A stretch of 64,000 bases of DNA, taken from the NCBI RefSeq assembly GCF_000739065.1, contig NZ_CP009149.1, forward strand, positions 744,001-808,000. Reading direction: 5' to 3'. The notes beneath the pieces were generated by a model. That model ran no database searches. It was not told the origin of the DNA and saw nothing but the letters and a program-made list of their open reading frames with translations. A program made the position numbers and the translations under genes. Source of the stretch: Methanocaldococcus bathoardescens (GTDB lineage: Archaea; AGJL01; Methanococci; Methanococcales; Methanocaldococcaceae). Below are positions 1 to 64,000 of this stretch, piece by piece; position 1 is the first letter of the stretch, and each line of letters begins with the position of its first letter.

Positions 1-465
1 AACTCTATCAACTTAAACGAGATTGAAATTAACGCCTTCTCTGAAGTTGCTAAAAATTTAATAGAAAAATTAGATATAAAAGATGAAGAGGTTGAGGTTT
101 ATTTGGATGCATGTAGCACAAATACTAAAAAATTTGAAGATAGCTTTAAAGAAAGGATAAGAGACATAATTAAAGAAAGAAATTTAAATGTTAAAATTAT
201 AGCTGAACATAAGGCAGATGCTAAGTATCCTATTGTTTCAGCATCATCCATTATTGCAAAGGCAGAGAGGGATGAGATAATAGATAACTACAAAAAAATT
301 TATGGAGAGATAGGAAGTGGTTATCCATCAGACCCAAAAACTATAAAATTTCTCGAAGATTACTTTAAAAAGCATAAAAAACTTCCTGATATTGCAAGAA
401 TCCACTGGAAAACATGTCAAAGAGTTTTGAGCAAATTAAAACAAACAAAACTAATAATAGAGTGA
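1..465 (+). CDS. rnhB: Ribonuclease HII, C-terminal part (cut by window edge)
   Basis: The frame is open from base 1 without a start, so the N-terminus, including the first catalytic DEAGRG motif, lies outside the window. The visible ~154 residues read as the C-terminal two thirds of an archaeal RNase HII. They include the LDACSTNTKKFEDSF segment (from about base 103), HKADAKYPIVSASSIIAKAERD with the conserved active-site Asp, and the GSGYPSDPKT motif. The family cleaves RNA in RNA-DNA hybrids and excises single ribonucleotides from DNA. trmI follows 4 bases after the stop, suggesting one transcript. Confidence 0.93.
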   Translation, partial: NSINLNEIEINAFSEVAKNLIEKLDIKDEEVEVYLDACSTNTKKFEDSFKERIRDIIKERNLNVKIIAEHKADAKYPIVSASSIIAKAERDEIIDNYKKIYGEIGSGYPSDPKTIKFLEDYFKKHKKLPDIARIHWKTCQRVLSKLKQTKLIIE

Positions 466-469
466 TATT

Positions 470-1324
470 ATGTTTGCTTATAAATTATTAGTGGACGAGA
501 GAGGGAAGAGGTATTTATTAAAAAAGAACGTTGAGAAGTTTGGAACAGATTTGGGAATTGTAGATATGAAAGATGTTGAGGAAGGAACAATATTGAAATC
601 CCATAAAGGGCATACATTCTATTTGGTTGAGCCAACAATGTTTGATATCTTAAAGAGAATGAAGAGAACAGTAACTACTTTATTACCAAAAGATATTGGG
701 TTTATTATAGCAAGAGCTGGAATTAGAGAGGGAGAGACAGTAGTTGAAGCTGGAACTGGTTCAGGAGCTTTAACTATGTATTTATCAAATGCTGTTGGTA
801 AAACAGGGAAAGTTATAACCTATGATATAAGACCAGAATTTGCCAAAGTTGCAAGAAAGAATTTGTTGAGAGTAGGAGCTATTAGAAAAGGGCAGAAGAT
901 TATTGGATTGGATGAAGAGTTTGATGATGAAGATGAAATTGAGGTTGAAGATGGGCTTTTCAATGTTATCCAAAAAATTGGTGATGTTAGGGAGAAGATA
1001 GATGAGAAAGATGTTGATGTAATTGTTTTAGATTTACCTGACCCATGGAATGTTGTAGAGAATGCAAAAAAGGCATTGAATAAAAAAAGAGGAAGGATAG
1101 TTACTTATCTTCCATACATAGAGCAGGTTAAAAAAACTGTAGAGAAGCTTAAAGAGGAGGGGTTTTGGGATATACACACTTATGAAATTATTGAGAGGGA
1201 AATTGAGATTTCTGAGAAAGGTGTTAGACCATCAACAAGGATGATTGGGCATACTGGATATATAACAGTTGCGAGAGTTCCACCTGAACCAATTAATGAA
1301 AATGAAGAAGAGAAGGAAGAATAA
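470..1324 (+). CDS. trmI: tRNA (adenine-N1)-methyltransferase TrmI
   Basis: A 284-residue class I SAM methyltransferase of the TrmI/Trm61 family. In archaea this family makes m1A57/m1A58 in the tRNA T-loop, usually as a homotetramer. Visible motifs are the SAM loop VVEAGTGSGALTMYL (about residues 91-105) and motif IV DLPDPW (about 186-191). A small N-terminal barrel domain precedes the Rossmann fold, as usual. The start lies 4 bases after rnhB. The C-terminal tail is acidic (ENEEEKEE). A second, diverged copy of this tail lies downstream at 1390-1458, beyond a palindromic element, so the present stop may have been created or duplicated by the insertion. Confidence 0.93.
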   Translation: MFAYKLLVDERGKRYLLKKNVEKFGTDLGIVDMKDVEEGTILKSHKGHTFYLVEPTMFDILKRMKRTVTTLLPKDIGFIIARAGIREGETVVEAGTGSGALTMYLSNAVGKTGKVITYDIRPEFAKVARKNLLRVGAIRKGQKIIGLDEEFDDEDEIEVEDGLFNVIQKIGDVREKIDEKDVDVIVLDLPDPWNVVENAKKALNKKRGRIVTYLPYIEQVKKTVEKLKEEGFWDIHTYEIIEREIEISEKGVRPSTRMIGHTGYITVARVPPEPINENEEEKEE

Positions 1325-1332
1325 ACAAATTT

Positions 1333-1389
1333 ACACCTCCGCCGTAGGCGGAGGTGTTATGGGTATCCCAATAGGGGTTTCCCCTATGG
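1333..1389. repeat. Palindromic repeat element, copy E1
   Basis: Two perfect hairpins. Arm 1333-1343 pairs with 1347-1357 (11 bp, loop GTA). Arm 1371-1377 pairs with 1381-1387 (7 bp, loop TTT). The linker reads GGGTATCCC. The second hairpin with its flanks (CCAATAGGGG ... CCCCTATGG) recurs at 24820, 32453, 57025 and 58500, which defines a dispersed family. It lies directly after trmI and could also act as a transcription terminator. No transposase is present. Confidence 0.85.
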
Positions 1390-1458
1390 ACTGGCTATAT
1401 AACAGTTGCAAGAGTCCCACCTGAACCAATTGATAAAGAAGAAGAGAAAGAAAAATAA
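1390..1458 (+). pseudogene. Duplicated 3' end of trmI
   Basis: The bases translate as GYITVARVPPEPIDKEEEKEK then stop. This is nearly the same as the authentic TrmI end (GYITVARVPPEPINENEEEKEE, bases about 1258-1324). Nucleotide identity is high, with scattered differences and a short length difference in the acidic tail. The copy has no start codon and is separated from trmI by palindrome E1. It is either a remnant of a long direct duplication made when E1 inserted, or the original gene end displaced by it. Confidence 0.85.
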
Positions 1459-1477
1459 AACTTTAAAAAGAATAAGA

Positions 1478-2533
1478 TTAACCAATAATTCTTACATTAG
1501 TTGCTTTTATAATTGCATAAACACCATCTCCCTCTTTTATATCTAAACTGTATAATGCGTTTGGTGTTAAAATACATCTTAACTTAATTCCATCCATATC
1601 TAAAATTAAATACATTAAATTACCCATTTTTTTAATTTCTTTAACTTTACATTTAAATTCATTCCTTGTAGAGGTTTCTATCGGATTTTTTGAGATAATT
1701 ATATCCTCAGGTCTTATAGATAATCTCACTTTACCTTTTCCATCATCAACACTTAATAAAATGCAATTCCCAACTTTTACTTTTGTTAATCCATTTTCTT
1801 TGCCTAAAATCTCTCCTTCTAAGACATTAGTTCCAACAAAATCAGCAACGAAATTTATAGAAGGTTTGTAAAATACATCATTAACACTTCCCTCTTGTAG
1901 AATTCTTCCATTTTTCATAACTACAATCCTATTTGCCAAACCCCAAACATCATCAAAATCATGAGTTACATGTAAGACGGTTGTTTCATACTCATTTATA
2001 GCTTTTTTAACTAACTTTCTTAAATTTTCTTTTGTTTTTACATCCAAAGCACTGAATGGCTCATCCATTAATAATAGTTTTGGTTTAACAACTAAAGCCC
2101 TTGCCAACGCAGTTCTTTGTTGTTCTCCCCCACTCAAAGTGTCTGGCTTTCTATGCAATAAATGGGCTATATCCAATACTTCAGCAATTTGAGTTATCTC
2201 TTCTGTAATTTTCTCTTTATCCTTAATTTTTTTCTTTAATCCGTAAGCAATATTGTCAAATACTGTTTTGTGAGGAAAGAGAACGTAATCTTGATAAACT
2301 ATACTCATATTCCTTTTTTCTGGAGGTAAATCAGTTATATCTTCTCCTTCAAGAAAAATTTTTCCTTTTTCTGGTTTGTGAAACCCAGCAATCGTCTCTA
2401 ATAGTATAGATTTACCGCTTCCAGTAGGACCTATAATTGTTAAATAATCTCCTTTTTTCACTTTTAAATTAACATCAACAAGTTTGAATTCACCTAAATC
2501 AATACTTAAATCTTCTATCTTTAAAAAACTCAT
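1478..2533 (-). CDS. wtpC: Tungstate/molybdate ABC transporter ATPase WtpC
   Basis: The ATPase of an oxyanion importer. It shows Walker A GPTGSGKS (about residue 35), Q-loop VYQDYVLFP, signature LSGGEQQ, Walker B LLMDEPFSALD and H-loop HVTHD. A TOBE-type C-terminal domain carries RLSIRPEDIIIS, typical of ModC/WtpC/CysA. About 351 residues. I chose the start at 2533 because GGTGA lies correctly spaced upstream, rather than the in-frame ATG at 2542. It is the last gene of wtpA-wtpB-wtpC; the start nearly overlaps the wtpB stop. Confidence 0.9.
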   Translation of the reverse strand: MSFLKIEDLSIDLGEFKLVDVNLKVKKGDYLTIIGPTGSGKSILLETIAGFHKPEKGKIFLEGEDITDLPPEKRNMSIVYQDYVLFPHKTVFDNIAYGLKKKIKDKEKITEEITQIAEVLDIAHLLHRKPDTLSGGEQQRTALARALVVKPKLLLMDEPFSALDVKTKENLRKLVKKAINEYETTVLHVTHDFDDVWGLANRIVVMKNGRILQEGSVNDVFYKPSINFVADFVGTNVLEGEILGKENGLTKVKVGNCILLSVDDGKGKVRLSIRPEDIIISKNPIETSTRNEFKCKVKEIKKMGNLMYLILDMDGIKLRCILTPNALYSLDIKEGDGVYAIIKATNVRIIG

Positions 2534-2538
2534 TATAT

Positions 2539-3327
2539 TCACCTTTTGTAACTCTCAAATTTCTCAAATACCAATATAGCAATAAACGAGATTACTATAA
2601 GCAGTATTCCACTTGTAATTGCCATTCCAAGATTTCCATAAGAGATGTTTAGATAGAGTGTTATTGGCAGAATTTCTGTATTCATATATGAGCCACCTGC
2701 AAGGATTAGCACAGCTCCAAAAGCACCCATACATCTTGCAAATGTGATTATTGTTGAAGCAAACAATCCATTCTTTGCCAATGGTAAGGTAACATTAAAA
2801 AATGTCTCCAATTCATTATAACCCAAAGACCTTGAGACAAGCTCATATCTCGGATTTATTTCTTCATAGGCTGAGTAAATAACTCTAACAGCATAAGGCA
2901 AAGCTGTGAAGAATTGGGCAACAATAATCCCTAACTTCGTAAAAACAATTTTAATTCCAATATCTTCTAATGATTTTCCAATAAATGACTGTCCAAATAA
3001 CAAAAGCAATGCTAAACCCAAAACTAACTCTGGAAATGCCATTGGTAAATCAAGAATTGACTTTATAACACTCTTTCCTAGAAATTGATATCTTGATAAA
3101 GCATATCCAATTGGTATTGATAACATTATAACAAGAAATGTTGAAATTGAAGAGGTTATAATTGATAGCTTTAAAGAATACATCATTTCTTCTGTTTTTA
3201 ATGAACTTATCACTTCTGAAGGATTTGGAATTAGAAATAATGATGCAATCGCTAAAAATAATAAAAAAGTAAATAAAAATGATAATAAGATGCAAAAACC
3301 TCTGAAATTAATATGCTTCACTAACAT
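2539..3327 (-). CDS. wtpB: Tungstate/molybdate ABC transporter permease WtpB
   Basis: An integral membrane permease of about 262 residues with roughly six hydrophobic segments. The cytoplasmic EAA-type loop SRSLGYNELETFFNVTLPLAKNG (about residues 165-187) docks the ATPase. It lies between the binding-protein and ATPase genes. The exact start is uncertain: ATG at 3327 or a GTG at 3321, which is better spaced from the AAGGTGAT motif. In this family a homodimer carries tungstate or molybdate across the membrane. Confidence 0.88.
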   Translation of the reverse strand: MLVKHINFRGFCILLSFLFTFLLFLAIASLFLIPNPSEVISSLKTEEMMYSLKLSIITSSISTFLVIMLSIPIGYALSRYQFLGKSVIKSILDLPMAFPELVLGLALLLLFGQSFIGKSLEDIGIKIVFTKLGIIVAQFFTALPYAVRVIYSAYEEINPRYELVSRSLGYNELETFFNVTLPLAKNGLFASTIITFARCMGAFGAVLILAGGSYMNTEILPITLYLNISYGNLGMAITSGILLIVISFIAILVFEKFESYKR

Positions 3328-3341
3328 CACCTTAAAACAAT

Positions 3342-4154
3342 TTATTGGTTACATGGGATGAAACCCCACTTTTTCCAAATTTCTTTTGCTTCATCACTTG
3401 AAATATAATCATTAAATGCCTTAGCAACTTCAAGGTTGTTGTCTTTTTCAGCATAAATTGTTACGGCCGTTGGAATTGTTTTTATAATGTTTTTTTCTTT
3501 TGGAATTTTAATAACTTCAATTTTTCCTTTACCTTCTGCCCAAGTAACCATATCTTCCCATATAATTGATGCATCTGCTTGATTTGTTGCTATATAGATA
3601 AGAAGTTGATTAACTGTTGGTGTTTTAACAACAATATTTTTGCTAACATTTTCCCATAGATGATTTTTTTCTAAAATCTTCTTAGCTACCTTTCCAATTG
3701 CACATGCGTTAGGGTCTCCTATAACTACCCTAACTCCTGGTTTTGCTAAATCTTCCAAATCTTTTATATTTTTTGGATTTCCTTTTGGAACTGCAATAAC
3801 TGGGATGTGATAAGTTATGTTTTTGACTGTATCGTTAAGGATAAATCCCTTTTTCATAGCATCCTCTGTGTATTTGTATGCTCCTGGAATGAAGACATCT
3901 CCTCCTGTAGTTGTTAAAATTCCAAACAATTCTGCACTACCTCCATAATGAACTTCTACTTTAGCCCCTGTTTTATTTTCAAAGTTCTGTATGAGTTCAT
4001 TCATCGGCTTCATTAATCCAGCTCCACACAAAACAGTTATTGTCTTTCCTTCAAACGGTTTTTTAGTAGAGGTGTGTTTGTTTTCATTTAAACAACCGCA
4101 TAAAACTCCAAAGATGAGCATTAAAGAAACAAAAAGGTAAATTTTACCATTCAT
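3342..4154 (-). CDS. wtpA: Tungstate/molybdate-binding lipoprotein WtpA
   Basis: A 270-residue extracellular solute-binding protein. A signal peptide (residues 1-20) ends in a lipobox-like LCGC, so it is probably a membrane-anchored lipoprotein. The mature protein has the type II periplasmic fold pattern: TVLCGAGLMKPMNELIQNFE, VEVHYGGSAELFG and NACAIGKVAKKIL. A strong GGAGGTGA lies before the ATG. This is the first gene of the operon and has an operator-like palindrome upstream at 4201-4240. Tungstate is the likely substrate in a hyperthermophilic methanogen, but molybdate cannot be excluded. Confidence 0.88.
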   Translation of the reverse strand: MNGKIYLFVSLMLIFGVLCGCLNENKHTSTKKPFEGKTITVLCGAGLMKPMNELIQNFENKTGAKVEVHYGGSAELFGILTTTGGDVFIPGAYKYTEDAMKKGFILNDTVKNITYHIPVIAVPKGNPKNIKDLEDLAKPGVRVVIGDPNACAIGKVAKKILEKNHLWENVSKNIVVKTPTVNQLLIYIATNQADASIIWEDMVTWAEGKGKIEVIKIPKEKNIIKTIPTAVTIYAEKDNNLEVAKAFNDYISSDEAKEIWKKWGFIPCNQ

Positions 4155-4200
4155 ATTTTCACCTCCAATAAACCTTCTATTAATTAGATGTGGTTATTAT

Positions 4201-4240
4201 TTATCTTTTATGTTAATTAGAATAGATTAACAGAAGATAA
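4201..4240. promoter_or_regulatory. Interrupted palindrome upstream of wtpA, candidate operator
   Basis: The arms TTATCTT...TGTTAAT (4201-4217) and ATTAACA.AAGATAA (4226-4240) are inverted copies around an 8-base centre. The inner 7 bp (4211-4217 with 4226-4232) pair perfectly. The site lies 47-87 bases before the wtpA start and adjoins a TAAATAAT-like box, where a metal- or oxyanion-responsive repressor could act. The regulator is unknown. Confidence 0.55.
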
Positions 4241-4245
4241 AGATT

Positions 4246-4354
4246 TATAGTTTTTTGCAAAAGTTATTAAAATTAAAAAGGAAAGTTGAACGCCTTCTTT
4301 GGGAAGGCGTTCATAAAACCTTATTCATTCAAAAATATTTTGCAAAAAACTATA
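4246..4354. mobile_element. MITE-like element with 17-bp perfect terminal inverted repeats
   Basis: TATAGTTTTTTGCAAAA at 4246-4262 is exactly inverted at 4338-4354. The interior has a 10-bp perfect hairpin (4288-4297 with 4303-4312, loop TTTGG). It is non-coding and 109 bp long. A second element of the same architecture lies at 62215-62317. This fits a non-autonomous transposon derivative; no transposase is in the window. Confidence 0.7.
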
Positions 4355-4358
4355 TAAA
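4351..4358 (+). promoter_or_regulatory. TATA box for the gene at 4393
   Basis: TATATAAA lies about 35-42 bases before the start codon, a fitting distance for archaeal TATA-dependent initiation followed by a short leader. Its first half is the end of the terminal repeat of the MITE-like element, so the element may supply this promoter. Confidence 0.5.
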
Positions 4359-4392
4359 GACAGTATAAAAATAAAATAAAAGGATAGTTTGT

Positions 4393-5214
4393 ATGAGGAA
4401 GAGATATATGCTAATATTTGGCACTGCTGGAGTTCCAATATCTGCAGAAGATGAATTTAAAGGTGTTGATGTTTTAAGAAAGTTAAATTTAGGAGCTATG
4501 GAACTGGAATTTGTTAGAGGAGTTTATATGAAAGAAGATTATGCCAAAAAGCTGAAAGAATATGGGAAAGATATTATTTTTTCTGCCCATGCCTCCCACT
4601 ACATAAATCTTAATGCAAATGAGGAAGAAAAGATAGAAAATAGCATTAGAAGAATAATTAAAACTGCTAAGGTTTTGAATAATTGTGGAAAAAATTTAGT
4701 TTTTCATCCCGGATATTATTTGAAAAGAAGTAAGGAAGTAACTTATAACAGAATAAAGTCAAATATTCAGAGGATTTTGGATAAATTAGAGAGTTTAAAT
4801 TTAAATGTTATGTTAAGGCCTGAAACTACTGGAAAGCCATCTCAATTTGGAGATATTGATGAGACATTAAAACTTTGTTTTGAATTGGATATTTTGCCAT
4901 GTATTGATTTTTCTCACATCTACGCAAGAAGTAGAGGAGTTATAAATGATTACAACTCTTTTTATAAAATTCTTGAAAAGGTTGAGGATGTTTTAGGAAA
5001 AAATGGAATAAAAGACATGCACATACATTTATCTGGAATAGAATATGGAAAGGGAGGGGAAAGGAGGCATCTACCATTAAAAGAATCTAAGTTTAACTAC
5101 AAAGATGTTTTAAAAGCTTTAAAGGATTTTAATGCCTCTGGAACTGTTATATGTGAAAGTCCTTTATTAGAAGAGGATGCTGTTTTGTTAATGAGATGTT
5201 ACAATGAATTATAA
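4393..5214 (+). CDS. TIM-barrel endonuclease IV / sugar-phosphate isomerase family protein
   Basis: 273 residues resembling the AP endonuclease 2 superfamily (endonuclease IV, xylose isomerase-like TIM barrels). Candidate metal ligands appear in order: FSAHASHYINLN (His), LVFHPGYYL (His), MLRPETTGKPSQFG (Glu), CIDFSHIYAR (Asp, His), MHIHLSG (His) and ICESP (Glu). This pattern matches the trinuclear zinc site of endonuclease IV and supports a role in abasic-site repair. An internal ATG at 4408 is an alternative start, but GGAT at 4381 favours 4393. The gene stands alone downstream of the MITE-like element. Confidence 0.75.
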   Translation: MRKRYMLIFGTAGVPISAEDEFKGVDVLRKLNLGAMELEFVRGVYMKEDYAKKLKEYGKDIIFSAHASHYINLNANEEEKIENSIRRIIKTAKVLNNCGKNLVFHPGYYLKRSKEVTYNRIKSNIQRILDKLESLNLNVMLRPETTGKPSQFGDIDETLKLCFELDILPCIDFSHIYARSRGVINDYNSFYKILEKVEDVLGKNGIKDMHIHLSGIEYGKGGERRHLPLKESKFNYKDVLKALKDFNASGTVICESPLLEEDAVLLMRCYNEL

Positions 5215-5357
5215 AATCCTAAAAATTTATTTTATATAGTAAAAGAGACATAAAATTAATTAAAAAATTAAATCATAATTTGCCTAAAAATACTAAAACT
5301 ACCTTCAAATGACGGTAAAAAGAATAAAGGTATTATAATTAAGTAATACGGGATAAA

Positions 5358-5690
5358 ATGCCAAAAAGAAAAGGAAGCAAAAAAGAAGGGAGAGTTGCAA
5401 ATGAATTAAAAAAGAGAGGCTATAGAATTGAAGGTAGAAATGTTATTAAAAAATTAAATCAACACAAAAAAGCAGAATATGATTTAATTGTGAGGAGGGG
5501 GAGATATAAATACGCTGTTGAAGTAAAAAGTGGAAAACAAACTATTACTTCACCAACTATTGAAAAACATATAAAGAAATCAAATAAAATTAGGGCAAAG
5601 CCAATGTTTGTTATTGGTAGGAATGTAAAATTAACAGGTAAAGCGAAAGAAGTAGCTAAAAAGAATAAGGTAAGGATTGAGATAATTTAA
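5358..5690 (+). CDS. Small PD-(D/E)XK nuclease-like protein
   Basis: A 110-residue, very basic protein. It has the core of the PD-(D/E)XK superfamily: EYDLIV (Asp42), then a strand-turn-strand with VEVKSG (Glu55, Lys57), and helical EGRVANELKKRGY before it, which could supply an acidic residue. This is the layout of archaeal Holliday junction resolvase-like and restriction-like nucleases. It does not look like the canonical Hjc, so I give no symbol. Its neighbour is a repair-type endonuclease gene on the same strand. The function (recombination, repair or defence) is inferred from the fold only. Confidence 0.6.
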   Translation: MPKRKGSKKEGRVANELKKRGYRIEGRNVIKKLNQHKKAEYDLIVRRGRYKYAVEVKSGKQTITSPTIEKHIKKSNKIRAKPMFVIGRNVKLTGKAKEVAKKNKVRIEII

Positions 5691-5834
5691 TAAAAATTTA
5701 ATGTTTGATGACATACAATTGAAAAAAGTCATTTTTCTGAAAAACATTGGGATGAAATTAAGTTAAAAATTACACAAAACTTATATGTTAAAAAAGATAA
5801 TAAAAATCTTATAATAAATTTTTTGGTGTTTAAA

Positions 5835-6749
5835 ATGAGTGAAATAGATATTATAAAAGAAACTTATGAAAAAATTAAAAATATGGAGATTAGGGGGGCG
5901 GGGAGAATAGGAAGAGCTGCAGCTAAGGCATTAAAAGAATATGCTTTAAAAATCAGTAATTTAAGTGAAGAAGAATTCAAAAATAAAATGAAAGAAGCTG
6001 GAGATTTGTTGATATCAGCAAGACCTACAGCCGTTTCTCTACCAAATGCTGTAAAGTATGTATTAAAGGGATTAAATGAAGAAAATCCAAAAGAAAAAAT
6101 CATAGAAAGAGCTGATGAATTCATTAACTCTTCACTAAAAGCCATTGAAAATATAGGAAAGTTTGGAGCTAATAGAATAAAGGATGGAGATACAATCTTA
6201 ACTCACTGCAATTCTGAAGCTGCAATAAGTGTTATAAAAACTGCCTATGATGAAGGAAAAGATATTAAAGTTTTCTGCACAGAAACAAGACCAAGAAATC
6301 AAGGATATATAACGGCAAAAACCCTCTATGATTATGGAATTGATGTCACTTTAATAGTTGATTCTGCAGTTAGATATTTTATAAAAGATATAGATATTGT
6401 CGTTGTGGGAGCTGATGCTATAACAGCAAACGGCTGTCTTGTAAATAAAATAGGAACTTCTCAAATTGCTTTAATAGCTAATGAGAGTAGAGTGCCTTTT
6501 TTAACAGCCGCTGAGACATATAAATTCCATCCAAAAACTATAGTTGGGGAGTTGATAGAGATTGAGGAAAGAGACCCAGAGGAAGTTACAACATTTGAGG
6601 AGAAATATAAAGGCATAAAAATAAGAAATCCAGCATTTGATGTAACACCAGCTAAATATATAGATGCCATAATAACAGAAATTGGATTAATTCCCCCACA
6701 AGGAGCATGGTATATAATAGAAAAATACTTTGGCTGGCTTGAGAAATAA
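5835..6749 (+). CDS. Ribose-1,5-bisphosphate isomerase
   Basis: A 304-residue eIF2B-related isomerase. It converts ribose 1,5-bisphosphate to ribulose 1,5-bisphosphate in the archaeal AMP/pentose bisphosphate pathway feeding type III RubisCO. Family motifs are MEIRGAGRIGRAAAKAL near the N-terminus, THCNSEAA with the catalytic Cys, CTETRPRNQGY, and GADAITANGCLVNKIGT with the catalytic Asp. The C-terminus ends in the usual aromatic IPPQGAWYI region. The start at 5835 is placed by GGTG 8 bases upstream. It is single and monocistronic, with an RNA gene just after it. Confidence 0.93.
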   Translation: MSEIDIIKETYEKIKNMEIRGAGRIGRAAAKALKEYALKISNLSEEEFKNKMKEAGDLLISARPTAVSLPNAVKYVLKGLNEENPKEKIIERADEFINSSLKAIENIGKFGANRIKDGDTILTHCNSEAAISVIKTAYDEGKDIKVFCTETRPRNQGYITAKTLYDYGIDVTLIVDSAVRYFIKDIDIVVVGADAITANGCLVNKIGTSQIALIANESRVPFLTAAETYKFHPKTIVGELIEIEERDPEEVTTFEEKYKGIKIRNPAFDVTPAKYIDAIITEIGLIPPQGAWYIIEKYFGWLEK

Positions 6750-6763
6750 AAATTGTTTGTGGT

Positions 6764-6776
6764 AAAATATATATAT
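6764..6776 (+). promoter_or_regulatory. TATA box of the H/ACA RNA gene
   Basis: The run AAAATATATATAT lies about 25-30 bases before the GC-rich RNA start near 6799, the expected archaeal TATA spacing. Confidence 0.45.
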
Positions 6777-6798
6777 TAGAATTTATTAAATTAATATA

Positions 6799-6920
6799 TG
6801 TCCCGGGTGGCGACCTTCCGCAGGGGATGAAACCACCTCGGCATTCTACCCACAAGGCGGCCGTGCCGAGTAGCCGTTATGGCTTCTATGAAGGCCACGG
6901 TTTTCCAAGGGTAGATACAC
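6799..6920 (+). ncRNA. H/ACA-type guide RNA
   Basis: A GC-rich island in an AT-rich spacer. The 3' hairpin is canonical. The lower stem TCTACCC (6845-6851) pairs with GGGTAGA (6909-6915). The upper stem CCGTG (6861-6865) pairs with CACGG (6896-6900). These enclose a bulged pocket (6852-6860 and 6901-6908). ACA follows at 6917-6919, 16 bases after the upper stem, as required for guiding pseudouridylation. The loop side has a K-turn-like CCGAG ... UGAAGG, fitting L7Ae binding. A 5' hairpin (CCGGGTGG with CCACCTCGG) carries another UGAAA/CGA K-turn-like motif. A T-run follows the end. The rRNA target was not determined. Confidence 0.72.
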
Positions 6921-7130
6921 TTTTTTATTAATTTATTAATTTTATTTGGGCAGTTTATTCTTTTTTACCATTTATATTTATTAATTTAAATTAATAAATT
7001 ATATAATATTTTGTAAAAAATCAAAAATTATATAAAATTGTTTATCCAATAGTAATTACAGATAACCTTATAGTACAAATACATACATCAATTTTTCTTA
7101 TAAGAAAAAATTTTCCTTTAGGATGATAAC

Positions 7131-7916
7131 ATGGAGATTAAAGAAATCACGATTGTTGGTGGTTATGACAAGAACGGCAACCCAGAACCAGTGAGAGAAG
7201 TTACAATAAAAAGAGGAGAAATTGTTGGCGTTGTTGGGCCAACAGGAAGTGGTAAATCAAATTTAATTAGCGATATTGAGCAATTAGCTCAAGGAGATAC
7301 TATATCAAAAAGAAGAATTTTAGTTAATGGAGAAGTTCCACCAATAGAGATGAGAAGAGACCCAAAAAAGAGAAGAATAGCCCAACTGTCTCAAAATATG
7401 AACTTTTTAGCTGATATGACTGTAGAAGAGTTTATTTTAATGCATGCAAAGAGTAGAGGGGTTTATAGAGAAAATATAGTTGATGAAGTTTTAGAATTGG
7501 CAAATAAATTGACAGGAGAGCCAATAAAGAAAGATTATAACTTAACAATTCTAAGTGGAGGGCAGTCAAGAAGTTTAATGGTTGCTGATGTAGCTGTAAT
7601 AAGCGATTCCCCTATTGTCTTAATAGATGAGATTGAAAATGCTGGAATCAAAAAGCATGAAGCTTTAGAGCTATTAGCTGGATATGGAAAGATTGTTTTA
7701 GTCATCACCCACGACCCTGTATTGGCTTTAATGACTGATAGAAGAATAGTGATGAGAAATGGTGGAATGCAGAAGATTATAGAGACTACTGAAGAGGAGA
7801 AGGAAATTTCAAGAAAGATAAATGAGGTTGATAACTGGCTACTCTCTCTAAGAGAAAAAATTAGATTAGGAGAGAGATTAACTTACGAAGATGTAAGTTT
7901 GGTGGTGAAAGGATGA
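7131..7916 (+). CDS. Soluble ABC-type ATPase, methanogen family
   Basis: A 261-residue ABC ATPase with Walker [10 protein letters not shown] (about residue 37), signature LSGGQSRS, Walker [11 protein letters not shown] and H-loop ITHDP. No permease or binding-protein gene is nearby, so transport is unlikely. It overlaps the next gene by four bases (ATGA) and forms an operon with a SIMIBI GTPase and an Fe-S protein. It resembles half of the two-domain component A2 (AtwA) ATPase of methyl-coenzyme M reductase activation. With an mcrD-like gene facing the operon, a role in cofactor or metal-centre assembly is a reasonable inference, not shown. Confidence 0.7.
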
Positions 7917-8614
7917 AAGTGGCTATAATTGCAGGAACTCCTGGAGCTGGAAAGACATCTGTTCTCATTCACACAATAAAAACTCTAATTAATGAAGGAT
8001 ACAACCCTGTTGTTGTAAAAATTGATTGTCTATATACAGATGATGATGTAAGATACAAAAAATTAGGAATCCCCGTATTAGTTGGTTTAAGCAAAGATAT
8101 GTGTCCAGACCACTTTGCAATATACAACTTTGAAGAAATGGTTGATTGGGCTAAGGATAAAGGAGATATTTTGCTTATAGAAACCGCAGGTCTCTGCCAT
8201 AGATGTGCCCCTTATACAAAAAATAGCTTGGGAATTTGTGTCATTGATGCAACTTCGGGGCCGAATACACCAAGAAAAGTAGGGCCGTTTTTAACAAGTG
8301 CAGATATTGTAGTTATTACAAAAGGAGATATCATCTCTCAAGCTGAAAGAGAAGTTTTTAGAGAAAGAGTTTTAGAGATGAACCCAGATTGTAGAATTTA
8401 TGAAGTTAATGGACTTACAGGGCAGGGTTGTGTTGAAATAGCCAAAGAAATCATTGAAAGTAAAGATATTGAAGATTTAGAAAATGAAGAGTTGAGGCAT
8501 AATGCCCCATTATGCATTTGCACTTTATGTGTTGGAGAGACAAGAGTTAGTAAAAAGTATCACAGAGGAATTTTAAGAAGAATAGATGGATTCATGGGAT
8601 ATGAAGGGGAGTAA
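7913..8614 (+). CDS. SIMIBI-class GTPase, HypB/CooC-like
   Basis: 233 residues. The P-loop is GTPGAGKTS at residues 8-16, followed by the SIMIBI-style DCLYTDDD switch region, the [13 protein letters not shown] segment and an ITKGD base-recognition motif. Cys pairs occur at CHRC and CICTLC, so it probably binds a metal or Fe-S cluster, as HypB, UreG or CooC-type nickel/cofactor insertion GTPases do. It is translationally coupled to the ABC ATPase before it, and the Fe-S protein starts one base after its stop. I infer a maturation role; the client enzyme is unknown. Confidence 0.7.
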
Positions 8615-8615
8615 A

Positions 8616-9260
8616 ATGGTCGATGTAAATGAAATAACCAAATACCTTCCAGGATTCAACTGTGGAGCTTGTGGTTATAAGAGATGTGATTTATTTGCCG
8701 AGGAGTTGTTAAATAAAGATGTAAAATTAGAAGATTGCCCATTTTTGCTTAGAGAGAGATTTAAAGAGAATTATGAAAAATTAAAAGAGATTTTAAAAAT
8801 TGAAGGAACAGCTAAAAAACAGGAAAAATACATTGGAGTTATTGATGGATATGAGGCAGATTTCTTATTAAAGCCCTTACCAAATGAATGCTCTTGTAGA
8901 GAGACATTATTAATTATAGATAAAAAAGAGCTTAAAGTTGGAGATTATATAAAGTATAGACCTTTGGGCTGTCCAATTCCACACTTTGCTAAAATCATTG
9001 ATGAATATCATGGGTTATATACAATCCACGTAGTAGGGCCGTGCCATAGAATAAATGAGGAAAAGATAGAGTATAAAGATGTTGGTATAGCCATAGTTGT
9101 TGCATTTGAGGGAATTGTAGAAGGTAAAGTTCCAGAAGTGGGAAAGACAGTTAAATTCATCCCAAAACATTGTATGATGCAGAAGGTTCATTCTGGAGTA
9201 GTAGTTCAAGTTGAGGGAAAAAGAGTTTACATTGAAGGCATTGATTTAAAGGTATTTTAA
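8616..9260 (+). CDS. Fe-S protein with CdhE-like N-terminal cluster domain
   Basis: About 214 residues from the ATG at 8616, placed by GGGGAG upstream. The N-terminus [22 protein letters not shown] ... DCPF is the four-cysteine [4Fe-4S] motif (CxxCxxxxC...C) found in the corrinoid Fe-S protein CdhE and related reductive activators. CdhE itself lies at 14694. The rest ([50 protein letters not shown]) has more Cys and His and is not a family I can name. It is third in the operon with the ABC ATPase and GTPase, so it may be the redox or scaffold partner. Confidence 0.65.
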
Positions 9261-9286
9261 AAAATAAAAAATTATTTTATAATTAT

Positions 9287-9769
9287 TTATTTTATCATCT
9301 TTACAGAATCCTTTAATCTTGCTGATGTATCTACCATACCAATTAATCTTGGGTCTATTCCGCTAACATCCCCATATTTTAGATAATCAGTTACAGTTGG
9401 CTTTATTTTAGTGAACGCCCCAACGTATATATCATATCCAAATGGGAAATTTCTCTTACATATTTCTTCAATACCATCCATAATTTTTTCAAGTTTTTCC
9501 CCTTCAACTGTTATAATTATTTCCCCAACTTTAACTTTTAATTCCATCTCTTCGCCTTTAACCTTAATAACTTTTCTATCTTGGTGATTTACAGGCAAAC
9601 CTCTTGCAGGACCAAATGGAACTGTCTTAGGTAAAGGCTGTCCATGAACTATTACTCTAACAATCCCATCCAAATCATAAATCTCATTTAACACTTTTTC
9701 TGTTGTCTCTGCTTTCAAATACCTGTGTGGGAATATTTTTATATCAACAACTTTTATTTCTTCACTCAT
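9287..9769 (-). CDS. McrD-like methyl-coenzyme M reductase operon protein
   Basis: 161 residues from the ATG at 9769, placed by GAGGTGA before it; an upstream ATG at 9790 lacks one. The sequence matches the McrD family: VDIKIFPHRYLKAETTEKVLNEIYDLDG, VHGQPLPKTVPFGPARGLPVNHQDR and NFPFGYDIYVGAFTK. McrD proteins bind methyl-coenzyme M reductase and are linked to its assembly or activation. There is no mcrBCGA cluster here, so this is a stand-alone paralogue. It converges on the ATPase/GTPase/Fe-S operon. Confidence 0.8.
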   Translation of the reverse strand: MSEEIKVVDIKIFPHRYLKAETTEKVLNEIYDLDGIVRVIVHGQPLPKTVPFGPARGLPVNHQDRKVIKVKGEEMELKVKVGEIIITVEGEKLEKIMDGIEEICKRNFPFGYDIYVGAFTKIKPTVTDYLKYGDVSGIDPRLIGMVDTSARLKDSVKMIK

Positions 9770-10050
9770 AAACTTCACCTCATTTTTCATAACCCTACTA
9801 TTTTCCTTAACCTTTATAATACTTTCGATAAATTCGGTATTACTTTAAGGAAATTAAAAATCTAAATTTTATTATCTAAATTCATAAATATGAAAATTTA
9901 TATGTAAGGGAAACTTGGAAATAAACCTAAGTAATATATATCTCTTAAACTCAAATAATGAAAAAGCAAATTTACCAATTCAATCTTTTTATATTACTAC
10001 ATTATAATTAATTTTAAAGAAACAGAATCTAATTTTATGAGGTGTTTGTT

Positions 10051-10842
10051 ATGAGAAGGGAATTTCCTGAAGAAGGAGATATAGTTATAGGGACTGTAAA
10101 GGATGTCAAACCTTATGGGGCATTTGTAGAACTCTTAGAATATCCAGGAAAAGAGGGAATGATTCATATCTCTGAGGTTACATCAGGATGGGTTAAAAAT
10201 ATTAGAGACCACGTTAAAGTCGGGCAGAGGGTTGTTGCAAAAGTTTTAAGAGTAGATGAAAAAAAAGGACATATTGATTTATCTTTAAAGAGGGTTACTG
10301 AACAGCAAAAAAGAGCAAAAGTCCAAGAATGGAAAAGGTTCCAAAGAGCTTCAAAGATGCTTGAAAGAGCCGCTGAAAAATTAGGTAAAAGCTTAGAAGA
10401 AGCATGGGAAGAGGTTGGATACTTATTGGAGGATGAGTTTGGAGAGTTATACAATGCCTTTGAAACAATGGTTATTGAAGGAAAAGAGGTTTTAGATGAT
10501 TTAGATATTAGTGAAGAATGGAAAAATGTTTTGTATGAGGTTGCTAAAGAGAGCATTGAATTAACAAATGTTGAAGTTGAAGGAGTTATTGAGATGAAAT
10601 CCTATGCTCCAGATGGCATTAAGCAGATAAAGAAGGCATTAACAACAGCTTTAAAAGCCAACCCTTATGAGGACGTTGAAGTTAAAATAACCTACATTGG
10701 GGCACCAAAGTATAGGGTTGTTGTTATAGCTCCAGATTACAAGAGTGGAGAGGAGGTTTTAAAGAAGGTTTGTGAGAAAGCCGTAGAAACAATCAAAAAA
10801 CTTGGTGGAGAAGGAAGCTATTACAAAGAGAGTAAGAAGTAA
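10051..10842 (+). CDS. eif2a: Translation initiation factor aIF2 subunit alpha
   Basis: 263 residues. The N-terminal S1 domain contains GTVKDVKPYGAFVELLEYPGKEGMIHISEV and DEKKGHIDLSLKRV. A helical middle domain and a C-terminal alpha-beta domain (LKANPYEDVEVKITYIGAPKYRVVV) follow. This is the standard archaeal aIF2-alpha architecture, part of the heterotrimer that delivers initiator tRNA. The start at 10051 is preceded by GAGGTG at 10038-10043. nop10 begins 9 bases after the stop, a common archaeal pairing. Confidence 0.95.
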   Translation: MRREFPEEGDIVIGTVKDVKPYGAFVELLEYPGKEGMIHISEVTSGWVKNIRDHVKVGQRVVAKVLRVDEKKGHIDLSLKRVTEQQKRAKVQEWKRFQRASKMLERAAEKLGKSLEEAWEEVGYLLEDEFGELYNAFETMVIEGKEVLDDLDISEEWKNVLYEVAKESIELTNVEVEGVIEMKSYAPDGIKQIKKALTTALKANPYEDVEVKITYIGAPKYRVVVIAPDYKSGEEVLKKVCEKAVETIKKLGGEGSYYKESKK

Positions 10843-10851
10843 GGGATAAAG

Positions 10852-11025
10852 ATGAGAATGAAAAAATGCCCGAAATGTGGAACTTACACTTTAAAAGACA
10901 TCTGCCCAAAGTGTGGAGAAAAAACTGCAATTCCAAAACCACCAAAATTTTCTTTAGAGGATAGATGGGGAAAATATAGGAGGATGTTAAAGAGAGCTTT
11001 AAAAAATAAAAATAAGGCAGAATAA
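10852..11025 (+). CDS. nop10: Ribosome biogenesis protein Nop10
   Basis: A 57-residue protein. [11 protein letters not shown] and CPKCGEKT form the zinc ribbon. They are followed by [18 protein letters not shown], the family signature. Nop10 is a core component of H/ACA RNPs with Cbf5, Gar1 and L7Ae, and so is functionally tied to the H/ACA RNA at 6799-6920. An in-frame stop just upstream limits the start to ATG 10852 or 10858. It is co-oriented with aIF2-alpha. Confidence 0.95.
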
Positions 11026-11067
11026 TTTTTCTTTTTTTATATTAAAATTTTATATTTCTGGGATAGT

Positions 11068-11745
11068 ATGCTACTTAGATTATCATCAGGTAATATATTG
11101 AATGAAAAAGTCCATAAAGTAGGAATTATAGCCCTTGGTTCGTTCTTAGAAAATCATGGAGCTGTTTTGCCAATAGACACTGATATAAAAATAGCTTCAT
11201 ACATTGCTTTAAAGGCATCTATTTTAACTGGAGCTAAGTTTTTGGGAGTTGTTATTCCATCAACTGAATATGAGTATGTTAAACATGGCATTCACAACAA
11301 ACCAGAGGATGTTTATAGCTATTTGAGGTTTTTGATAAATGAGGGTAAGAAAATTGGTGTAGAGAAGTTTTTGATAGTTAATTGTCATGGAGGAAACGTC
11401 TTAGTTGAAAGTTTTTTAAAAGATTTAGAATATGAGTTTGGAGTAAAGGTAGAGATGATAAATATAACATTCACTCATGCTTCAACAGAGGAAGTTTCTG
11501 TTGGTTATGTAATTGGCATAGCTAAAGCTGATGAAGAAACTTTGAAAGAGCATAACAACTTTGAAAAATATCCTGAAGTTGGCATGGTTGGATTAAAAGA
11601 GGCGAGAAAAAATAATAAAGCCATAAATGAAGAGGCAGAAGTTGTTGAAAGATTTGGAATTAAATTGGATAAAAAACTTGGAGAGAAAATTTTGAATAAT
11701 GCAATAGAAAAAGTTATTGAAAAAATAAAAGAAATGATAAGGTGA
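11068..11745 (+). CDS. arfB: FAPy deformylase ArfB (creatininase family)
   Basis: A 225-residue creatininase-fold metal amidohydrolase. Metal-site motifs are [17 protein letters not shown] near residue 24 and VNCHGGN near 112. In M. jannaschii the orthologue MJ0116 (recalled) is the Fe(II)-dependent deformylase that removes formate from 2-amino-5-formylamino-6-ribosylaminopyrimidinone phosphate, the second step towards riboflavin and the F420 chromophore. The next gene starts 4 bases after the stop with its GGTGA inside this gene, so they are co-transcribed. Confidence 0.85.
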
Positions 11746-11749
11746 AACT

Positions 11750-12217
11750 ATGGGTTGGGATAATGCCCCATCTCACATCTGCAGAGGAGGAGATTTAAGA
11801 GGTTTGGCTTTTTGCTGTCCCCCAATAAAATACTGTCCTATCCATAAAGCATTAGCCGTATTAAAAATGTCGCCAGAAGAGTTTATAAAAATAAAAGAAG
11901 ATTTTGGGAAAAGAACAAAGCTTGGTTTAGGAAGTAATACATGCTTTGGTAGTTTAGTGTGGTGCTGTAAAATAACAAAACCTTGCCCTTATAGGGATTA
12001 TGAACTTGCTAAAAACAACATAAGTCCTGATGAATACATGGAGCTAAAAAAAGAGCTTGCTAAGGAAATTATAAAAAATAGCCAGTTTTTTAAAGAGGCG
12101 GTTGATGTTTTTATTAAGAAGGGCATTCCAAAAGATATTGCTGAAAAATGTATCTTAGAGACAGGAGATTTAAAGAAAGCTTATGAATTGGCTATAAAAA
12201 TGATAGATAAAGATTAA
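11750..12217 (+). CDS. Cys-rich methanogen protein (possibly methanogenesis marker 9)
   Basis: 155 residues. The N-terminal ~85 residues are rich in cysteine with spaced [11 protein letters not shown] and [12 protein letters not shown] motifs, suggesting two Fe-S or zinc sites arranged as an internal repeat (each followed by [11 protein letters not shown] / [11 protein letters not shown]). The C-terminal part ([32 protein letters not shown]) looks like a UBA-like helical domain. It resembles the methanogen-restricted family called methanogenesis marker protein 9, but I cannot confirm this. It overlaps the convergent gene end by four bases. Confidence 0.6.
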
Positions 12218-13125
12218 GATAATGAGATTTTGTTTTCCTGAAATGCCTTAAACATGTTATATTCATCTTTTGATAACTTATAAATATAATATTTAACATC
12301 CTCAACTATACACATACTTTTTAGTAATCTATAACTCTTTTCCCCATCATAATTATTTAAAAATGCATATACTGGCTTTCCTTCCTTAGCTACTATATAT
12401 CCTTCTTCACTACCTTCAATTTTAATCAAACATGTACCATTAGATAAAGCATCAATCAATGAAGCATTTTCTAAGATTATTGGTTCTTTTGATAATATTA
12501 CTTTTTTAACTATATCATTAATTGATTCCCCAAAGAACAAAACTCCATCAGGGTATTTCCTCTTTAAAGAATTTAATTCTTCATTGGATATGTTTTCAAT
12601 CTTTGCAATTATCTCACTAACAGCAAAGGTTGTTTTTAACTTACTAATCGCTCTTTTTCCAAACAATATTTTTTTTCCAAAATATACTGCAAAAACCTCT
12701 TTTTTATTTTTATAAACAACAACTGCTTTTTCATTTTTGAATCTTTTTGGCATAAAAATAACTTTATCAGTAGAAGTTAAATATTTATATACATCATTAT
12801 AAGAATTTAAAATAACCTCGTTCTCAAAAACCAAACTAAGTTTTGAAATCTCAACAATAGACTCATCTGGTTTAAAGTTTTTTAAAGCAGATTTTATTTC
12901 CTCTTCACTACCTTCATAAATTTCTATCAAAAATTCATCTGGAATTTGTGAAAATATTTCCTCTAAACTTTTTTCTCTACCATTTAACTTTGATGAGATA
13001 AGTTTTGAGTTAATATAGTATAAAAGAGCATTGTCTATCCTAATAATTCCTGTAAAATCAGCTAATCCAGAAATAATTTCCTTTAAATCATCAACTTTTC
13101 CAAATTTTGAATACACTTTTTCCAT
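12214..13125 (-). CDS. Uncharacterised archaeal protein downstream of tRNA-Sec
   Basis: About 303 residues from ATG 13125. Longer frames run into the tRNA-Sec gene and are rejected. No signal peptide, membrane segment or catalytic motif is evident. The protein alternates charged helices and strands and resembles archaeal DUF2226-type proteins, with low certainty. GTGAGATT sits just before the start. Only 21 bases separate it from the 3' end of tRNA-Sec on the same strand, leaving no room for its own promoter, so it is probably expressed from the tRNA promoter. Confidence 0.7.
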
Positions 13126-13146
13126 AATCTCACAAAAAAATAATGA

Positions 13147-13235
13147 CGGCGCAGGGGGGGAATCGAACCCCGAGGGCATTCGCCCTCGACGGATCTGAAG
13201 TCCGCCCCGGGCTACCAAGCCCGGTACCCCGCGCC
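13147..13235 (-). tRNA. selC: tRNA-Sec (anticodon TCA)
   Basis: On the minus strand it begins GGCGCGGGG. It has a long acceptor-plus-T helix pattern (9-bp acceptor), a long D stem CCGGGC/GCCCGG, an anticodon stem CGGAC/GTCCG-type with loop containing TCA, a long variable arm (CGAGGGC/GCCCTCG) and T-arm GGTTCGATTCC. The discriminator is G. TCA decodes UGA, and the UGA-containing selD at 18166 is in the same window. TATA-like TTAATATAA lies about 20-28 bases upstream (13250-13262). Confidence 0.93.
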
Positions 13236-13389
13236 ACGTTAATAGGCAATTATATTAATAGACAGCAGGAATATTTAAAGGTTATTCACGTAAAGATATA
13301 ATATACATATTAACGAAATTAATGACTAAATAAAGTAAAATATTCTTTATTTTTTACAAATTTTCCTTTAAAAAATTGAAATAATAATA

Positions 13390-13398
13390 TTTATATAT
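13390..13398 (+). promoter_or_regulatory. TATA box of the cdhD-cdhE operon
   Basis: TTTATATAT lies about 65 bases before the cdhD start. It predicts initiation near 13420 and a leader of about 40 bases ending in GGTGAT. Confidence 0.5.
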
Positions 13399-13460
13399 GA
13401 AGTTTGGCAATAACTTAATCTTAATCTATAATGATTTATAATGACAAATTAGGTGATGCT

Positions 13461-14651
13461 ATGGATTTAAATGCTTTGATAAAAATCATTGAAAAAGTTG
13501 GAAGAATTGAAATTGAAAACATAACAATTACAGCAGATGAATTAATCATAAATATCCCATCAGCTCCACCAATAGTTATCCCTCAAACACCATCAATAAA
13601 AGAGAAATTGGTTGAAGAAGGAATTATAGAAATTAAAGATGTTCCAGAGTTAGATTGGGAACCTCCAGTTGAGAAATATCCTGGATACATAAGAGAAGTC
13701 CAATTTGGAAAACCAAAATCAGAGGGTGGAAGAGGAAAGGTCGTAAAGATTGGTGGGCAAAAAGCTTTATACAGATTTGAAGAGCCACAACCAAACCCTC
13801 CAGTTGTTACATTTGATATATTTGATATTCCAATGCCTGGGTTACCAAAACCAATTAGAGAGTTTTTCCAAGATGTGATGGAAGACCCTTGCGAATGGGC
13901 AAAGAAGTGTGTTAAAGAATTTGGAGCAGATATGATAACAATCCACCACATCTCAACAGACCCAAAAATTAAAGATAAAAGTCCAAAAGAGGCAGCAAAA
14001 TTAATGGAAGATTTATTACAAGCTGTTGATGTTCCATTTGTTATTGGAGGTAGTGGAAACCCTCAAAAAGACCCGTTAGTTTTAGAGGCATGTGCTGAAG
14101 TTGCAGAAGGAGATAGATGTTTATTAGCATCAGCAAACTTAGAATTGGATTATAAAAAGATAGTTGATGCAGCTATGAAATACGACCATAATGTATTAGC
14201 ATGGAGTATTATGGACCCAAATATGGCGAGAGATTTAAATAGAAAGTTAGTTGAAGCTGGTTTAGACCCAAATAGAATAGTTATGGACCCAACAACATGT
14301 GCTTTAGGTTATGGGATAGAGTTTTCAATTAATGCAATGACAAGATTGAGATTGAATGGATTGAAAGGGGATGAGTTAGTTAATATGCCAATGTCCTCTG
14401 GAACAACAAACGCTATTGGAGCAAGAGAAGCATGGATGAACAATCCTGAATGGGGACCGAGAGAGTATAGACTCCCACTATGGGAAATAACTACTGGAAT
14501 TACAATGATGATGTGTGGTGTTGATTTGTTCATGATGCTTAACCCAATATCAGTGAAAACATTGAAAGAGATTGGAAAAACACTAACAACTAAGCCAGGA
14601 GAAGTTAAGCTAAACACAAATAACTATGAGTGGATTACAGCAAAAGCATAA
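13461..14651 (+). CDS. cdhD: CODH/acetyl-CoA synthase delta subunit (corrinoid Fe-S protein, small)
   Basis: 396 residues. It forms the corrinoid iron-sulfur protein with CdhE and transfers the methyl group from methyltetrahydrosarcinapterin/methanopterin to acetyl-CoA synthase in autotrophic CO2 fixation. The TIM-barrel sequence shows VTFDIFDIPMPGLPKPI, DMITIHHISTDPKI, FVIGGSGNPQKDP and MDPTTCALGYG, typical of the family. The start at 13461 has GGTGAT immediately upstream; ATG 13431 is too far 5'. cdhE follows after 42 bases. The catalytic CdhA/B/C subunits are not here. Confidence 0.95.
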   Translation: MDLNALIKIIEKVGRIEIENITITADELIINIPSAPPIVIPQTPSIKEKLVEEGIIEIKDVPELDWEPPVEKYPGYIREVQFGKPKSEGGRGKVVKIGGQKALYRFEEPQPNPPVVTFDIFDIPMPGLPKPIREFFQDVMEDPCEWAKKCVKEFGADMITIHHISTDPKIKDKSPKEAAKLMEDLLQAVDVPFVIGGSGNPQKDPLVLEACAEVAEGDRCLLASANLELDYKKIVDAAMKYDHNVLAWSIMDPNMARDLNRKLVEAGLDPNRIVMDPTTCALGYGIEFSINAMTRLRLNGLKGDELVNMPMSSGTTNAIGAREAWMNNPEWGPREYRLPLWEITTGITMMMCGVDLFMMLNPISVKTLKEIGKTLTTKPGEVKLNTNNYEWITAKA

Positions 14652-14693
14652 AATTGTAATTAAATTGTAATTATTAATTTAAAGGTGATTAAA

Positions 14694-16166
14694 ATGGCAA
14701 AAAAAGTTAGTGCAATGGATATCTATAAGTTATTGCCAAAAACAAACTGTAAAAAATGTGGGCAACCATCATGTATGGCATTTGCTACAAAATTGTTAGA
14801 GAAAGAGGCGAGTGTTGACCAGTGTCCTATTCTAAATACTCCAAAATTTGAAGAAAATAGAAAGAAACTTATAGAGCTTATATCCCCACCTGTAAAAGAA
14901 GTGTGGTTTGGAAATGATGAGAAAAAGGCAGTTATGGGTGGAGATGAAGTAATGTATAGATATCAGCTATCATTCTTCAACCCAACACCAATTGGTATTG
15001 ATATAAGTGATGAGTTAAGTGAAGAAGAAATTAAGAATAAAGCTAAAGAAATAGAGAATTTTGCATTTGAAAGAACTGGAGAAAAGCTAAAATTGGACTT
15101 TATTGTTATAAGAAATGCTTCTGGAGATGTTGAGAAATTCAAAAAAGCTATAGAGATAGTAGAAAAAGAAACAAAAATGCCTATTTGTATTGCTTCATTA
15201 AATCCGGAGGTTATAAAAGAAGCTTTAAAAGTAATTAAATCAAAACCAATGGTTTATGCTGCAACAAAAGATACATTAAATGATTTCATAAAAGTCATTA
15301 AAGAGCTTAAAAAAGAAAAGGATGTTGTTTTGGTTTTATCATCAAATAACGTTAAAGATTTAAAAAATATGGCTGCAAAGTGCTTAGCTAATGGTATTGA
15401 AGATTTAGTTTTAGAACCTCACACTTACCCAGAAAATATTGCTGAAACATTAGATTTAAATGTAATGATTAGGAGAAGTGCAATAGAAAGAGGAGACAAA
15501 TACTTAGGATTCCCAATATTAAATTTACCAATTAACGCTTATTATTACGCTTTAAAAAATGAATGTCCAATTTCTGGATTCTTTGATGATAAAGAAGTTA
15601 TTGCTAAGATGTTTGAAGCAACTATTGCCAACACATTAATGAATAGATATGCAGATGCTTTAATTATGCACGGAACAGATGTTTGGGAATTAATGCCTGT
15701 ATTAACATTGAGACAATGTATCTATACCGACCCAAGAAAACCACAAGCAGTTGAACCTGGATTATATCCAATTGGCAATCCAGATGAAAACAGCCCAGTT
15801 ATATTAACAACAAACTTCTCATTAACATTCTATACAGTTACTGGAGACTTTGAGAAAGATAATGTTACCTGCTGGTTATTAGTAATGGATACTGGAGGAA
15901 AGGCTGTTGATGTCTCAGTTGCAGGAGGGCAATATAATGGAGAGAATGCTAAAAAATTAATTGAAGAGACAGGAATTGCTGATAAAGTTAGCCATAGAAT
16001 ATTAATTTTACCAGCATTGGCTGCATCAACAAGAGGAGATATTGAAGATAAAACTGGATGGACTTGTATTGTTGGAACAAGAGATTCATCTCAAGTTGGT
16101 GACTTCTTAAGGAAAAACTGGGATAAAATATTAAAAGAGTGGAAAGAAAAGAATCAAACCGCATAA
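14694..16166 (+). CDS. cdhE: CODH/acetyl-CoA synthase gamma subunit (corrinoid Fe-S protein, large)
   Basis: 490 residues. The N-terminal [4Fe-4S] domain (MDIYKLLPKTNCKKCGQPSC ... CPIL) precedes a TIM-barrel and a C-terminal corrinoid-binding domain (LTTNFSLTFYTVTGDF, DTGGKAVDVSVAGG, HRILILPALAA). It holds the cobamide that carries the methyl group between the pterin carrier and the CODH/ACS A-cluster. The start at 14694 is set by GGTGATT. It is co-transcribed with cdhD. Confidence 0.95.
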   Translation: MAKKVSAMDIYKLLPKTNCKKCGQPSCMAFATKLLEKEASVDQCPILNTPKFEENRKKLIELISPPVKEVWFGNDEKKAVMGGDEVMYRYQLSFFNPTPIGIDISDELSEEEIKNKAKEIENFAFERTGEKLKLDFIVIRNASGDVEKFKKAIEIVEKETKMPICIASLNPEVIKEALKVIKSKPMVYAATKDTLNDFIKVIKELKKEKDVVLVLSSNNVKDLKNMAAKCLANGIEDLVLEPHTYPENIAETLDLNVMIRRSAIERGDKYLGFPILNLPINAYYYALKNECPISGFFDDKEVIAKMFEATIANTLMNRYADALIMHGTDVWELMPVLTLRQCIYTDPRKPQAVEPGLYPIGNPDENSPVILTTNFSLTFYTVTGDFEKDNVTCWLLVMDTGGKAVDVSVAGGQYNGENAKKLIEETGIADKVSHRILILPALAASTRGDIEDKTGWTCIVGTRDSSQVGDFLRKNWDKILKEWKEKNQTA

Positions 16167-17294
16167 TTACTCAAAAATCTTTTTTATAATCTCTAATGCT
16201 TTTTCTATATCTTCATATTTTGTAGCATAACTAAATCTAATATAATTAGCTCCATTTTCACCAAATGCAATCCCTGGAACACATAGAACTTTATTTTCAA
16301 TTAATTTTTTAGCAACTTCTACACCATCTCCATACTCGGATACATCTGGGAAGATATAAAATGCTCCATCAGGTTTATTAACTCTAAAAATATCCTTTAG
16401 TCCATTATAAATTAAATCCCTCCTCCTTTTAAATTCATTAACCATCTCTTCAACACATTTTTGACTTCCTTTTAGAGCGGCTAAAGCACCATATTGAGCA
16501 AAGGTTGTAGCACAGGCAAAGCTGTATTGATGGATTTTTATCATATTGTTGATTAAATCCAACTCTTTATTTAGTTCATCAGAAACAGCTAAATAACCAA
16601 TTCTCCAGCCAGTCATAGCATAGGTTTTAGAAAATCCATTAATTAATATACACCTATCAGTAAATTCCATTGGTGAGTAGTGTTTTTTATCATAAATAAT
16701 CTTATCATAAACCTCATCTGAAACAATAATTAAATTATAATCTTCAGCTATCTCCGCCAAGCCCTTTATTGTTTCTTTATCATAGACTTTTCCAGTAGGG
16801 TTTGCTGGAGAGTTAAAGATTATTAATTTTGTTTTTTTAGTAATTGATTCTTTAACTTGCTCTAAATCAATATCAAAATTTTCATCTAAATTTATACTTT
16901 TAATCTTCCCTTCAGCAAACTCTGTTAATGAAAAATAAGATACAAAAGATGGATTTGGGATTAAAACCTCATCCCCCTTATCAACCAAAGTCATGATAGA
17001 AAGCATTAATGCCTCTGAAGCCCCGCAAGTAACAATAATATTGTCTTTATCAACATCTAAATTATAATCTCTCTTTAATTTATTACTTATCTCTTCTCTA
17101 AGCTCTGGAATTCCATTGTTTGGAGAGTAATGAGTTTTTCCTTCATCCAATGCTTTTTTTGCTTCCTCAATAATATGTTTTGGTGTATCAAAATCTGGCT
17201 CACCTATTCCCAAATTTATACAGTCAGATGTTGCTAAATTAAATATCTCTCTAATTGCAGATGGTTTTATATTTTTACACCTATTGCTTATCAT
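16167..17294 (-). CDS. Class I aminotransferase (aspartate aminotransferase type)
   Basis: 375 residues of the PLP-dependent class I/II aminotransferase family. The N-terminal LGIGEPDFDTPKHI, FNSPANPTGKVYD, SDEVYDKIIYD and the PLP-lysine motif NGFSKTYAMTGWRIGY are all intact, and the C-terminus carries the substrate carboxylate Arg in YIRFSYATK. It corresponds to M. jannaschii MJ0001 (recalled), annotated AspC. Exact substrate is inferred. It converges tail-to-tail with cdhE (adjacent stops) and follows the nucleotidyltransferase gene by 12 bases. Confidence 0.88.
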   Translation of the reverse strand: MISNRCKNIKPSAIREIFNLATSDCINLGIGEPDFDTPKHIIEEAKKALDEGKTHYSPNNGIPELREEISNKLKRDYNLDVDKDNIIVTCGASEALMLSIMTLVDKGDEVLIPNPSFVSYFSLTEFAEGKIKSINLDENFDIDLEQVKESITKKTKLIIFNSPANPTGKVYDKETIKGLAEIAEDYNLIIVSDEVYDKIIYDKKHYSPMEFTDRCILINGFSKTYAMTGWRIGYLAVSDELNKELDLINNMIKIHQYSFACATTFAQYGALAALKGSQKCVEEMVNEFKRRRDLIYNGLKDIFRVNKPDGAFYIFPDVSEYGDGVEVAKKLIENKVLCVPGIAFGENGANYIRFSYATKYEDIEKALEIIKKIFE

Positions 17295-17306
17295 TTTCTC
17301 ACATCC

Positions 17307-18026
17307 TTAAATTTTGAAGTTCTCAAAATATAATTTTTTATAAAGCTCAATTGCCTTAATCTTTGTAGTTTCTGATGGATTATCTCTTATATTGGAATTT
17401 TTATAATTCTCATCCAATAATAAATCCAATTCACAAAAATGATTTTTTATCTTCTCCTTATATTGCTCATCAACAGATTTTTTATCTATTTTGCATTGAA
17501 ACAGATAATTTACAATCTCTTCATCATAGCAATCTAAGCATTTAAATGAATTAAAATTTAGCTTAAATTCTCCTCTCTCTAAGCATAAAATACCTTGATA
17601 ATAAGCTCTCAAAATATATAAAAGTGTCTTTGGATTTTTATAATTCTCTTTCTCACATGATTTTTGAAGATGTTTAATAAATCCGTTCCAGTGATGATAG
17701 AGCTTTTTGCAAATGCAATTGTGAGCTATTTCCTTAACATCTTCATGGTATTTTGAAGAATACAAAACCCTATCAGATAAAGCTATCTCAATAAAGTTAG
17801 CATTTGGCTTTAATAACTCTCTTAAAAACTTTCCAAGCTCAAAACTAACAAAATCACACTTTCCGAATATTTTATTTATAACTTCCCCTTCTTTACTTTT
17901 ATATAGGCAGTTTTTAACAAATATCTCTCTGTCTAAGATATGCACGCCCCTAACATCTACATCACTTGGATTTGGGATGCCATATAAATCACTACCGGAA
18001 ATAACAACAAATATTGGGATTTCCAT
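17307..18026 (-). CDS. Predicted pol-beta superfamily nucleotidyltransferase (RlaP/COG3541-like)
   Basis: 239 residues. The N-terminal GSDLYGIPNPSDVDVRGVHI is the nucleotidyltransferase signature (GS...DxD) in the form typical of the COG3541/RlaP family, which in bacteria is linked to RNA repair. The rest is helical (NFIEIALSD, LLYILRAYYQGILCLERGEF), as in that family. ATG 18026 with GGAGATGA before it is preferred to ATG 18038. It is divergent from selD. The substrate is unknown; a nucleic-acid repair role is inferred from the family. Confidence 0.7.
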   Translation of the reverse strand: MEIPIFVVISGSDLYGIPNPSDVDVRGVHILDREIFVKNCLYKSKEGEVINKIFGKCDFVSFELGKFLRELLKPNANFIEIALSDRVLYSSKYHEDVKEIAHNCICKKLYHHWNGFIKHLQKSCEKENYKNPKTLLYILRAYYQGILCLERGEFKLNFNSFKCLDCYDEEIVNYLFQCKIDKKSVDEQYKEKIKNHFCELDLLLDENYKNSNIRDNPSETTKIKAIELYKKLYFENFKI

Positions 18027-18165
18027 AATCATCTCCATGCTATTAACTTTTTAATAACTCAAAGGTTATTAGAAATTCTAATTGGTAGTATTTTATAGCC
18101 TATCAAATTTATTAATAATTTGAGTATCGATTATGTTTATAAATTTATAATTTTTAGGTGAGAGT

Positions 18166-19215
18166 ATGGAAAAGGCTAATGAGAAAATAAAATTAACTGA
18201 ATTAGTTAAATTGCATGGATGAGCTTGCAAACTGCCCAGCACCGAGTTAGAGTCTTTAGTTAAAGGAATAGTTACTGATGATGATTTATCAGACAAAAAT
18301 ATTTTGGTTGGTTTGGGGGATGATGCATCAATAATTAAAAGAAACGGGTTGGTTATAGCAAAGACAGTTGATGTTTTCACACCAATTGTTGACGACCCCT
18401 ATATACAAGGAAAGATTGCTGCTTGCAATTCAACAAGCGACATCTATGCTATGGGATTATTGGATATAGTAGGTGTTTTAGCAATAGTGGGAATTCCTGA
18501 AAAACTTCCAATACATATAGTTAGAGAGATGTTAAAGGGGTTTCAAGATTTTTGTAGAGAGAACAAAACATCAATTGTTGGTGGGCATACTATACTAAAC
18601 CCATGGCCTCTAATTGGAGGGGCAGTTACAGGTGTTGGGAGAGAGGAAGAGATTTTAACAAAAGGTGGAGCTAAAGAAGGAGATATTTTAATATTAACAA
18701 AACCATTAGGAACTCAAACAGCGATGGCATTATCAAGAATTCCAGAGGAATTTAAAGATTTAATCAACATTGCTGAGGAGGAAGAAAAATACATTATAGA
18801 TAAAGCAATAGAGATAATGACAACATCAAATAGATATGGATTAATGGCTTTAAGAAAAGCAGAAGAAAGAGTTGGAGATAAAATAGCAAATGCTTTAACA
18901 GATATTACTGGATTTGGTATATTAGGGCATTCAAATGAAGTAGCCAAAAACAGTAACGTTTTGATAGAAATTACTTCACTACCCTGCATAAAAAAGACGC
19001 CTGAGTTGAGTAGATTATTTGGCCATGCATTATTGGATGGATATGGAGCTGAAACTGCAGGAGGATTGTTAATATCGGCAAAAAAAGAATATAAAGATGA
19101 TCTAATTGATGAGTTAGAGAAAGCTAAATGTTGTGCGTTTGAAGTTGGTAGGGTTGTGAAAAAAGGTGAAGGAAAAGCAGTTTTAAGTAAAGATGTTGAA
19201 ATAGTTGAGGTCTAA
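18166..19215 (+). CDS. selD: Selenophosphate synthetase, selenoprotein (in-frame UGA = Sec19)
   Basis: 349 codons. ATG 18166 has GGTGAG upstream. UGA at 18220-18222 is read as selenocysteine in LHG-U-ACKLP, where other SelD proteins have Cys or Sec. After the UGA the frame continues LPSTELESLVKG, GLGDDASIIKRNG (ATP/metal binding), TVDVFTPIVDDPYIQGKIAACNSTSDIYAMG and a full AIRS-like fold to the stop at 19213. A SECIS hairpin lies in the 3' UTR (19311-19341), and tRNA-Sec is at 13147. The enzyme makes monoselenophosphate from selenide and ATP for its own synthesis and that of other selenoproteins. A caller that stops at UGA would miss the N-terminus. Confidence 0.95.
18232..18251 (+). repeat. 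20-bp inverted repeat, left arm, just after the Sec codon
   Basis: CTGCCCAGCACCGAGTTAGA encodes LPSTELE (codons 23-29), starting 9 bases after the UGA. It is perfectly complementary to 19211-19230 at the selD stop. A match this long is not expected by chance within a kilobase. Confidence 0.9.
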
Positions 19216-19230
19216 CTCGGTGCTGGGCAG
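19211..19230 (+). repeat. 20-bp inverted repeat, right arm, at selD stop/3' UTR
   Basis: TCTAACTCGGTGCTGGGCAG covers the stop codon (19213-19215) and the first 15 bases of the 3' UTR. It is the exact reverse complement of 18232-18251. In the mRNA it could pair with the region downstream of the Sec codon. Confidence 0.9.
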
Positions 19231-19238
19231 GTATTATG

Positions 19239-19287
19239 GGACTTTTGCAGGAATAAATGTTCTATTGAATATAAACTGCGAGAGTCC
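19239..19287 (+). promoter_or_regulatory. 12-bp stem in selD 3' UTR, before the SECIS
   Basis: GGACTTTTGCAG (19239-19250) pairs with CTGCGAGAGTCC (19276-19287) through 12 pairs, two of them G-U, around a 25-base AT-rich loop. It lies between the 20-base complementary arm and the SECIS hairpin. The function is unknown. Confidence 0.55.
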
Positions 19288-19310
19288 TTAATATTAAAAA
19301 CGTCCCTGCC

Positions 19311-19341
19311 GATGTGCCGAACCCTTTAAGGGAGGCACATC
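19311..19341 (+). promoter_or_regulatory. Archaeal SECIS element
   Basis: GATGTGCC (19311-19318) pairs with GGCACATC (19334-19341). The internal loop is GAA (19319-19321) opposite a single A (19333). An upper CCC/GGG stem and TTTAA apical loop complete the hairpin. This is the archaeal SECIS consensus, located in the 3' UTR, and directs UGA decoding in selD. Confidence 0.93.
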
Positions 19342-19492
19342 GAAGATAGCTGATTTTTTATTCCCATTTTTGACTAAATTTTTTATACCACTACTTTAAT
19401 TAAACTATTTTACCTAAAAGTATAAAAATTAAATGAAAAATTTAAAATTAAGATTTAAGGTTATAACTCAATAAACTTCCTTGGGTGAAAGT

Positions 19493-20221
19493 ATGGAAAT
19501 AAAATTGGAAGAAATTTTAAAAAATCAGCCATTATACAGTGGAAAAGCAAAGTCAATCTATGAGATTGATGATGATAAAGTTTTGATAGAGTTTAGAGAT
19601 GATATAACAGCAGGAAATGGAGCTAAGCATGATATTAAAGAGAATAAAGGATATTTAAACGCTTTAATCTCATCAAAGTTATTTGAAGTTTTAGAAGAAA
19701 ATGGAGTAAAGACTCACTACATAAAGTATATAGAACCAAGATATATGATAGCTAAAAAAGTTGAGATTGTACCAATAGAGGTTATAGTTAGAAATATCGC
19801 CGCTGGAAGCTTATGCAGAAGATATCCTTTTGAAGAAGGGAAAGAATTGCCTTTCCCAATTGTTCAATTTGACTACAAAAATGATGAGTATGGAGACCCA
19901 ATGTTAAATGAAGATATTGCTGTAGCTTTAGGTTTAGCTACAAGAGAGGAGTTAAATAAGATTAAAGAAATTGCTTTAAAGGTTAATGAAATATTAAAGA
20001 AATTGTTTGATGAGAAGGGCATTATATTAGTTGACTTCAAAATTGAAATTGGTAGAGATAAAGATGGCAATTTATTGGTTGCAGATGAGATAAGCCCAGA
20101 CACTATGAGATTGTGGGATAAGGAGACAAGAGATGTATTAGATAAAGATGTATTTAGAAAGGATTTAGGGGATGTTATTGCAAAATACAGAATTGTCGCT
20201 GAGAGATTAGGCTTATTATAA
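19493..20221 (+). CDS. purC: SAICAR synthetase PurC
   Basis: 242 residues. It shows the family motifs LYSGKAKSIYEID, FRDDITAGNGAKHD, EVIVRNIAAGSLCRR and LVDFKIEIGRDKDGNLLVADEISPDTMRLWD. It condenses CAIR with aspartate in purine synthesis. ATG 19493 is preceded by GGTGA. purS begins 24 bases after the stop on the same strand, so the two are an operon. The spacer upstream holds the selD 3' UTR. Confidence 0.96.
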   Translation: MEIKLEEILKNQPLYSGKAKSIYEIDDDKVLIEFRDDITAGNGAKHDIKENKGYLNALISSKLFEVLEENGVKTHYIKYIEPRYMIAKKVEIVPIEVIVRNIAAGSLCRRYPFEEGKELPFPIVQFDYKNDEYGDPMLNEDIAVALGLATREELNKIKEIALKVNEILKKLFDEKGIILVDFKIEIGRDKDGNLLVADEISPDTMRLWDKETRDVLDKDVFRKDLGDVIAKYRIVAERLGLL

Positions 20222-20245
20222 ACAATAAAATTTTTGGTGAAACTT

Positions 20246-20497
20246 ATGTATAAGGCAACAGTTACAATAAAGTTAAAAAAAGGAGTTTTAAACCCAGAAG
20301 GAAGAACAATACAGAGGGCATTAAACTTTTTAGGCTTTAATGATGTTAAAGAAGTTCAAACATACAAGATGATTGATATAATTATGGAAGGAGAGAGTGA
20401 GGAGAAAGTTAGAGAAGAAGTTGAAGAGATGTGTAAAAAGTTATTAGCAAATCCAGTAATTCATGATTATGAGATAAAAGTTGAGAAGATTGAATAA
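20246..20497 (+). CDS. purS: FGAM synthetase subunit PurS
   Basis: 83 residues, the usual size. The small dimeric subunit bridges PurL and PurQ in formylglycinamidine ribonucleotide synthetase. Motifs are YKATVTIKLKKGVLNPEGRTIQRAL, GFNDVKEVQTYKMIDI and CKKLLANPVIHDYEI. GGTGA precedes ATG 20246. It lies with purC, but purL and purQ are not in the window. Confidence 0.95.
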   Translation: MYKATVTIKLKKGVLNPEGRTIQRALNFLGFNDVKEVQTYKMIDIIMEGESEEKVREEVEEMCKKLLANPVIHDYEIKVEKIE

Positions 20498-20562
20498 TTA
20501 ATCTTATTAAACTTTTTTATTAAAATTTACTTAATTTTAAAATTTTTAAAGTTGGTGATTGA

Positions 20563-21198
20563 ATGGAGAAGAAGAAAAAGCTTATTTTATTTGATTTTGA
20601 TAGCACATTAGTTAATAATGAGACAATTGATGAGATTGCAAGAGAAGCAGGAGTTGAGGAAGAGGTTAAGAAGATAACAAAAGAAGCTATGGAAGGAAAA
20701 TTAAATTTTGAGCAATCTTTAAGAAAAAGAGTCAGTTTATTAAAAGACCTTCCAATTGAAAAGGTTGAAAAAGCTATTGAAAGAATAACACCAACAGAAG
20801 GGGCAGAGGAAACAATTAAAGAACTAAAAAATAGAGGTTATGTTGTTGCTGTTGTTAGTGGAGGTTTTGATATTGCTGTTAATAAAATTAAAGAAAAATT
20901 AGGATTAGATTACGCTTTTGCAAATAGGTTAATTGTTAAAGATGGAAAACTAACTGGAGAAGTTGACGGAGAAGTTTTAAAAGAAAATGCTAAGGGAGAA
21001 ATTTTAGAGAAGATAGCTAAAATTGAAGGAATAAAATTGGAAGATACTGTTGCTGTAGGAGATGGAGCTAATGATATAAGCATGTTTAAAAAAGCTGGTT
21101 TGAAGATAGCTTTTTGTGCTAAACCTATTTTAAAAGAGAAAGCAGATATTTGTATAGAGAAGAGAGATTTGAGGGAGATTTTGAAGTATATTAAGTAA
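20563..21198 (+). CDS. serB: Phosphoserine phosphatase SerB
   Basis: 211 residues, HAD superfamily. The nucleophile motif is LFDFDSTLVNNETIDEIA (DxDST near residue 11). Motif II is VVSGGFD, motif III contains Lys (KGEIL), and motif IV is VGDGANDISMFKKAG. It dephosphorylates phosphoserine, the last step of serine synthesis, and is a close match to the structurally known M. jannaschii enzyme. GGTGATTGA precedes the ATG. It converges on a membrane-protein gene. Confidence 0.95.
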   Translation: MEKKKKLILFDFDSTLVNNETIDEIAREAGVEEEVKKITKEAMEGKLNFEQSLRKRVSLLKDLPIEKVEKAIERITPTEGAEETIKELKNRGYVVAVVSGGFDIAVNKIKEKLGLDYAFANRLIVKDGKLTGEVDGEVLKENAKGEILEKIAKIEGIKLEDTVAVGDGANDISMFKKAGLKIAFCAKPILKEKADICIEKRDLREILKYIK

Positions 21199-21228
21199 AA
21201 ACGCTCATCCAAAATTAAAGAGGAGGTA

Positions 21229-22236
21229 TTATTTTGCTTTTTTCTTATCAATCTCTTTTTTTATAATTAACATAGCAATGTAACCAAGGATTGTTGGAAT
21301 TATATAAGATACAAATCTATCCAATAAGGTAACTGCTGCAGCTACTGAGGGAGGAATTTTAAAAGCAGAAAAAGAGAGAATCATTACTGTATCTGCTGTT
21401 CCAAAACCACTGGGAGTTATGGATAAAACACCAGATAAAAGAGTTATTAAATATACTGTGGCTACACTCACAATAGAGACGATATAAGGCAGAGATAAAA
21501 ATAACAGCCACAACTTTAGGATATCAAGGACATACCACCCAACAGATAAAATTATGGCAATATAGACTTCCCTACCTCTTTTATTTTTAAAAAATTTCAT
21601 ACTGTTGTAGAATTCATCAATAGATTTTAGTATTTTTTCTTCATCGTAATTGTATGAGCAGTATTTGCAAATAAACTTTGATATTTTTGTAACCGTCTTA
21701 ATTAGAAGTTCTTTATTTGCTATTAAATAGATAATTACTGCAGTTAGTAAAAACAGAAAAATCCATGAGAGGATTAAATATTCAAGATACTCAAACCCAG
21801 TAACTACAAAGTATCCAATCACAAATAATGTGAAAAATAAAAATATGGCTGTATCTAAAACCCTTTCAACAACAACTGTAGAAAATGCCAAACCTTTCGG
21901 AATCTTTTCAAGTTTTGATAAGTAATAAGCTCTAAACGCCTCTCCTCCTCCCCTCATAGAAGGGGTGATATTATTAATAAACAGCCCCATCAAAACAAGT
22001 AAAAAGATGTTTTTAATCGATGCTTTGTATCCCAAAATTTTTGTTATATATCCCCATCTTACAGCCAATAGTAATGAAATAACCATCTGCAGAATAATTG
22101 CCAATATTATATAGATTGGATTTGCACTAATTAATATTTGGAATATTTCGTATATTCCAATATACGCCATTAAAATTAATATAAAAGCAATGCTAAGGAT
22201 AAAAAGAATAGAAGATTTGGTAATTTTTATTTTCAT
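21229..22236 (-). CDS. Integral membrane protein, UPF0104 / lysylphosphatidylglycerol synthetase TM family
   Basis: 335 residues with about eight hydrophobic segments. Motifs of the UPF0104/AglD-type membrane family are INNITPSMRGGGEAFRAYYLSK and SGVLSITPSGFGTADTVM. Some members act in archaeal lipid or dolichol-linked glycan steps, but the function here is not established. It overlaps the aksF stop by four bases, so both are co-transcribed. The C-terminus is basic (KKEIDKKKAK). Confidence 0.75.
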   Translation of the reverse strand: MKIKITKSSILFILSIAFILILMAYIGIYEIFQILISANPIYIILAIILQMVISLLLAVRWGYITKILGYKASIKNIFLLVLMGLFINNITPSMRGGGEAFRAYYLSKLEKIPKGLAFSTVVVERVLDTAIFLFFTLFVIGYFVVTGFEYLEYLILSWIFLFLLTAVIIYLIANKELLIKTVTKISKFICKYCSYNYDEEKILKSIDEFYNSMKFFKNKRGREVYIAIILSVGWYVLDILKLWLLFLSLPYIVSIVSVATVYLITLLSGVLSITPSGFGTADTVMILSFSAFKIPPSVAAAVTLLDRFVSYIIPTILGYIAMLIIKKEIDKKKAK

Positions 22237-23279
22237 TCATATCCCTTTAATTTATTTCTGATATATTTCAAGATTTCATCTCCAACATCTTTTGTCTTTA
22301 AATCTCCTCCCAAATCTGGAGTAACTTTTTTATTTATTAGACAGTATTTTATAGCTTCTCTAATCAAATCTCCTTTTTCTTTCTCTCCAATATAATCAAA
22401 TAGCATAGCAACACTTAAAATAGATGCCATTGGATTTGCTATACCTTCTCCAGCTATATCTGGAGCTGAACCATGAACTGGCTCAAATAATGCTTTATTT
22501 TCACCAATATTAGCTGATGGAGCTAATCCAAGCCCTCCAACTAATGCAGATGCTTCATCTGATAAAATATCCCCAAACATGTTTGTTGTAACAATAACAT
22601 CAAACTTTTCAGGATTTTTTATTAAATTCATAGCTGTTGAATCTACTAAATAATCATCTGCCTCTATTTCATAATGTTTTTTTATTTCATTAAATACCTC
22701 TAAGAATAAGCCATCGGTAACTCTTAAGACGTTTGCCTTATGTATGCAAGATACCTTTTTTCTATTATTTTTTATTGCATATTCAAATGCAAATCTTATT
22801 ATTCTCTCACTACCTTTTCTTGTTATAACTCTCTCAGCTACTGCCATTTCATTTTCTAACTTCTCCCTCCCAACATATAAATCTTCTGTATTTTCTCTAA
22901 TAATTACAATATCAATATTTTTAACATTTAAGAATTCATAATCTGCAATTCTCCCAATTAACTGCCCAACTCCAAAGTTGTTAATTGGTCTAACATTAGC
23001 GTATAAATCAAATAATTTTCTTAGAGTTATTATTGGACTCCTATAATTTTTAACTTCTCCAGGTTTTGGTGATGTTATAGCACCAAATAAAATAACATCT
23101 GCTTCTTTAGCTTTCTCTATTGTTTCTTCAGGTAATGCATCCCCATATTTTTTTAAGCATTCTAATCCAGCTTCTCCTTCTATTATTTCAAAATCTCCAA
23201 GCTCATTTAATATTTTCACAGCTTCTGGAACTACTTCTTTGCCAATACCATCTCCTTCTATAACACATACCTTTATCAT
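22233..23279 (-). CDS. aksF: Isohomocitrate dehydrogenase AksF (LeuB family)
   Basis: 348 residues of the isocitrate/isopropylmalate dehydrogenase family. Features are CVIEGDGIGKEVVPEA at the N-terminus, RSPIITLRKLFDLYANVRP, the ENTEDLYVG substrate loop, LVDSTAMNLIKNPEKFDVIVTTNMFGDILSDEASALVGG, and EPVHGSAPDIAG for cofactor binding. The M. jannaschii orthologue MJ1596 (recalled) acts on homoisocitrate-type acids in the 2-oxosuberate pathway to coenzyme B. A LeuB role cannot be excluded from sequence alone. GGTG precedes ATG 23279. Confidence 0.85.
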   Translation of the reverse strand: MIKVCVIEGDGIGKEVVPEAVKILNELGDFEIIEGEAGLECLKKYGDALPEETIEKAKEADVILFGAITSPKPGEVKNYRSPIITLRKLFDLYANVRPINNFGVGQLIGRIADYEFLNVKNIDIVIIRENTEDLYVGREKLENEMAVAERVITRKGSERIIRFAFEYAIKNNRKKVSCIHKANVLRVTDGLFLEVFNEIKKHYEIEADDYLVDSTAMNLIKNPEKFDVIVTTNMFGDILSDEASALVGGLGLAPSANIGENKALFEPVHGSAPDIAGEGIANPMASILSVAMLFDYIGEKEKGDLIREAIKYCLINKKVTPDLGGDLKTKDVGDEILKYIRNKLKGYE

Positions 23280-23376
23280 AGACAGCACCAAAAACTTTTA
23301 TAGCTTGAAGATATTTTTAAGCAATACTACAAAAGTATTACTCATCAACATTAGAAAATAACAGGAGGGATAAGTA

Positions 23377-24666
23377 ATGAAATATTCAGATGTTCCAAAA
23401 TTTATTAGAGATGTTTCCATAAAGCAGCATGAGTGGATGAGAGAGAGTATAAAATTGATTGCAAGTGAAAATATAACAAGTTTAGCTGTTAGAGAAGCAT
23501 GTGCAACTGATTTCATGCACAGATATGCTGAAGGATTGCCAGGAAAGAGATTATATCAAGGATGTAAATACATAGATGAAGTTGAAACACTCTGTATAGA
23601 ATTAGCTAAAGAATTATTTAAGGCAGAGCATGCAAACGTTCAACCAACAAGTGGAGTTGTTGCTAACTTAGCTGTTTTCTTTGCTGAAACAAAGCCAGGG
23701 GATAAATTAATGGCTCTAAGTGTTCCAGATGGAGGGCATATAAGCCACTGGAAAGTTAGTGCTGCTGGAATTAGGGGGTTGAAAGTTATAAACCATCCAT
23801 TTGACCCAGAAGAGATGAATATAGACCCAGACGCTATGGTTAAAAAAATCTTAGAAGAGAAGCCAAAGTTAATATTGTTTGGAGGTTCTTTATTCCCATT
23901 CCCTCATCCAGTAGCTGATGCTTATGAAGCTGCTCAAGAAGTTGGGGCTAAAATTGCCTATGATGGAGCTCACGTTCTTGGTTTAATAGCTGGAAAGCAA
24001 TTCCAAGACCCATTAAGAGAAGGAGCTGAGTATTTAATGGGAAGTACTCACAAGACATTCTTTGGTCCTCAAGGGGGGGTTATCTTAACTACAAAAGAAA
24101 ATGCTAATAAGATAGATACTCACGTATTCCCGGGAGTTGTTAGTAATCATCACTTGCATCACAAAGCTGGTTTAGCTATTGCTTTAGCTGAGATGTTAGA
24201 GTTTGGAGAAGATTATGCTAAACAAGTAATTAAGAATGCAAAGGCATTAGCTCAAGCATTGTATGAGAGAGGATTTAATGTCTTATGTGAGCATAAGGAC
24301 TTTACAGAAAGCCATCAAGTAATTATTGATATAGAGAGCTCTCCAGACATAGAATTTTCAGCAAGTGAGTTAGCTAAGATGTATGAAGAGGCAAATATTA
24401 TTTTAAATAAAAACTTATTACCATGGGATGATGTCAATAATTCAGATAATCCAAGCGGTATTAGATTAGGAACACAAGAATGTACAAGATTAGGAATGAA
24501 AGAGAAAGAGATGGAAGAAATAGCTGAGTTTATGAAAAGAATAGCCATTGATAAAGAAAAACCAGAAAAAGTTAAAGAGGATGTTATAGAATTTGCTAAA
24601 GAATACAGCACTATCCATTACAGCTTTGATAATGGAGAAGGGTTTAAGTATTTAAGATTCTACTAA
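23377..24666 (+). CDS. glyA: Serine hydroxymethyltransferase
   Basis: 429 residues, the archaeal (tetrahydromethanopterin-using) length. Motifs are [39 protein letters not shown], the SGVVANLA loop and PLP lysine [14 protein letters not shown]. It interconverts serine and glycine with one-carbon transfer to H4MPT. A strong AGGAGG precedes the ATG. The region after the stop is filled by a composite palindromic repeat. Confidence 0.96.
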
Positions 24667-24667
24667 A

Positions 24668-24890
24668 CCATAGGGCTTCGCCCTATCGGTATGAACCTTT
24701 TAGTAAAAGTTGAACAAATCCTACGGATTTGTAGCCAGAAAGCAGAGCTTTCTGCTTCACCAAAATCTAACACCTCCTCGCTTACGCTCGGAGGTGTAAC
24801 TTAGAATTGCTGGGGTATTCCAATAGGGCGAAGCCCTATGGTTGCGGATACCCCAATCCATTAAGTTGGGGCTTTCAGCCCCAATTAATG
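24668..24890. repeat. Composite palindromic repeat element, copy E2
   Basis: Six hairpins with loops of mostly three bases. In order: 24670-24676/24680-24686 (loop TTC); ACAAATCC/GGATTTGT at 24714-24732 (loop TAC); AGAAAGC/GCTTTCT at 24737-24753 (loop AGA); ACACCTCC/GGAGGTGT at 24770-24797 around TCGCTTACGCTC; ATAGGGC/GCCCTAT at 24823-24839 (loop GAA); TTGGGGCT/AGCCCCAA at 24866-24884 (loop TTC) framed by CATTAA/TTAATG. It contains two copies of the terminal module in opposite orientations, so it looks like several elements nested or fused. It lies just after glyA and just before a CRISPR leader. Confidence 0.85.
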
Positions 24891-25283
24891 TCTTTTATAT
24901 TTAAATATTCAAATGACATTTATCTCGTGAAAATTCTTTTCTTTTTAAAATAAAGATTTTTAAGAGCTTATTTTTTAATTTTAAAGATTTTTAGAGAATT
25001 TCAAAGGGCAGTTTATTTTGATAATTTTAAGTATTTGAATGTATTAAGCTATAGAGATTCTTAAAAGATTTTAGTTAATTACTTTCAAATCAAAATTTCC
25101 CCAATAAATATTTGTATTTATAAAATTTTAAAACTTTCTAAAATAGAAAATTAGAAAATACACTTAAATTAAAAACTTCGAGGGTTTATAAATAAAAGGG
25201 GTTATTAACCCCTCGAAAATTATGGTATGAAAAAGCTTAAATATTAGAAGAGATAATATACGAAATGAGCAAAATATTGCCCT
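24891..25283 (+). promoter_or_regulatory. CRISPR leader of array 1
   Basis: About 390 AT-rich, non-coding bases. Most of it aligns with the leader of array 2 (39672-40069). Shared blocks include ATATTCAAAT.ACATTTATCTCG, CAGTTTATTTTGA, TTTATAAATAAAAG, AAAAGCTTAAATATTA and ATTGCCCTG directly before the first repeat. TTTATAAATA and CTTAAATA are candidate TATA boxes for the precursor crRNA. A perfect GGGGTTA-T-TAACCCC palindrome occurs here but not in leader 2. Confidence 0.85.
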
Positions 25284-26276
25284 GTTAAAATCAGACCGTT
25301 TCGGTATGGAAACTGCATAAAATTTAGCTTGTTCTAAATAATCTAATTCGTTAAAGTTAAAATCAGACCGTTTCGGTATGGAAACATCGGTTAGGTAGGT
25401 TGTGGTAGGTAGTAACCGAAAGTTAAAATCAGACCGTTTCGGTATGGAAACAATGATATCAACGTATTAATTCAAGAAACAAATAGGGTTAAAATCAGAC
25501 CGTTTCGGTATGGAAACAAGGATGAGATTGAAGAAACTGATGAAATGAAACCGGTTAAAATCAGACCGTTTCGGTATGGAAACTATTAGAAAATAACACA
25601 ATAGTTGACTGGAAAACTTCTAAATATTCGTTAAAATCAGACCGTTTCGGTATGGAAACAATGATCCAAATTTGGTTATTGGAAGATTAGCGTTAAAATC
25701 AGACCGTTTCGGTATGGAAACGCCACTATCGGTTGGATATTTTTTGTATTTGTGTTAAAATCAGACCGTTTCGGTATGGAAACCATTTTGATTTTACTTC
25801 AATTGATTTTACAATTTTACATTTATCTATAGTTAAAATCAGACCGTTTCGGTATGGAAACAATTTGTCATTATCAATCATAGTAAAAATATTTTTATAA
25901 TAGTTAAAATCAGACCGTTTCGGTATGGAAACGCGGGTGCGTTTTCCACAGTTGCAAAGAAAAAAGTAAGTTAAAATCAGACCGTTACGGTATGGAAACA
26001 CACTACTGAACATATTTTGTAATCCTGTTAAATATCCCGCAGTTAAAATCAGACCGTTACGGTATGGAAACTACTCTCTCACCTCACTTGTTTTTTTTAA
26101 GATTATGTTTTAGTTAAAATCAGACCGTTACGGTATGGAAACGATTGGGTGCTTATTTTAGTTGTAGTTATTTTAGTTGTGTTAAAATCAGACCGTTACG
26201 GTATGGAAACAAAAAGTTATAATGTTTGGATAAAGGTGGAAAAATGGTTAAAATCAGACCGTTTCGGTGTAAAAAC
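25284..26276 (+). CRISPR. CRISPR array 1, 15 repeats / 14 spacers
   Basis: The 30-base repeat starts GTTAAAATCAGACCG and ends CGGTATGGAAAC. Repeats start at 25284, 25356, 25422, 25488, 25554, 25630, 25692, 25754, 25832, 25903, 25970, 26042, 26113, 26181 and 26247. Spacers are 32-48 bases. The first ten repeats have loop TTT between CCG and CGG. Repeats 11-14 have TTA. The last (26247) is degenerate at its 3' end, marking the old end; the leader is on the left. Protein-like frames across the array are artefacts of repeat periodicity. No cas genes are nearby. Confidence 0.98.
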
Positions 26277-26406
26277 ATAATTTTAAAATAAAAAATAAAA
26301 ATAGGAAAGTACCCAATAAACAGGGATTTGCTCCTCTATGGATTAATAAAAAGAAAAAAAGATTTTTTAATTCTCTTTTTAAATTAAATAATAAAAAAGA
26401 GTTTAT

Positions 26407-27597
26407 TTAGAATTTCTTAAACATTTCTTCTACAATTCTTGCAAATGCAGGTCTTGTTACAAATATCCCTATTAAAACCCCTGCTATTGTGGTTATTGCA
26501 AACCCTTTCAACATCCCTACACCGAGCACAAATAAAGGTAGCATAGCAGCTATAGAAGTAGCCGCTGAAGCAAATATTATAAAGAAAGCTCTTTTAATGC
26601 TTGCTCTTATTTTTCCAGCACCTCTTTTTAACGCTTCATCAGTTATAACAATTTGATTATCAACTCCTGTCCCCACAGCTGCTATAATCCCTGCTATTGA
26701 AGGTAAATCTAACTTCCAATCTATTAAAGATGCAAATCCTAATATAATAATAATCTCTGATAGACATGTTATTAGAATTGGAATAGCTATCTTTGGCTGT
26801 TTGTATCTTACACTAACAATTATTCCAACAGCTATAAATGCCAATATTAAGGCAATAACAGTCCCTTTTAAGAACTCTTTACCAAACTCTGATGAAACTG
26901 CATAGGTATATTCAATATCTAATTTTACAGGTAATGCCCCTGACTTTAGAGCTGAGTATATAGCCATTGCTTCATCAATCTCATCTTTGGTTGGAGGATA
27001 ACTACCAACTGTAATAACCTGTTTTGGATGAGGCCTTCCATCTGCCAAATCTGGAGATAAGACAGGGGCTGAGATTAACTTTCCATCCATATACAGCTCA
27101 ACTTTGTGATATGCCTTATCTTTAGCAACTTCAGCAAACTTTTTAGCCCCCTCTAATGTTAATTCAAAAGGAACTCCATAAGCCCATCCATCTCCTTGTG
27201 GAATTTTTGTTGGTGGTTCAACGAGCTTAACATCTTTTCCAGTGTAAGCTGTTACATTATCAATCTTCGCTTCAAAAACCCCTTGATGTTCTAAAACTTT
27301 AATTATTCTCTCAGTGTCAGAGCTATTAGGAATCATAACAATAATTTCATCATTTCCTCTTGGATATACTGTTATATCACTTAAACCATTTGCATTTAAC
27401 CTTTTCTCAATAATATCTACTGTTAATTGTAGCTCTTCATCAGTCATTGGCTTCTCTGCCTTTAAAACAATAACTGTTCCTCCGCTTAAATCAATTCCAT
27501 AATCAATTCCTTTAAATACTATTAGAAATACAGATACGGTAAGAAATATAATCAAAGTCAGTATCTTTTTATCTTTTAGTAGCTTTGGTATATCCAT
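26407..27597 (-). CDS. secD: Protein-export membrane protein SecD
   Basis: 396 residues, the shorter archaeal SecD form. TM1 is at residues 13-29, followed by IDYGIDLSGGTVIVLKAE (the DLxGG motif). A large extracytoplasmic domain and five clustered TM helices follow (about 240-390), with GIIAAVGTGVDNQIVITDEALKRG and FAITTIAGVLIGIFVTRPAFARI. SecDF assists Sec translocation using the proton or ion gradient. GGTGGGAT precedes the ATG. secF, normally adjacent, is not found on either side. Confidence 0.92.
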   Translation of the reverse strand: MDIPKLLKDKKILTLIIFLTVSVFLIVFKGIDYGIDLSGGTVIVLKAEKPMTDEELQLTVDIIEKRLNANGLSDITVYPRGNDEIIVMIPNSSDTERIIKVLEHQGVFEAKIDNVTAYTGKDVKLVEPPTKIPQGDGWAYGVPFELTLEGAKKFAEVAKDKAYHKVELYMDGKLISAPVLSPDLADGRPHPKQVITVGSYPPTKDEIDEAMAIYSALKSGALPVKLDIEYTYAVSSEFGKEFLKGTVIALILAFIAVGIIVSVRYKQPKIAIPILITCLSEIIIILGFASLIDWKLDLPSIAGIIAAVGTGVDNQIVITDEALKRGAGKIRASIKRAFFIIFASAATSIAAMLPLFVLGVGMLKGFAITTIAGVLIGIFVTRPAFARIVEEMFKKF

Positions 27598-27688
27598 TTA
27601 TCCCACCTATATCTATATAAGTTGTTAGAGATTTTAAAAATCTATTCTTTTAAATTTAAAATTTACAATATTTCTAATGGTGATTAAT

Positions 27689-27955
27689 ATGGATTTTGAT
27701 GTAACTATTATCGGATATATCGCTGGAACTTTAACAACCTTTGCTTCTCTTCCTCAATTAATAAAGTCATTGAAAGAGAAGGATATGAGTAATATCTCAT
27801 TAGCTTTTGTTATAACATTTACAACTGGATTGACACTTTGGTTGATATATGGAATATTAAGGAATGATTACCCAATAATAGTATTTAACATTTTATCTTT
27901 AATGTTTTGGATACCAATAACATATCTAAAAATAAAGGATGAGATGAGAAAATGA
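27689..27955 (+). CDS. SemiSWEET-type small sugar transporter
   Basis: 88 residues with three predicted TM helices. It is a single PQ-loop/MtN3 unit with FASLPQLIKSLKEKDMSNISLAF carrying the PQ motif, and TGLTLWLIYGI. Such proteins dimerise to form a sugar channel. ATG 27689 with GGTGATTAAT upstream is the start. Its stop overlaps the next ATG (ATGA), so it is coupled with the phosphatase gene. The substrate is unknown. Confidence 0.8.
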   Translation: MDFDVTIIGYIAGTLTTFASLPQLIKSLKEKDMSNISLAFVITFTTGLTLWLIYGILRNDYPIIVFNILSLMFWIPITYLKIKDEMRK

Positions 27956-28710
27956 AATGGGACGAGATTGGGAAAAATATAGTAAAAGAGATTGAAAAAG
28001 AAATCTTACCATATTTTGGTAGAAAAGATAAATCCTATGTTGTTGGAAGGTCACCGAGTGGAGATGAAACAGAAATTTTTGACAAAATAAGTGAAGATAT
28101 TGCCTTAAAATATTTAAAACCATTGAATGTTAATATTGTGAGTGAAGAGTTGGGAATTATTGATAATGATAGCGAATGGACTGTAGTAATAGACCCAATA
28201 GATGGTTCTTTTAATTTTATAAATGGAATTCCATTTTTTGCATTTTGCTTTGGAGTATTTAAAAATAATAAGCCATATTATGGCTTAACCTATGAATTTT
28301 TAACTAAAAGCTTTTATGAAGCCTACAAAGGGAAAGGAGCTTATTTAAATGGAAAAAAGATTAAAGTTAAAGACTTCAACCAAAAAGATATAACTATAAG
28401 CTACTATCCAAACAAAAAAATGGATTTGGAAAAATTAAGAAATGAAGTTAAAAGAGTGAGAATATTTGGAGCTTTTGGTTTAGAAATGTGTTATGTGGCT
28501 AAAGGAACTTTAGATGCTGTTTTTGATGTAAGACCTAAGGTTAGGGCTGTTGATATTGCCTCATCATATATAATCTGCAAAGAGGCAGGAGCTTTAATAA
28601 CAGATGAAAATGGAAGAGAGCTGAAATTTGAGCTAAATGCAACAGATAGATTAAATATCATTGTAGCAAACAGTAAAGAAATGTTGGATATAATTTTGGA
28701 CTTATTATAA
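27952..28710 (+). CDS. suhB: Inositol monophosphatase / fructose-1,6-bisphosphatase (type IV)
   Basis: 252 residues of the IMPase/FBPase superfamily. The metal sites are SEELG and WTVVIDPIDGSFNFINGIPFFAF (DPIDGS), and the C-terminal motif is RAVDIASSYIICKEAGA. The M. jannaschii orthologue MJ0109 (recalled) has both inositol-1-phosphate and fructose-1,6-bisphosphate phosphatase activity, serving solute synthesis or gluconeogenesis. It is translationally coupled to the SemiSWEET gene upstream, an unusual sugar-related pairing. Confidence 0.93.
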   Translation: MKWDEIGKNIVKEIEKEILPYFGRKDKSYVVGRSPSGDETEIFDKISEDIALKYLKPLNVNIVSEELGIIDNDSEWTVVIDPIDGSFNFINGIPFFAFCFGVFKNNKPYYGLTYEFLTKSFYEAYKGKGAYLNGKKIKVKDFNQKDITISYYPNKKMDLEKLRNEVKRVRIFGAFGLEMCYVAKGTLDAVFDVRPKVRAVDIASSYIICKEAGALITDENGRELKFELNATDRLNIIVANSKEMLDIILDLL

Positions 28711-28721
28711 ATATTATATTT

Positions 28722-30053
28722 TTAGATACTCTCAACTTTTATAGTGTTGGTTTTCTTTTGACCTATTGGATGACCTAATGTGACTAAGTAAATCCCCTTT
28801 CCAATTTCTTTCTTAGCTATTTCTCTACAGGCGTTGATTATACTCTCCATATCATCAAATTCTTTCATTAAACAGCTTTCAACTCCCCAAACTAATCTCA
28901 ACCTTTTTAAAGTTTTTATATTTGGCGTTGGAGCTATTATTCTACTATTTATTCTTAATTTAGATATTAACTTAGCAGTTCTTCCAGAATACGTTGGAGT
29001 TATAATTAATTTAGTATATAGTTTCTTGTATAGTTCATAAACAGCATAAACTAAACCCTCATCAATACTCTCAACCTCTAAACAAACCATATCACCAAAT
29101 TCCTCATAATATTTATCTGCCACTTCAGCAACCTTATTTAACACTTTTATTGCCTCTATTGGATATTTCCCAACAGTTGTTTCGTTAGAAAGCATTAAAC
29201 AGTCAGTTCCATCGTATATGGCATTAGCTATGTCTGTAACCTCAGCTCTCGTTGGAAATGGATTATTTATCATAGAATCCAATATTTGTGTAGCTGTTAT
29301 TGATAAAATTCCATATCTATTAGCTATTCTCAATATATTCTTTTGTTCAATTGGTATATTTTCTATTGGAACCTCTACACCCAAATCCCCTCTCGCTACC
29401 ATCACTCCATCACTTTCCTTAGCAATTCCTTTTATATTTTTTAATCCCTCCTTAGTTTCTATTTTTGATATTACCTCACAATCTCCCTTGTATTCAGATA
29501 TAATATCCTTCAATTCCTTAACATCATTTTTATCCCTAACAAATGATAGGGCAATATATTCAAAGTCCTTTTCTACAGCGAATTTTATATTTTTTAAGTC
29601 AGTTTCATCAATTATTGGCAGTTCTATCCTTGTATCTGGAAGATTAACTCCCATTCCCTCTTTAATCTCTCCACCAACTTCTACAACTGCGATAATTTTA
29701 TCATTTTTTTCTATAACCTTTAGCTTAATTTTTCCATCGTTGATTAAAATAAAATGTCCTTCTTCAATTGTGTCTATGGAGTAGTTGAGCTTTATATCTT
29801 CTCCAATAACAACTCTCTCCCCCACTTTCAATAGCTTATCTTTTAATCTAACTTCTTTAATCCTAATCTTTATCCCCTTCAAATCCATAACTTTGGCAAT
29901 GTTATTTTTTTCCAATATATCCAAAAATTTTTCACAATAATCTGTTGTAGCATGAGACATATTAAATCTAACTCCATCTATTAAATTTATTGCCTCACTT
30001 AATCTCTTTTCTAAGGACGGGCCTAAAGTTACCAAAATTTTAGTTTTTCTCAT
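28722..30053 (-). CDS. pyk: Pyruvate kinase
   Basis: About 443 residues. Motifs are TKILVTLGPS, DGVRFNMSHA, DLKGIKIRI, the catalytic ISKIETKEG, DGVMVARGDLGVEVP and ITATQILDSMINNPFPTRAEVTDIANAIYDGTDCLMLSNETTVGKYP. The start ATG shares one base with the stop of the upstream gene (TAATG), so I take 30053 rather than ATG 30065. It catalyses PEP plus ADP to pyruvate plus ATP. Confidence 0.95.
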   Translation of the reverse strand: MRKTKILVTLGPSLEKRLSEAINLIDGVRFNMSHATTDYCEKFLDILEKNNIAKVMDLKGIKIRIKEVRLKDKLLKVGERVVIGEDIKLNYSIDTIEEGHFILINDGKIKLKVIEKNDKIIAVVEVGGEIKEGMGVNLPDTRIELPIIDETDLKNIKFAVEKDFEYIALSFVRDKNDVKELKDIISEYKGDCEVISKIETKEGLKNIKGIAKESDGVMVARGDLGVEVPIENIPIEQKNILRIANRYGILSITATQILDSMINNPFPTRAEVTDIANAIYDGTDCLMLSNETTVGKYPIEAIKVLNKVAEVADKYYEEFGDMVCLEVESIDEGLVYAVYELYKKLYTKLIITPTYSGRTAKLISKLRINSRIIAPTPNIKTLKRLRLVWGVESCLMKEFDDMESIINACREIAKKEIGKGIYLVTLGHPIGQKKTNTIKVESI

Positions 30054-31636
30054 TATTCCCACCAAAATTCATTGTAGAACAAATCAAAGTCCTGATTGTA
30101 TTTTTTTCCTATTTTTAGAGCTATCTCTGCCTTAGCTAATTCTCTACCAAAATAAGCTGCATGGTCTAATTTCTTTATCAAATTTAACCTTATCGCGGTT
30201 TCATAAATTTCTTTTGGTTTCTTTCCTCTAATAATTAAAACTGGTTCTCTTCTTTTATTAAAGTATATTGCCACAATTTCTTTATTTTTCCTATCAATCT
30301 CTATCTTAAAACTTCCTTCATCCAATATTTGCCTCTCATCTTCTTCAGCTTTAATTATTGGGACGTTATAACTATTGAAAGTAATTTCCTCTTCAAATCT
30401 TTTATCCTTATAATTTATCAAATTGTAGCCAACATCTTTTGGCAAAGAATTTCTTTTTTTAGCCAAAAACATCATCTTTGAGGCAATCTTTAACTCTTTT
30501 ATTGAAAATTTGCATTTAGCACTTGCTTCTGGAGTAAATAATATGTTGGCATTAATCTCAGCCCCAATTGCTGCCAATAAGGCATTGACTCCATTACTAT
30601 CAGCATCAAAAAGCTCTGTAACATTTCCAACGCCAAAAAATAGTGGCAATTTATATCTTTTTTTAAATTCTCTACATGCAATAACGCTCTCTATAAAACT
30701 ACATCCAGCATTGTTTATTGGCTCTAATATTGGGTCAGCAACTATCTTTTCAATTCCAGCGTCCAATAATCTCTTTATATTCTCCTCTAAGGATTTAATC
30801 TTTCCTTCAATTGTTTCTGGAATGTAGTTTGTTTTATAATTTGTTGGCAATACAACAACTGCTGTTTCTGAATCTTTCAAATAAGGAATTAGCTCATCTA
30901 AATTCCCAGCATCAACACTCAAAATCATATCTGCCCCTAAATTTACTGCCTCAATTAATTCTTTTGTGTTTAAAGTATCTACGCTAATTGGGTTGTCAGT
31001 TAAATCCCTCGCTATTTTTAACATATCTTTAATTTTATCTGCATTATTTTCATTGCTAACCATTCCCAAATCAATCATATCTGCCCCACTTTCTAAGTAA
31101 TATATTATTTTCTCCTCCAACTCTTTCTCTTTTAGCCATGGGGCATGGACTATCTCTCCCAAAACTCTCATTGGAAATTTATCCCCAACCTTTAACTTGC
31201 CTATCTCTATATCTCCTTCCCCTAATTCTTGCTCCTCCGCTTTTTTAATCTCCTCCTCGCATCTCTTTTTAATAATTTCTAATAACTGTAAATCGGCATA
31301 TTCTTTAGTGGATAACTTTATTTTATCTAAATTTTCAATTAGTATTGGAATATCAGAAGCTTCTCTCGTAGATTTAAAGCATTTTATTCCAGTTTCTTCT
31401 TCAACCTTCTTTAAATCATGCCTTATCAATCCAGTCACTAAAACAAAATCGTAAATATCCTTTAATTTTTTTCCAAATTTGTTTTCTAATTTTTTAATTT
31501 CTTTAATTATTAGATTTGGTGTTAAAAAAGCTGCTACTGAAATATCTGCCACATGCACATCCACAAAACTGTATTTTTCCACAGCTTTTTTAACTTTCTT
31601 TTCAGCCAATTTTCCAGTTATTATTAGAATTTTCAT
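30053..31636 (-). CDS. Dihydropteroate synthase-like protein
   Basis: 527 residues. The middle third contains a dihydropteroate-synthase-type TIM barrel: GDKFPMRVLGEIVHAPW, LESGADMIDLGMVSNENN, PISVDTLNTKELIEAVNLGADMILSVDAG and IVADPILEPINNAGCSFIESV. Flanking N- and C-terminal domains (DVHVADISVAAFLTP at the start; DRKNKEIVAIYFNKRREPVLIIRGKKPKEIYE at the end) are archaeal-specific. A role in methanopterin synthesis is suggested by family but unproven. It is coupled with pyruvate kinase downstream. GGGGGAG precedes ATG 31636. Confidence 0.8.
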   Translation of the reverse strand: MKILIITGKLAEKKVKKAVEKYSFVDVHVADISVAAFLTPNLIIKEIKKLENKFGKKLKDIYDFVLVTGLIRHDLKKVEEETGIKCFKSTREASDIPILIENLDKIKLSTKEYADLQLLEIIKKRCEEEIKKAEEQELGEGDIEIGKLKVGDKFPMRVLGEIVHAPWLKEKELEEKIIYYLESGADMIDLGMVSNENNADKIKDMLKIARDLTDNPISVDTLNTKELIEAVNLGADMILSVDAGNLDELIPYLKDSETAVVVLPTNYKTNYIPETIEGKIKSLEENIKRLLDAGIEKIVADPILEPINNAGCSFIESVIACREFKKRYKLPLFFGVGNVTELFDADSNGVNALLAAIGAEINANILFTPEASAKCKFSIKELKIASKMMFLAKKRNSLPKDVGYNLINYKDKRFEEEITFNSYNVPIIKAEEDERQILDEGSFKIEIDRKNKEIVAIYFNKRREPVLIIRGKKPKEIYETAIRLNLIKKLDHAAYFGRELAKAEIALKIGKKYNQDFDLFYNEFWWE

Positions 31637-31745
31637 AATCTCCCCCATAAACTCTCATAAGTAATACAAAATGAAAACTATAAATGTAATTAAATTAAAA
31701 TATAATTTTATGAAATTTTATATTTAGCTAAATTTGGTGGATAGT

Positions 31746-32450
31746 ATGAAGTTTGTTGAAAAAGCAAAAATAGAGTTTGAGCAACCAATAATTGTTGAAG
31801 CATTTCCTGGGACTGGGTTAGTTGGTAGTATTGCTGCCTATCAAATAATAAAGGAACTCAACTTAAAATATTTTGGATACTTTGAGATAGATGGGATTGC
31901 CCCACTAACAACTATTGAGAAAGGAATCCCATATCCCCCAGTTAGGGCGTATGCAAACGAAAATTTGATTATTTTATTTTCAGATGTGATAATTCCTCCA
32001 CTTAAGATTAATGGATTGGCTGAGTTTATAGTCAAAACCTTTTCAGACAAAAATCCTAAGTTATTTGTTTCCCTTGGGGGAATAGTAGCAGGAAAATCAG
32101 AAAAAGTATTTGGAATAGCCAATAGAGAAGAATTAATAGAGAACCTAAAAAATTATGTTGAAATATTTGATTTTGGGGTTGTAGGGGGAATAAGTGGAAA
32201 TTTACTGATAAAATGTCAAGATAATGGGTTTGATGCCATTGGCTTGTTAGCTGAAACTGTTGGGGTTAGACCAGACCCAAGAGGGGGAGCCAACCTATTA
32301 GAGGTTCTGAATAAAATGTTCGACCTAAATATAAGTGTCGAAGGACTAATTAAAGAAGCTGAAGCTATTGAAAACAAACTTAAAGAATTGGCAGAACAGC
32401 ATTTAAAGATGATGTCAAAGAGTAGAAAGGAATATCCAATGTATATTTAA
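31746..32450 (+). CDS. PAC2 family protein (proteasome assembly chaperone-like)
   Basis: 234 residues from ATG 31746 (GGTGGAT upstream). VEAFPGTGLVGSIAAYQII, GIAPLTTIEKGIPYPPVRAYAN, VSLGGIVAGKS and LLAETVGVRPDPRGGANLLEVLNKM are the PAC2 signatures. The C-terminal helix (EAIENKLKELAEQHLKMM) could carry coiled-coil contacts. Archaeal members are thought to assist proteasome assembly; the exact function is not known. Palindromic element E3 begins two bases after the stop. Confidence 0.85.
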   Translation: MKFVEKAKIEFEQPIIVEAFPGTGLVGSIAAYQIIKELNLKYFGYFEIDGIAPLTTIEKGIPYPPVRAYANENLIILFSDVIIPPLKINGLAEFIVKTFSDKNPKLFVSLGGIVAGKSEKVFGIANREELIENLKNYVEIFDFGVVGGISGNLLIKCQDNGFDAIGLLAETVGVRPDPRGGANLLEVLNKMFDLNISVEGLIKEAEAIENKLKELAEQHLKMMSKSRKEYPMYI

Positions 32451-32452
32451 CC

Positions 32453-32518
32453 CCATAGGGCTCCGCCCTATTGGTATACCCGGGATGCATTGCCTCGCTT
32501 ACGCTCGGCAATGCCTCT
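32453..32518. repeat. Palindromic repeat element, copy E3 (inverted orientation)
   Basis: ATAGGGC/GCCCTAT at 32455-32471 (loop TCC, i.e. GGA on the other strand). Then the linker TATACCCGGGATGC. Then GCATTGCC (32487-32494) with GGCAATGC (32507-32514) around TCGCTTACGCTC. Read on the minus strand it has the same order as copies E4 and E5: AAGAGGCAT, hairpin, ATCCCGGGTATACC, terminal hairpin ending CCCTATGG. Confidence 0.87.
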
Positions 32519-32574
32519 TAAGTTTATATGGTTTGATACTGCTAAAACTTTCGAATGGATATTTTGGTGGTATT

Positions 32575-32919
32575 ATGAAAGTATATGGATTATTTGGGAT
32601 TAGTGAAAATGCAATAAATGATTTTATTGAAAATCATGTTAAAACTTTCACTATAATCAATGCATTAAATTTAGAAACCGTTAAAAATCTAAAAGAAGGA
32701 GATTTGGTTTTTATAACATCAACACTTAGAGAAGATTTAAGAATAGGTACTGAAGGGATTTTAGGAAGAGTTATTAATGTCTCCTTAGTCCCACAACTAA
32801 TAAATGGATTTGAAGAAAAGGAAATTATGGCTGGAAGGGTTCAATTGGAAATGTTAGGATTTGCTAAATGTGTTAAATATGAATCTATCCATGTAGAGAT
32901 AACATTTAGAATGTATTAA
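32575..32919 (+). CDS. Uncharacterised archaeal protein, DUF473-like
   Basis: 114 residues from ATG 32575, with GGTGGT upstream. The frame extends 5' to 32485 but that part is palindrome E3 sequence. MKVYGLFGISENAINDFIENHVKTFTIINALNLETVKNLKEGDLVFIT and IMAGRVQLEMLGFAKCV resemble the archaeal DUF473 family of unknown function. No active site is apparent. It has its own TATA-like box (TTTATATGG near 32523). Confidence 0.65.
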   Translation: MKVYGLFGISENAINDFIENHVKTFTIINALNLETVKNLKEGDLVFITSTLREDLRIGTEGILGRVINVSLVPQLINGFEEKEIMAGRVQLEMLGFAKCVKYESIHVEITFRMY

Positions 32920-32971
32920 TTTTTTATTTATTTAAATCCTTTATATTAAATGGTTATATTTTGGTGATAAC

Positions 32972-33838
32972 ATAAGCTTCAATAATATTAAAATTTTCAT
33001 AAAGGACTATATAAAAGAGCCAATATTATATCCACTTAAAGATATTAAAAGCATGTTTATTGGAGCTGTTGTGCTGTTTTTATGCTTAATAATGCAAATT
33101 ATAAGCATGTTGATATTTTCTACTGAATATCCTGACAGTTTATTTCAATCAATTATATTATTTTTAACATCTATACCTTTCTCTATTTTAATATATGGTT
33201 ATGTTGGATTGGTTATAAAAAATATATTGAATAATAACAACTCTCTTCCAAGTTGGAAGAATTTGAAGTCAATAATTTTAATGGGATTTAAGATTAATGC
33301 AATCTTGTTATTTGTATTATTAGCAATTTTTATGTTTTATTTTCTTAAAAGTTATTCAATATTTGACGCCCTGGGGGATATATTATATATACTATGGATT
33401 TTTTATTATCCGATGAGTTGTTACAATATCACCATAGCATTAATGTCCATTATGTATGTTATTTTTTGTCCTTCTATTTACTCATTGGCTTTAATTTTGG
33501 TAATTCCAATAGCTCTTCTGTTAATTTTAAATTTCATATCAAATGGGATTAAAAATATTTTAAATTTAGGCACTGTTAAAAAATTCCTATGTTTAGAATA
33601 TTTTAAAGTTTTATTTGTCATCTTTATTTATTTTCTAATCTCAAATCTTATGTATGTGATTTATGCATACATAACTATAACTGATTTTAACCTTAGTTTT
33701 GCACTACAACGTTATTTTATATTTTCAGATTTGTCGTTAGAAAGCTTAATCTTAATATTTATTAGAAAATTCATACAATTTTATTTCCTTGTAGTTATTG
33801 GAAAAACTCTGGGAAATTATGCTAAAAAACACAAATAA
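32972..33838 (+). CDS. DUF4013-like polytopic membrane protein with atypical start
   Basis: About 288 codons if read from ATA at 32972, or 261 from the first ATG at 33053. GGTGAT is correctly spaced before the ATA, and the 27 codons between are in frame and family-like (KDYIKEPILYPLKDIKSM), so the ancestral start was probably ATG. Seven or so hydrophobic segments follow. It resembles the DUF4013 family of archaeal membrane proteins. Either ATA initiates, or the gene now starts at 33053 without a good ribosome site. Confidence 0.6.
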   Translation: MSFNNIKIFIKDYIKEPILYPLKDIKSMFIGAVVLFLCLIMQIISMLIFSTEYPDSLFQSIILFLTSIPFSILIYGYVGLVIKNILNNNNSLPSWKNLKSIILMGFKINAILLFVLLAIFMFYFLKSYSIFDALGDILYILWIFYYPMSCYNITIALMSIMYVIFCPSIYSLALILVIPIALLLILNFISNGIKNILNLGTVKKFLCLEYFKVLFVIFIYFLISNLMYVIYAYITITDFNLSFALQRYFIFSDLSLESLILIFIRKFIQFYFLVVIGKTLGNYAKKHK

Positions 33839-33869
33839 TAACATAGAAACTCATTTTATAATTTTTAAA

Positions 33870-35822
33870 CTATTTAAGGCATTTATAACTCTCTTCAACT
33901 GACTTTGCCCACTTTATCATTTCATCATATACTTTATCCTGCTTTAACAAATTCTCATTACCTATTAAAACTAACTTCCTCTTAGCTCTTGTTATTGCAA
34001 CATTCAATCTTCTCAAATCTTTTAAAAATCCAAAGTTTTTTGTTCTAACGAATGAGATAACTATAGCCTCATTTTCTCTACCTTGGAATCCATCTACTGT
34101 ATTAACTTCCACATCTATATTGTGCTCTTCAAACAATCTCCTCAAATATCTAACTTGAGCATCGTAAGGAGTTATAACATTTGTTGGTATCTTATATTTT
34201 ACAAGTTTTTTAACTATCTCCAAAACCTTCTCTGCCTCCTCTATATTATAATAAGATGGGGATTCTTTATCCTTCCTCTCAACCCCATCAATATGTATAA
34301 ACTGAACTGGAATTTCATTTATAATATCTCTATCAACTTCATCAATCTCTTCCTCTTTAACTAAATCTAATAAGGTTATGTTTTTAACGCTCTCATCTGC
34401 CTTCAATTTATTGTCATAGAACATTCTATTTGGGAATTCCATAATTTTTTCATTCATCCTATACTGAATCTCCAATATTGAAGAAAATTCTGGATATTTT
34501 TTAATTAATCTCTCAAATAATGTTTTCTTTAACTCTTCATTCTCACTCAACACTGTTGGGGGTAATTGCTTGTGGTCTCCAGCCATAATTAGCTTTTTTC
34601 CTTTAACAATTGGGATTAAGCAAGATGGTTCCATAGCCTGGCTTCCCTCATCAATAACAACCACATCAAACTCCCATCCTTTTAAGATTTCAGAACCTGC
34701 CATTGAATTTGTTGCTACAATGACATCTGCCTCACTTAAAATCTCATTCATGATTTTTTCGGTTATTTCATCTAAATTATTAATGATTTTTTTAATCTTT
34801 TTATTTCTTATAATCCACTCTGCCATACTAATGATTTTTTCTTTTGGAATTCCTCTATAATCTCTTCTTTTTTTAGCTACTTTTAAAATCTGTTCATCGC
34901 TCATTCCTCTTCTCCATCTTGGTGATGGCTTTAAAAATTTATCTCTCTGCTCTTTAATCTCTTTAATTTTTTCTTTTAGAGATAAAATTTCCTGATATTT
35001 CTCATGATTCTCAATTAAATATGGAAGAGAATGCTGTATTAAGTCCTTTGAAATCCTTGTTGGATGCCCTACTCTAACAACTTTTAAATCAGGATATTTT
35101 TTAATTAGATATTCTAAGATGTTATCTGCCGCTATATTTGAATCAGCAGTTGCTAAAACCTTATGTTTGTTAAATCTAACTTCTTGAACAATAACTTCTG
35201 TTATAGTTCTTGTCTTTCCAGTTCCTGGGGGTCCGTGAATTAAATACAAATCCCTACTTAAAACTGCTTTTTTAACAGCCATTTTTTGAGATTCATTTAA
35301 GCTCTTATCATAAAATTCTAATTCAATATCTTCTCTCAAAGGTTTTTCTGGATGTTCAATGCCCAATATTATATAAGCTAATTTATCCCTCTTTCTTGCA
35401 AATTCTCTTAAAGCTTCTTTCATTCTTTTAAATGTTATGTCATTAACGTATAAATCAACTCTTACTCTTTCTTTATAAACCCATTTTGGGACATCTACAT
35501 CAAAAGCCACGTCTATAAAGTTTTTTCCCACATAAATGACGTTGGCATATAAATCACTCTGCAATGGGTTTTCTTTACTAATTAAAACAACGTCTCCTGG
35601 TGAAATTTCTGTTTTAAACGGCTTCTTTCTCCCAAATCTTACAATGGTGCAACCTAAACTCTCTCCTAAAAATTTCCCTTTTAAATTTAAAATTGCCCTT
35701 CCAACATTCTCCCTCTTCTTTCCCAATTTAATAATCTCATTTTTATGAAAATCCATCTCACATCTTCTTTCAATCTCAATCAAATCCATAAATTTCTTTA
35801 CGTATAAATCAACTAAATTCAA
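33870..35822 (-). CDS. Superfamily 1 DNA/RNA helicase (Upf1/IGHMBP2 type)
   Basis: 650 residues. Helicase motifs are IHGPPGTGKTRTITEVIV (I), TADSNIAADNILEYL (Ia), DVVVIDEGSQAMEP (II), LIMAGDHKQLPPT (III), EIQYRMNEKIMEFPN (IV), VNTVDGFQGRENEAIVISFVRT (V) and RRLNVAITRAKRKLVLIGN (VI). An N-terminal beta-barrel domain (about 40-150) precedes them, as in IGHMBP2/Dna2-like enzymes. It would unwind DNA or RNA with ATP; the polarity and partner are unknown. Confidence 0.88.
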   Translation of the reverse strand: MNLVDLYVKKFMDLIEIERRCEMDFHKNEIIKLGKKRENVGRAILNLKGKFLGESLGCTIVRFGRKKPFKTEISPGDVVLISKENPLQSDLYANVIYVGKNFIDVAFDVDVPKWVYKERVRVDLYVNDITFKRMKEALREFARKRDKLAYIILGIEHPEKPLREDIELEFYDKSLNESQKMAVKKAVLSRDLYLIHGPPGTGKTRTITEVIVQEVRFNKHKVLATADSNIAADNILEYLIKKYPDLKVVRVGHPTRISKDLIQHSLPYLIENHEKYQEILSLKEKIKEIKEQRDKFLKPSPRWRRGMSDEQILKVAKKRRDYRGIPKEKIISMAEWIIRNKKIKKIINNLDEITEKIMNEILSEADVIVATNSMAGSEILKGWEFDVVVIDEGSQAMEPSCLIPIVKGKKLIMAGDHKQLPPTVLSENEELKKTLFERLIKKYPEFSSILEIQYRMNEKIMEFPNRMFYDNKLKADESVKNITLLDLVKEEEIDEVDRDIINEIPVQFIHIDGVERKDKESPSYYNIEEAEKVLEIVKKLVKYKIPTNVITPYDAQVRYLRRLFEEHNIDVEVNTVDGFQGRENEAIVISFVRTKNFGFLKDLRRLNVAITRAKRKLVLIGNENLLKQDKVYDEMIKWAKSVEESYKCLK

Positions 35823-35835
35823 GCTATCACCACTT

Positions 35836-37137
35836 TTAAACCAATTCTGCCACCATTATATTGTCTTTATTCCTTAAAATTCTCACTTTAACTGTCTTCC
35901 CTATTAGATTTTGTTCATTATTGCAGTTGATTATCTGAATAACCCTATCCTTAGCAACTCCCAAAACTTCTCCTTTAACTCTACCATCTAAAACTACTTT
36001 TACTTTTGTTATTTCTCCAACTTTGAATGGATAAGGTAATCTTTTCCTCTTATGCGTTCCAAAATCCTTTGGTGAAGTTATGAGCTTAACCTCTATACCT
36101 TTCTTCTTATATTCCAACTCATATTTCCTTAACAAATCATAAAACTTCTCAAAATCCCAAACCTTCATTTTTTTAGATCTTCTACCTAATTGATAAACTC
36201 TACATAATTGACATCCTAAAATAGGGTCTTTTTTTCCTGTTAGAGGGTTTATAATGTTTTGCTCAACCCTTAAATCTAAATCAATAGCATAATCAATAAC
36301 TTTCTTAAATTCCTCATCATTTATGTTTGGTAATAAAAGAGGAGCTATAAGCAGATGAATCTTAGAGTTTTTTATATATTCAGCAATATCTAAAATCTTC
36401 TCAATGTTGTAATCTCTTCTTCCAGAGAGCATTTTAGCCATTCTTTCATCTAAGGCATTGATGGATAAGTTTATTCTATGTAATCCAGCCTCTTCCAACT
36501 CATCTATTAGTTTATAATCTAAAACTGTCCCATTACTTTGCATAGAGACAATGCCTTTACCTTTTTTATTTATCTCAGCTAATTCTTGAACCAAGTCAAC
36601 TAATGGATAATAGAGAGCTGGCTCTCCCTGTCCATCTAAATGTGCCTCTAAGAATTTATTTTCTTTAAAATCAACAATCTTCTTGTAATTCTCAATTAAA
36701 TACTCCAAATCTACATAGTAATCATTTTTTCTTGTTTTAGAAAACTCTCCTTCATCTACAGAGCAAAAAATACAATTTAAATTACAACCACAATGCCCTC
36801 TAACTTGTATAATGTTTCTACCTCTCTCAATTAAACCAAAGGCAGTATGCCCAATCAAAGGAATCGGCTCATTTATGTAGATAGTTTTCCTTTTTGTTAT
36901 TTTACTCTTTAAATTGTTGGCTATGCTGTAAGAGATTAAGTTTAAAATCCCAACCTTTATATTTTCAGCCCTTTTTGGATGAGCATTAATTTTTATTATT
37001 GAACCATCAATTTCAACTTCTTCATAGGGAATTTCCACTTCAACTTCATAAATTTTATTTATTTCAAGGATTAAAGTGTTATCTTTGTTTTTAACATCTG
37101 TTATCATCCTATATTGTGATAAATCTAAATATGCCAT
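35836..37137 (-). CDS. Radical SAM protein with C-terminal TRAM domain
   Basis: About 433 residues. The radical SAM cluster motif CNLNCIFC (CX3CX2C) sits in GHCGCNLNCIFCSVDEG near residue 117, followed by HLDGQGEPALYYPLVDLV and MQSNGTVLDYKLIDELEEAGLHRINLSINA. The C-terminal ~60 residues (YPFKVGEITKVKVVLDGRVKGEVLGV) form a TRAM RNA-binding domain, suggesting RNA modification. It differs from MiaB because the N-terminal UPF0004 domain is missing. Start taken at ATG 37137. It lies 14 bases upstream of the helicase gene, so the two may form an operon. Confidence 0.82.
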   Translation of the reverse strand: MAYLDLSQYRMITDVKNKDNTLILEINKIYEVEVEIPYEEVEIDGSIIKINAHPKRAENIKVGILNLISYSIANNLKSKITKRKTIYINEPIPLIGHTAFGLIERGRNIIQVRGHCGCNLNCIFCSVDEGEFSKTRKNDYYVDLEYLIENYKKIVDFKENKFLEAHLDGQGEPALYYPLVDLVQELAEINKKGKGIVSMQSNGTVLDYKLIDELEEAGLHRINLSINALDERMAKMLSGRRDYNIEKILDIAEYIKNSKIHLLIAPLLLPNINDEEFKKVIDYAIDLDLRVEQNIINPLTGKKDPILGCQLCRVYQLGRRSKKMKVWDFEKFYDLLRKYELEYKKKGIEVKLITSPKDFGTHKRKRLPYPFKVGEITKVKVVLDGRVKGEVLGVAKDRVIQIINCNNEQNLIGKTVKVRILRNKDNIMVAELV

Positions 37138-37273
37138 AGTCCCACACAATATTTAAATATTTACATTAATTAAAATAATGTGAATAATCTTATTAGAGGA
37201 ATGTTTAATTATTCAAAATTTTTGTAGTTAGTGCAATTAAATTTATTTATAAAGCAAAAAATAGCTCAAGAAA

Positions 37274-37361
37274 TGGTGCGGGGGACGGGATTTGAACCCG
37301 CGAACCCCTACGGGACCAGACCCTCAATCTGGCGCCTTTGACCTGGCTTGGCGACCCCCGC
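37274..37361 (-). tRNA. tRNA-Leu (anticodon GAG), CCA encoded
   Basis: On the minus strand: acceptor GCGGGGG/CCCCCGC, D-arm with GCCAAGCCAGGTCAAAGGC, anticodon stem-loop CCAGATTGAGGGTCTGG giving GAG, a long class II variable arm (TCCCGTAGGGG) and T-arm CGGGTTCAAATCCCG. Discriminator A is followed by genomic CCA (37274-37276). Reads CUC and CUU. Confidence 0.94.
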
Positions 37362-37393
37362 CCTTACAGGCAAATGTTATTTATAAACCTCCC

Positions 37394-37402
37394 TATATAA
37401 AA
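37394..37402 (-). promoter_or_regulatory. TATA box of tRNA-Leu
   Basis: TTTTATATA on the minus strand, about 33-41 bases before the tRNA 5' end, consistent with archaeal tRNA promoters. Confidence 0.55.
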
Positions 37403-37416
37403 CTTACGCCGAAAAG

Positions 37417-37424
37417 TATATATA
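37417..37424 (+). promoter_or_regulatory. TATA box of tRNA-Met
   Basis: TATATATA (inside AAAGTATATATAG), about 29-36 bases before the tRNA-Met 5' end. It is divergent from the tRNA-Leu promoter 15 bases away. Confidence 0.55.
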
Positions 37425-37452
37425 GGTGTTTTTGATTATTAAGGTATTGCGT

Positions 37453-37564
37453 GCCGAGGTGGCTTAGCTGGTTATAGCGCCCGGCTCATACGGACTTCCC
37501 AGGCGTAATGCCTGGGTCCTGGGAAACCGGGAGGTCGAGGGTTCGAATCCCTCCCTCGGCACCA
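37453..37564 (+). tRNA. Elongator tRNA-Met (CAT) with a 35-base intron
   Basis: Acceptor GCCGAGG/CCTCGGC with discriminator A and encoded CCA. The anticodon stem is CCCGG (ending 37483-37484 region) with CCGGG (37527-37531). Anticodon CAT is at 37487-37489. The loop is interrupted after position 37 (A at 37490) by bases 37491-37525, containing a CCCAGGC/GCCTGGG hairpin that can form the bulge-helix-bulge for the splicing endonuclease. M. jannaschii is known to have an intron in tRNA-Met. Confidence 0.93.
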
Positions 37565-37668
37565 TTTTTATTTAGACATTTACATTCATATATTTAGATT
37601 TATAAATTAACTATTTTTAAATAGTTATGGCTTTAATCTACTATTTAAACAAGTGCTATGGTGAATTT

Positions 37669-38220
37669 ATGAAGATTATCGTTTGTATAACTGGGGCTAG
37701 TGGAGTTATCTATGCAAAAAGATTATTAGAGGTTTTAAAAGATAAAGCTGAAGTTAATCTAATTATCTCAAATTCAGCTAAAAAAATAATTAAAGAGGAA
37801 CTTAACATTGATTGGAAAGAATTAAAAAAATTAGCATCAAACTATTATGAAAATGATAACTTCTTTTCCCCAATAGCATCTGGCTCAAATAAATTTGATG
37901 CTGTTATAGTTGTGCCTTGCTCAATGAAAACGCTCTCATCTATAGCTAATGGATACTCAGCAAATTTAATAGTTAGAGTTTGCGATATTGCTTTAAAGGA
38001 GAGAAGAAAATTAATAATTATGCCAAGAGAAATGCCATTAAATAGCATACATTTAGAGAATATGCTTAAATTATCAAATTTAGGAGCAATAATAATGCCA
38101 CCAATTCCAGCTTTTTACCACAAACCAAAGAGTATTGATGATATAATTAATTTTGTTGTAGGAAGAGTTTTAGATATTTTAGGGATAGAAAATAACTTAT
38201 TTAAAAGATGGGGATTTTAA
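37669..38220 (+). CDS. ubiX: Flavin prenyltransferase UbiX
   Basis: 183 residues from ATG 37669 (GGTGA upstream). FMN/DMAP-binding motifs of the flavoprotein family are ITGASGVIYAKRLLE, IIVVPCSMKTLSSIANG (VVPCSMKTLA-like), RVCDIALKERRKLIIMPREMPLN and MPPIPAFYHKPKSIDD. It makes prenylated FMN for UbiD-type decarboxylases; the partner is not in this window. Confidence 0.92.
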   Translation: MKIIVCITGASGVIYAKRLLEVLKDKAEVNLIISNSAKKIIKEELNIDWKELKKLASNYYENDNFFSPIASGSNKFDAVIVVPCSMKTLSSIANGYSANLIVRVCDIALKERRKLIIMPREMPLNSIHLENMLKLSNLGAIIMPPIPAFYHKPKSIDDIINFVVGRVLDILGIENNLFKRWGF

Positions 38221-38315
38221 GGCAAAATTCTGAAATTTTCAAAAACAATAAAATTTTTAATTGAGTCAATACAATAATTTTTATTAAGTGCTGTAGAGTT
38301 TAATCTGGTGATACT

Positions 38316-39671
38316 ATGCTCGATAAATTAGGAGAAAACTTAAACAAAGCTTTAAATAAATTAAAAGCTGCTGCATTTGTTGATAAAAAATTAATAAAAG
38401 AAGTTATAAAAGACATTCAAAGGGCTTTAATACAGGCGGATGTTAATGTAAAATTAGTTTTGAAGATGAGTAAAGAGATAGAGAGAAGAGCTTTAGAAGA
38501 AGAAACACCAAAGGGATTATCTAAGAAAGAACATATTATAAAAATTGTTTATGAAGAATTAGTTAAGTTGTTAGGAGAGGAAGCAAAAAAATTAGAGTTA
38601 AGCCCAAAAAAACAAAATGTTATTTTGTTGGTAGGGATTCAGGGGAGTGGAAAAACTACTACTGCAGCAAAATTAGCAAGATATATCCAAAAAAGAGGAC
38701 TAAAACCTGCTTTAATTGCAGCAGATACTTATAGACCTGCTGCTTATGAGCAGTTAAAACAGTTAGCTGAAAGAATCCATGTGCCGTTATATGGTGATGA
38801 GACAAGAACAAAATCTCCAATAGAGATTGTTAAAGAAGGAATGGAGAAATTTAAGAAGGCGGATGTTTTGATTATAGATACTGCTGGAAGACATAAAGAG
38901 GAAAAAGGTTTATTAGAGGAAATGAAACAAATTAAAGAGATAACAAATCCTGACGAAATTATTTTAGTTATAGATGGGACTATAGGACAACAAGCTGGAA
39001 TTCAAGCTAAAGCGTTTAAAGAGGCAGTTGGAGAGATTGGGAGTATAATAGTTACAAAGTTGGATGGTTCTGCTAAAGGGGGAGGGGCTTTAAGTGCAGT
39101 TGCTGAAACAAAAGCACCTATAAAGTTTATTGGTATTGGAGAAGGGATAGATGATTTAGAACCATTTGACCCTAAAAAGTTTATATCTCGATTATTGGGA
39201 ATGGGAGATTTAGATAGCTTATTAGAAAAAGCTGAAGATATGGTTGATGAAAAAACAGAAGAGAGCATAGATGCAATAATGAGAGGGAAATTTACCTTAA
39301 ATGAATTGATGACTCAATTAGAAGCCATTGAAAACATGGGTTCAATGAAAAAAATCCTGAGTATGATTCCTGGATTTGGAGGGGCGATGCCTAAAGAGCT
39401 TTCCCATTTAACTGAAGCAAAAATAAAGAAATATAAAGTAATTATAAGCTCAATGACTAAGGAAGAGAGAGAAAATCCAAAAATTATTAAAGCCTCAAGA
39501 ATTAGAAGAATTGCAAGAGGTTCTGGAACAACAGAAAATGAGGTTAGAGAGGTTTTAAGATACTATGAAACTACAAAAAATGCTATAGATAAGTTGAGAA
39601 AAGGTAAAATGCTAAGAATTGGAGGTCCATTGGGGCAAATATTGAGGCAGTTAATGTATAAAGATATTTAA
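38316..39671 (+). CDS. srp54: Signal recognition particle GTPase SRP54
   Basis: 451 residues. The N domain (1-90) is followed by the GTPase with [17 protein letters not shown] (G1), [23 protein letters not shown] (G3), [14 protein letters not shown] (G4) and [14 protein letters not shown]. The C-terminal M domain contains [26 protein letters not shown] and [10 protein letters not shown] for 7S RNA and signal-peptide binding. GGTGATACT precedes the ATG. The gene ends at the start of the second CRISPR leader. Confidence 0.97.
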
Positions 39672-40069
39672 GATGTCATTTTATATTTAAATATTTAAAT
39701 TACATTTATCTCGTGGAAAGTTTTTTATTTTTAATTTAAAGCTTTTTAAGGGATTATTTTTCAATTTTAAGAATTTTTATCAAATTTCTAAGGTCAGTTT
39801 ATTTTGAAGATTTTAAGTATTTAAATTTATTAAATTATCTTTTTTTCTAAGAAATTAAAAATAAACATTCTTATTTTTAAATTTCCCTAATAATTAGAAA
39901 GTTTTTAAAAATCCATAAAATTTATATATGGTTAAGATGAAAATAAACCTTAGATTAAAAACTTCAAAGGTTTATAAATAAAAGATGAAACCTACCCTTC
40001 GACAAATATGTTGTAGAAAAGCTTAAATATTATGAGAGATAATTAAATTATGTCTGAAATAATTGCCCT
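39672..40069 (+). promoter_or_regulatory. CRISPR leader of array 2
   Basis: About 398 AT-rich non-coding bases starting directly after the srp54 stop. Blocks shared with leader 1 occur in the same order and spacing, to ATTGCCCTG before the first repeat. It contains TTTATAAATAAAAG and AAAAGCTTAAATATTA (possible TATA elements). The conservation over the full length suggests duplication of a whole leader-repeat unit. Confidence 0.85.
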
Positions 40070-40580
40070 GTTAAAATCAGACCGATTCGGTATGGAAACA
40101 AAATTAAAATGCCAAAAGTTGCAACACAATTAGCAAAAGAGTTAAAATCAGACCGATTCGGTATGGAAACGATATTAATTTATCACTTCCAGACATCTTT
40201 AAGAAAGTTAAAATCAGACCGATTCGGTATGGAAACAAAAATCAAAGACATCGAATACAAAATTAATCTCATGTTAAAATCAGACCGATTCGGTATGGAA
40301 ACGAATAATAATCCTTATCAAAAATGTATATCCCTCTTAGTTAAAATCAGACCGATTCGGTATGGAAACCATTATCAACCTTTATAACTGCAAAAAGTAA
40401 TTTTTGTTTATGGTTAAAATCAGACCGATTCGGTATGGAAACATTTTTTTAATTTTTGTCTCGTTTAGTATTTTTTGGAGTTAAAATCAGACCGAATCGG
40501 TATGGAAACTACAACTCCCTTAATAATTTTTGTTTCTTTTTTAAGAGATAGTTAAAATCAGACCTCTTAGAGGATGAAAA
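40070..40580 (+). CRISPR. CRISPR array 2, 8 repeats / 7 spacers
   Basis: Repeats start at 40070, 40141, 40207, 40273, 40340, 40413, 40480 and 40551. Spacers are 36-43 bases. Repeats 1-6 have loop ATT between CCG and CGG, repeat 7 has AAT. The last repeat (40551-40580) is degenerate, yet has CCTC-TTA-GAGG in place of CCG-NNN-CGG, so a hairpin remains possible. The leader is on the left and no cas genes are adjacent. A frame across the array is an artefact. Confidence 0.98.
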
Positions 40581-40812
40581 TAAACTCTTTTTAAAAATAA
40601 AAAATAGAACATATCAATAGGAGCTAACATCATATAGAAGAAGAAAATCTTATTTTTAAAGCATAAAATAAAGCATTTCTAAAAATATCTATTCTTTTGA
40701 ATCTATTTTGTCATACTGATGATTTAATTTTTAATACTTTAAAACTTTAAAATTTTTATATGTCCTTTTATATACTCTAAAGATTACCCAAAAATAGGCA
40801 GAGGTTATGATT

Positions 40813-42336
40813 ATGAAAACAATTAAAGAAATTAATGAAAAAATTAAAAAAGGAGAAGCAGTTGTTGTAACGGCAGAAGAAATGATAAAAATCGTTGAGG
40901 AAGAAGGAGCTAAGAGAGCGGCTGATTATGTTGATGTTGTTACTACAGGAACATTTGGAGCTATGTGTTCATCTGGAGTGTTTATAAACTTTGGACATTC
41001 AGACCCACCAATAAAGATGTTAAAGATTTATTTAAACAATGTTGAAGCTTATGGAGGTTTAGCAGCTGTTGATACATACATTGGAGCAACACAGCCAAAT
41101 GAAGACCCTGATGTAGATATTGATTATGGAGGAGCTCATGTTATAGAGGATTTAGTTAGAGGAAAGGAAGTTGAGCTTTATGCTGAAGGTTACACAACAG
41201 ATTGCTATCCAAGAAAAGATGTTAATGTTAAGATAACATTAGATGATGTTAATCAGGCAATTATGGTAAATCCAAGAAATGGCTATCAAACTTACGCTGC
41301 AGCAACAAACAGTAGAGATGAAAAGATATACACCTACATGGGAATCCTTCTTCCAGAATACAACAACGTGCATTACTCAGGAGCTGGGCAGTTAAACCCT
41401 TTACAAAATGATTACAACCCAGAAACAAAATCATTTAACACAATAGGTATTGGAACAAGAATTTTCTTAGGAGGAGGAATTGGATATGTAATTGGTGAAG
41501 GAACTCAGCATAATCCACCATTTGGAACATTGATGGTTAAAGGAGATTTAAAGCAGATGGACCCTAAATTTATAAGAGCTGCTACAATGCCAAGATATGG
41601 AAGCACATTGTATGTTGGTTTAGGGATTCCAATTCCAGTTTTAAATGAAAAGATAGCTGAGAGATGTGCTATTAGAGATGAAGATATAGAAGTTCCAATT
41701 TATGACTATGGAACACCAAGAAGGGACAGACCATTAATAGCAAAAACAAACTATAAAGTATTAAGAAGTGGAAAAATAACATTAAGAGTTAATATAGATG
41801 GAAAAGAAATTGAAAAAACCGTAAAAACTGGTTCTGTCTCAAGTTACAAGATGGCAAGGGAAGTGGCAGAAACACTTAAACAATGGATATTAGATGGAAA
41901 GTTCCTATTAACAGAAAGAGTTGATACCTTAGGAAGAGCTGAATATAAGCCAATGAAGTCACCAATAACATTAGTCAAGGATGTTTTAAGCAAGCCTCCA
42001 ATAACTGCTCAAAGCAACATCTCAATTATGGAAGCTGCTAAGATTCTAATAAAGCATAACATAAACCATTTACCAATTGTTGATGAATATGGAAGATTAG
42101 TTGGAATTATTACATCATGGGATATAGCTAAAGCTCTTGCTCAAAATAAGAAAACAATTGAAGAAATTATGACAAGGAATGTAATAACTGCTCATGAAGA
42201 TGAGCCAGTTGACCATGTAGCGAGAAAGATGAGCAAACACAACATTTCAGGAGTTCCTGTGGTTGATGACTATAGAAGAGTTGTTGGTATTATAACATCT
42301 GAAGACATCTCAAGATTATTCGGAGGGAAAAAATGA
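40813..42336 (+). CDS. DUF39-CBS protein, homocysteine synthesis
   Basis: 507 residues from ATG 40813, placed by GAGGT. The N-terminal ~370 residues are the DUF39 domain ([24 protein letters not shown] with a conserved Cys, and [25 protein letters not shown]). Two C-terminal CBS domains follow ([22 protein letters not shown] and [22 protein letters not shown]). The homologous DUF39 protein with its ferredoxin partner inserts sulfide into aspartate semialdehyde to make homocysteine in methanogens. The stop overlaps the next gene start (ATGA). Confidence 0.88.
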
Positions 42337-42728
42337 GGAAGAGAATATACTACTGGACGGCTTCAGAGCATATAAATGAGCCAGTTATTTCTGATACTAT
42401 ATTAAATACAGGAGTTAAGATAAACATATTAAAAGCCAAGGTAGAGCCACAGGAAGCATTTTTGATATTGGAGTTGTTTGGAAGTAAAGAAACAATAGAG
42501 AAAGCTTTAGATTATTTATCAAAGTTTGGAGAAGTTGAAGAGATTTCTAAGGTTATAAAAAGAGATTCAGAGAAGTGCGTACATTGTGGTTGTTGCATAA
42601 CTCAATGTCCAATAAATGCAATATATATGGATGAGGAATACAATGTAGTGTTTAAAGAGGAAGAGTGTGTTGGTTGTAAAAATTGTATGAAAGCTTGTCC
42701 ATTTAAAGCAATTGAGATTATTGAATAA
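42333..42728 (+). CDS. NIL domain-2x[4Fe-4S] ferredoxin, homocysteine synthesis partner
   Basis: 131 residues. The N-terminal NIL-type ACT-like domain ([23 protein letters not shown]) is followed by two CxxCxxCxxxCP clusters: [18 protein letters not shown] and [18 protein letters not shown]. It overlaps the DUF39 gene by four bases. The pair is known from other methanogens as the system for sulfur transfer to form homocysteine; this subunit would supply electrons or sulfur. Confidence 0.9.
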
Positions 42729-42838
42729 TCCCACATAAAATTTCATAAAATTTTTTATTTTTCTGTTTTTACTTTATTTTATTCTCTAATTTTACAATTT
42801 TATCAATAAAATAAAATATTAAACAGAAGATAATATTT

Positions 42839-43267
42839 TTACAACGTCTTAGCTATTTTGTATGGAACTACTGCAAGCATCCCTAAAATCAAATATATGG
42901 TTAAATCATTAAAAATACTCCAATCTGCCCAATCCTCAAAACCTAATAAAAATCCAATGGCATTAGATATTAAAAGCAAAAAAGCAATGATTCCTATACC
43001 CAAACCAATAATTGAAGCTGTAAATAAATAAGAAACTGCTTTTATATCCTCATCTACTGCTTTTTTTACACCTAAAAAGTATGTTATTCCAACAGCCAAT
43101 AATGCTAAACCACCAAATACATCCCCAACAAATAAAGGTATGGTAATTTTAACTCCCAATATTGAATAAATCCCAATTATTATCTCAATAATTCCAGAAA
43201 CTGCAAATAAGAATCCAAACACTAAAGATAAAGAAACTATAGTACTCTTTATATTTTTTATATCCAT
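42839..43267 (-). CDS. Small membrane protein next to feoB
   Basis: 142 residues with four predicted TM helices (about 12-36, 40-62, 77-102 and 121-138). No family or catalytic motif is recognised. It starts 11 bases after the feoB stop on the same strand, so it is probably the last gene of the feoA-feoB transcript. A role in iron uptake is inferred only from position. Confidence 0.65.
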   Translation of the reverse strand: MDIKNIKSTIVSLSLVFGFLFAVSGIIEIIIGIYSILGVKITIPLFVGDVFGGLALLAVGITYFLGVKKAVDEDIKAVSYLFTASIIGLGIGIIAFLLLISNAIGFLLGFEDWADWSIFNDLTIYLILGMLAVVPYKIAKTL

Positions 43268-43278
43268 AACTAACCACC

Positions 43279-45288
43279 TTAGAATATTAGATTTCCAATA
43301 ACCGAGATTATTAAAGCTACAACATAAGCCAATACAATCTCATAAGTAACAGCAAATAACGCCCATCTCCATCCAATTTCCTGTTTAATTATTGCCAATG
43401 TTGCTATACATGGGAGGTATAGTAAAGAGAATGCCATAAATGCAAAGGCTGATACTGGAGTGAATGCATTTGCAATAAGATTTGAGAGATTTTCCTCTCC
43501 AACTCCATACAGCATGGCTAAACTTCCAACAACTACCTCTTTAGCTATAACTCCAAACACTAAAGCAGAGCATGCTTTCCAATCCCATCCCATTGGACTA
43601 AATATTGGAGCTAAAGTTTTTCCAATAACTGCCACCCATGAATTAGCTATTATTTGAGGATTCTCTAAAGCTTCTACACCTAAATATCCTGAAGGTCCAT
43701 AAATAGAGAGAAGCCAAACTAATGTAACCCCAAAGACAATGATTGTCCCTGCCTTTCTTAAAAAGTCATAAACTCTCTCCCAAGTATTTTTCAGGACTAT
43801 ATTTAAATGTGGGATATGATAGGGAGGAAGTTCAACAATTAAGTATGAAGGAGATGTTTTAAAAACAAAATTTCTAAATAAAGCTGCTGTGATTAAAGCT
43901 AAAATTAATCCAAGGGCATACATACTTATAATCACAATTCCTTGATATTTTGAAAACAATGCCTCAGCAAACAATGCATAGATTGGCAATCTTGCAGAGC
44001 AGGATATTAATGGATTTATTAATATGGTTATAATCCTATCCTTTTCATCTTCTATAGTTCTTGCAGCCATTATTGCTGGAACATTACAACCAAAACCCAT
44101 AACTAATGGAATAACTGCTTTCCCTGGCAAACCAAATTTATTCATCACTCTATCTGCTATAAATGGGATTCTCGCCATATATCCGCTATCTTCTAAGAAG
44201 GATAGGGCAAAGAATAAAAATGCCAATATTGGGAAAAATACCAAAACCGCTCCAACCCCTGAAATAATACCATCAGCCAATAATGAAGCTATAAATTTAT
44301 TGGATATGGATGATTTCACAACCTCTGCCAAAAATGCAAATATATGTTCTATCATAGCTGAAAACGGCTTTGAAACATCAAATGTAAATTTAAACAACAT
44401 CCATATAAAAGGGATGAGCAATAAAGCCCCTATTTTTTCATCAGTCAAAACATCATCAAGCATTTGTGTGGTTGTTAGCTTTCCAGATTTCTTTTTAACA
44501 ACTTCTTTAACAATTTTGTCAATAACTTTATACCTCTCTTCAACTATTCCCAACTCTGCCTCCCCATATTTTTTGGATAATTCTTTCATTATGCTATCTA
44601 AAACTGGCTTTAATTCATCCCAAACTTTGCTATTTTTTATAATATCTTCCACATACTTATCATTTTCAAGTAGCTTTATAGCCAAATACCTTAAGTTGTA
44701 TTTCTTTAAATTTTCATCTTTCTGTAAAATAGAGGTAATTTTTTTAATATAAGGTTCAAAGTGTGGATATTTAATTTCAGCAAATTTTTTATCCTTTACA
44801 GCTTCTGATATTACCTTTTTCAATTCATCAATGCCCATCTTTTTAACTGCAGATAATGGAACTACTCTAACTCCTAAAATCTTTTCTAATTTATCTACAT
44901 CAATCTCTATTTCTAAATTATTAGCTAAATCCATTTTATTTAAAGCCAATAATAAATTAGCCCCCATTTCCATTAATTGTAAAGTTAAATACAAATTCCT
45001 CTCTAATGCAGTGGCATCAACTATATTAACAACTAAATCAGGTTTTTCATTTATTATATAATCTCTTGCAACAATTTCATCAATGGAATTAGCTGTTAAG
45101 CTATAAACACCTGGCAAATCAACAACTTTAAATCTCTCCCCGTTGTATTCAAATTCTCCTTCTTTTTTCTCTACTGTTACACCAGGCCAATTTCCAATAT
45201 AAACATTTTCTCCAGTTAAAGCATTAAATATGGTAGATTTACCAACATTTGGATTACCAATTAAAGCTATTTCATATTTATTTCCCAT
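43279..45288 (-). CDS. feoB: Ferrous iron transporter FeoB
   Basis: 669 residues from ATG 45288 (GGTGAAGAGG upstream). The N-terminal G domain has GNPNVGKSTIFNALTG, DLPGVYSL and NKMD. A helical spacer and a polytopic membrane region follow, with GAVLVFFPILAFLFFALSFLEDSGYMARIPFI, the FGCNVPAIMAARTI Gate motif and a second FGVIAKEVVVGSLAMLYG. It imports Fe(II). feoA lies immediately upstream on the same strand. Confidence 0.95.
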   Translation of the reverse strand: MGNKYEIALIGNPNVGKSTIFNALTGENVYIGNWPGVTVEKKEGEFEYNGERFKVVDLPGVYSLTANSIDEIVARDYIINEKPDLVVNIVDATALERNLYLTLQLMEMGANLLLALNKMDLANNLEIEIDVDKLEKILGVRVVPLSAVKKMGIDELKKVISEAVKDKKFAEIKYPHFEPYIKKITSILQKDENLKKYNLRYLAIKLLENDKYVEDIIKNSKVWDELKPVLDSIMKELSKKYGEAELGIVEERYKVIDKIVKEVVKKKSGKLTTTQMLDDVLTDEKIGALLLIPFIWMLFKFTFDVSKPFSAMIEHIFAFLAEVVKSSISNKFIASLLADGIISGVGAVLVFFPILAFLFFALSFLEDSGYMARIPFIADRVMNKFGLPGKAVIPLVMGFGCNVPAIMAARTIEDEKDRIITILINPLISCSARLPIYALFAEALFSKYQGIVIISMYALGLILALITAALFRNFVFKTSPSYLIVELPPYHIPHLNIVLKNTWERVYDFLRKAGTIIVFGVTLVWLLSIYGPSGYLGVEALENPQIIANSWVAVIGKTLAPIFSPMGWDWKACSALVFGVIAKEVVVGSLAMLYGVGEENLSNLIANAFTPVSAFAFMAFSLLYLPCIATLAIIKQEIGWRWALFAVTYEIVLAYVVALIISVIGNLIF

Positions 45289-45317
45289 CCTCTTCACCAT
45301 TGATAAATAACCTTAAA

Positions 45318-45548
45318 TTATGAAGGTTTTACTCTTTCAACAATTATTTTCATCGCCAAACCTTTCCCTATTGCTATATTACATCCCCTGGCTGACACTA
45401 TTACAGGGCCATTCTGATTTCTTATAACTTTTATTCTACTTCCTATATTTATCCCCATACTTGCCAATCTCTGCATAGCTCCACAGCCAGCATCAATCCT
45501 CTTTACAACAACTTCCTCTCCCTCTTTAGCAAATGCCAATGGATACAT
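45318..45548 (-). CDS. feoA: Ferrous iron transport accessory protein FeoA
   Basis: 76 residues from ATG 45548 (GGTGGTT upstream). It is a single SH3-like FeoA domain with KRIDAGCGAMQRLASMGINIGSRIKVIR and VIVSARGCNIAIGKGLAMKIIV. It precedes feoB by 29 bases and would stimulate FeoB. It is divergent from the DtxR-like gene, with palindromes between. Confidence 0.92.
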   Translation of the reverse strand: MYPLAFAKEGEEVVVKRIDAGCGAMQRLASMGINIGSRIKVIRNQNGPVIVSARGCNIAIGKGLAMKIIVERVKPS

Positions 45549-45571
45549 AACCACCACAATATTTATATATG

Positions 45572-45606
45572 ATTAAATGATTTAATTATAGTTAAAACTT
45601 TTAACT
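45572..45606. promoter_or_regulatory. Two perfect palindromes in the feoA/DtxR divergent promoter
   Basis: ATTAAATGATTTAAT (45572-45586, 7-1-7) and AGTTAAAACTTTTAACT (45590-45606, 8-1-8) lie next to each other between the divergent feoA and DtxR-family genes, overlapping likely TATA regions. They are good candidates for operators of the iron regulator encoded at 45654. Confidence 0.6.
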
Positions 45607-45653
45607 GTAGTTAAATAATAACATGTAGAGTATAAAAACCTTTCGGTGGCATC

Positions 45654-46031
45654 ATGTCCCAAAGTATTGAGGATTACTTAGAGAGGATTTATTTATTCAC
45701 TAAAGAAAACAATAGACCAATAAAAACAACTGAATTAGCTAAATTGTTAAATATAAAACCATCAGCAGTTACAAACATGGCAAAAAAATTACATAAATTG
45801 GGCTATGTTAATTATGAACCATACATTGGGATATCTTTAACAGAAAAGGGTATAGAAGAAGCTAAAAAAATATTGGATAAACATAAAACTATCAAAACAT
45901 TTTTAGTGGAGTTTTTGGGATTAGATGAAAAAACAGCTTCTGAAGAAGCTTGTAAGTTGGAGCATGCATTGTCAGATGAAATATTGGAAAGATTAAAGAT
46001 TTTCATGGAAAAATTTAAAGACAAAATTTAA
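45654..46031 (+). CDS. DtxR/MntR-family metal-dependent transcription regulator
   Basis: 125 residues. The N-terminal winged helix is SQSIEDYLERIYLFTKENNRPIKTTELAKLLNIKPSAVTNMAKKLHKLGYVNYEPY. The dimerisation/metal helix region (EACKLEHALSDEILERLKIFMEKF) has the His/Glu/Cys positions typical of this family. The SH3-like C-terminal domain is absent, as in MntR-type proteins. It is divergent from feoAB, so it probably represses iron uptake when Fe(II) is sufficient. Its stop overlaps the convergent hemC end. Confidence 0.88.
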   Translation: MSQSIEDYLERIYLFTKENNRPIKTTELAKLLNIKPSAVTNMAKKLHKLGYVNYEPYIGISLTEKGIEEAKKILDKHKTIKTFLVEFLGLDEKTASEEACKLEHALSDEILERLKIFMEKFKDKI

Positions 46032-46906
46032 TTTTTTAACTTCACTCCAATCTTTTTTCCAAGCTCAATTGCTTTATTAATTTCATTGACTTTGCATTTT
46101 ATTTCTCCAGAGGCCTTTTTTAGTTCATCATTTATAACAACTCCTGCATCTAATTTTAACTTCTCATTTTTTTCATCATAAATTGCTAAAGCTCCAAATG
46201 GAACACTACATCCTCCTCCAAATTCATTTAATGCAGCTCTCTCACATAATGACTCTAAATAAGTTTTTTCATGGTTAATTTCTTTTAAGATATTTCTCAT
46301 CTCTTTATCATCTCTTTTGCAAGCAACAGCTATAATTCCCTGTGCTGGAGCTGGAAGGATATCTAATCTTTTATAGTTAAAATCATCTAAATTAATTCCC
46401 AACCTTACTATTCCAGCTTCAGATAAAACAATAGCATCATAAAGCCCCTCTTTTAGCTTTCTTAATCTTGTATCTACATTTCCTCTCAACAATTCAAATT
46501 TTGCATTTGGATATAGAAATTTTAAAAAAGCCCTCCTTCTTAAACTTGAAGTGCCTATAACTATCACGCTATTTTCATCAAAATCAATATCTTTATTCCA
46601 AATTAACAAATCATAATAACTGTCTCTTTCCAAAACAGCCCCAACCATTAAATTTTCATTCCAAATAGTTGGAATATCCTTTAAGCTATGAACTGCTATA
46701 TCAATTTCATTATTTAACATAGCTAAATCCAACTCTTTTGTAAAAACTCCAATACCAATATCTGAAAGTTTTTTATCTAAAACTCTATCTCCAGTTGTTT
46801 TAATTATCTTTATCTCAACATCATATCCAAGATTTTTTAATAGCTCAGCCACTTTATTTGCTTGATATAGAGCTAATTTACTACCTCTTGTCCCTATCCT
46901 AATCAT
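46028..46906 (-). CDS. hemC: Porphobilinogen deaminase HemC
   Basis: 292 residues. RIGTRGSKLALYQANKVAELL, TTGDRVLDKKLSDIGIGVFTKELDLAML, HSLKDIPT, GTSSLRRRAFL and the dipyrromethane-cofactor Cys in NEFGGGCSVPFGAL are all intact. It polymerises four porphobilinogens into hydroxymethylbilane for cobamide, F430 and haem-type tetrapyrroles. GGGGGA precedes the ATG. It lies 9 bases downstream of the diphthine ligase gene. Confidence 0.96.
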   Translation of the reverse strand: MIRIGTRGSKLALYQANKVAELLKNLGYDVEIKIIKTTGDRVLDKKLSDIGIGVFTKELDLAMLNNEIDIAVHSLKDIPTIWNENLMVGAVLERDSYYDLLIWNKDIDFDENSVIVIGTSSLRRRAFLKFLYPNAKFELLRGNVDTRLRKLKEGLYDAIVLSEAGIVRLGINLDDFNYKRLDILPAPAQGIIAVACKRDDKEMRNILKEINHEKTYLESLCERAALNEFGGGCSVPFGALAIYDEKNEKLKLDAGVVINDELKKASGEIKCKVNEINKAIELGKKIGVKLKN

Positions 46907-46915
46907 AGTCCCCCT

Positions 46916-47587
46916 TTATTCCTTATCAACTAATTTTGCCTTCTTTATATGATAGATTCCCCAAGTTTCATGCCATTCAATTTCAGCATCAACAACTTCT
47001 ATCCTCTTTTTAAATACTGGAGAATCAAAAACGAATGTTTCAGCTTCTCCTCCTTCAAATGCCTTATGTATCCCGTACTTTTCACAGATATTTAATAATT
47101 TATCAATATTTTCTTTTGTTATCCTTTTTCCTAACCATTCTTTACCTAATCCATAGGCATAAACTCCAACAATCCTTACATCAAAAAGCTCACTCACAGT
47201 TCTTAAAATCCACTCCGGATCTTTGTGCCATAATGGAGAAAAAGATTTTAATCCCAATTCTTCACAAATTCTGTCAATTCTTGATTTTTGATAAACACTT
47301 GCTACTGCTCCAGTAACAATTCCTTCAACATCTAATTTTTCAATTCCTTTTTTTAAGTCTTCAACTTCTTTCTCCTTCTCTCCTTTTGTATAGATTTTTA
47401 TTAATGGAATGCCTGCAGCTTCAGCACTCAGCTCAGTTAAATGCACATTTGGGATGTGGAACATATAGCTTTCTTTATTCTCACTCTCTACATTTACAAG
47501 GTATTTTACATCAAAACCTTCTTTTAACGCCCAATATAAAGCATAATTTGAATCCTTTCCTCCAGAATACAAAACAGCAACTTTCAT
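46916..47587 (-). CDS. dph6: Diphthine-ammonia ligase Dph6-like
   Basis: 223 residues from ATG 47587 (GGTGATAAC upstream). The PP-loop ATPase motif is [17 protein letters not shown] at the N-terminus. [36 protein letters not shown] and [21 protein letters not shown] are Dph6/ATPBD4 signatures. It completes diphthamide on elongation factor 2 in archaea. It is in an operon with hemC and argC. Confidence 0.88.
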
Positions 47588-47625
47588 GTTATCACCAAAA
47601 AGAATTGATAAAAATAATAATAAAA

Positions 47626-48651
47626 TCATGGATTTAATCCTACGCTAAATAACCCTTCTTTTTCATCAAATCCAAACATTATATTCATGTTTTGTATTGC
47701 CTGTCCACTCGCTCCTTTAACTAAGTTATCTATTGCTGAAATAACTACCAATCTACCATGCTCATCTATCTTAAATCCACCAATATCACAGAAATTCGTT
47801 CCTCTAACCCATGTTAATTTTGGAATCTCTTCTGAAAATACTCTAACAAAAATCTCATTGTTATAGAATTTTTCATAGAGCTTAATTATCTCTTCTCTAT
47901 CAACATCTTTAGACAGAAATGTATGTGCAGTTGTTAAAATTCCTCTTGTTATTGGAGCTAAGTGAGGAGTAAATGAAACCTTTGCTTTTCCAAGCTTTTT
48001 CAATTCTTTTTCAATCTCTGGGGTGTGTCTGTGGGTGGTTATTTTGTAAGGATTTATGTTCTCATTTACATTTGGGAAGTGTGTTGTTTCCGTTGGATTT
48101 ACTCCTGCCCCACTAACTCCAGTTTTTGAATCAAATATAATCCTTTCTTCAATAATTCCCTCTTTAACTAATGGAGCTACTGCTAAAATAGCCCCTGTTG
48201 GGAAACATCCAGGATTTGCTACAAGTTGAGCTTCTTTTATTTCCTCTCTATGCAGTTCTGGAAGTCCATAAGCAATTTTCACATTTGGCAATCCTTTATG
48301 CTTTATTTTATAATATTTCTCATACAAGCTTAAATCCTCAAATCTATAATCTCCACTTAAGTCAATAACTTTCATTCCCCTCTCAATAAAATCTGGAACT
48401 ATATCCATTGAAGCTCCATGTGGTGTTGCAGTAAATACTAAATCAGCATCAACTTTATCAATATCTCCAGTGAAATATAGGTCTTTATATTTTTCAATAC
48501 CTTTCAAATGTGGGTGAATCTTAAAAACATGCTTTCCATCTTCTTTTCTTGAGGTTATATAAGCTACATCAACCTTATCATGATTGGCTAACAATCTCAA
48601 TAATTCAGCTCCAGTGTATCCAGTAGCTCCGATTATTGCCACTTCTTTCAT
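47626..48651 (-). CDS. argC: N-acetyl-gamma-glutamyl-phosphate reductase ArgC
   Basis: 341 residues. The NADP-binding [20 protein letters not shown], the catalytic Cys in [11 protein letters not shown] and the [20 protein letters not shown] and [11 protein letters not shown] motifs identify ArgC. It reduces acetylglutamyl phosphate in arginine (or a related) synthesis. The ATG overlaps the stop of the upstream HEPN-like gene (ATGA), so argC translation may depend on that gene; GGTGAAAAA lies inside the upstream gene. Confidence 0.95.
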
Positions 48652-49271
48652 TTTTTCACCCATAATTCTCTTAATATCTTACATACATCGTTTTTATTCT
48701 TTCTTAGGATTCCCTCCAATTTGCTTAATGATTCAATAATAAGGTTGTATTTCCTTTCAAGCTTTTTTATAACTCTAGTTTTTTCAAAGTTTATTTCCTC
48801 ATAATCTCTGTTAGTTTTAACAGTTTTATGATTACTGTTAGTTTTAATTTTAACTGGTGTAGGAATGGACAAATCATAATCAGCCGCTACTCTATGACCT
48901 TTAAGACAGTCTAACGAGTTATATATCTGACTAATAGCCTCTCTTAATTCAGGATTTTGGTTTAAATTATTATTATCTCTAATTTTCTCAATAAATTTCA
49001 ATAAAGTGTTATGAACCGAGCCTCCTAACAATGCATCTTTAAAATAATTAACTTCTTTTGGACAGTTTGAATAATTGGATAGCTCTCTAATTATTGTTTC
49101 TCTTAAAATTAAAAAAGCAGAATAATACAACCTTCCAGCAATAACCCTATTAATACATTCTATTGATATTTCATTAGGATTGTGAATGTTATCCTTATTT
49201 TCTTTTAAATACATTGCAAGATTTTTAAATTCTTCAGGATTAAAATTGCTTTTAGATGTGGGTGTTTTCAA
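48648..49271 (-). CDS. HEPN-like protein of an unknown operon
   Basis: 207 residues, helical. [26 protein letters not shown] (about 36-61), [13 protein letters not shown] (85-97) and [13 protein letters not shown] (122-134) look like a HEPN domain, where the final Arg-(x)-Ala-Asp-Tyr helix is typical. The C-terminal ~55 residues are a Lys-rich helix pair ([25 protein letters not shown]). A canonical RxxxxH nuclease motif is not clear. Upstream are two more unrecognised genes; downstream argC overlaps by four bases. Toxin or RNA-binding roles are possible but not shown. Confidence 0.5.
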
Positions 49272-49279
49272 TTTCCCAC

Positions 49280-49789
49280 CTATTTAAAGATTGAAAAAAC
49301 CAAAATTCTGTTAGATAATGGGCTTTTATAAATATTATTTTCTAATTCTTCTGAAATATCTAATGATTCATCAGAGTCTTCAAATATTGGTAGAATTCTT
49401 ATATAATGATACAATCTACTATCATCAATATCTCCAAATATTTTTACCTTTAATAGTTCTTTTAATCTCATATATTTCTCTAAATATTTTGCAATATACT
49501 CACAAACATCATATTTTTTAGGAATTACTACCTCTATTAATGATTTTACATCCAACTCAACTTTATTTTTGAATTTTTCAGCAAATTTGATTAAAGGGCT
49601 TATTTCTCTTAATGATTTTAGTAACTTTTTTATTAGGTTTCCATCACTTAAAAACACATCAACAAGTCTTTTATTTTCATAAGAAACATTATGCACAAAA
49701 TACATAATTAGTTCTTTATCTTCTTCTTTAAATGTGGCTTTATATAATTCATCATTTGGAGTATATTCATACACTTCTATTACTTCCAT
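49280..49789 (-). CDS. Unrecognised protein, second gene of the HEPN-like operon
   Basis: 169 residues from ATG 49789, preceded by GGGTGAAAAC; it overlaps the gene before it by 23 bases. No family recognised. The N-terminal half looks like a beta-rich domain (MEVIEVYEYTPNDELYKATFKEEDKELIMYFVHN), and the rest is helical with charged segments. No signal peptide or catalytic motif. The HEPN-like gene begins 8 bases after its stop, so the two form one operon. Confidence 0.55.
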   Translation of the reverse strand: MEVIEVYEYTPNDELYKATFKEEDKELIMYFVHNVSYENKRLVDVFLSDGNLIKKLLKSLREISPLIKFAEKFKNKVELDVKSLIEVVIPKKYDVCEYIAKYLEKYMRLKELLKVKIFGDIDDSRLYHYIRILPIFEDSDESLDISEELENNIYKSPLSNRILVFSIFK

Positions 49790-50333
49790 CGTTTTCACCC
49801 TCTAATACCTTCTTAATGACATCATAAATCTTTCTTAAATCCTTTTCTGTGAGTTCAAAGCCCAAAGTTTTTGAGTCATCATAGTCTATTTTTAAAATAT
49901 AATGTTTTATAGATTTTCCATTAATTACTCTCGATGTTTTATATACTTTGAAATCATCTAAAACCGGCATAACATACTCTCTTTTAAATAATGCCTTTAA
50001 TCTTAGATTTTCAACGTCAAATTTATTGAAAATCTTTTTTTCTAATTCATTTTCTGGATTTTTATTATTTATAACCATCTCTTTTAAAGATTTTCCAATA
50101 ACATCCATACCTTTTTTAATATACAGAGCTATTTCATTTTCATCAATACTGAATTTATTTACTATCTCTTTAGTGTCTAATTTTGATATAGACAATCCCA
50201 TTTTGTCCTTAGATACTTTTACATCAATTTCTGCAAAATCTAAAAGGTATTCAATAATTCCATCTATCTTTTCTGAATCTAAATCATGAGATGTAAGTTT
50301 TTCTAATAAATCGATTAATTCTCTCCCACTCAT
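49767..50333 (-). CDS. Unrecognised protein, first gene of the HEPN-like operon
   Basis: 188 residues from ATG 50333, with GTGA upstream. No known family. An N-terminal helical stretch (SGRELIDLLEKLTSHDLDSEKIDGIIEYLLDFAEI) is followed by a mixed domain (VMPVLDDFKVYKTSRVINGKSIKHYILKIDYDDSKTLGF) and a C-terminal helix. It is the first gene, so the operon promoter is likely in 50340-50440. Soluble; no membrane segment. Confidence 0.55.
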   Translation of the reverse strand: MSGRELIDLLEKLTSHDLDSEKIDGIIEYLLDFAEIDVKVSKDKMGLSISKLDTKEIVNKFSIDENEIALYIKKGMDVIGKSLKEMVINNKNPENELEKKIFNKFDVENLRLKALFKREYVMPVLDDFKVYKTSRVINGKSIKHYILKIDYDDSKTLGFELTEKDLRKIYDVIKKVLEGENDGSNRSV

Positions 50334-50447
50334 AATTTCACACAAATTCATTGTTGTTTAGTAGTATCTATATTTATGATAATATATATTACCTACTTTA
50401 ATTTTTTTAAGCCTACCAAAAATTAAAAAGCTTAATAAGTTTTTTAT

Positions 50448-51977
50448 TTAATTCCAATTATAAACGTCTCCAACTTTTAATTTATTTATCTTGATGATTT
50501 CTTCAACAGTCATATTTTTAGCAGACAACTCTACATAAGAGTTGTTGCTTAAAACAATTATCCAATGTGTATTTCCATCTTTTTCATATCTTATGATATC
50601 TTTGATAATTACCTTTTTTGTTTCTTTAATTTCCCCACTTCTTATAAATAGAGCATATTCTTCAGCAGAATCAAATATCTTCACATCTCCTGTCTCAACA
50701 TCAACTAAAACTATCTTAGAGATTCCTCCCCCTGATTTTGGAATAATTATGTATCTCCAATATAACTTGTTATTAACAAATATTGGCAATGGCTCAACAA
50801 TCTCAAATTTATCCCAATCGTAGGTTGGGAGAGTTTTTTGCACGTAATCTCTTCCTTTAATAGGCCCTATCTTTGGCTCACTGAATTTATACTCCCTAAT
50901 TTCCCCATCCATGCCAATTACAAATATTTTTGAGATTCCATAAGCTCTTCCATAAGGTTCAACAGCAAAAACCCAGTATGGTTTTTTATTAACCATAATT
51001 AAATATGGTTGTCTATTTCCATCTGTATCTACAAGTTCTATCTCATTCTCATGCTTAAACCATAAATTTAGGATATTTGCTATTGCTGATTCTTTCCAAT
51101 AATTTTGTGATTCAACTATTCTTCTTGCTAAACTTTCTGGAAATACTACAGAATCATTAAATTCCTTTAATGCTTCTTCTTTTGAGTAGTATTTGGTATT
51201 TCCTTTTTCATCTATAACAACAATTCCACTCCAATATGGTGTCGTATAAAATAAATGGAATTTATACTTTATTTGTGGAACTATTGTATATATCTCATTG
51301 TTTTTGATAACAACCCTTGACTTTCCATAGTCGGCAAAGTAATCAAACCTATACAGCTTCCAATATAAATTATCAGTAACTAACTGCTCCGGTGTGTATT
51401 CAATAGTTTTCTCCTCTCTTACAATAACCCTCTCAGTTGTATTTGCTGGAATTAAAAATATTCCTTTTGATTTTAGGATGATTTTGTTAAATAATCCGTC
51501 TGGCTCTAAATATGCAAACCAGAACATGGAGTTTTTGAATGTTGTTATATGGACATTTCCAATTGTGTATCTTGGATATTCCAATGAAGAAATCATAAAC
51601 GTCTCTGCAACCTTTTTTGGTAATATCCTTAGATAGCCATCATTGTTAAAGTCAAATTCTTCAAAATCTCTCATTTCTTTTGGAATATTTTCTTTTTGTA
51701 GAGTTGTTAGAGAATAGGCGTTAGCAATGTACAATAGCGGTGATAGGATAACAAAAAATATTAAAAAAATTATGGCTATGTTATGAAAGATTTCATCTAT
51801 TCTTCTTTTATATGATAAGAATCCAATAATTACTGATGTTAATATACCTAACTCAATTACAATTGGATTTTTGTAGAAAAACATAGCAAATGGATGAAAT
51901 ATTGGAGCAATAGCATACATCAAAATTAGTAATACCGCAATAAGAACAATTTGGAATATCTTCCTTTTTAAATCCAT
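50448..51977 (-). CDS. Large membrane-anchored protein of unknown function
   Basis: About 509 residues. Three hydrophobic segments near the N-terminus (about 8-28, 40-55 and 65-90) are followed by an extended, beta-rich extracytoplasmic domain of about 400 residues. That domain repeatedly shows tryptophan/tyrosine-rich blocks (NKKPYWVFAVEPYGRAYGISKIFVIG, VNNKLYWRYIIIPKSGGGISKIVLV, LYWKLYRFDYFADYGKSRVV), like a repeated PepSY- or YkuD-type surface fold. The function is unknown. It is monocistronic and co-oriented with the operon downstream. Confidence 0.6.
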   Translation of the reverse strand: MDLKRKIFQIVLIAVLLILMYAIAPIFHPFAMFFYKNPIVIELGILTSVIIGFLSYKRRIDEIFHNIAIIFLIFFVILSPLLYIANAYSLTTLQKENIPKEMRDFEEFDFNNDGYLRILPKKVAETFMISSLEYPRYTIGNVHITTFKNSMFWFAYLEPDGLFNKIILKSKGIFLIPANTTERVIVREEKTIEYTPEQLVTDNLYWKLYRFDYFADYGKSRVVIKNNEIYTIVPQIKYKFHLFYTTPYWSGIVVIDEKGNTKYYSKEEALKEFNDSVVFPESLARRIVESQNYWKESAIANILNLWFKHENEIELVDTDGNRQPYLIMVNKKPYWVFAVEPYGRAYGISKIFVIGMDGEIREYKFSEPKIGPIKGRDYVQKTLPTYDWDKFEIVEPLPIFVNNKLYWRYIIIPKSGGGISKIVLVDVETGDVKIFDSAEEYALFIRSGEIKETKKVIIKDIIRYEKDGNTHWIIVLSNNSYVELSAKNMTVEEIIKINKLKVGDVYNWN

Positions 51978-52041
51978 AAACACCCCTCCAAATATTCAAT
52001 TTAAAAAATAAAAGAATAAATAAAAAATGAATAAGATTAGA

Positions 52042-53349
52042 TTATAACAAATGTGGTGGGACTATATCCTTAGCAATTAAATCAGCATAAGTTTCTTTCT
52101 CCCTTATTAAGAACACTCCTTTTTTACTTGTTAAAACCATTCTTGGTCTTCCTCTTGCGTTGTAGTTGTTAGCCATGCTTATTCCATAAGCACCAACATC
52201 AAATATAGCCAATATATCTCCAACCTCTACTTTGTCAAGCTCTCTATCTCTACCAAAAACATCACTACTCTCGCAAAGCCCTCCAGCAACACTTACTTTT
52301 TCTTTTTCATCTTTAACTTTACAGTTTATTATATGATGATAGGCTTCATACATAGCAGGTCTCATCATGTCGTTCATTCCAGCATCAATCATAACCCATT
52401 TTGTTACTGGTGTTTCTTTTATATGGTGAACCTTTCCTAACAAATAGCCGGCAGTTGCTACTAAACTTCTTCCAGGCTCTAAGATAAGGTTTGGCATCTC
52501 TACCTTATCCTTATATTTTAACATTGTGTTTATTATTGCATCAGCCAAATCTTTTTGAGTTGGGATTTCTTTATCTTTATAGTATGGAACCCCCAAACCT
52601 CCCCCTAAATTAACATCTCTAACTTCAATTCCTTCTTCTTTCAATTTAACAACAAACTCCATAACTTTTTCAGTTGCCTCAACAAATGGACTTATATCTG
52701 TTAATTGAGAACCAATGTGGCAATGAACTCCAACAACATTTACATTCTCCATCTCTAAAGCCATTTTTATTGCTTTTAAAGCTAAACCGCTCTCAACATC
52801 TAAACCAAACTTGTTTTTCTTTAAACCAGTTGAAATCTTTGGATGTGTCTTTGGATTAACATTAGGGTTTATTCTGAAAGCTACATTAGCAGTTTCTCCC
52901 AACTCTTTTGCTGTTTCATTGATTAAGATTAACTCACTTATGCTATCAACGTTAAAAGCCCTTATATTTGCCTCAATTCCCATTATAATCTCTTCTTTTG
53001 TTTTACAGTTTCCGTTAAAGACAATTTTCTCTGAAGGGACATTTGATAACTTTGCTATATACAACTCCCCTCCACTAACAACATCTGCTCCACAACCAAG
53101 TTTAGCTAACAATCTTGTAATAGCTAAGTTTGCATTTGCTTTGTATGCGTAAGCAACAATAAACTCTTTGCCAGTTTCTTCTTCCCATCTTTTAAAAGCT
53201 TCAATATATTTGTTGTAATTTATCTTTATTTGCTCCTCTGACATCACATATAGAGGCGTTCCAAACTTCTCTGCTAATTCAATTGCATCATAACCATCTA
53301 TAAACAATCTTCCATTTTTTATCTCTACTGTATCATTGCCTAAAAACAT
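52042..53349 (-). CDS. lysA: Diaminopimelate decarboxylase LysA
   Basis: 435 residues. The PLP lysine lies in FIVAYAYKANANLAI. LARLGCGADVVSGGEL-like (LLAKLGCGADVVSGGELYIA), VGVHCHIGSQLTD, DVNLGGGLGVPY, EPGRSLVATAGYLL and CESSDVFGRDREL (active-site Cys) are typical. It converts meso-diaminopimelate to lysine. GGGTGAAAAG precedes ATG 53349. tRNA-Arg lies 40 bases upstream on the same strand. Confidence 0.96.
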   Translation of the reverse strand: MFLGNDTVEIKNGRLFIDGYDAIELAEKFGTPLYVMSEEQIKINYNKYIEAFKRWEEETGKEFIVAYAYKANANLAITRLLAKLGCGADVVSGGELYIAKLSNVPSEKIVFNGNCKTKEEIIMGIEANIRAFNVDSISELILINETAKELGETANVAFRINPNVNPKTHPKISTGLKKNKFGLDVESGLALKAIKMALEMENVNVVGVHCHIGSQLTDISPFVEATEKVMEFVVKLKEEGIEVRDVNLGGGLGVPYYKDKEIPTQKDLADAIINTMLKYKDKVEMPNLILEPGRSLVATAGYLLGKVHHIKETPVTKWVMIDAGMNDMMRPAMYEAYHHIINCKVKDEKEKVSVAGGLCESSDVFGRDRELDKVEVGDILAIFDVGAYGISMANNYNARGRPRMVLTSKKGVFLIREKETYADLIAKDIVPPHLL

Positions 53350-53389
53350 CTTTTCACCCAAAATCATTATAATATAAAAATAAAAATGA

Positions 53390-53464
53390 CGCCCGGGAGG
53401 GGATTTGAACCCCTGATCTCTGGATCCGCAATCCAGCGCCTTATCCTGGCTAGGCGACCCGGGC
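53390..53464 (-). tRNA. tRNA-Arg (anticodon GCG)
   Basis: On the minus strand: acceptor GCCCGGG/CCCGGGC with discriminator G, D-arm GCCTAGCCAGGATAAGGC, anticodon stem-loop CTGGATTGCGGATCCAG giving GCG, and T-arm AGGGGTTCAAATCCCCT. CCA is not encoded. It reads CGC/CGU. The next gene on this strand is lysA. Confidence 0.93.
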
Positions 53465-53518
53465 TTTACTATTACCTATAAAACATTAACAAAAATTAAA
53501 TGTAATGTATAAAAAATT

Positions 53519-54226
53519 TTACTTACAAAGTTCTTTCAACTCTCTAACTAACTCTCTATCTATTCTACCATTGTTTCTATCCCCTCCTTTACATGCCGCT
53601 CCTCTAACACCAACTATATCAGTTCCAATCTCTTTTAAAATTGGGATGTGTTCTTTTTTTATTGAGCCAGCTAAAGCACATTTTAGTCCATAGTCATGAG
53701 TTTCTTCAACAAACTCTGCCAAAATCTCTTTACTTTGGAAATCAAACAATGTTTTTCCATCTTTTATTGCAGTATCTAACATCGCTACATCGCATCCAGC
53801 ATCTCTCGCAATCTTTGGGATTATTAATGGTTCAACAGCTCCAACTCTATGGGCATCAGCATACCCAGCAGCAACAACTATTTTATCCTCATCAATATCC
53901 TTAACAGCTCTAACAACATTTTTCATTAACTCAACTGCCTGATAATAATTTTTAACCCCATACAATCCAACTTTTATATAATCAGCTCCACTTATAGCCG
54001 CTCCAACAGCAGCTAAAGAAATTGTCCCTGGTTTGTATGGAACATCTCCAACTGTAGCACTAACCAACAAATCTTTTGGTGTTACCTCCCTAATTGCCTT
54101 AATCATCCATGGAAAGTTGGCTCCTAAAGAACCTTCTTTTGGATTCTTTACATCTATAATGTCTGCTCCTCCAGCTATTGCCTCCTTTGCTTCTTCAACA
54201 TCTATAGGACTTACCAATAGTATCAT
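53519..54226 (-). CDS. mfnB: 4-(hydroxymethyl)-2-furancarboxaldehyde-phosphate synthase MfnB
   Basis: 235 residues, DUF556/TIM-barrel family. [74 protein letters not shown] and [13 protein letters not shown] are conserved. The M. jannaschii enzyme MJ1099 (recalled) makes 4-HFC-P from glyceraldehyde-3-phosphate for the methanofuran furan ring. The gene is divergent from glmM. Confidence 0.9.
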
Positions 54227-54340
54227 GCATTACACCTATGATATTGATTTTAATGAAAATTAACAACAATGCATATAAAAACTTAATGTTAATTATGTTT
54301 TAGAATTCATTACCTATTATGATATTATAATGGTGGAAAC

Positions 54341-55687
54341 ATGGGAAGATTATTTGGAACTTCTGGAATAAGAATGAAAAACTTGTCCCCAAAAATTGCC
54401 TATAAAGTAGGATTAGCTATAGCTAAAAAGTATAAAAATGTTGTAGTTGGAAGAGATACAAGAACTACTGGAAAATTAATTGAAACAGCATTAACTGCAG
54501 GGATTTTAAATGGTGGTGGGGAAGTTACAACTATAGATATTGTCCCAACACCTGTTTTAGGTTTTAATGCAAGAAATTATGATGCTGGTGTAATGATAAC
54601 AGCCTCACACAACCCCCCCGAATACAATGGAATAAAGCTCTTCAATAAAAATGGTTTAGCTTTTAATAAAAAAGAAGAAGATGAGATAGAGGAAATTATA
54701 TTTAAAGAAGATTTTGTTGAAGTAGGATGGGATAAAGTGGGGGATATTTGGGAAGATTGTAGAGCAATAAGAAACTATATGGAATATATCCTAAAAAATG
54801 TTGAGGTAAATGAGAAATTTAATGTGGTTGTTGATTGTGCAAACGCCTCTGCTTGCTTAGTATCACCATATTTATTTACAGATATTGGCTGTCATGTTAT
54901 ATCAGTTAATAGCCACATGGATGGAAGATTTATTGGTAGATTGCCAGAACCAGATGAAAAAAACTTAAGAAAGACAATGGATATGATTAAAGGTCTCAAT
55001 ATGAATGGAGATAGCTATATTGGTATAGCGCACGATGGGGATGCAGATAGAATGGTAGCAATAGATGAAAAGGGAAGAGTAGCTGATTTTGATAAGCTGT
55101 TAGCTGCTTTCTCAAGATATATGGTTGAAAAAACAGGTAACAAAAAGATTGTTACAACAGTAGATGCTTCAATGATTATTGATGAATATTTAAAGGATTT
55201 AGATGTTGAAATAATAAGAACAAAAGTTGGAGATGTGGCTGTTGCTGAAGAGATGATTAAAAACTCTGCTGTTTTTGGTGGAGAGCCAAGTGGAACGTGG
55301 ATTCATGGAGATATTCACTTAACACCAGACGGTATTTTAAGTGGATTGAGAGTTTTAGAGATGTTAGAATTTTACAATAAGAAATTATATGAGATATTAG
55401 ATGAAATCCCATCTTATGTAAATTTAAGAGAGAAAATTCCTTGTGAAGATAGCAAAAAAGAAAAAGTAATGAATTATGTTATTGAGAATGGAGAAGAGAT
55501 ATTTAAAACAGTTCCTGAGACAGTTGATGGAGCAAGGTTTAACTTAGAGAATGGATGGGTTTTAATAAGACCTTCAGGAACTGAGCCATATATAAGGGTT
55601 AGAGTTGAAGCAAAAGATAAAAATTCAGCTAAAGAGTTGTTGGAAAAAGGGATAAAGTTAGTTAAAGATGCCCTAAGCGCTTTATAA
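54341..55687 (+). CDS. glmM: Phosphoglucosamine mutase GlmM
   Basis: 448 residues, alpha-D-phosphohexomutase family. GTSGIRMKN at the N-terminus, VVVGRDTRTTG, the catalytic-serine loop MITASHNPPEYNGIKLF, the metal-binding AHDGDADRMVAID, GGEPSGTWIHGDIHLTPDG and the phosphate loop RPSGTEPYIRVRVEA are all present. It interconverts glucosamine-6- and 1-phosphate. glmU follows after 27 bases, so the UDP-GlcNAc pathway is an operon. Confidence 0.93.
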   Translation: MGRLFGTSGIRMKNLSPKIAYKVGLAIAKKYKNVVVGRDTRTTGKLIETALTAGILNGGGEVTTIDIVPTPVLGFNARNYDAGVMITASHNPPEYNGIKLFNKNGLAFNKKEEDEIEEIIFKEDFVEVGWDKVGDIWEDCRAIRNYMEYILKNVEVNEKFNVVVDCANASACLVSPYLFTDIGCHVISVNSHMDGRFIGRLPEPDEKNLRKTMDMIKGLNMNGDSYIGIAHDGDADRMVAIDEKGRVADFDKLLAAFSRYMVEKTGNKKIVTTVDASMIIDEYLKDLDVEIIRTKVGDVAVAEEMIKNSAVFGGEPSGTWIHGDIHLTPDGILSGLRVLEMLEFYNKKLYEILDEIPSYVNLREKIPCEDSKKEKVMNYVIENGEEIFKTVPETVDGARFNLENGWVLIRPSGTEPYIRVRVEAKDKNSAKELLEKGIKLVKDALSAL

Positions 55688-55714
55688 AATTATTTTTAAA
55701 TTTTGGTGATATAA

Positions 55715-56941
55715 ATGGATGCAATAATACTATGTGCAGGGAAAGGAGAAAGGTTAAAACCGTTAACTGAAAATAGGCCAAAACCAATGATTCCTATAGC
55801 TGGAAAGCCAATTTTACAACATATTATTGAAAAAGTTGAGGATTTGGTAGATAATATTTACCTAATTGTTAAGTATAAAAAAGAAAAGATTGTTGATTAT
55901 TTTAAAAACCATCCAAAAGTTAAGTTTTTAGAGCAGGGAGAAATAGATGGAACTGGACAGGCAGTTTTAACAGCTAAGGATTATGTAGATGATGAATTTT
56001 TGGTTATAAATGGAGATATTATCTTTGAAAACAGCTTAGATGAATTTTTAAAATACAAATATGCTATTGCTGTTAAAGAAGTAAAAAATCCAGAAAACTT
56101 TGGAGTTGTTGTTTTAGATGATGAAAATAATATTATAGAAATACAGGAAAAACCAAAAAATCCAAAATCAAACTTAATAAACGCTGGAATATACAAATTT
56201 GATAAAAAGATTTTTAAATTGATTGAAAAAACAGAAATTTCTGAAAGAGAGGAGAGGGAAATTACAGATGCAATAAAACAGCTAATTAAAGAAGAAAAAG
56301 TTAAAGGAATTAAGTTAAATGGTTATTGGAATGATGTTGGAAGGCCATGGGATGTATTGGAAGCAAATAAATACCTTTTAAGTAAAATAAATACAGATAT
56401 CAAAGGAAAAATTGAAGAAAATGTTGTTATTAAAGGAAATGTAATAATAGAAGAAGGAGCAATTATTAAATCAAATTCAGTTATTGAAGGTCCTGCAATT
56501 ATTAAAAAAGGAGCTATTGTAGGGCCTTTAGCTTATATAAGACCATATACAGTTTTAATGGAAAATACCTTTGTTGGAAATTCATCTGAAGTTAAAGCAA
56601 GTATAATTATGAAAAATACAAAAATTCCTCATCTGTCTTATGTTGGAGATAGTATAATTGGAGAGAACTGTAATTTTGGCTGTAATACAATAACTGCCAA
56701 CTTAAGATTTGATGATAAACCAGTTAAAGTTAATATAAAAGGTAAAAGAGTTGAAAGCGTTAGAAAATTGGGAGTTATAATGGGAGATAATGTTAAGACA
56801 GGAATTCAAGTGTCTTTTATGCCAGGAGTTAAAGTTGGAAGTAATTGCTGGATTGGGGCAAGTTGTTTAATTGATAGGGATGTAGATAGTAATACATTTG
56901 TTTATAAGAGAGATGAATTAGTGGTTAAGAAATTAAAATAG
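55715..56941 (+). CDS. glmU: GlmU-type bifunctional N-acetyltransferase/uridylyltransferase
   Basis: 408 residues. The N-terminal nucleotidyltransferase has LCAGKGERLKPLTENRPKPMIPI. The C-terminal left-handed beta-helix has hexapeptide repeats (VVIKGNVIIEEGAIIKSNSVIEGPAIIKKGAIVG, LSYVGDSIIGENCNFGCNTITANLRF). This matches the archaeal glucosamine-1-phosphate N-acetyltransferase/UTP transferase. GGTGATATAA precedes the ATG. Palindrome E4 begins just after the stop. Confidence 0.9.
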   Translation: MDAIILCAGKGERLKPLTENRPKPMIPIAGKPILQHIIEKVEDLVDNIYLIVKYKKEKIVDYFKNHPKVKFLEQGEIDGTGQAVLTAKDYVDDEFLVINGDIIFENSLDEFLKYKYAIAVKEVKNPENFGVVVLDDENNIIEIQEKPKNPKSNLINAGIYKFDKKIFKLIEKTEISEREEREITDAIKQLIKEEKVKGIKLNGYWNDVGRPWDVLEANKYLLSKINTDIKGKIEENVVIKGNVIIEEGAIIKSNSVIEGPAIIKKGAIVGPLAYIRPYTVLMENTFVGNSSEVKASIIMKNTKIPHLSYVGDSIIGENCNFGCNTITANLRFDDKPVKVNIKGKRVESVRKLGVIMGDNVKTGIQVSFMPGVKVGSNCWIGASCLIDRDVDSNTFVYKRDELVVKKLK

Positions 56942-56946
56942 AAAGT

Positions 56947-57045
56947 GTTATGCCCTATTGTTGGTATATCCCAAGAGGCATTAAAAGGGGCTGTAAGCCC
57001 CTTCTTAATGCATCCCGGGTATACCAATAGGGCAGAGCCCTATGG
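56947..57045. repeat. Palindromic repeat element, copy E4
   Basis: The inner hairpin CATTAA-AAGGGGCT (56979-56992), loop GTA, AGCCCCTT-C-TTAATG (56996-57010). Then GCATCCCGGGTATACC. Then AATAGGGC/GCCCTAT with loop AGA (57027-57043). The left end GCCCTATTG.TGGTATA is an inverted copy of TATACCAATAGGGC, so the whole element can fold as one long hairpin. Its last bases abut the ribosome binding site of dut. Confidence 0.87.
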
Positions 57046-57056
57046 TGGTGAAATTA

Positions 57057-57527
57057 ATGATTATTGGAGCTAACACTTCAAAAAACTTTTTTGATAATTT
57101 AGAAGATGAGCAAATCCAACAATGTGGAATAGATTTAAGAGTTTGGAAGATATTTAAAATAGAAGGAGAAGGAATTATTGATTTTTCAAATAAAAAAAGG
57201 AAGCTTCCAAACTATATTGAGATATTCAACTCTGAAAAAGATGAATGCATAAAATTAGATAGAGGAGTTTATATTGTAAAGGTAGCTGATTATATAAAAA
57301 TCCCAGAAAATGTTGCTGGTTTTGCATATCCAAGGAGCTCTTTATTGAGAATGGGAGCTACTTTATACTCTGCAGTTCACGACCCTGGTTATGAAGGAAG
57401 ACCAGAATATCTAATGCAAGTTTTTAACCCTATAACCATCTACAAATATGCAAGAATAGCTCAAATTGTTTTTGTTGAGTGTAGGGATGTTAGAGGAGTT
57501 TATGAAGGAATTTACAAAGGAAAATAA
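57057..57527 (+). CDS. dut: dUTPase of the dCTP deaminase family
   Basis: 156 residues from ATG 57057, preceded by GGTGGTG at 57044-57050. The alternative ATG 57042 lies in the palindrome. QQCGIDLRVWKIFKIEG, YPRSSLLRMGATLYSAVHDPGYEGRPEYLMQVFNP and ARIAQIVFVE are the trimeric dUTPase/dCTP deaminase motifs. I favour dUTP diphosphatase, as for M. jannaschii MJ1102 (recalled). The stop is adjacent to the convergent thrB stop. Confidence 0.85.
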   Translation: MIIGANTSKNFFDNLEDEQIQQCGIDLRVWKIFKIEGEGIIDFSNKKRKLPNYIEIFNSEKDECIKLDRGVYIVKVADYIKIPENVAGFAYPRSSLLRMGATLYSAVHDPGYEGRPEYLMQVFNPITIYKYARIAQIVFVECRDVRGVYEGIYKGK

Positions 57528-58430
<903 letters not shown>

Positions 58431-58457
58431 TTAAACCATGCTTTCTCTATTTTTAAG

Positions 58458-58523
58458 AGGCACTGCCGAGCGAAGCGAGGCAGTGCATCCCGGGGTATAC
58501 CAATAGGGGCGTAGCCCCTATGG
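58458..58523. repeat. Palindromic repeat element, copy E5
   Basis: AGAGG then CACTGCC (58461-58467) with GGCAGTG (58479-58485) around GAGCGAAGCGA. Then CATCCCGGGGTATACC. Then AATAGGGGC/GCCCCTAT with loop GTA (58503-58521) and GG. The upper part, C-GA-GC-GAA-GC-GA-G, has tandem G-A mismatches and the very stable GCGAAGC mini-hairpin. It lies between the thrB start and a duplicate of that start. Confidence 0.88.
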
Positions 58524-58556
58524 TACTTTAATTTTCATAATATTCCATCCTTAAAC
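58524..58556 (-). repeat. Duplicate of the thrB ribosome-binding/start region
   Basis: The 33 bases match 58404-58436 at 31 positions. The segment includes the ribosome binding site (GGATGG instead of GGAGGG), the ATG and the first codons of thrB on the minus strand. It is a start without a gene: the reading frame runs into E5. It gives a direct repeat flanking E5. Confidence 0.88.
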
Positions 58557-58566
58557 TATTTTTAAT

Positions 58567-59223
58567 TTATTCTTCTAAAAACATCTTTCTTATAGCATCA
58601 GCGGCATCTTTTTTAACTAAAACTAAAACTCTATCTCCAGCTTTTAATTCAGTATCTCCACTTGGGATTTTTAGCTCATCCCCATCATAAACTGCTATTA
58701 TTAAATAATCTCTCGGCCTTCCAAGCTCTTTTATCTTTTTATTAATTACTTTAGATTTTTCTGGAATTATGAATTCTAAAATCTCAGCTTCTCCTCTACC
58801 AACAACAGTTAAATCTAAAATTCCTGGTCTTTCTATTAATTTTTCTATGTAGTTAGCGGCTATCAATTCAGGGGATATAACCACATCAACTCCTAAGCGT
58901 TCAAAAACATCTTTATATTCTATTTCAGAAATTCTTGCAATGGTTTTATTAATTCCATAACTCTTTGCTAATAATGAACTCATTAAATTAACTTCTTCTT
59001 TTCCAGTAACTGCTATATACATATCTGCATCTTCTATTCCTGCTTCTTCTAATGTTTTTGTTTTTGTGCAATCCCCATTTATCACTAAAGCATCAATCTC
59101 TGCAGATGCTTTTTTGCAGACTTCTTTATCTATATCAATCAAAACAATGTCATGTCCTTTCTCAGATAGAGATTTAGCCAGAGTATAACCAATCCTACCA
59201 ATTCCAGCTATTATAATATACAT
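58567..59223 (-). CDS. trkA: TrkA-type K+ uptake regulatory protein (RCK domain)
   Basis: 218 residues. The N-terminal Rossmann RCK domain starts YIIIAGIGRIGYTLAKSLSEKGHDIVLIDID (nucleotide-binding GxGxxG). A C-terminal TrkA_C domain follows (LTVVGRGEAEILEFIIPEKSKVINKKIKELGRP). It gates a TrkH/Ktr-type potassium channel on NAD(H) or ATP binding. No channel subunit lies next to it. GGTGTTAAGGC precedes the ATG. Confidence 0.93.
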   Translation of the reverse strand: MYIIIAGIGRIGYTLAKSLSEKGHDIVLIDIDKEVCKKASAEIDALVINGDCTKTKTLEEAGIEDADMYIAVTGKEEVNLMSSLLAKSYGINKTIARISEIEYKDVFERLGVDVVISPELIAANYIEKLIERPGILDLTVVGRGEAEILEFIIPEKSKVINKKIKELGRPRDYLIIAVYDGDELKIPSGDTELKAGDRVLVLVKKDAADAIRKMFLEE

Positions 59224-59269
59224 GCCTTAACACCAACAAAATATTGTATCATTAATCTAAAAAAGAAAA

Positions 59270-59824
59270 TTAAAGGATTATTTTCTCATAATATTCATCA
59301 TATCCAAAGTGCCAATGTCTAATTTTTTCCTTTAATTCTTTCTCAAGCTCTAATATTTTATCAAACTCTTCTTTATTTAAATATCCAATATATCCTCTTT
59401 TTATTGCCTCTTCACATTTCAGACTGCAAGGTATAAAACCAGAAGGTAAAACAATGGCATAAATACCTTTACTTTTTAGCTCTTCCCTCATTTCTTCAAC
59501 TTCTTTTAAATGTTCTCTATCTATAGCTATTCTTACATCCTCAACAAAAGATTTTATGCAACAATCTGGGTAATCTAAAAGCTTTCCTATTTCAAAATCA
59601 TCCAATCTTCTATAAATTCCAAGTTCTGTAGAAACTACAGGGTCTATTGCTGGTCTAACCTTTGGTTTGTATTTTTCAACAATTTCAATTTGAAACTTTA
59701 ATCTATTGATTATGTCCTGATATTGAAACTCGTCTAAGCTTTGTATATGCTCTTTTAAAATTTCAAATCCTTCTAATTCCCCAGTTCTCAACTTTTCAAT
59801 TTTATATAGTAGTCTTTTAAGCAT
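59270..59824 (-). CDS. Uncharacterised Cys-containing archaeal protein (DUF483-like)
   Basis: 184 residues. A conserved-looking segment KLLDYPDCCIKSFVEDV and a later GFIPCSLKCEEAIKRG supply four Cys that could bind metal or an Fe-S cluster. The N-terminal ~60 residues are helical. It resembles the archaeal DUF483 family, whose function is unknown. It lies between the trkA and coiled-coil genes on the same strand. Confidence 0.6.
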   Translation of the reverse strand: MLKRLLYKIEKLRTGELEGFEILKEHIQSLDEFQYQDIINRLKFQIEIVEKYKPKVRPAIDPVVSTELGIYRRLDDFEIGKLLDYPDCCIKSFVEDVRIAIDREHLKEVEEMREELKSKGIYAIVLPSGFIPCSLKCEEAIKRGYIGYLNKEEFDKILELEKELKEKIRHWHFGYDEYYEKIIL

Positions 59825-59841
59825 ATTTTCACTTAAAAAGC

Positions 59842-60267
59842 TTATTTTAAAAAGGATAGAATTTTTCCAATGATGCTTGGAGCATAATTAGCCAATATTA
59901 TTATAAGTGCGACAATTATAATATCTCTTTTCAAAGTATCAACTTTTTTATCCAATTGATAAAATTCCTCACCAATCTTTTTATCCAATTGATTGATTTT
60001 TTCATTAACTTGGTTAATTTTATTATCAACATATCTTAAAATTTTTTCTCCAATTAATTCCAAATCTTCTTTTGTTGCCAATTCTTTTCTCAACTCTTCT
60101 TTAAGTTCTAACTTTAAAACTGGTTTTTGTTCTTCAAATTTTTTAGATACATTCTCTTTGCACTGTTTTTCAAAGAATTCTTCTATTATTTTGCAGAGTT
60201 CTTCAGCTTCTTTTTCATCCTTAACATTTTTAATAAGTTCGTATAATTTACTATATGCCACTGCCAT
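59842..60267 (-). CDS. Coiled-coil protein with C-terminal membrane anchor
   Basis: 141 residues from ATG 60267 (GGTGTTTGTT upstream). A long heptad-rich helix (EDLELIGEKILRYVDNKINQVNEKINQLDKKIGEEFYQLDKKVDTLKR, about 70-118) leads into one TM helix (DIIIVALIIILANYAPSIIGKILSF). This resembles DUF1640-type or prefoldin-like archaeal coiled-coil proteins. The N-terminus is helical and acidic. Function unknown; possibly a membrane-tethered scaffold. It lies 17 bases upstream of the 59270-59824 gene on the same strand. Confidence 0.65.
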   Translation of the reverse strand: MAVAYSKLYELIKNVKDEKEAEELCKIIEEFFEKQCKENVSKKFEEQKPVLKLELKEELRKELATKEDLELIGEKILRYVDNKINQVNEKINQLDKKIGEEFYQLDKKVDTLKRDIIIVALIIILANYAPSIIGKILSFLK

Positions 60268-60342
60268 AACAAACACCACAAAATTAAATATTTTACTTAT
60301 TTTATGTTTTTTAGAGTTTATAAAATTTAAAGAGATGTATGG

Positions 60343-61989
60343 TTATTCAATCTCTAATTCAAACCCAACAACTGGGAACTCTAATTCAAAGTTTGTAATA
60401 ACCTCTGGGTGAATCTCTCCAAAGTAGCCAATAATTTTGCCATCTTTTATTATTTTAGCACACCTTCCTTTAATAAATGATGGATGTTCAAAATTATCAA
60501 GCTCATACTCAATTTTAAGTTCTCTTAACAATCCCTCAACGTAGCTCTTTATCTCATTAAAGTTTGTTTCATTATCTACAATAACTCCAGCTATTTTTTT
60601 AACAACTCTTGATTTTGTTTCAACATTTTCATCAATAACAACACAATCTCCAATCTCAAATATTTTTTGTGGCAACTCTTTATGTTTATTTATCCTCAAA
60701 GTTTCCATTAATAATGGTAGAATGCTTTTTCTAACTATTCTGTGTTCAATTGATGCTGGTTTTAAAACTTCTATATAGTTGTTATCTTCAATTCTCATCT
60801 TTTTAAATAAAACCTCATCATTTGAAAGCATTAAGTTTATAACTTCGTAGAACCCAAATCCAACCATAATTTCTCTTATAAAATCACACTTCTTTTCTAA
60901 TTGGTTGAGTTCTCCAATAGTTCCAATAATTGGATACTCTCCAGAGAATTTATTATAGCCGTAAGCAATAGCTACCTCTTCAGCAATGTCAATCTCTCCA
61001 AATACATCAACTCTGTAAGCTGGAATGAAAACCTTTATTTTGTTATCTACAAATTGAGCATCTAATCTACATCTTCTTAAGTAATTTATTATAGCCCCGG
61101 GGGTTAAGTTTGTTCCTAAAACTTTGTTTATATAATCTGGGGTTGTTTCTAAAACATCTTCTTTTAAATCTGGATATATAGTGCTTTGATTATCTTTAAT
61201 TACTTCAACAGCATGTATTTTTCCATATTTTCTCTCTGCTAATGCAGTAACAATAATATTTAGAGTTTTTTCTACTGCATATTTATCAGTTCCAGTAACA
61301 TCAATCAATAAATTCCTTGTTTCAGTTGTAACTCTTGTTAATTCCCCATTAATTATTGGTGGCATTGATAAAACATTACCTTCACTATCTAAAATAATTG
61401 GGAACTTATCATCTTTAATTAAATGAGCATATTTTATCCCTTTCTCATGTTTTTCTAAAATCTCTTTTGGTGTCATCTCTTCTTCAGCATTCAATGGAAC
61501 AAACTTAATCTCATCCCCACTAACTTCTTTGTAGTAGAATGGGGGCTTAACCTTATCAACATCATGAATTCCTATAGCAACTTTCTTCCTATCTCTTCCC
61601 ATAACCCAGTGTAATTTCTCTTGAAGGTTAATTATGCTCTCTAAAACATAATCATCAACAATAACCCCTTTAACTAAAGCCATTGCTATATAAGGTCTTG
61701 TTTCAACATTTTCAACATATAGCTTTACATCTGAACTCTCAATATCATATTTTTTTAATCCTGTTTCTATCCCAATAATTCCTCTAAAACCTCTTGCTAA
61801 ACCTTCAGCACTTAAATAATCTGGCCTATTTGGATTTATTGAGAACTGAATAATTTTTTCTCCATCTTCTTCAAAGATTCCCTCAACCTCAACACCCATC
61901 ATTGGAAATTTCTCTTCAATAAACTCATCCTCTAAGGGCATATTTACCAATCTCTCTAAATCAGCTTTTTTTACATTTATTGTTGGCAT
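60343..61989 (-). CDS. pheT: Phenylalanyl-tRNA synthetase beta subunit
   Basis: 548 residues, the archaeal-eukaryal short form. [75 protein letters not shown] (B3/4 editing domain) and the C-terminal [15 protein letters not shown] and [11 protein letters not shown] regions are conserved. With PheS it charges tRNA-Phe. pheS is not adjacent. GGTGATAAG precedes the ATG. Confidence 0.95.
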
Positions 61990-62102
61990 CTTATCACCAG
62001 AAGTATTTTATTACTCAGTTTTAATAATAAGATAATCAGCTTAATAAAAATTATATGTGAAGTATTTTAATGTAGCTTTTTGAGATAGTATTTATTATTT
62101 AG

Positions 62103-62214
62103 TTTGAATATTCAAATAACATTATTATGTGGCAATATATCATAAATTTACCTTATCTTAGATTAAAAACTAAAAAATTTAAATTAAATAGAGAGATATC
62201 TTAAATATTAAATA
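62103..62214 (+). other. Possible relic of a CRISPR leader, no repeats
   Basis: This part of the 425-base non-coding spacer (61990-62414) contains three blocks in the same order as leaders 1 and 2: AATATTCAAATAACATT (near 62107), CTTAGATTAAAAACT (near 62157) and CTTAAATATTA (near 62200). The central ~200 bases are missing. No repeat follows; instead a MITE-like element starts where an array would begin. The remainder (61990-62102 and 62318-62414) shows only AT-rich promoter-like sequence. Confidence 0.4.
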
Positions 62215-62317
62215 TATAGTGTTTTTCAAAACTTTTTGTAGAAAAAGGCACTTATAAAAGCCATTGGCTTTTATACTCATACCTTAGAAATTATAGTTAA
62301 TTTTGAAAAACACTATA
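62215..62317. mobile_element. MITE-like element, second copy type
   Basis: TATAGTGTTTTTCAAAA (62215-62231) is perfectly inverted at 62301-62317, giving 17-bp terminal repeats and a total of 103 bp. An internal ATAAAAGCC/GGCTTTTAT hairpin lies at the centre. The architecture, size and TATAGT...ACTATA termini match 4246-4354. It has no coding capacity. Confidence 0.7.
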
Positions 62318-62411
62318 AACACACCCATCTAAGGAAAGAAAAATTTTAAATATTTGATTTAAAATTTTTTGTGTGATTACTTTTATCAATCACAAATAAA
62401 TTTCGGTGTAA

Positions 62412-63830
<1,419 letters not shown>

Positions 63831-63866
63831 TTCAAAATTTTTATTTTTAATTTTTAAGGTGTTAAT

Positions 63867-64000
63867 ATGGATGAAAATATTAAAAAGGCAGAGTATTATT
63901 ATAAAAAAGGTGTGGGAGTTGGAAATAAAGGAGATGTAGAAAAGGCTTTAGAATACTTTAATAAAGCCATTGAATTAAATCCACTTTATAGAGATGCATG
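63867..64000 (+). CDS. TPR-repeat protein, N-terminal part (cut by window edge)
   Basis: The 45 codons visible from ATG 63867 (AAGGTG upstream) read KAEYYYKKGVGVGNKGDVEKALEYFNKAIELNPLYRDA, a canonical tetratricopeptide repeat. The rest lies beyond the window. It follows aspartate kinase by 36 bases on the same strand. It probably mediates protein-protein contacts; the partner is unknown. Confidence 0.8.
   Translation, partial: MDENIKKAEYYYKKGVGVGNKGDVEKALEYFNKAIELNPLYRDA

Follow-up and report, generated by a model that had tools for sequence, protein, structure and literature searches.

A co-evolving long-range helix in the selD mRNA of Methanocaldococcus and its probable role in docking the SECIS beside the selenocysteine codon

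The selD gene of Methanocaldococcus bathoardescens carries, shortly after its selenocysteine (Sec) UGA, a sequence whose complement recurs around its stop codon. This locus raises the question of whether the two arms form a helix in the mRNA and, if so, whether the helix serves the SECIS located in the 3' untranslated region (UTR). A preliminary description of the window (the whole stretch of DNA analysed, 64,000 nucleotides) had claimed a perfect 20-bp complement that included the stop codon, and the match is indeed exact: CTGCCCAGCACCGAGTTAGA, at 18232-18251, is the reverse complement of 19211-19230 at 20/20 bases. The nine-base offset from the UGA given there was also correct, but the span encodes LPSTEL and ends at the second base of the Glu codon that follows, short of the whole of LPSTELE. 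The partner arms are 979 nt apart and do not form a local stem-loop of the type known as a stop-codon/selenocysteine redefinition element (SRE). The SECIS (19310-19342) contains a GAA/A kink-like internal loop flanked by GC clamps. The features of the locus, together with those of a related element found in other genomes, are given in Table 1.

Table 1. Coordinates of the selD features in the window and of the SECIS-bearing antisense element at other loci.
Feature	Position	Strand	Remarks
selD (selenophosphate synthetase, itself a selenoprotein)	18166..19215	+	Single in-frame UGA; homologous one-TGA frame in all relatives with the whole gene
Selenocysteine UGA codon	18220..18222	+	Conserved TGA, HGUACKLP context
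UGA-to-helix spacer, 9 nt	18223..18231	+	
5' (coding) arm of the long-range helix	18232..18251	+	Exact complement; compensatory changes; inside an invariant 28-nt run
3' arm of the long-range helix	19211..19230	+	Covers the stop codon and the start of the 3' UTR
selD stop codon TAA, within the 3' arm	19213-19215	+	
Palindromic insert between 3' arm and SECIS	19239..19287	+	Predicted 12-bp hairpin; not found in other selD 3' UTRs
SECIS hairpin, GAA/A type	19310..19342	+	Structural scan
SECIS-bearing antisense element	L058 ~11331-11420	-	
SECIS-bearing antisense element, other sites	G003:C1 ~1137153-1137250; L071:15184-15270 (G002); L078 ~730-820 (G012); L079		

The ORFs and repeats of the 64-kb window were used as the chance comparison for the selD complement. 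The start of each of its 63 ORFs with a length of 120 aa or more was compared with the end or 3' flank of the same ORF; exact complements reached 20 bp in selD and no more than 12 bp elsewhere. Six exact inverted repeats of at least 16 bp within 1.5 kb were present in the window, the selD pair among them; one of these exceeds it (21 bp, spaced by ~160 bp), and the selD pair is the only GC-rich one with a spacing of ~1 kb. The 14-nt core of the arm occurred at the two selD sites only in each of eight whole genomes. In addition, the longest invariant run of the selD coding sequence among eight close relatives was a 28-nt stretch at UGA+6, the second longest being 12 nt. The contention that the match is not due to chance is upheld by the comparison within the window and by its conservation and compensation in relatives.

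Other traits of the region may be recorded here. An element like the palindromic insert of the window sits behind the fruA SECIS in genome G003 (L062 ~11121-11215), and the two are possibly copies of a mobile repeat. A local fold of the 3' UTR, GGGCAGG/CCTGCC, was considered and dropped, as relatives do not conserve it. The tRNA-Sec gene lies on the minus strand at 13148-13235, ~5 kb from selD, and two CRISPR arrays with related repeats are located at 25284-26210 and 40070-40581 of the window.

A selD gene with UGA was found in 33 of the 36 genomes of the order, as a single copy in each (in G026 the start of the gene is cut off), while a phylum-wide search returned matches from the same order only. 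The helix was present in all 15 selD-holding genomes of one clade, namely 13 of the genus of the window and two of a sister genus (g5, probably Methanotorris), with 16-20 Watson-Crick pairs starting at UGA+12. In the SelD tree these 15 genomes make up one side of a fully supported branch. Two-sided compensatory changes were observed at 7 of the 20 pairs and, by our reading of the tree, they require around eight or nine separate events. Over the 12 distinct rows of the alignment, 95.4% of the helix cells were paired, versus at most 47% when the partner was slid by 1-3 columns, and the covariation score was reached by none of 500 shuffles. Pairs 1-16 were Watson-Crick in all genomes except for one terminal mismatch, with almost no G-U intermediates. 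When the partition function of the whole 1.2-kb mRNA was computed, the probability averaged over the inner 16 pairs was 0.93-1.00 at 37°C and 0.88-0.99 at 80°C. Thus, the arm was found in every close relative holding selD and its divergence was compensated, whereas absence of the arm or uncompensated divergence had been named in the preliminary description as evidence against the helix. The selD arms form a real, conserved and co-evolving long-range helix.

In the Methanothermococcus-like genomes (g3) and in those of g4, the 3'-UTR arm was not found. It must be noted that this first suggested the absence of the helix from Methanothermococcus- and Methanococcus-like genomes, a view that was rejected, since a search confined to the 3' UTR had missed a coding arm that a wider one revealed. 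In g3 and g4 the 5' arm, at UGA+12, pairs over 10-17 bp with C-terminal codons ~50 nt before the stop (GGTGTTGGGAAG and variants), and matching changes link the two sides (CAACACC/GGTGTTG, CAACGCC/GGCGTTG and CAATACC/GGTATTG). When both layouts were combined, 97.5% of the cells were paired and two-sided changes occurred at 5 pairs. The mesophile-like g2 genomes (Methanococcus-like) have a bulged version of 10-11 bp, with a pairing probability of the region of ~0.82 at 37°C, and in G018-G020 the register of the helix was not kept. Because the same 5' arm uses a coding partner in g3, g4 and g2, the pairing must predate the present 3'-UTR arm. The latter is probably a longer replacement, in the hyperthermophile clade, of an older C-terminal coding arm that Methanothermococcus-like genomes still use. 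The preliminary interpretation, supported overall, calls for a correction on this point. The length of the helix ranges from 16-20 bp in the genus of the window and g5, through 10-17 bp in g3 and g4, to the 10-11 bulged bp of g2, and may be tied to growth temperature, which we assigned to each group at the level of its likely genus.

Along the selD chain, the distance from the UGA to the GAA of the SECIS is 1025-1124 nt (~1,050). Through the helix it becomes 38-63 nt in 13 of the 15 genomes, 100 nt in the window and 118 nt in G013, the last two being longer because both carry inserts. These figures, and those of other genes given below, lead us to propose with good confidence that the helix serves to dock the SECIS of the 3' UTR next to the UGA. 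Antiparallel pairing would join codons 4-10 past the UGA with the 3' arm, which shortly precedes the SECIS. As the arm is on the 5' side of the SECIS, the latter would emerge where the helix comes nearest to the UGA, in most genomes at a distance of 38-63 nt. A ribosome whose A site is occupied by the UGA would then be at the base of the helix, close to the SECIS and to a putative factor that binds it, or to aSelB itself. After Sec insertion the ribosome would unwind the helix, which would re-form behind it. From this arrangement we infer a gain in recoding, as well as the protein contacts.

Other selenoprotein genes of these genomes were examined for similar pairings. The names fwB1 and fwB2 (fwdB-type), hdrA, vhuD, vhuU, fruA and fdhA were assigned by motif and neighbourhood. 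The motifs of hdrA, vhuD, vhuU, fruA and fwdB were derived from a pairwise similarity search for genes with in-frame UGA, and fdhA was located by a general frame scan. Given that a SECIS covariance model built from selD alone missed most of the other SECIS of whole genomes, a structural scan written in Python was used instead. In fwB2 (L059, L064, L066, L068 and L069) a helix of 16-19 bp starts at UGA+30/32, giving an effective UGA-SECIS distance of 53-62 nt. That of fwB1 (L058 and others) has 18-25 bp at UGA+26 and a distance of 49-53 nt; 13 further bp form a second helix at UGA+109. Seven of the 13 hdrA loci (L058 and others) have 24-28 bp at UGA+38 (+32 in g5), with a distance of 59-67 nt and a second helix of 17-19 bp, while a strong cis tether was not found at L060, L063, L065, L070, L071 and L073. 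In fdhA (G000, G006 and G035; L112, L113 and L115) the flanks of a 5'-UTR SECIS pair over 16-17 nt at UGA+28 and over 8-11 nt at UGA+45. A helix of 13-16 bp starts 48 nt after the second UGA of vhuD; in G012 (L070), the only genome in which this UGA codon has become TGT (Cys), the downstream helix is gone. No tether was found for the first UGA of vhuD, which is separated by ~400 nt from the SECIS of this gene, nor for vhuU, where the SECIS is 76-85 nt from the UGA. The partner always adjoins the SECIS, with a constant geometry in selD, fwB1, fwB2, hdrA and fdhA. This constancy in five kinds of selenoprotein gene agrees with the earlier idea that pairing brings the SECIS near the UGA. Most other distant-SECIS selenoprotein genes of these genomes use such tethers, apparently once through a separate small RNA. 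As a separate observation, hdrA in L065, L070, L071 and L073 keeps its UGA and has no GAA/A SECIS after the stop; its 3' hairpin has AGATGA...CTGAT-like borders, kink-turn or C/D-box-like, and corresponds to the base of the Rfam flpD RNA.

The separate RNA is a candidate derived from sequence comparison. Behind fwB1 there is an element of ~100 nt in total, in which GGGTGGGCGTGCA-ACGCTAACCATCTTTGGGG-TATCCTACATCCTGC precedes a SECIS. The two outer arms are complementary to fwB1 (over 17-19 bp at UGA+26 and over 13 bp at UGA+109), and the middle one is complementary to hdrA, 7.2 kb upstream, over 21-23 bp at UGA+10. The hdrA-matching sequence was present in 14/14 genomes of the genus Methanocaldococcus, usually with one copy in hdrA and another in the element (two incomplete genomes have only one of the two), and it was not found in any other genus among the genomes of the order. 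The position of the element varies: in G002 it follows an rsmA-like gene at a distance of 4.8 kb from the UGA of fwB1; G012 has it 442 kb away from hdrA, flanked by two opposite-strand genes; and in G008 it precedes a thi4-like gene on a different contig. In G002 and G012 the structural scan found no SECIS near hdrA or fwB1, only those of vhuD and vhuU and the detached one. Moreover, two hdrA changes and one fwB1 change of G002 have their counterparts in the element. On the simplest reading, a predicted SECIS-bearing RNA is delivered by base pairing. We consider it rather likely, though we hold it less firmly than docking in selD, that docking is the general SECIS-to-UGA route in these archaea and that Methanocaldococcus has a stand-alone putative RNA of ~100 nt which, with one SECIS and arms to hdrA and fwdB-type mRNA, would act in trans. 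Should this hold, base pairing would be all that connects that SECIS with its UGAs, and docking by the selD helix would gain support as well. Within the part of the open literature that was covered, we found no paper on a SECIS acting in trans.

Four other explanations of the selD helix have to be weighed against docking. The helix might be a roadblock at which the ribosome pauses, favouring Sec-tRNA over release in the manner of an SRE, with the proximity of the SECIS being incidental. Its start 9 nt past the UGA fits such a role, and SRE structures downstream of the UGA stimulate Sec insertion in SELENON (PMC8704476). However, the spacing of 9-12 nt in selD becomes 26-38 nt in fwB1, fwB2, hdrA and fdhA, so that those helices are out of reach of a ribosome at the UGA; furthermore, a local hairpin would serve equally well, and yet the partner always adjoins the SECIS. 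This makes a roadblock unlikely. Still less probable is that the helix governs the life or translation of the mRNA by joining its ends (through nuclease protection or exposure, or ribosome recycling) rather than recoding. It does link the start and the stop codon, and a reporter mRNA was three-fold lower with complementary flanks (PMC11881835). Against this, the tethers of UGA genes scale with the SECIS distance and are lacking in near-SECIS vhuU, no other tested ORF of the window has one, and the vhuD helix was lost where the UGA became Cys.

The 3' arm could also act in trans, as an antisense RNA derived from the 3' UTR that damps selD translation. Arms of the 3' UTR may be released as small RNAs, and a SECIS element with antisense arms to other genes is present in these genomes; nevertheless, the selD arm occurs once per genome besides its target, it is inside the coding sequence in g3 and g4, and intramolecular pairing is predicted to be near-complete, all of which leaves this reading very improbable. 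Finally, we give hardly any credence to an inverted repeat held identical at the DNA level by template switching or conversion and devoid of RNA function. The near lack of G-U intermediates would suit it, but is also in line with selection at 80°C, and the relocation of the partner arm, the conservation in the whole clade despite diverging flanks, and the matched changes at unlinked sites of hdrA and the small RNA all oppose it.

Docking of the SECIS has itself points on both sides. In its favour, there is no tether in vhuU, whose SECIS needs none to be near. Counted against it are the spacing of 100 nt in the window, unless the insert folds away, the weak tether of g2, the loss of register in G018-G020 and the hdrA loci lacking a strong cis tether. 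Additionally, in M. maripaludis an archaeal SECIS works over 520-679 nt with no tether designed in (PMC9622424), and docking is therefore not strictly required. It is likely an aid, with perhaps a stronger need for it at high temperature.

The preliminary description knew of no such helix in an archaeal selenoprotein mRNA. A precedent exists in fdhA1, whose 5'-UTR SECIS has flanks complementary to the ORF, conserved in Methanococcales and longer in thermophiles (PMC11881835, RNA Biol 2025). The fdhA pairings of G000, G006 and G035 given above reproduce this published arrangement. That pairing puts the SECIS ~43 nt from the UGA. In a reporter with complementary flanks, total activity was not significantly changed, mRNA was three-fold down and activity per mRNA two-fold up (PMC11881835); the gain thus appears only after normalising, as total activity is flat and mRNA three-fold lower. 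The selD helix resembles fdhA1 in its conservation within Methanococcales (15/15 in one clade, relocated in g3 and g4, weak in mesophiles) and in its effective distance (38-63 nt in 13 of 15 genomes, against ~43 nt). They differ in layout: two arms flank the fdhA1 SECIS, located in the 5' UTR, whereas the 3'-UTR SECIS of selD has a single, longer arm, which lies 5' of it and spans the stop codon. Because of this 3'-UTR SECIS with a single arm, the selD helix is a variant of the fdhA1 arrangement and not the same element. The text of PMC11881835 makes no mention of selD or of a 3'-UTR case, and we found no report of a selD tether in the literature.

More distant systems share single traits with the selD helix. 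In bacteria the SECIS is a local hairpin in the coding sequence; there too the SECIS ends close behind the UGA, but the archaeal tether has to bring a distant one. The SRE of SELENON (PMC8704476) likewise folds a short way past a Sec UGA; it is local, while the partner in selD is found at ~1 kb, together with the SECIS. Tombusvirus readthrough likewise relies on a recoding site paired at long range to a 3' element, although in this case it is viral, spans ~3.5 kb, joins a stem-loop near the stop to a replication structure and proceeds without SECIS or Sec-tRNA (PMC3234231).

The presence of co-evolving tethers in most distant-SECIS genes of one lineage suggests that RNA pairing shortens the SECIS-UGA distance in archaea. 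This bears on the way in which a ribosome at a distant archaeal UGA is reached by the signal of a SECIS in an untranslated region, in organisms without a known SECIS-binding factor (PMC11881835). A trans-acting RNA, if real, would make the recoding signal a separate gene serving several messages, and it could be engineered.
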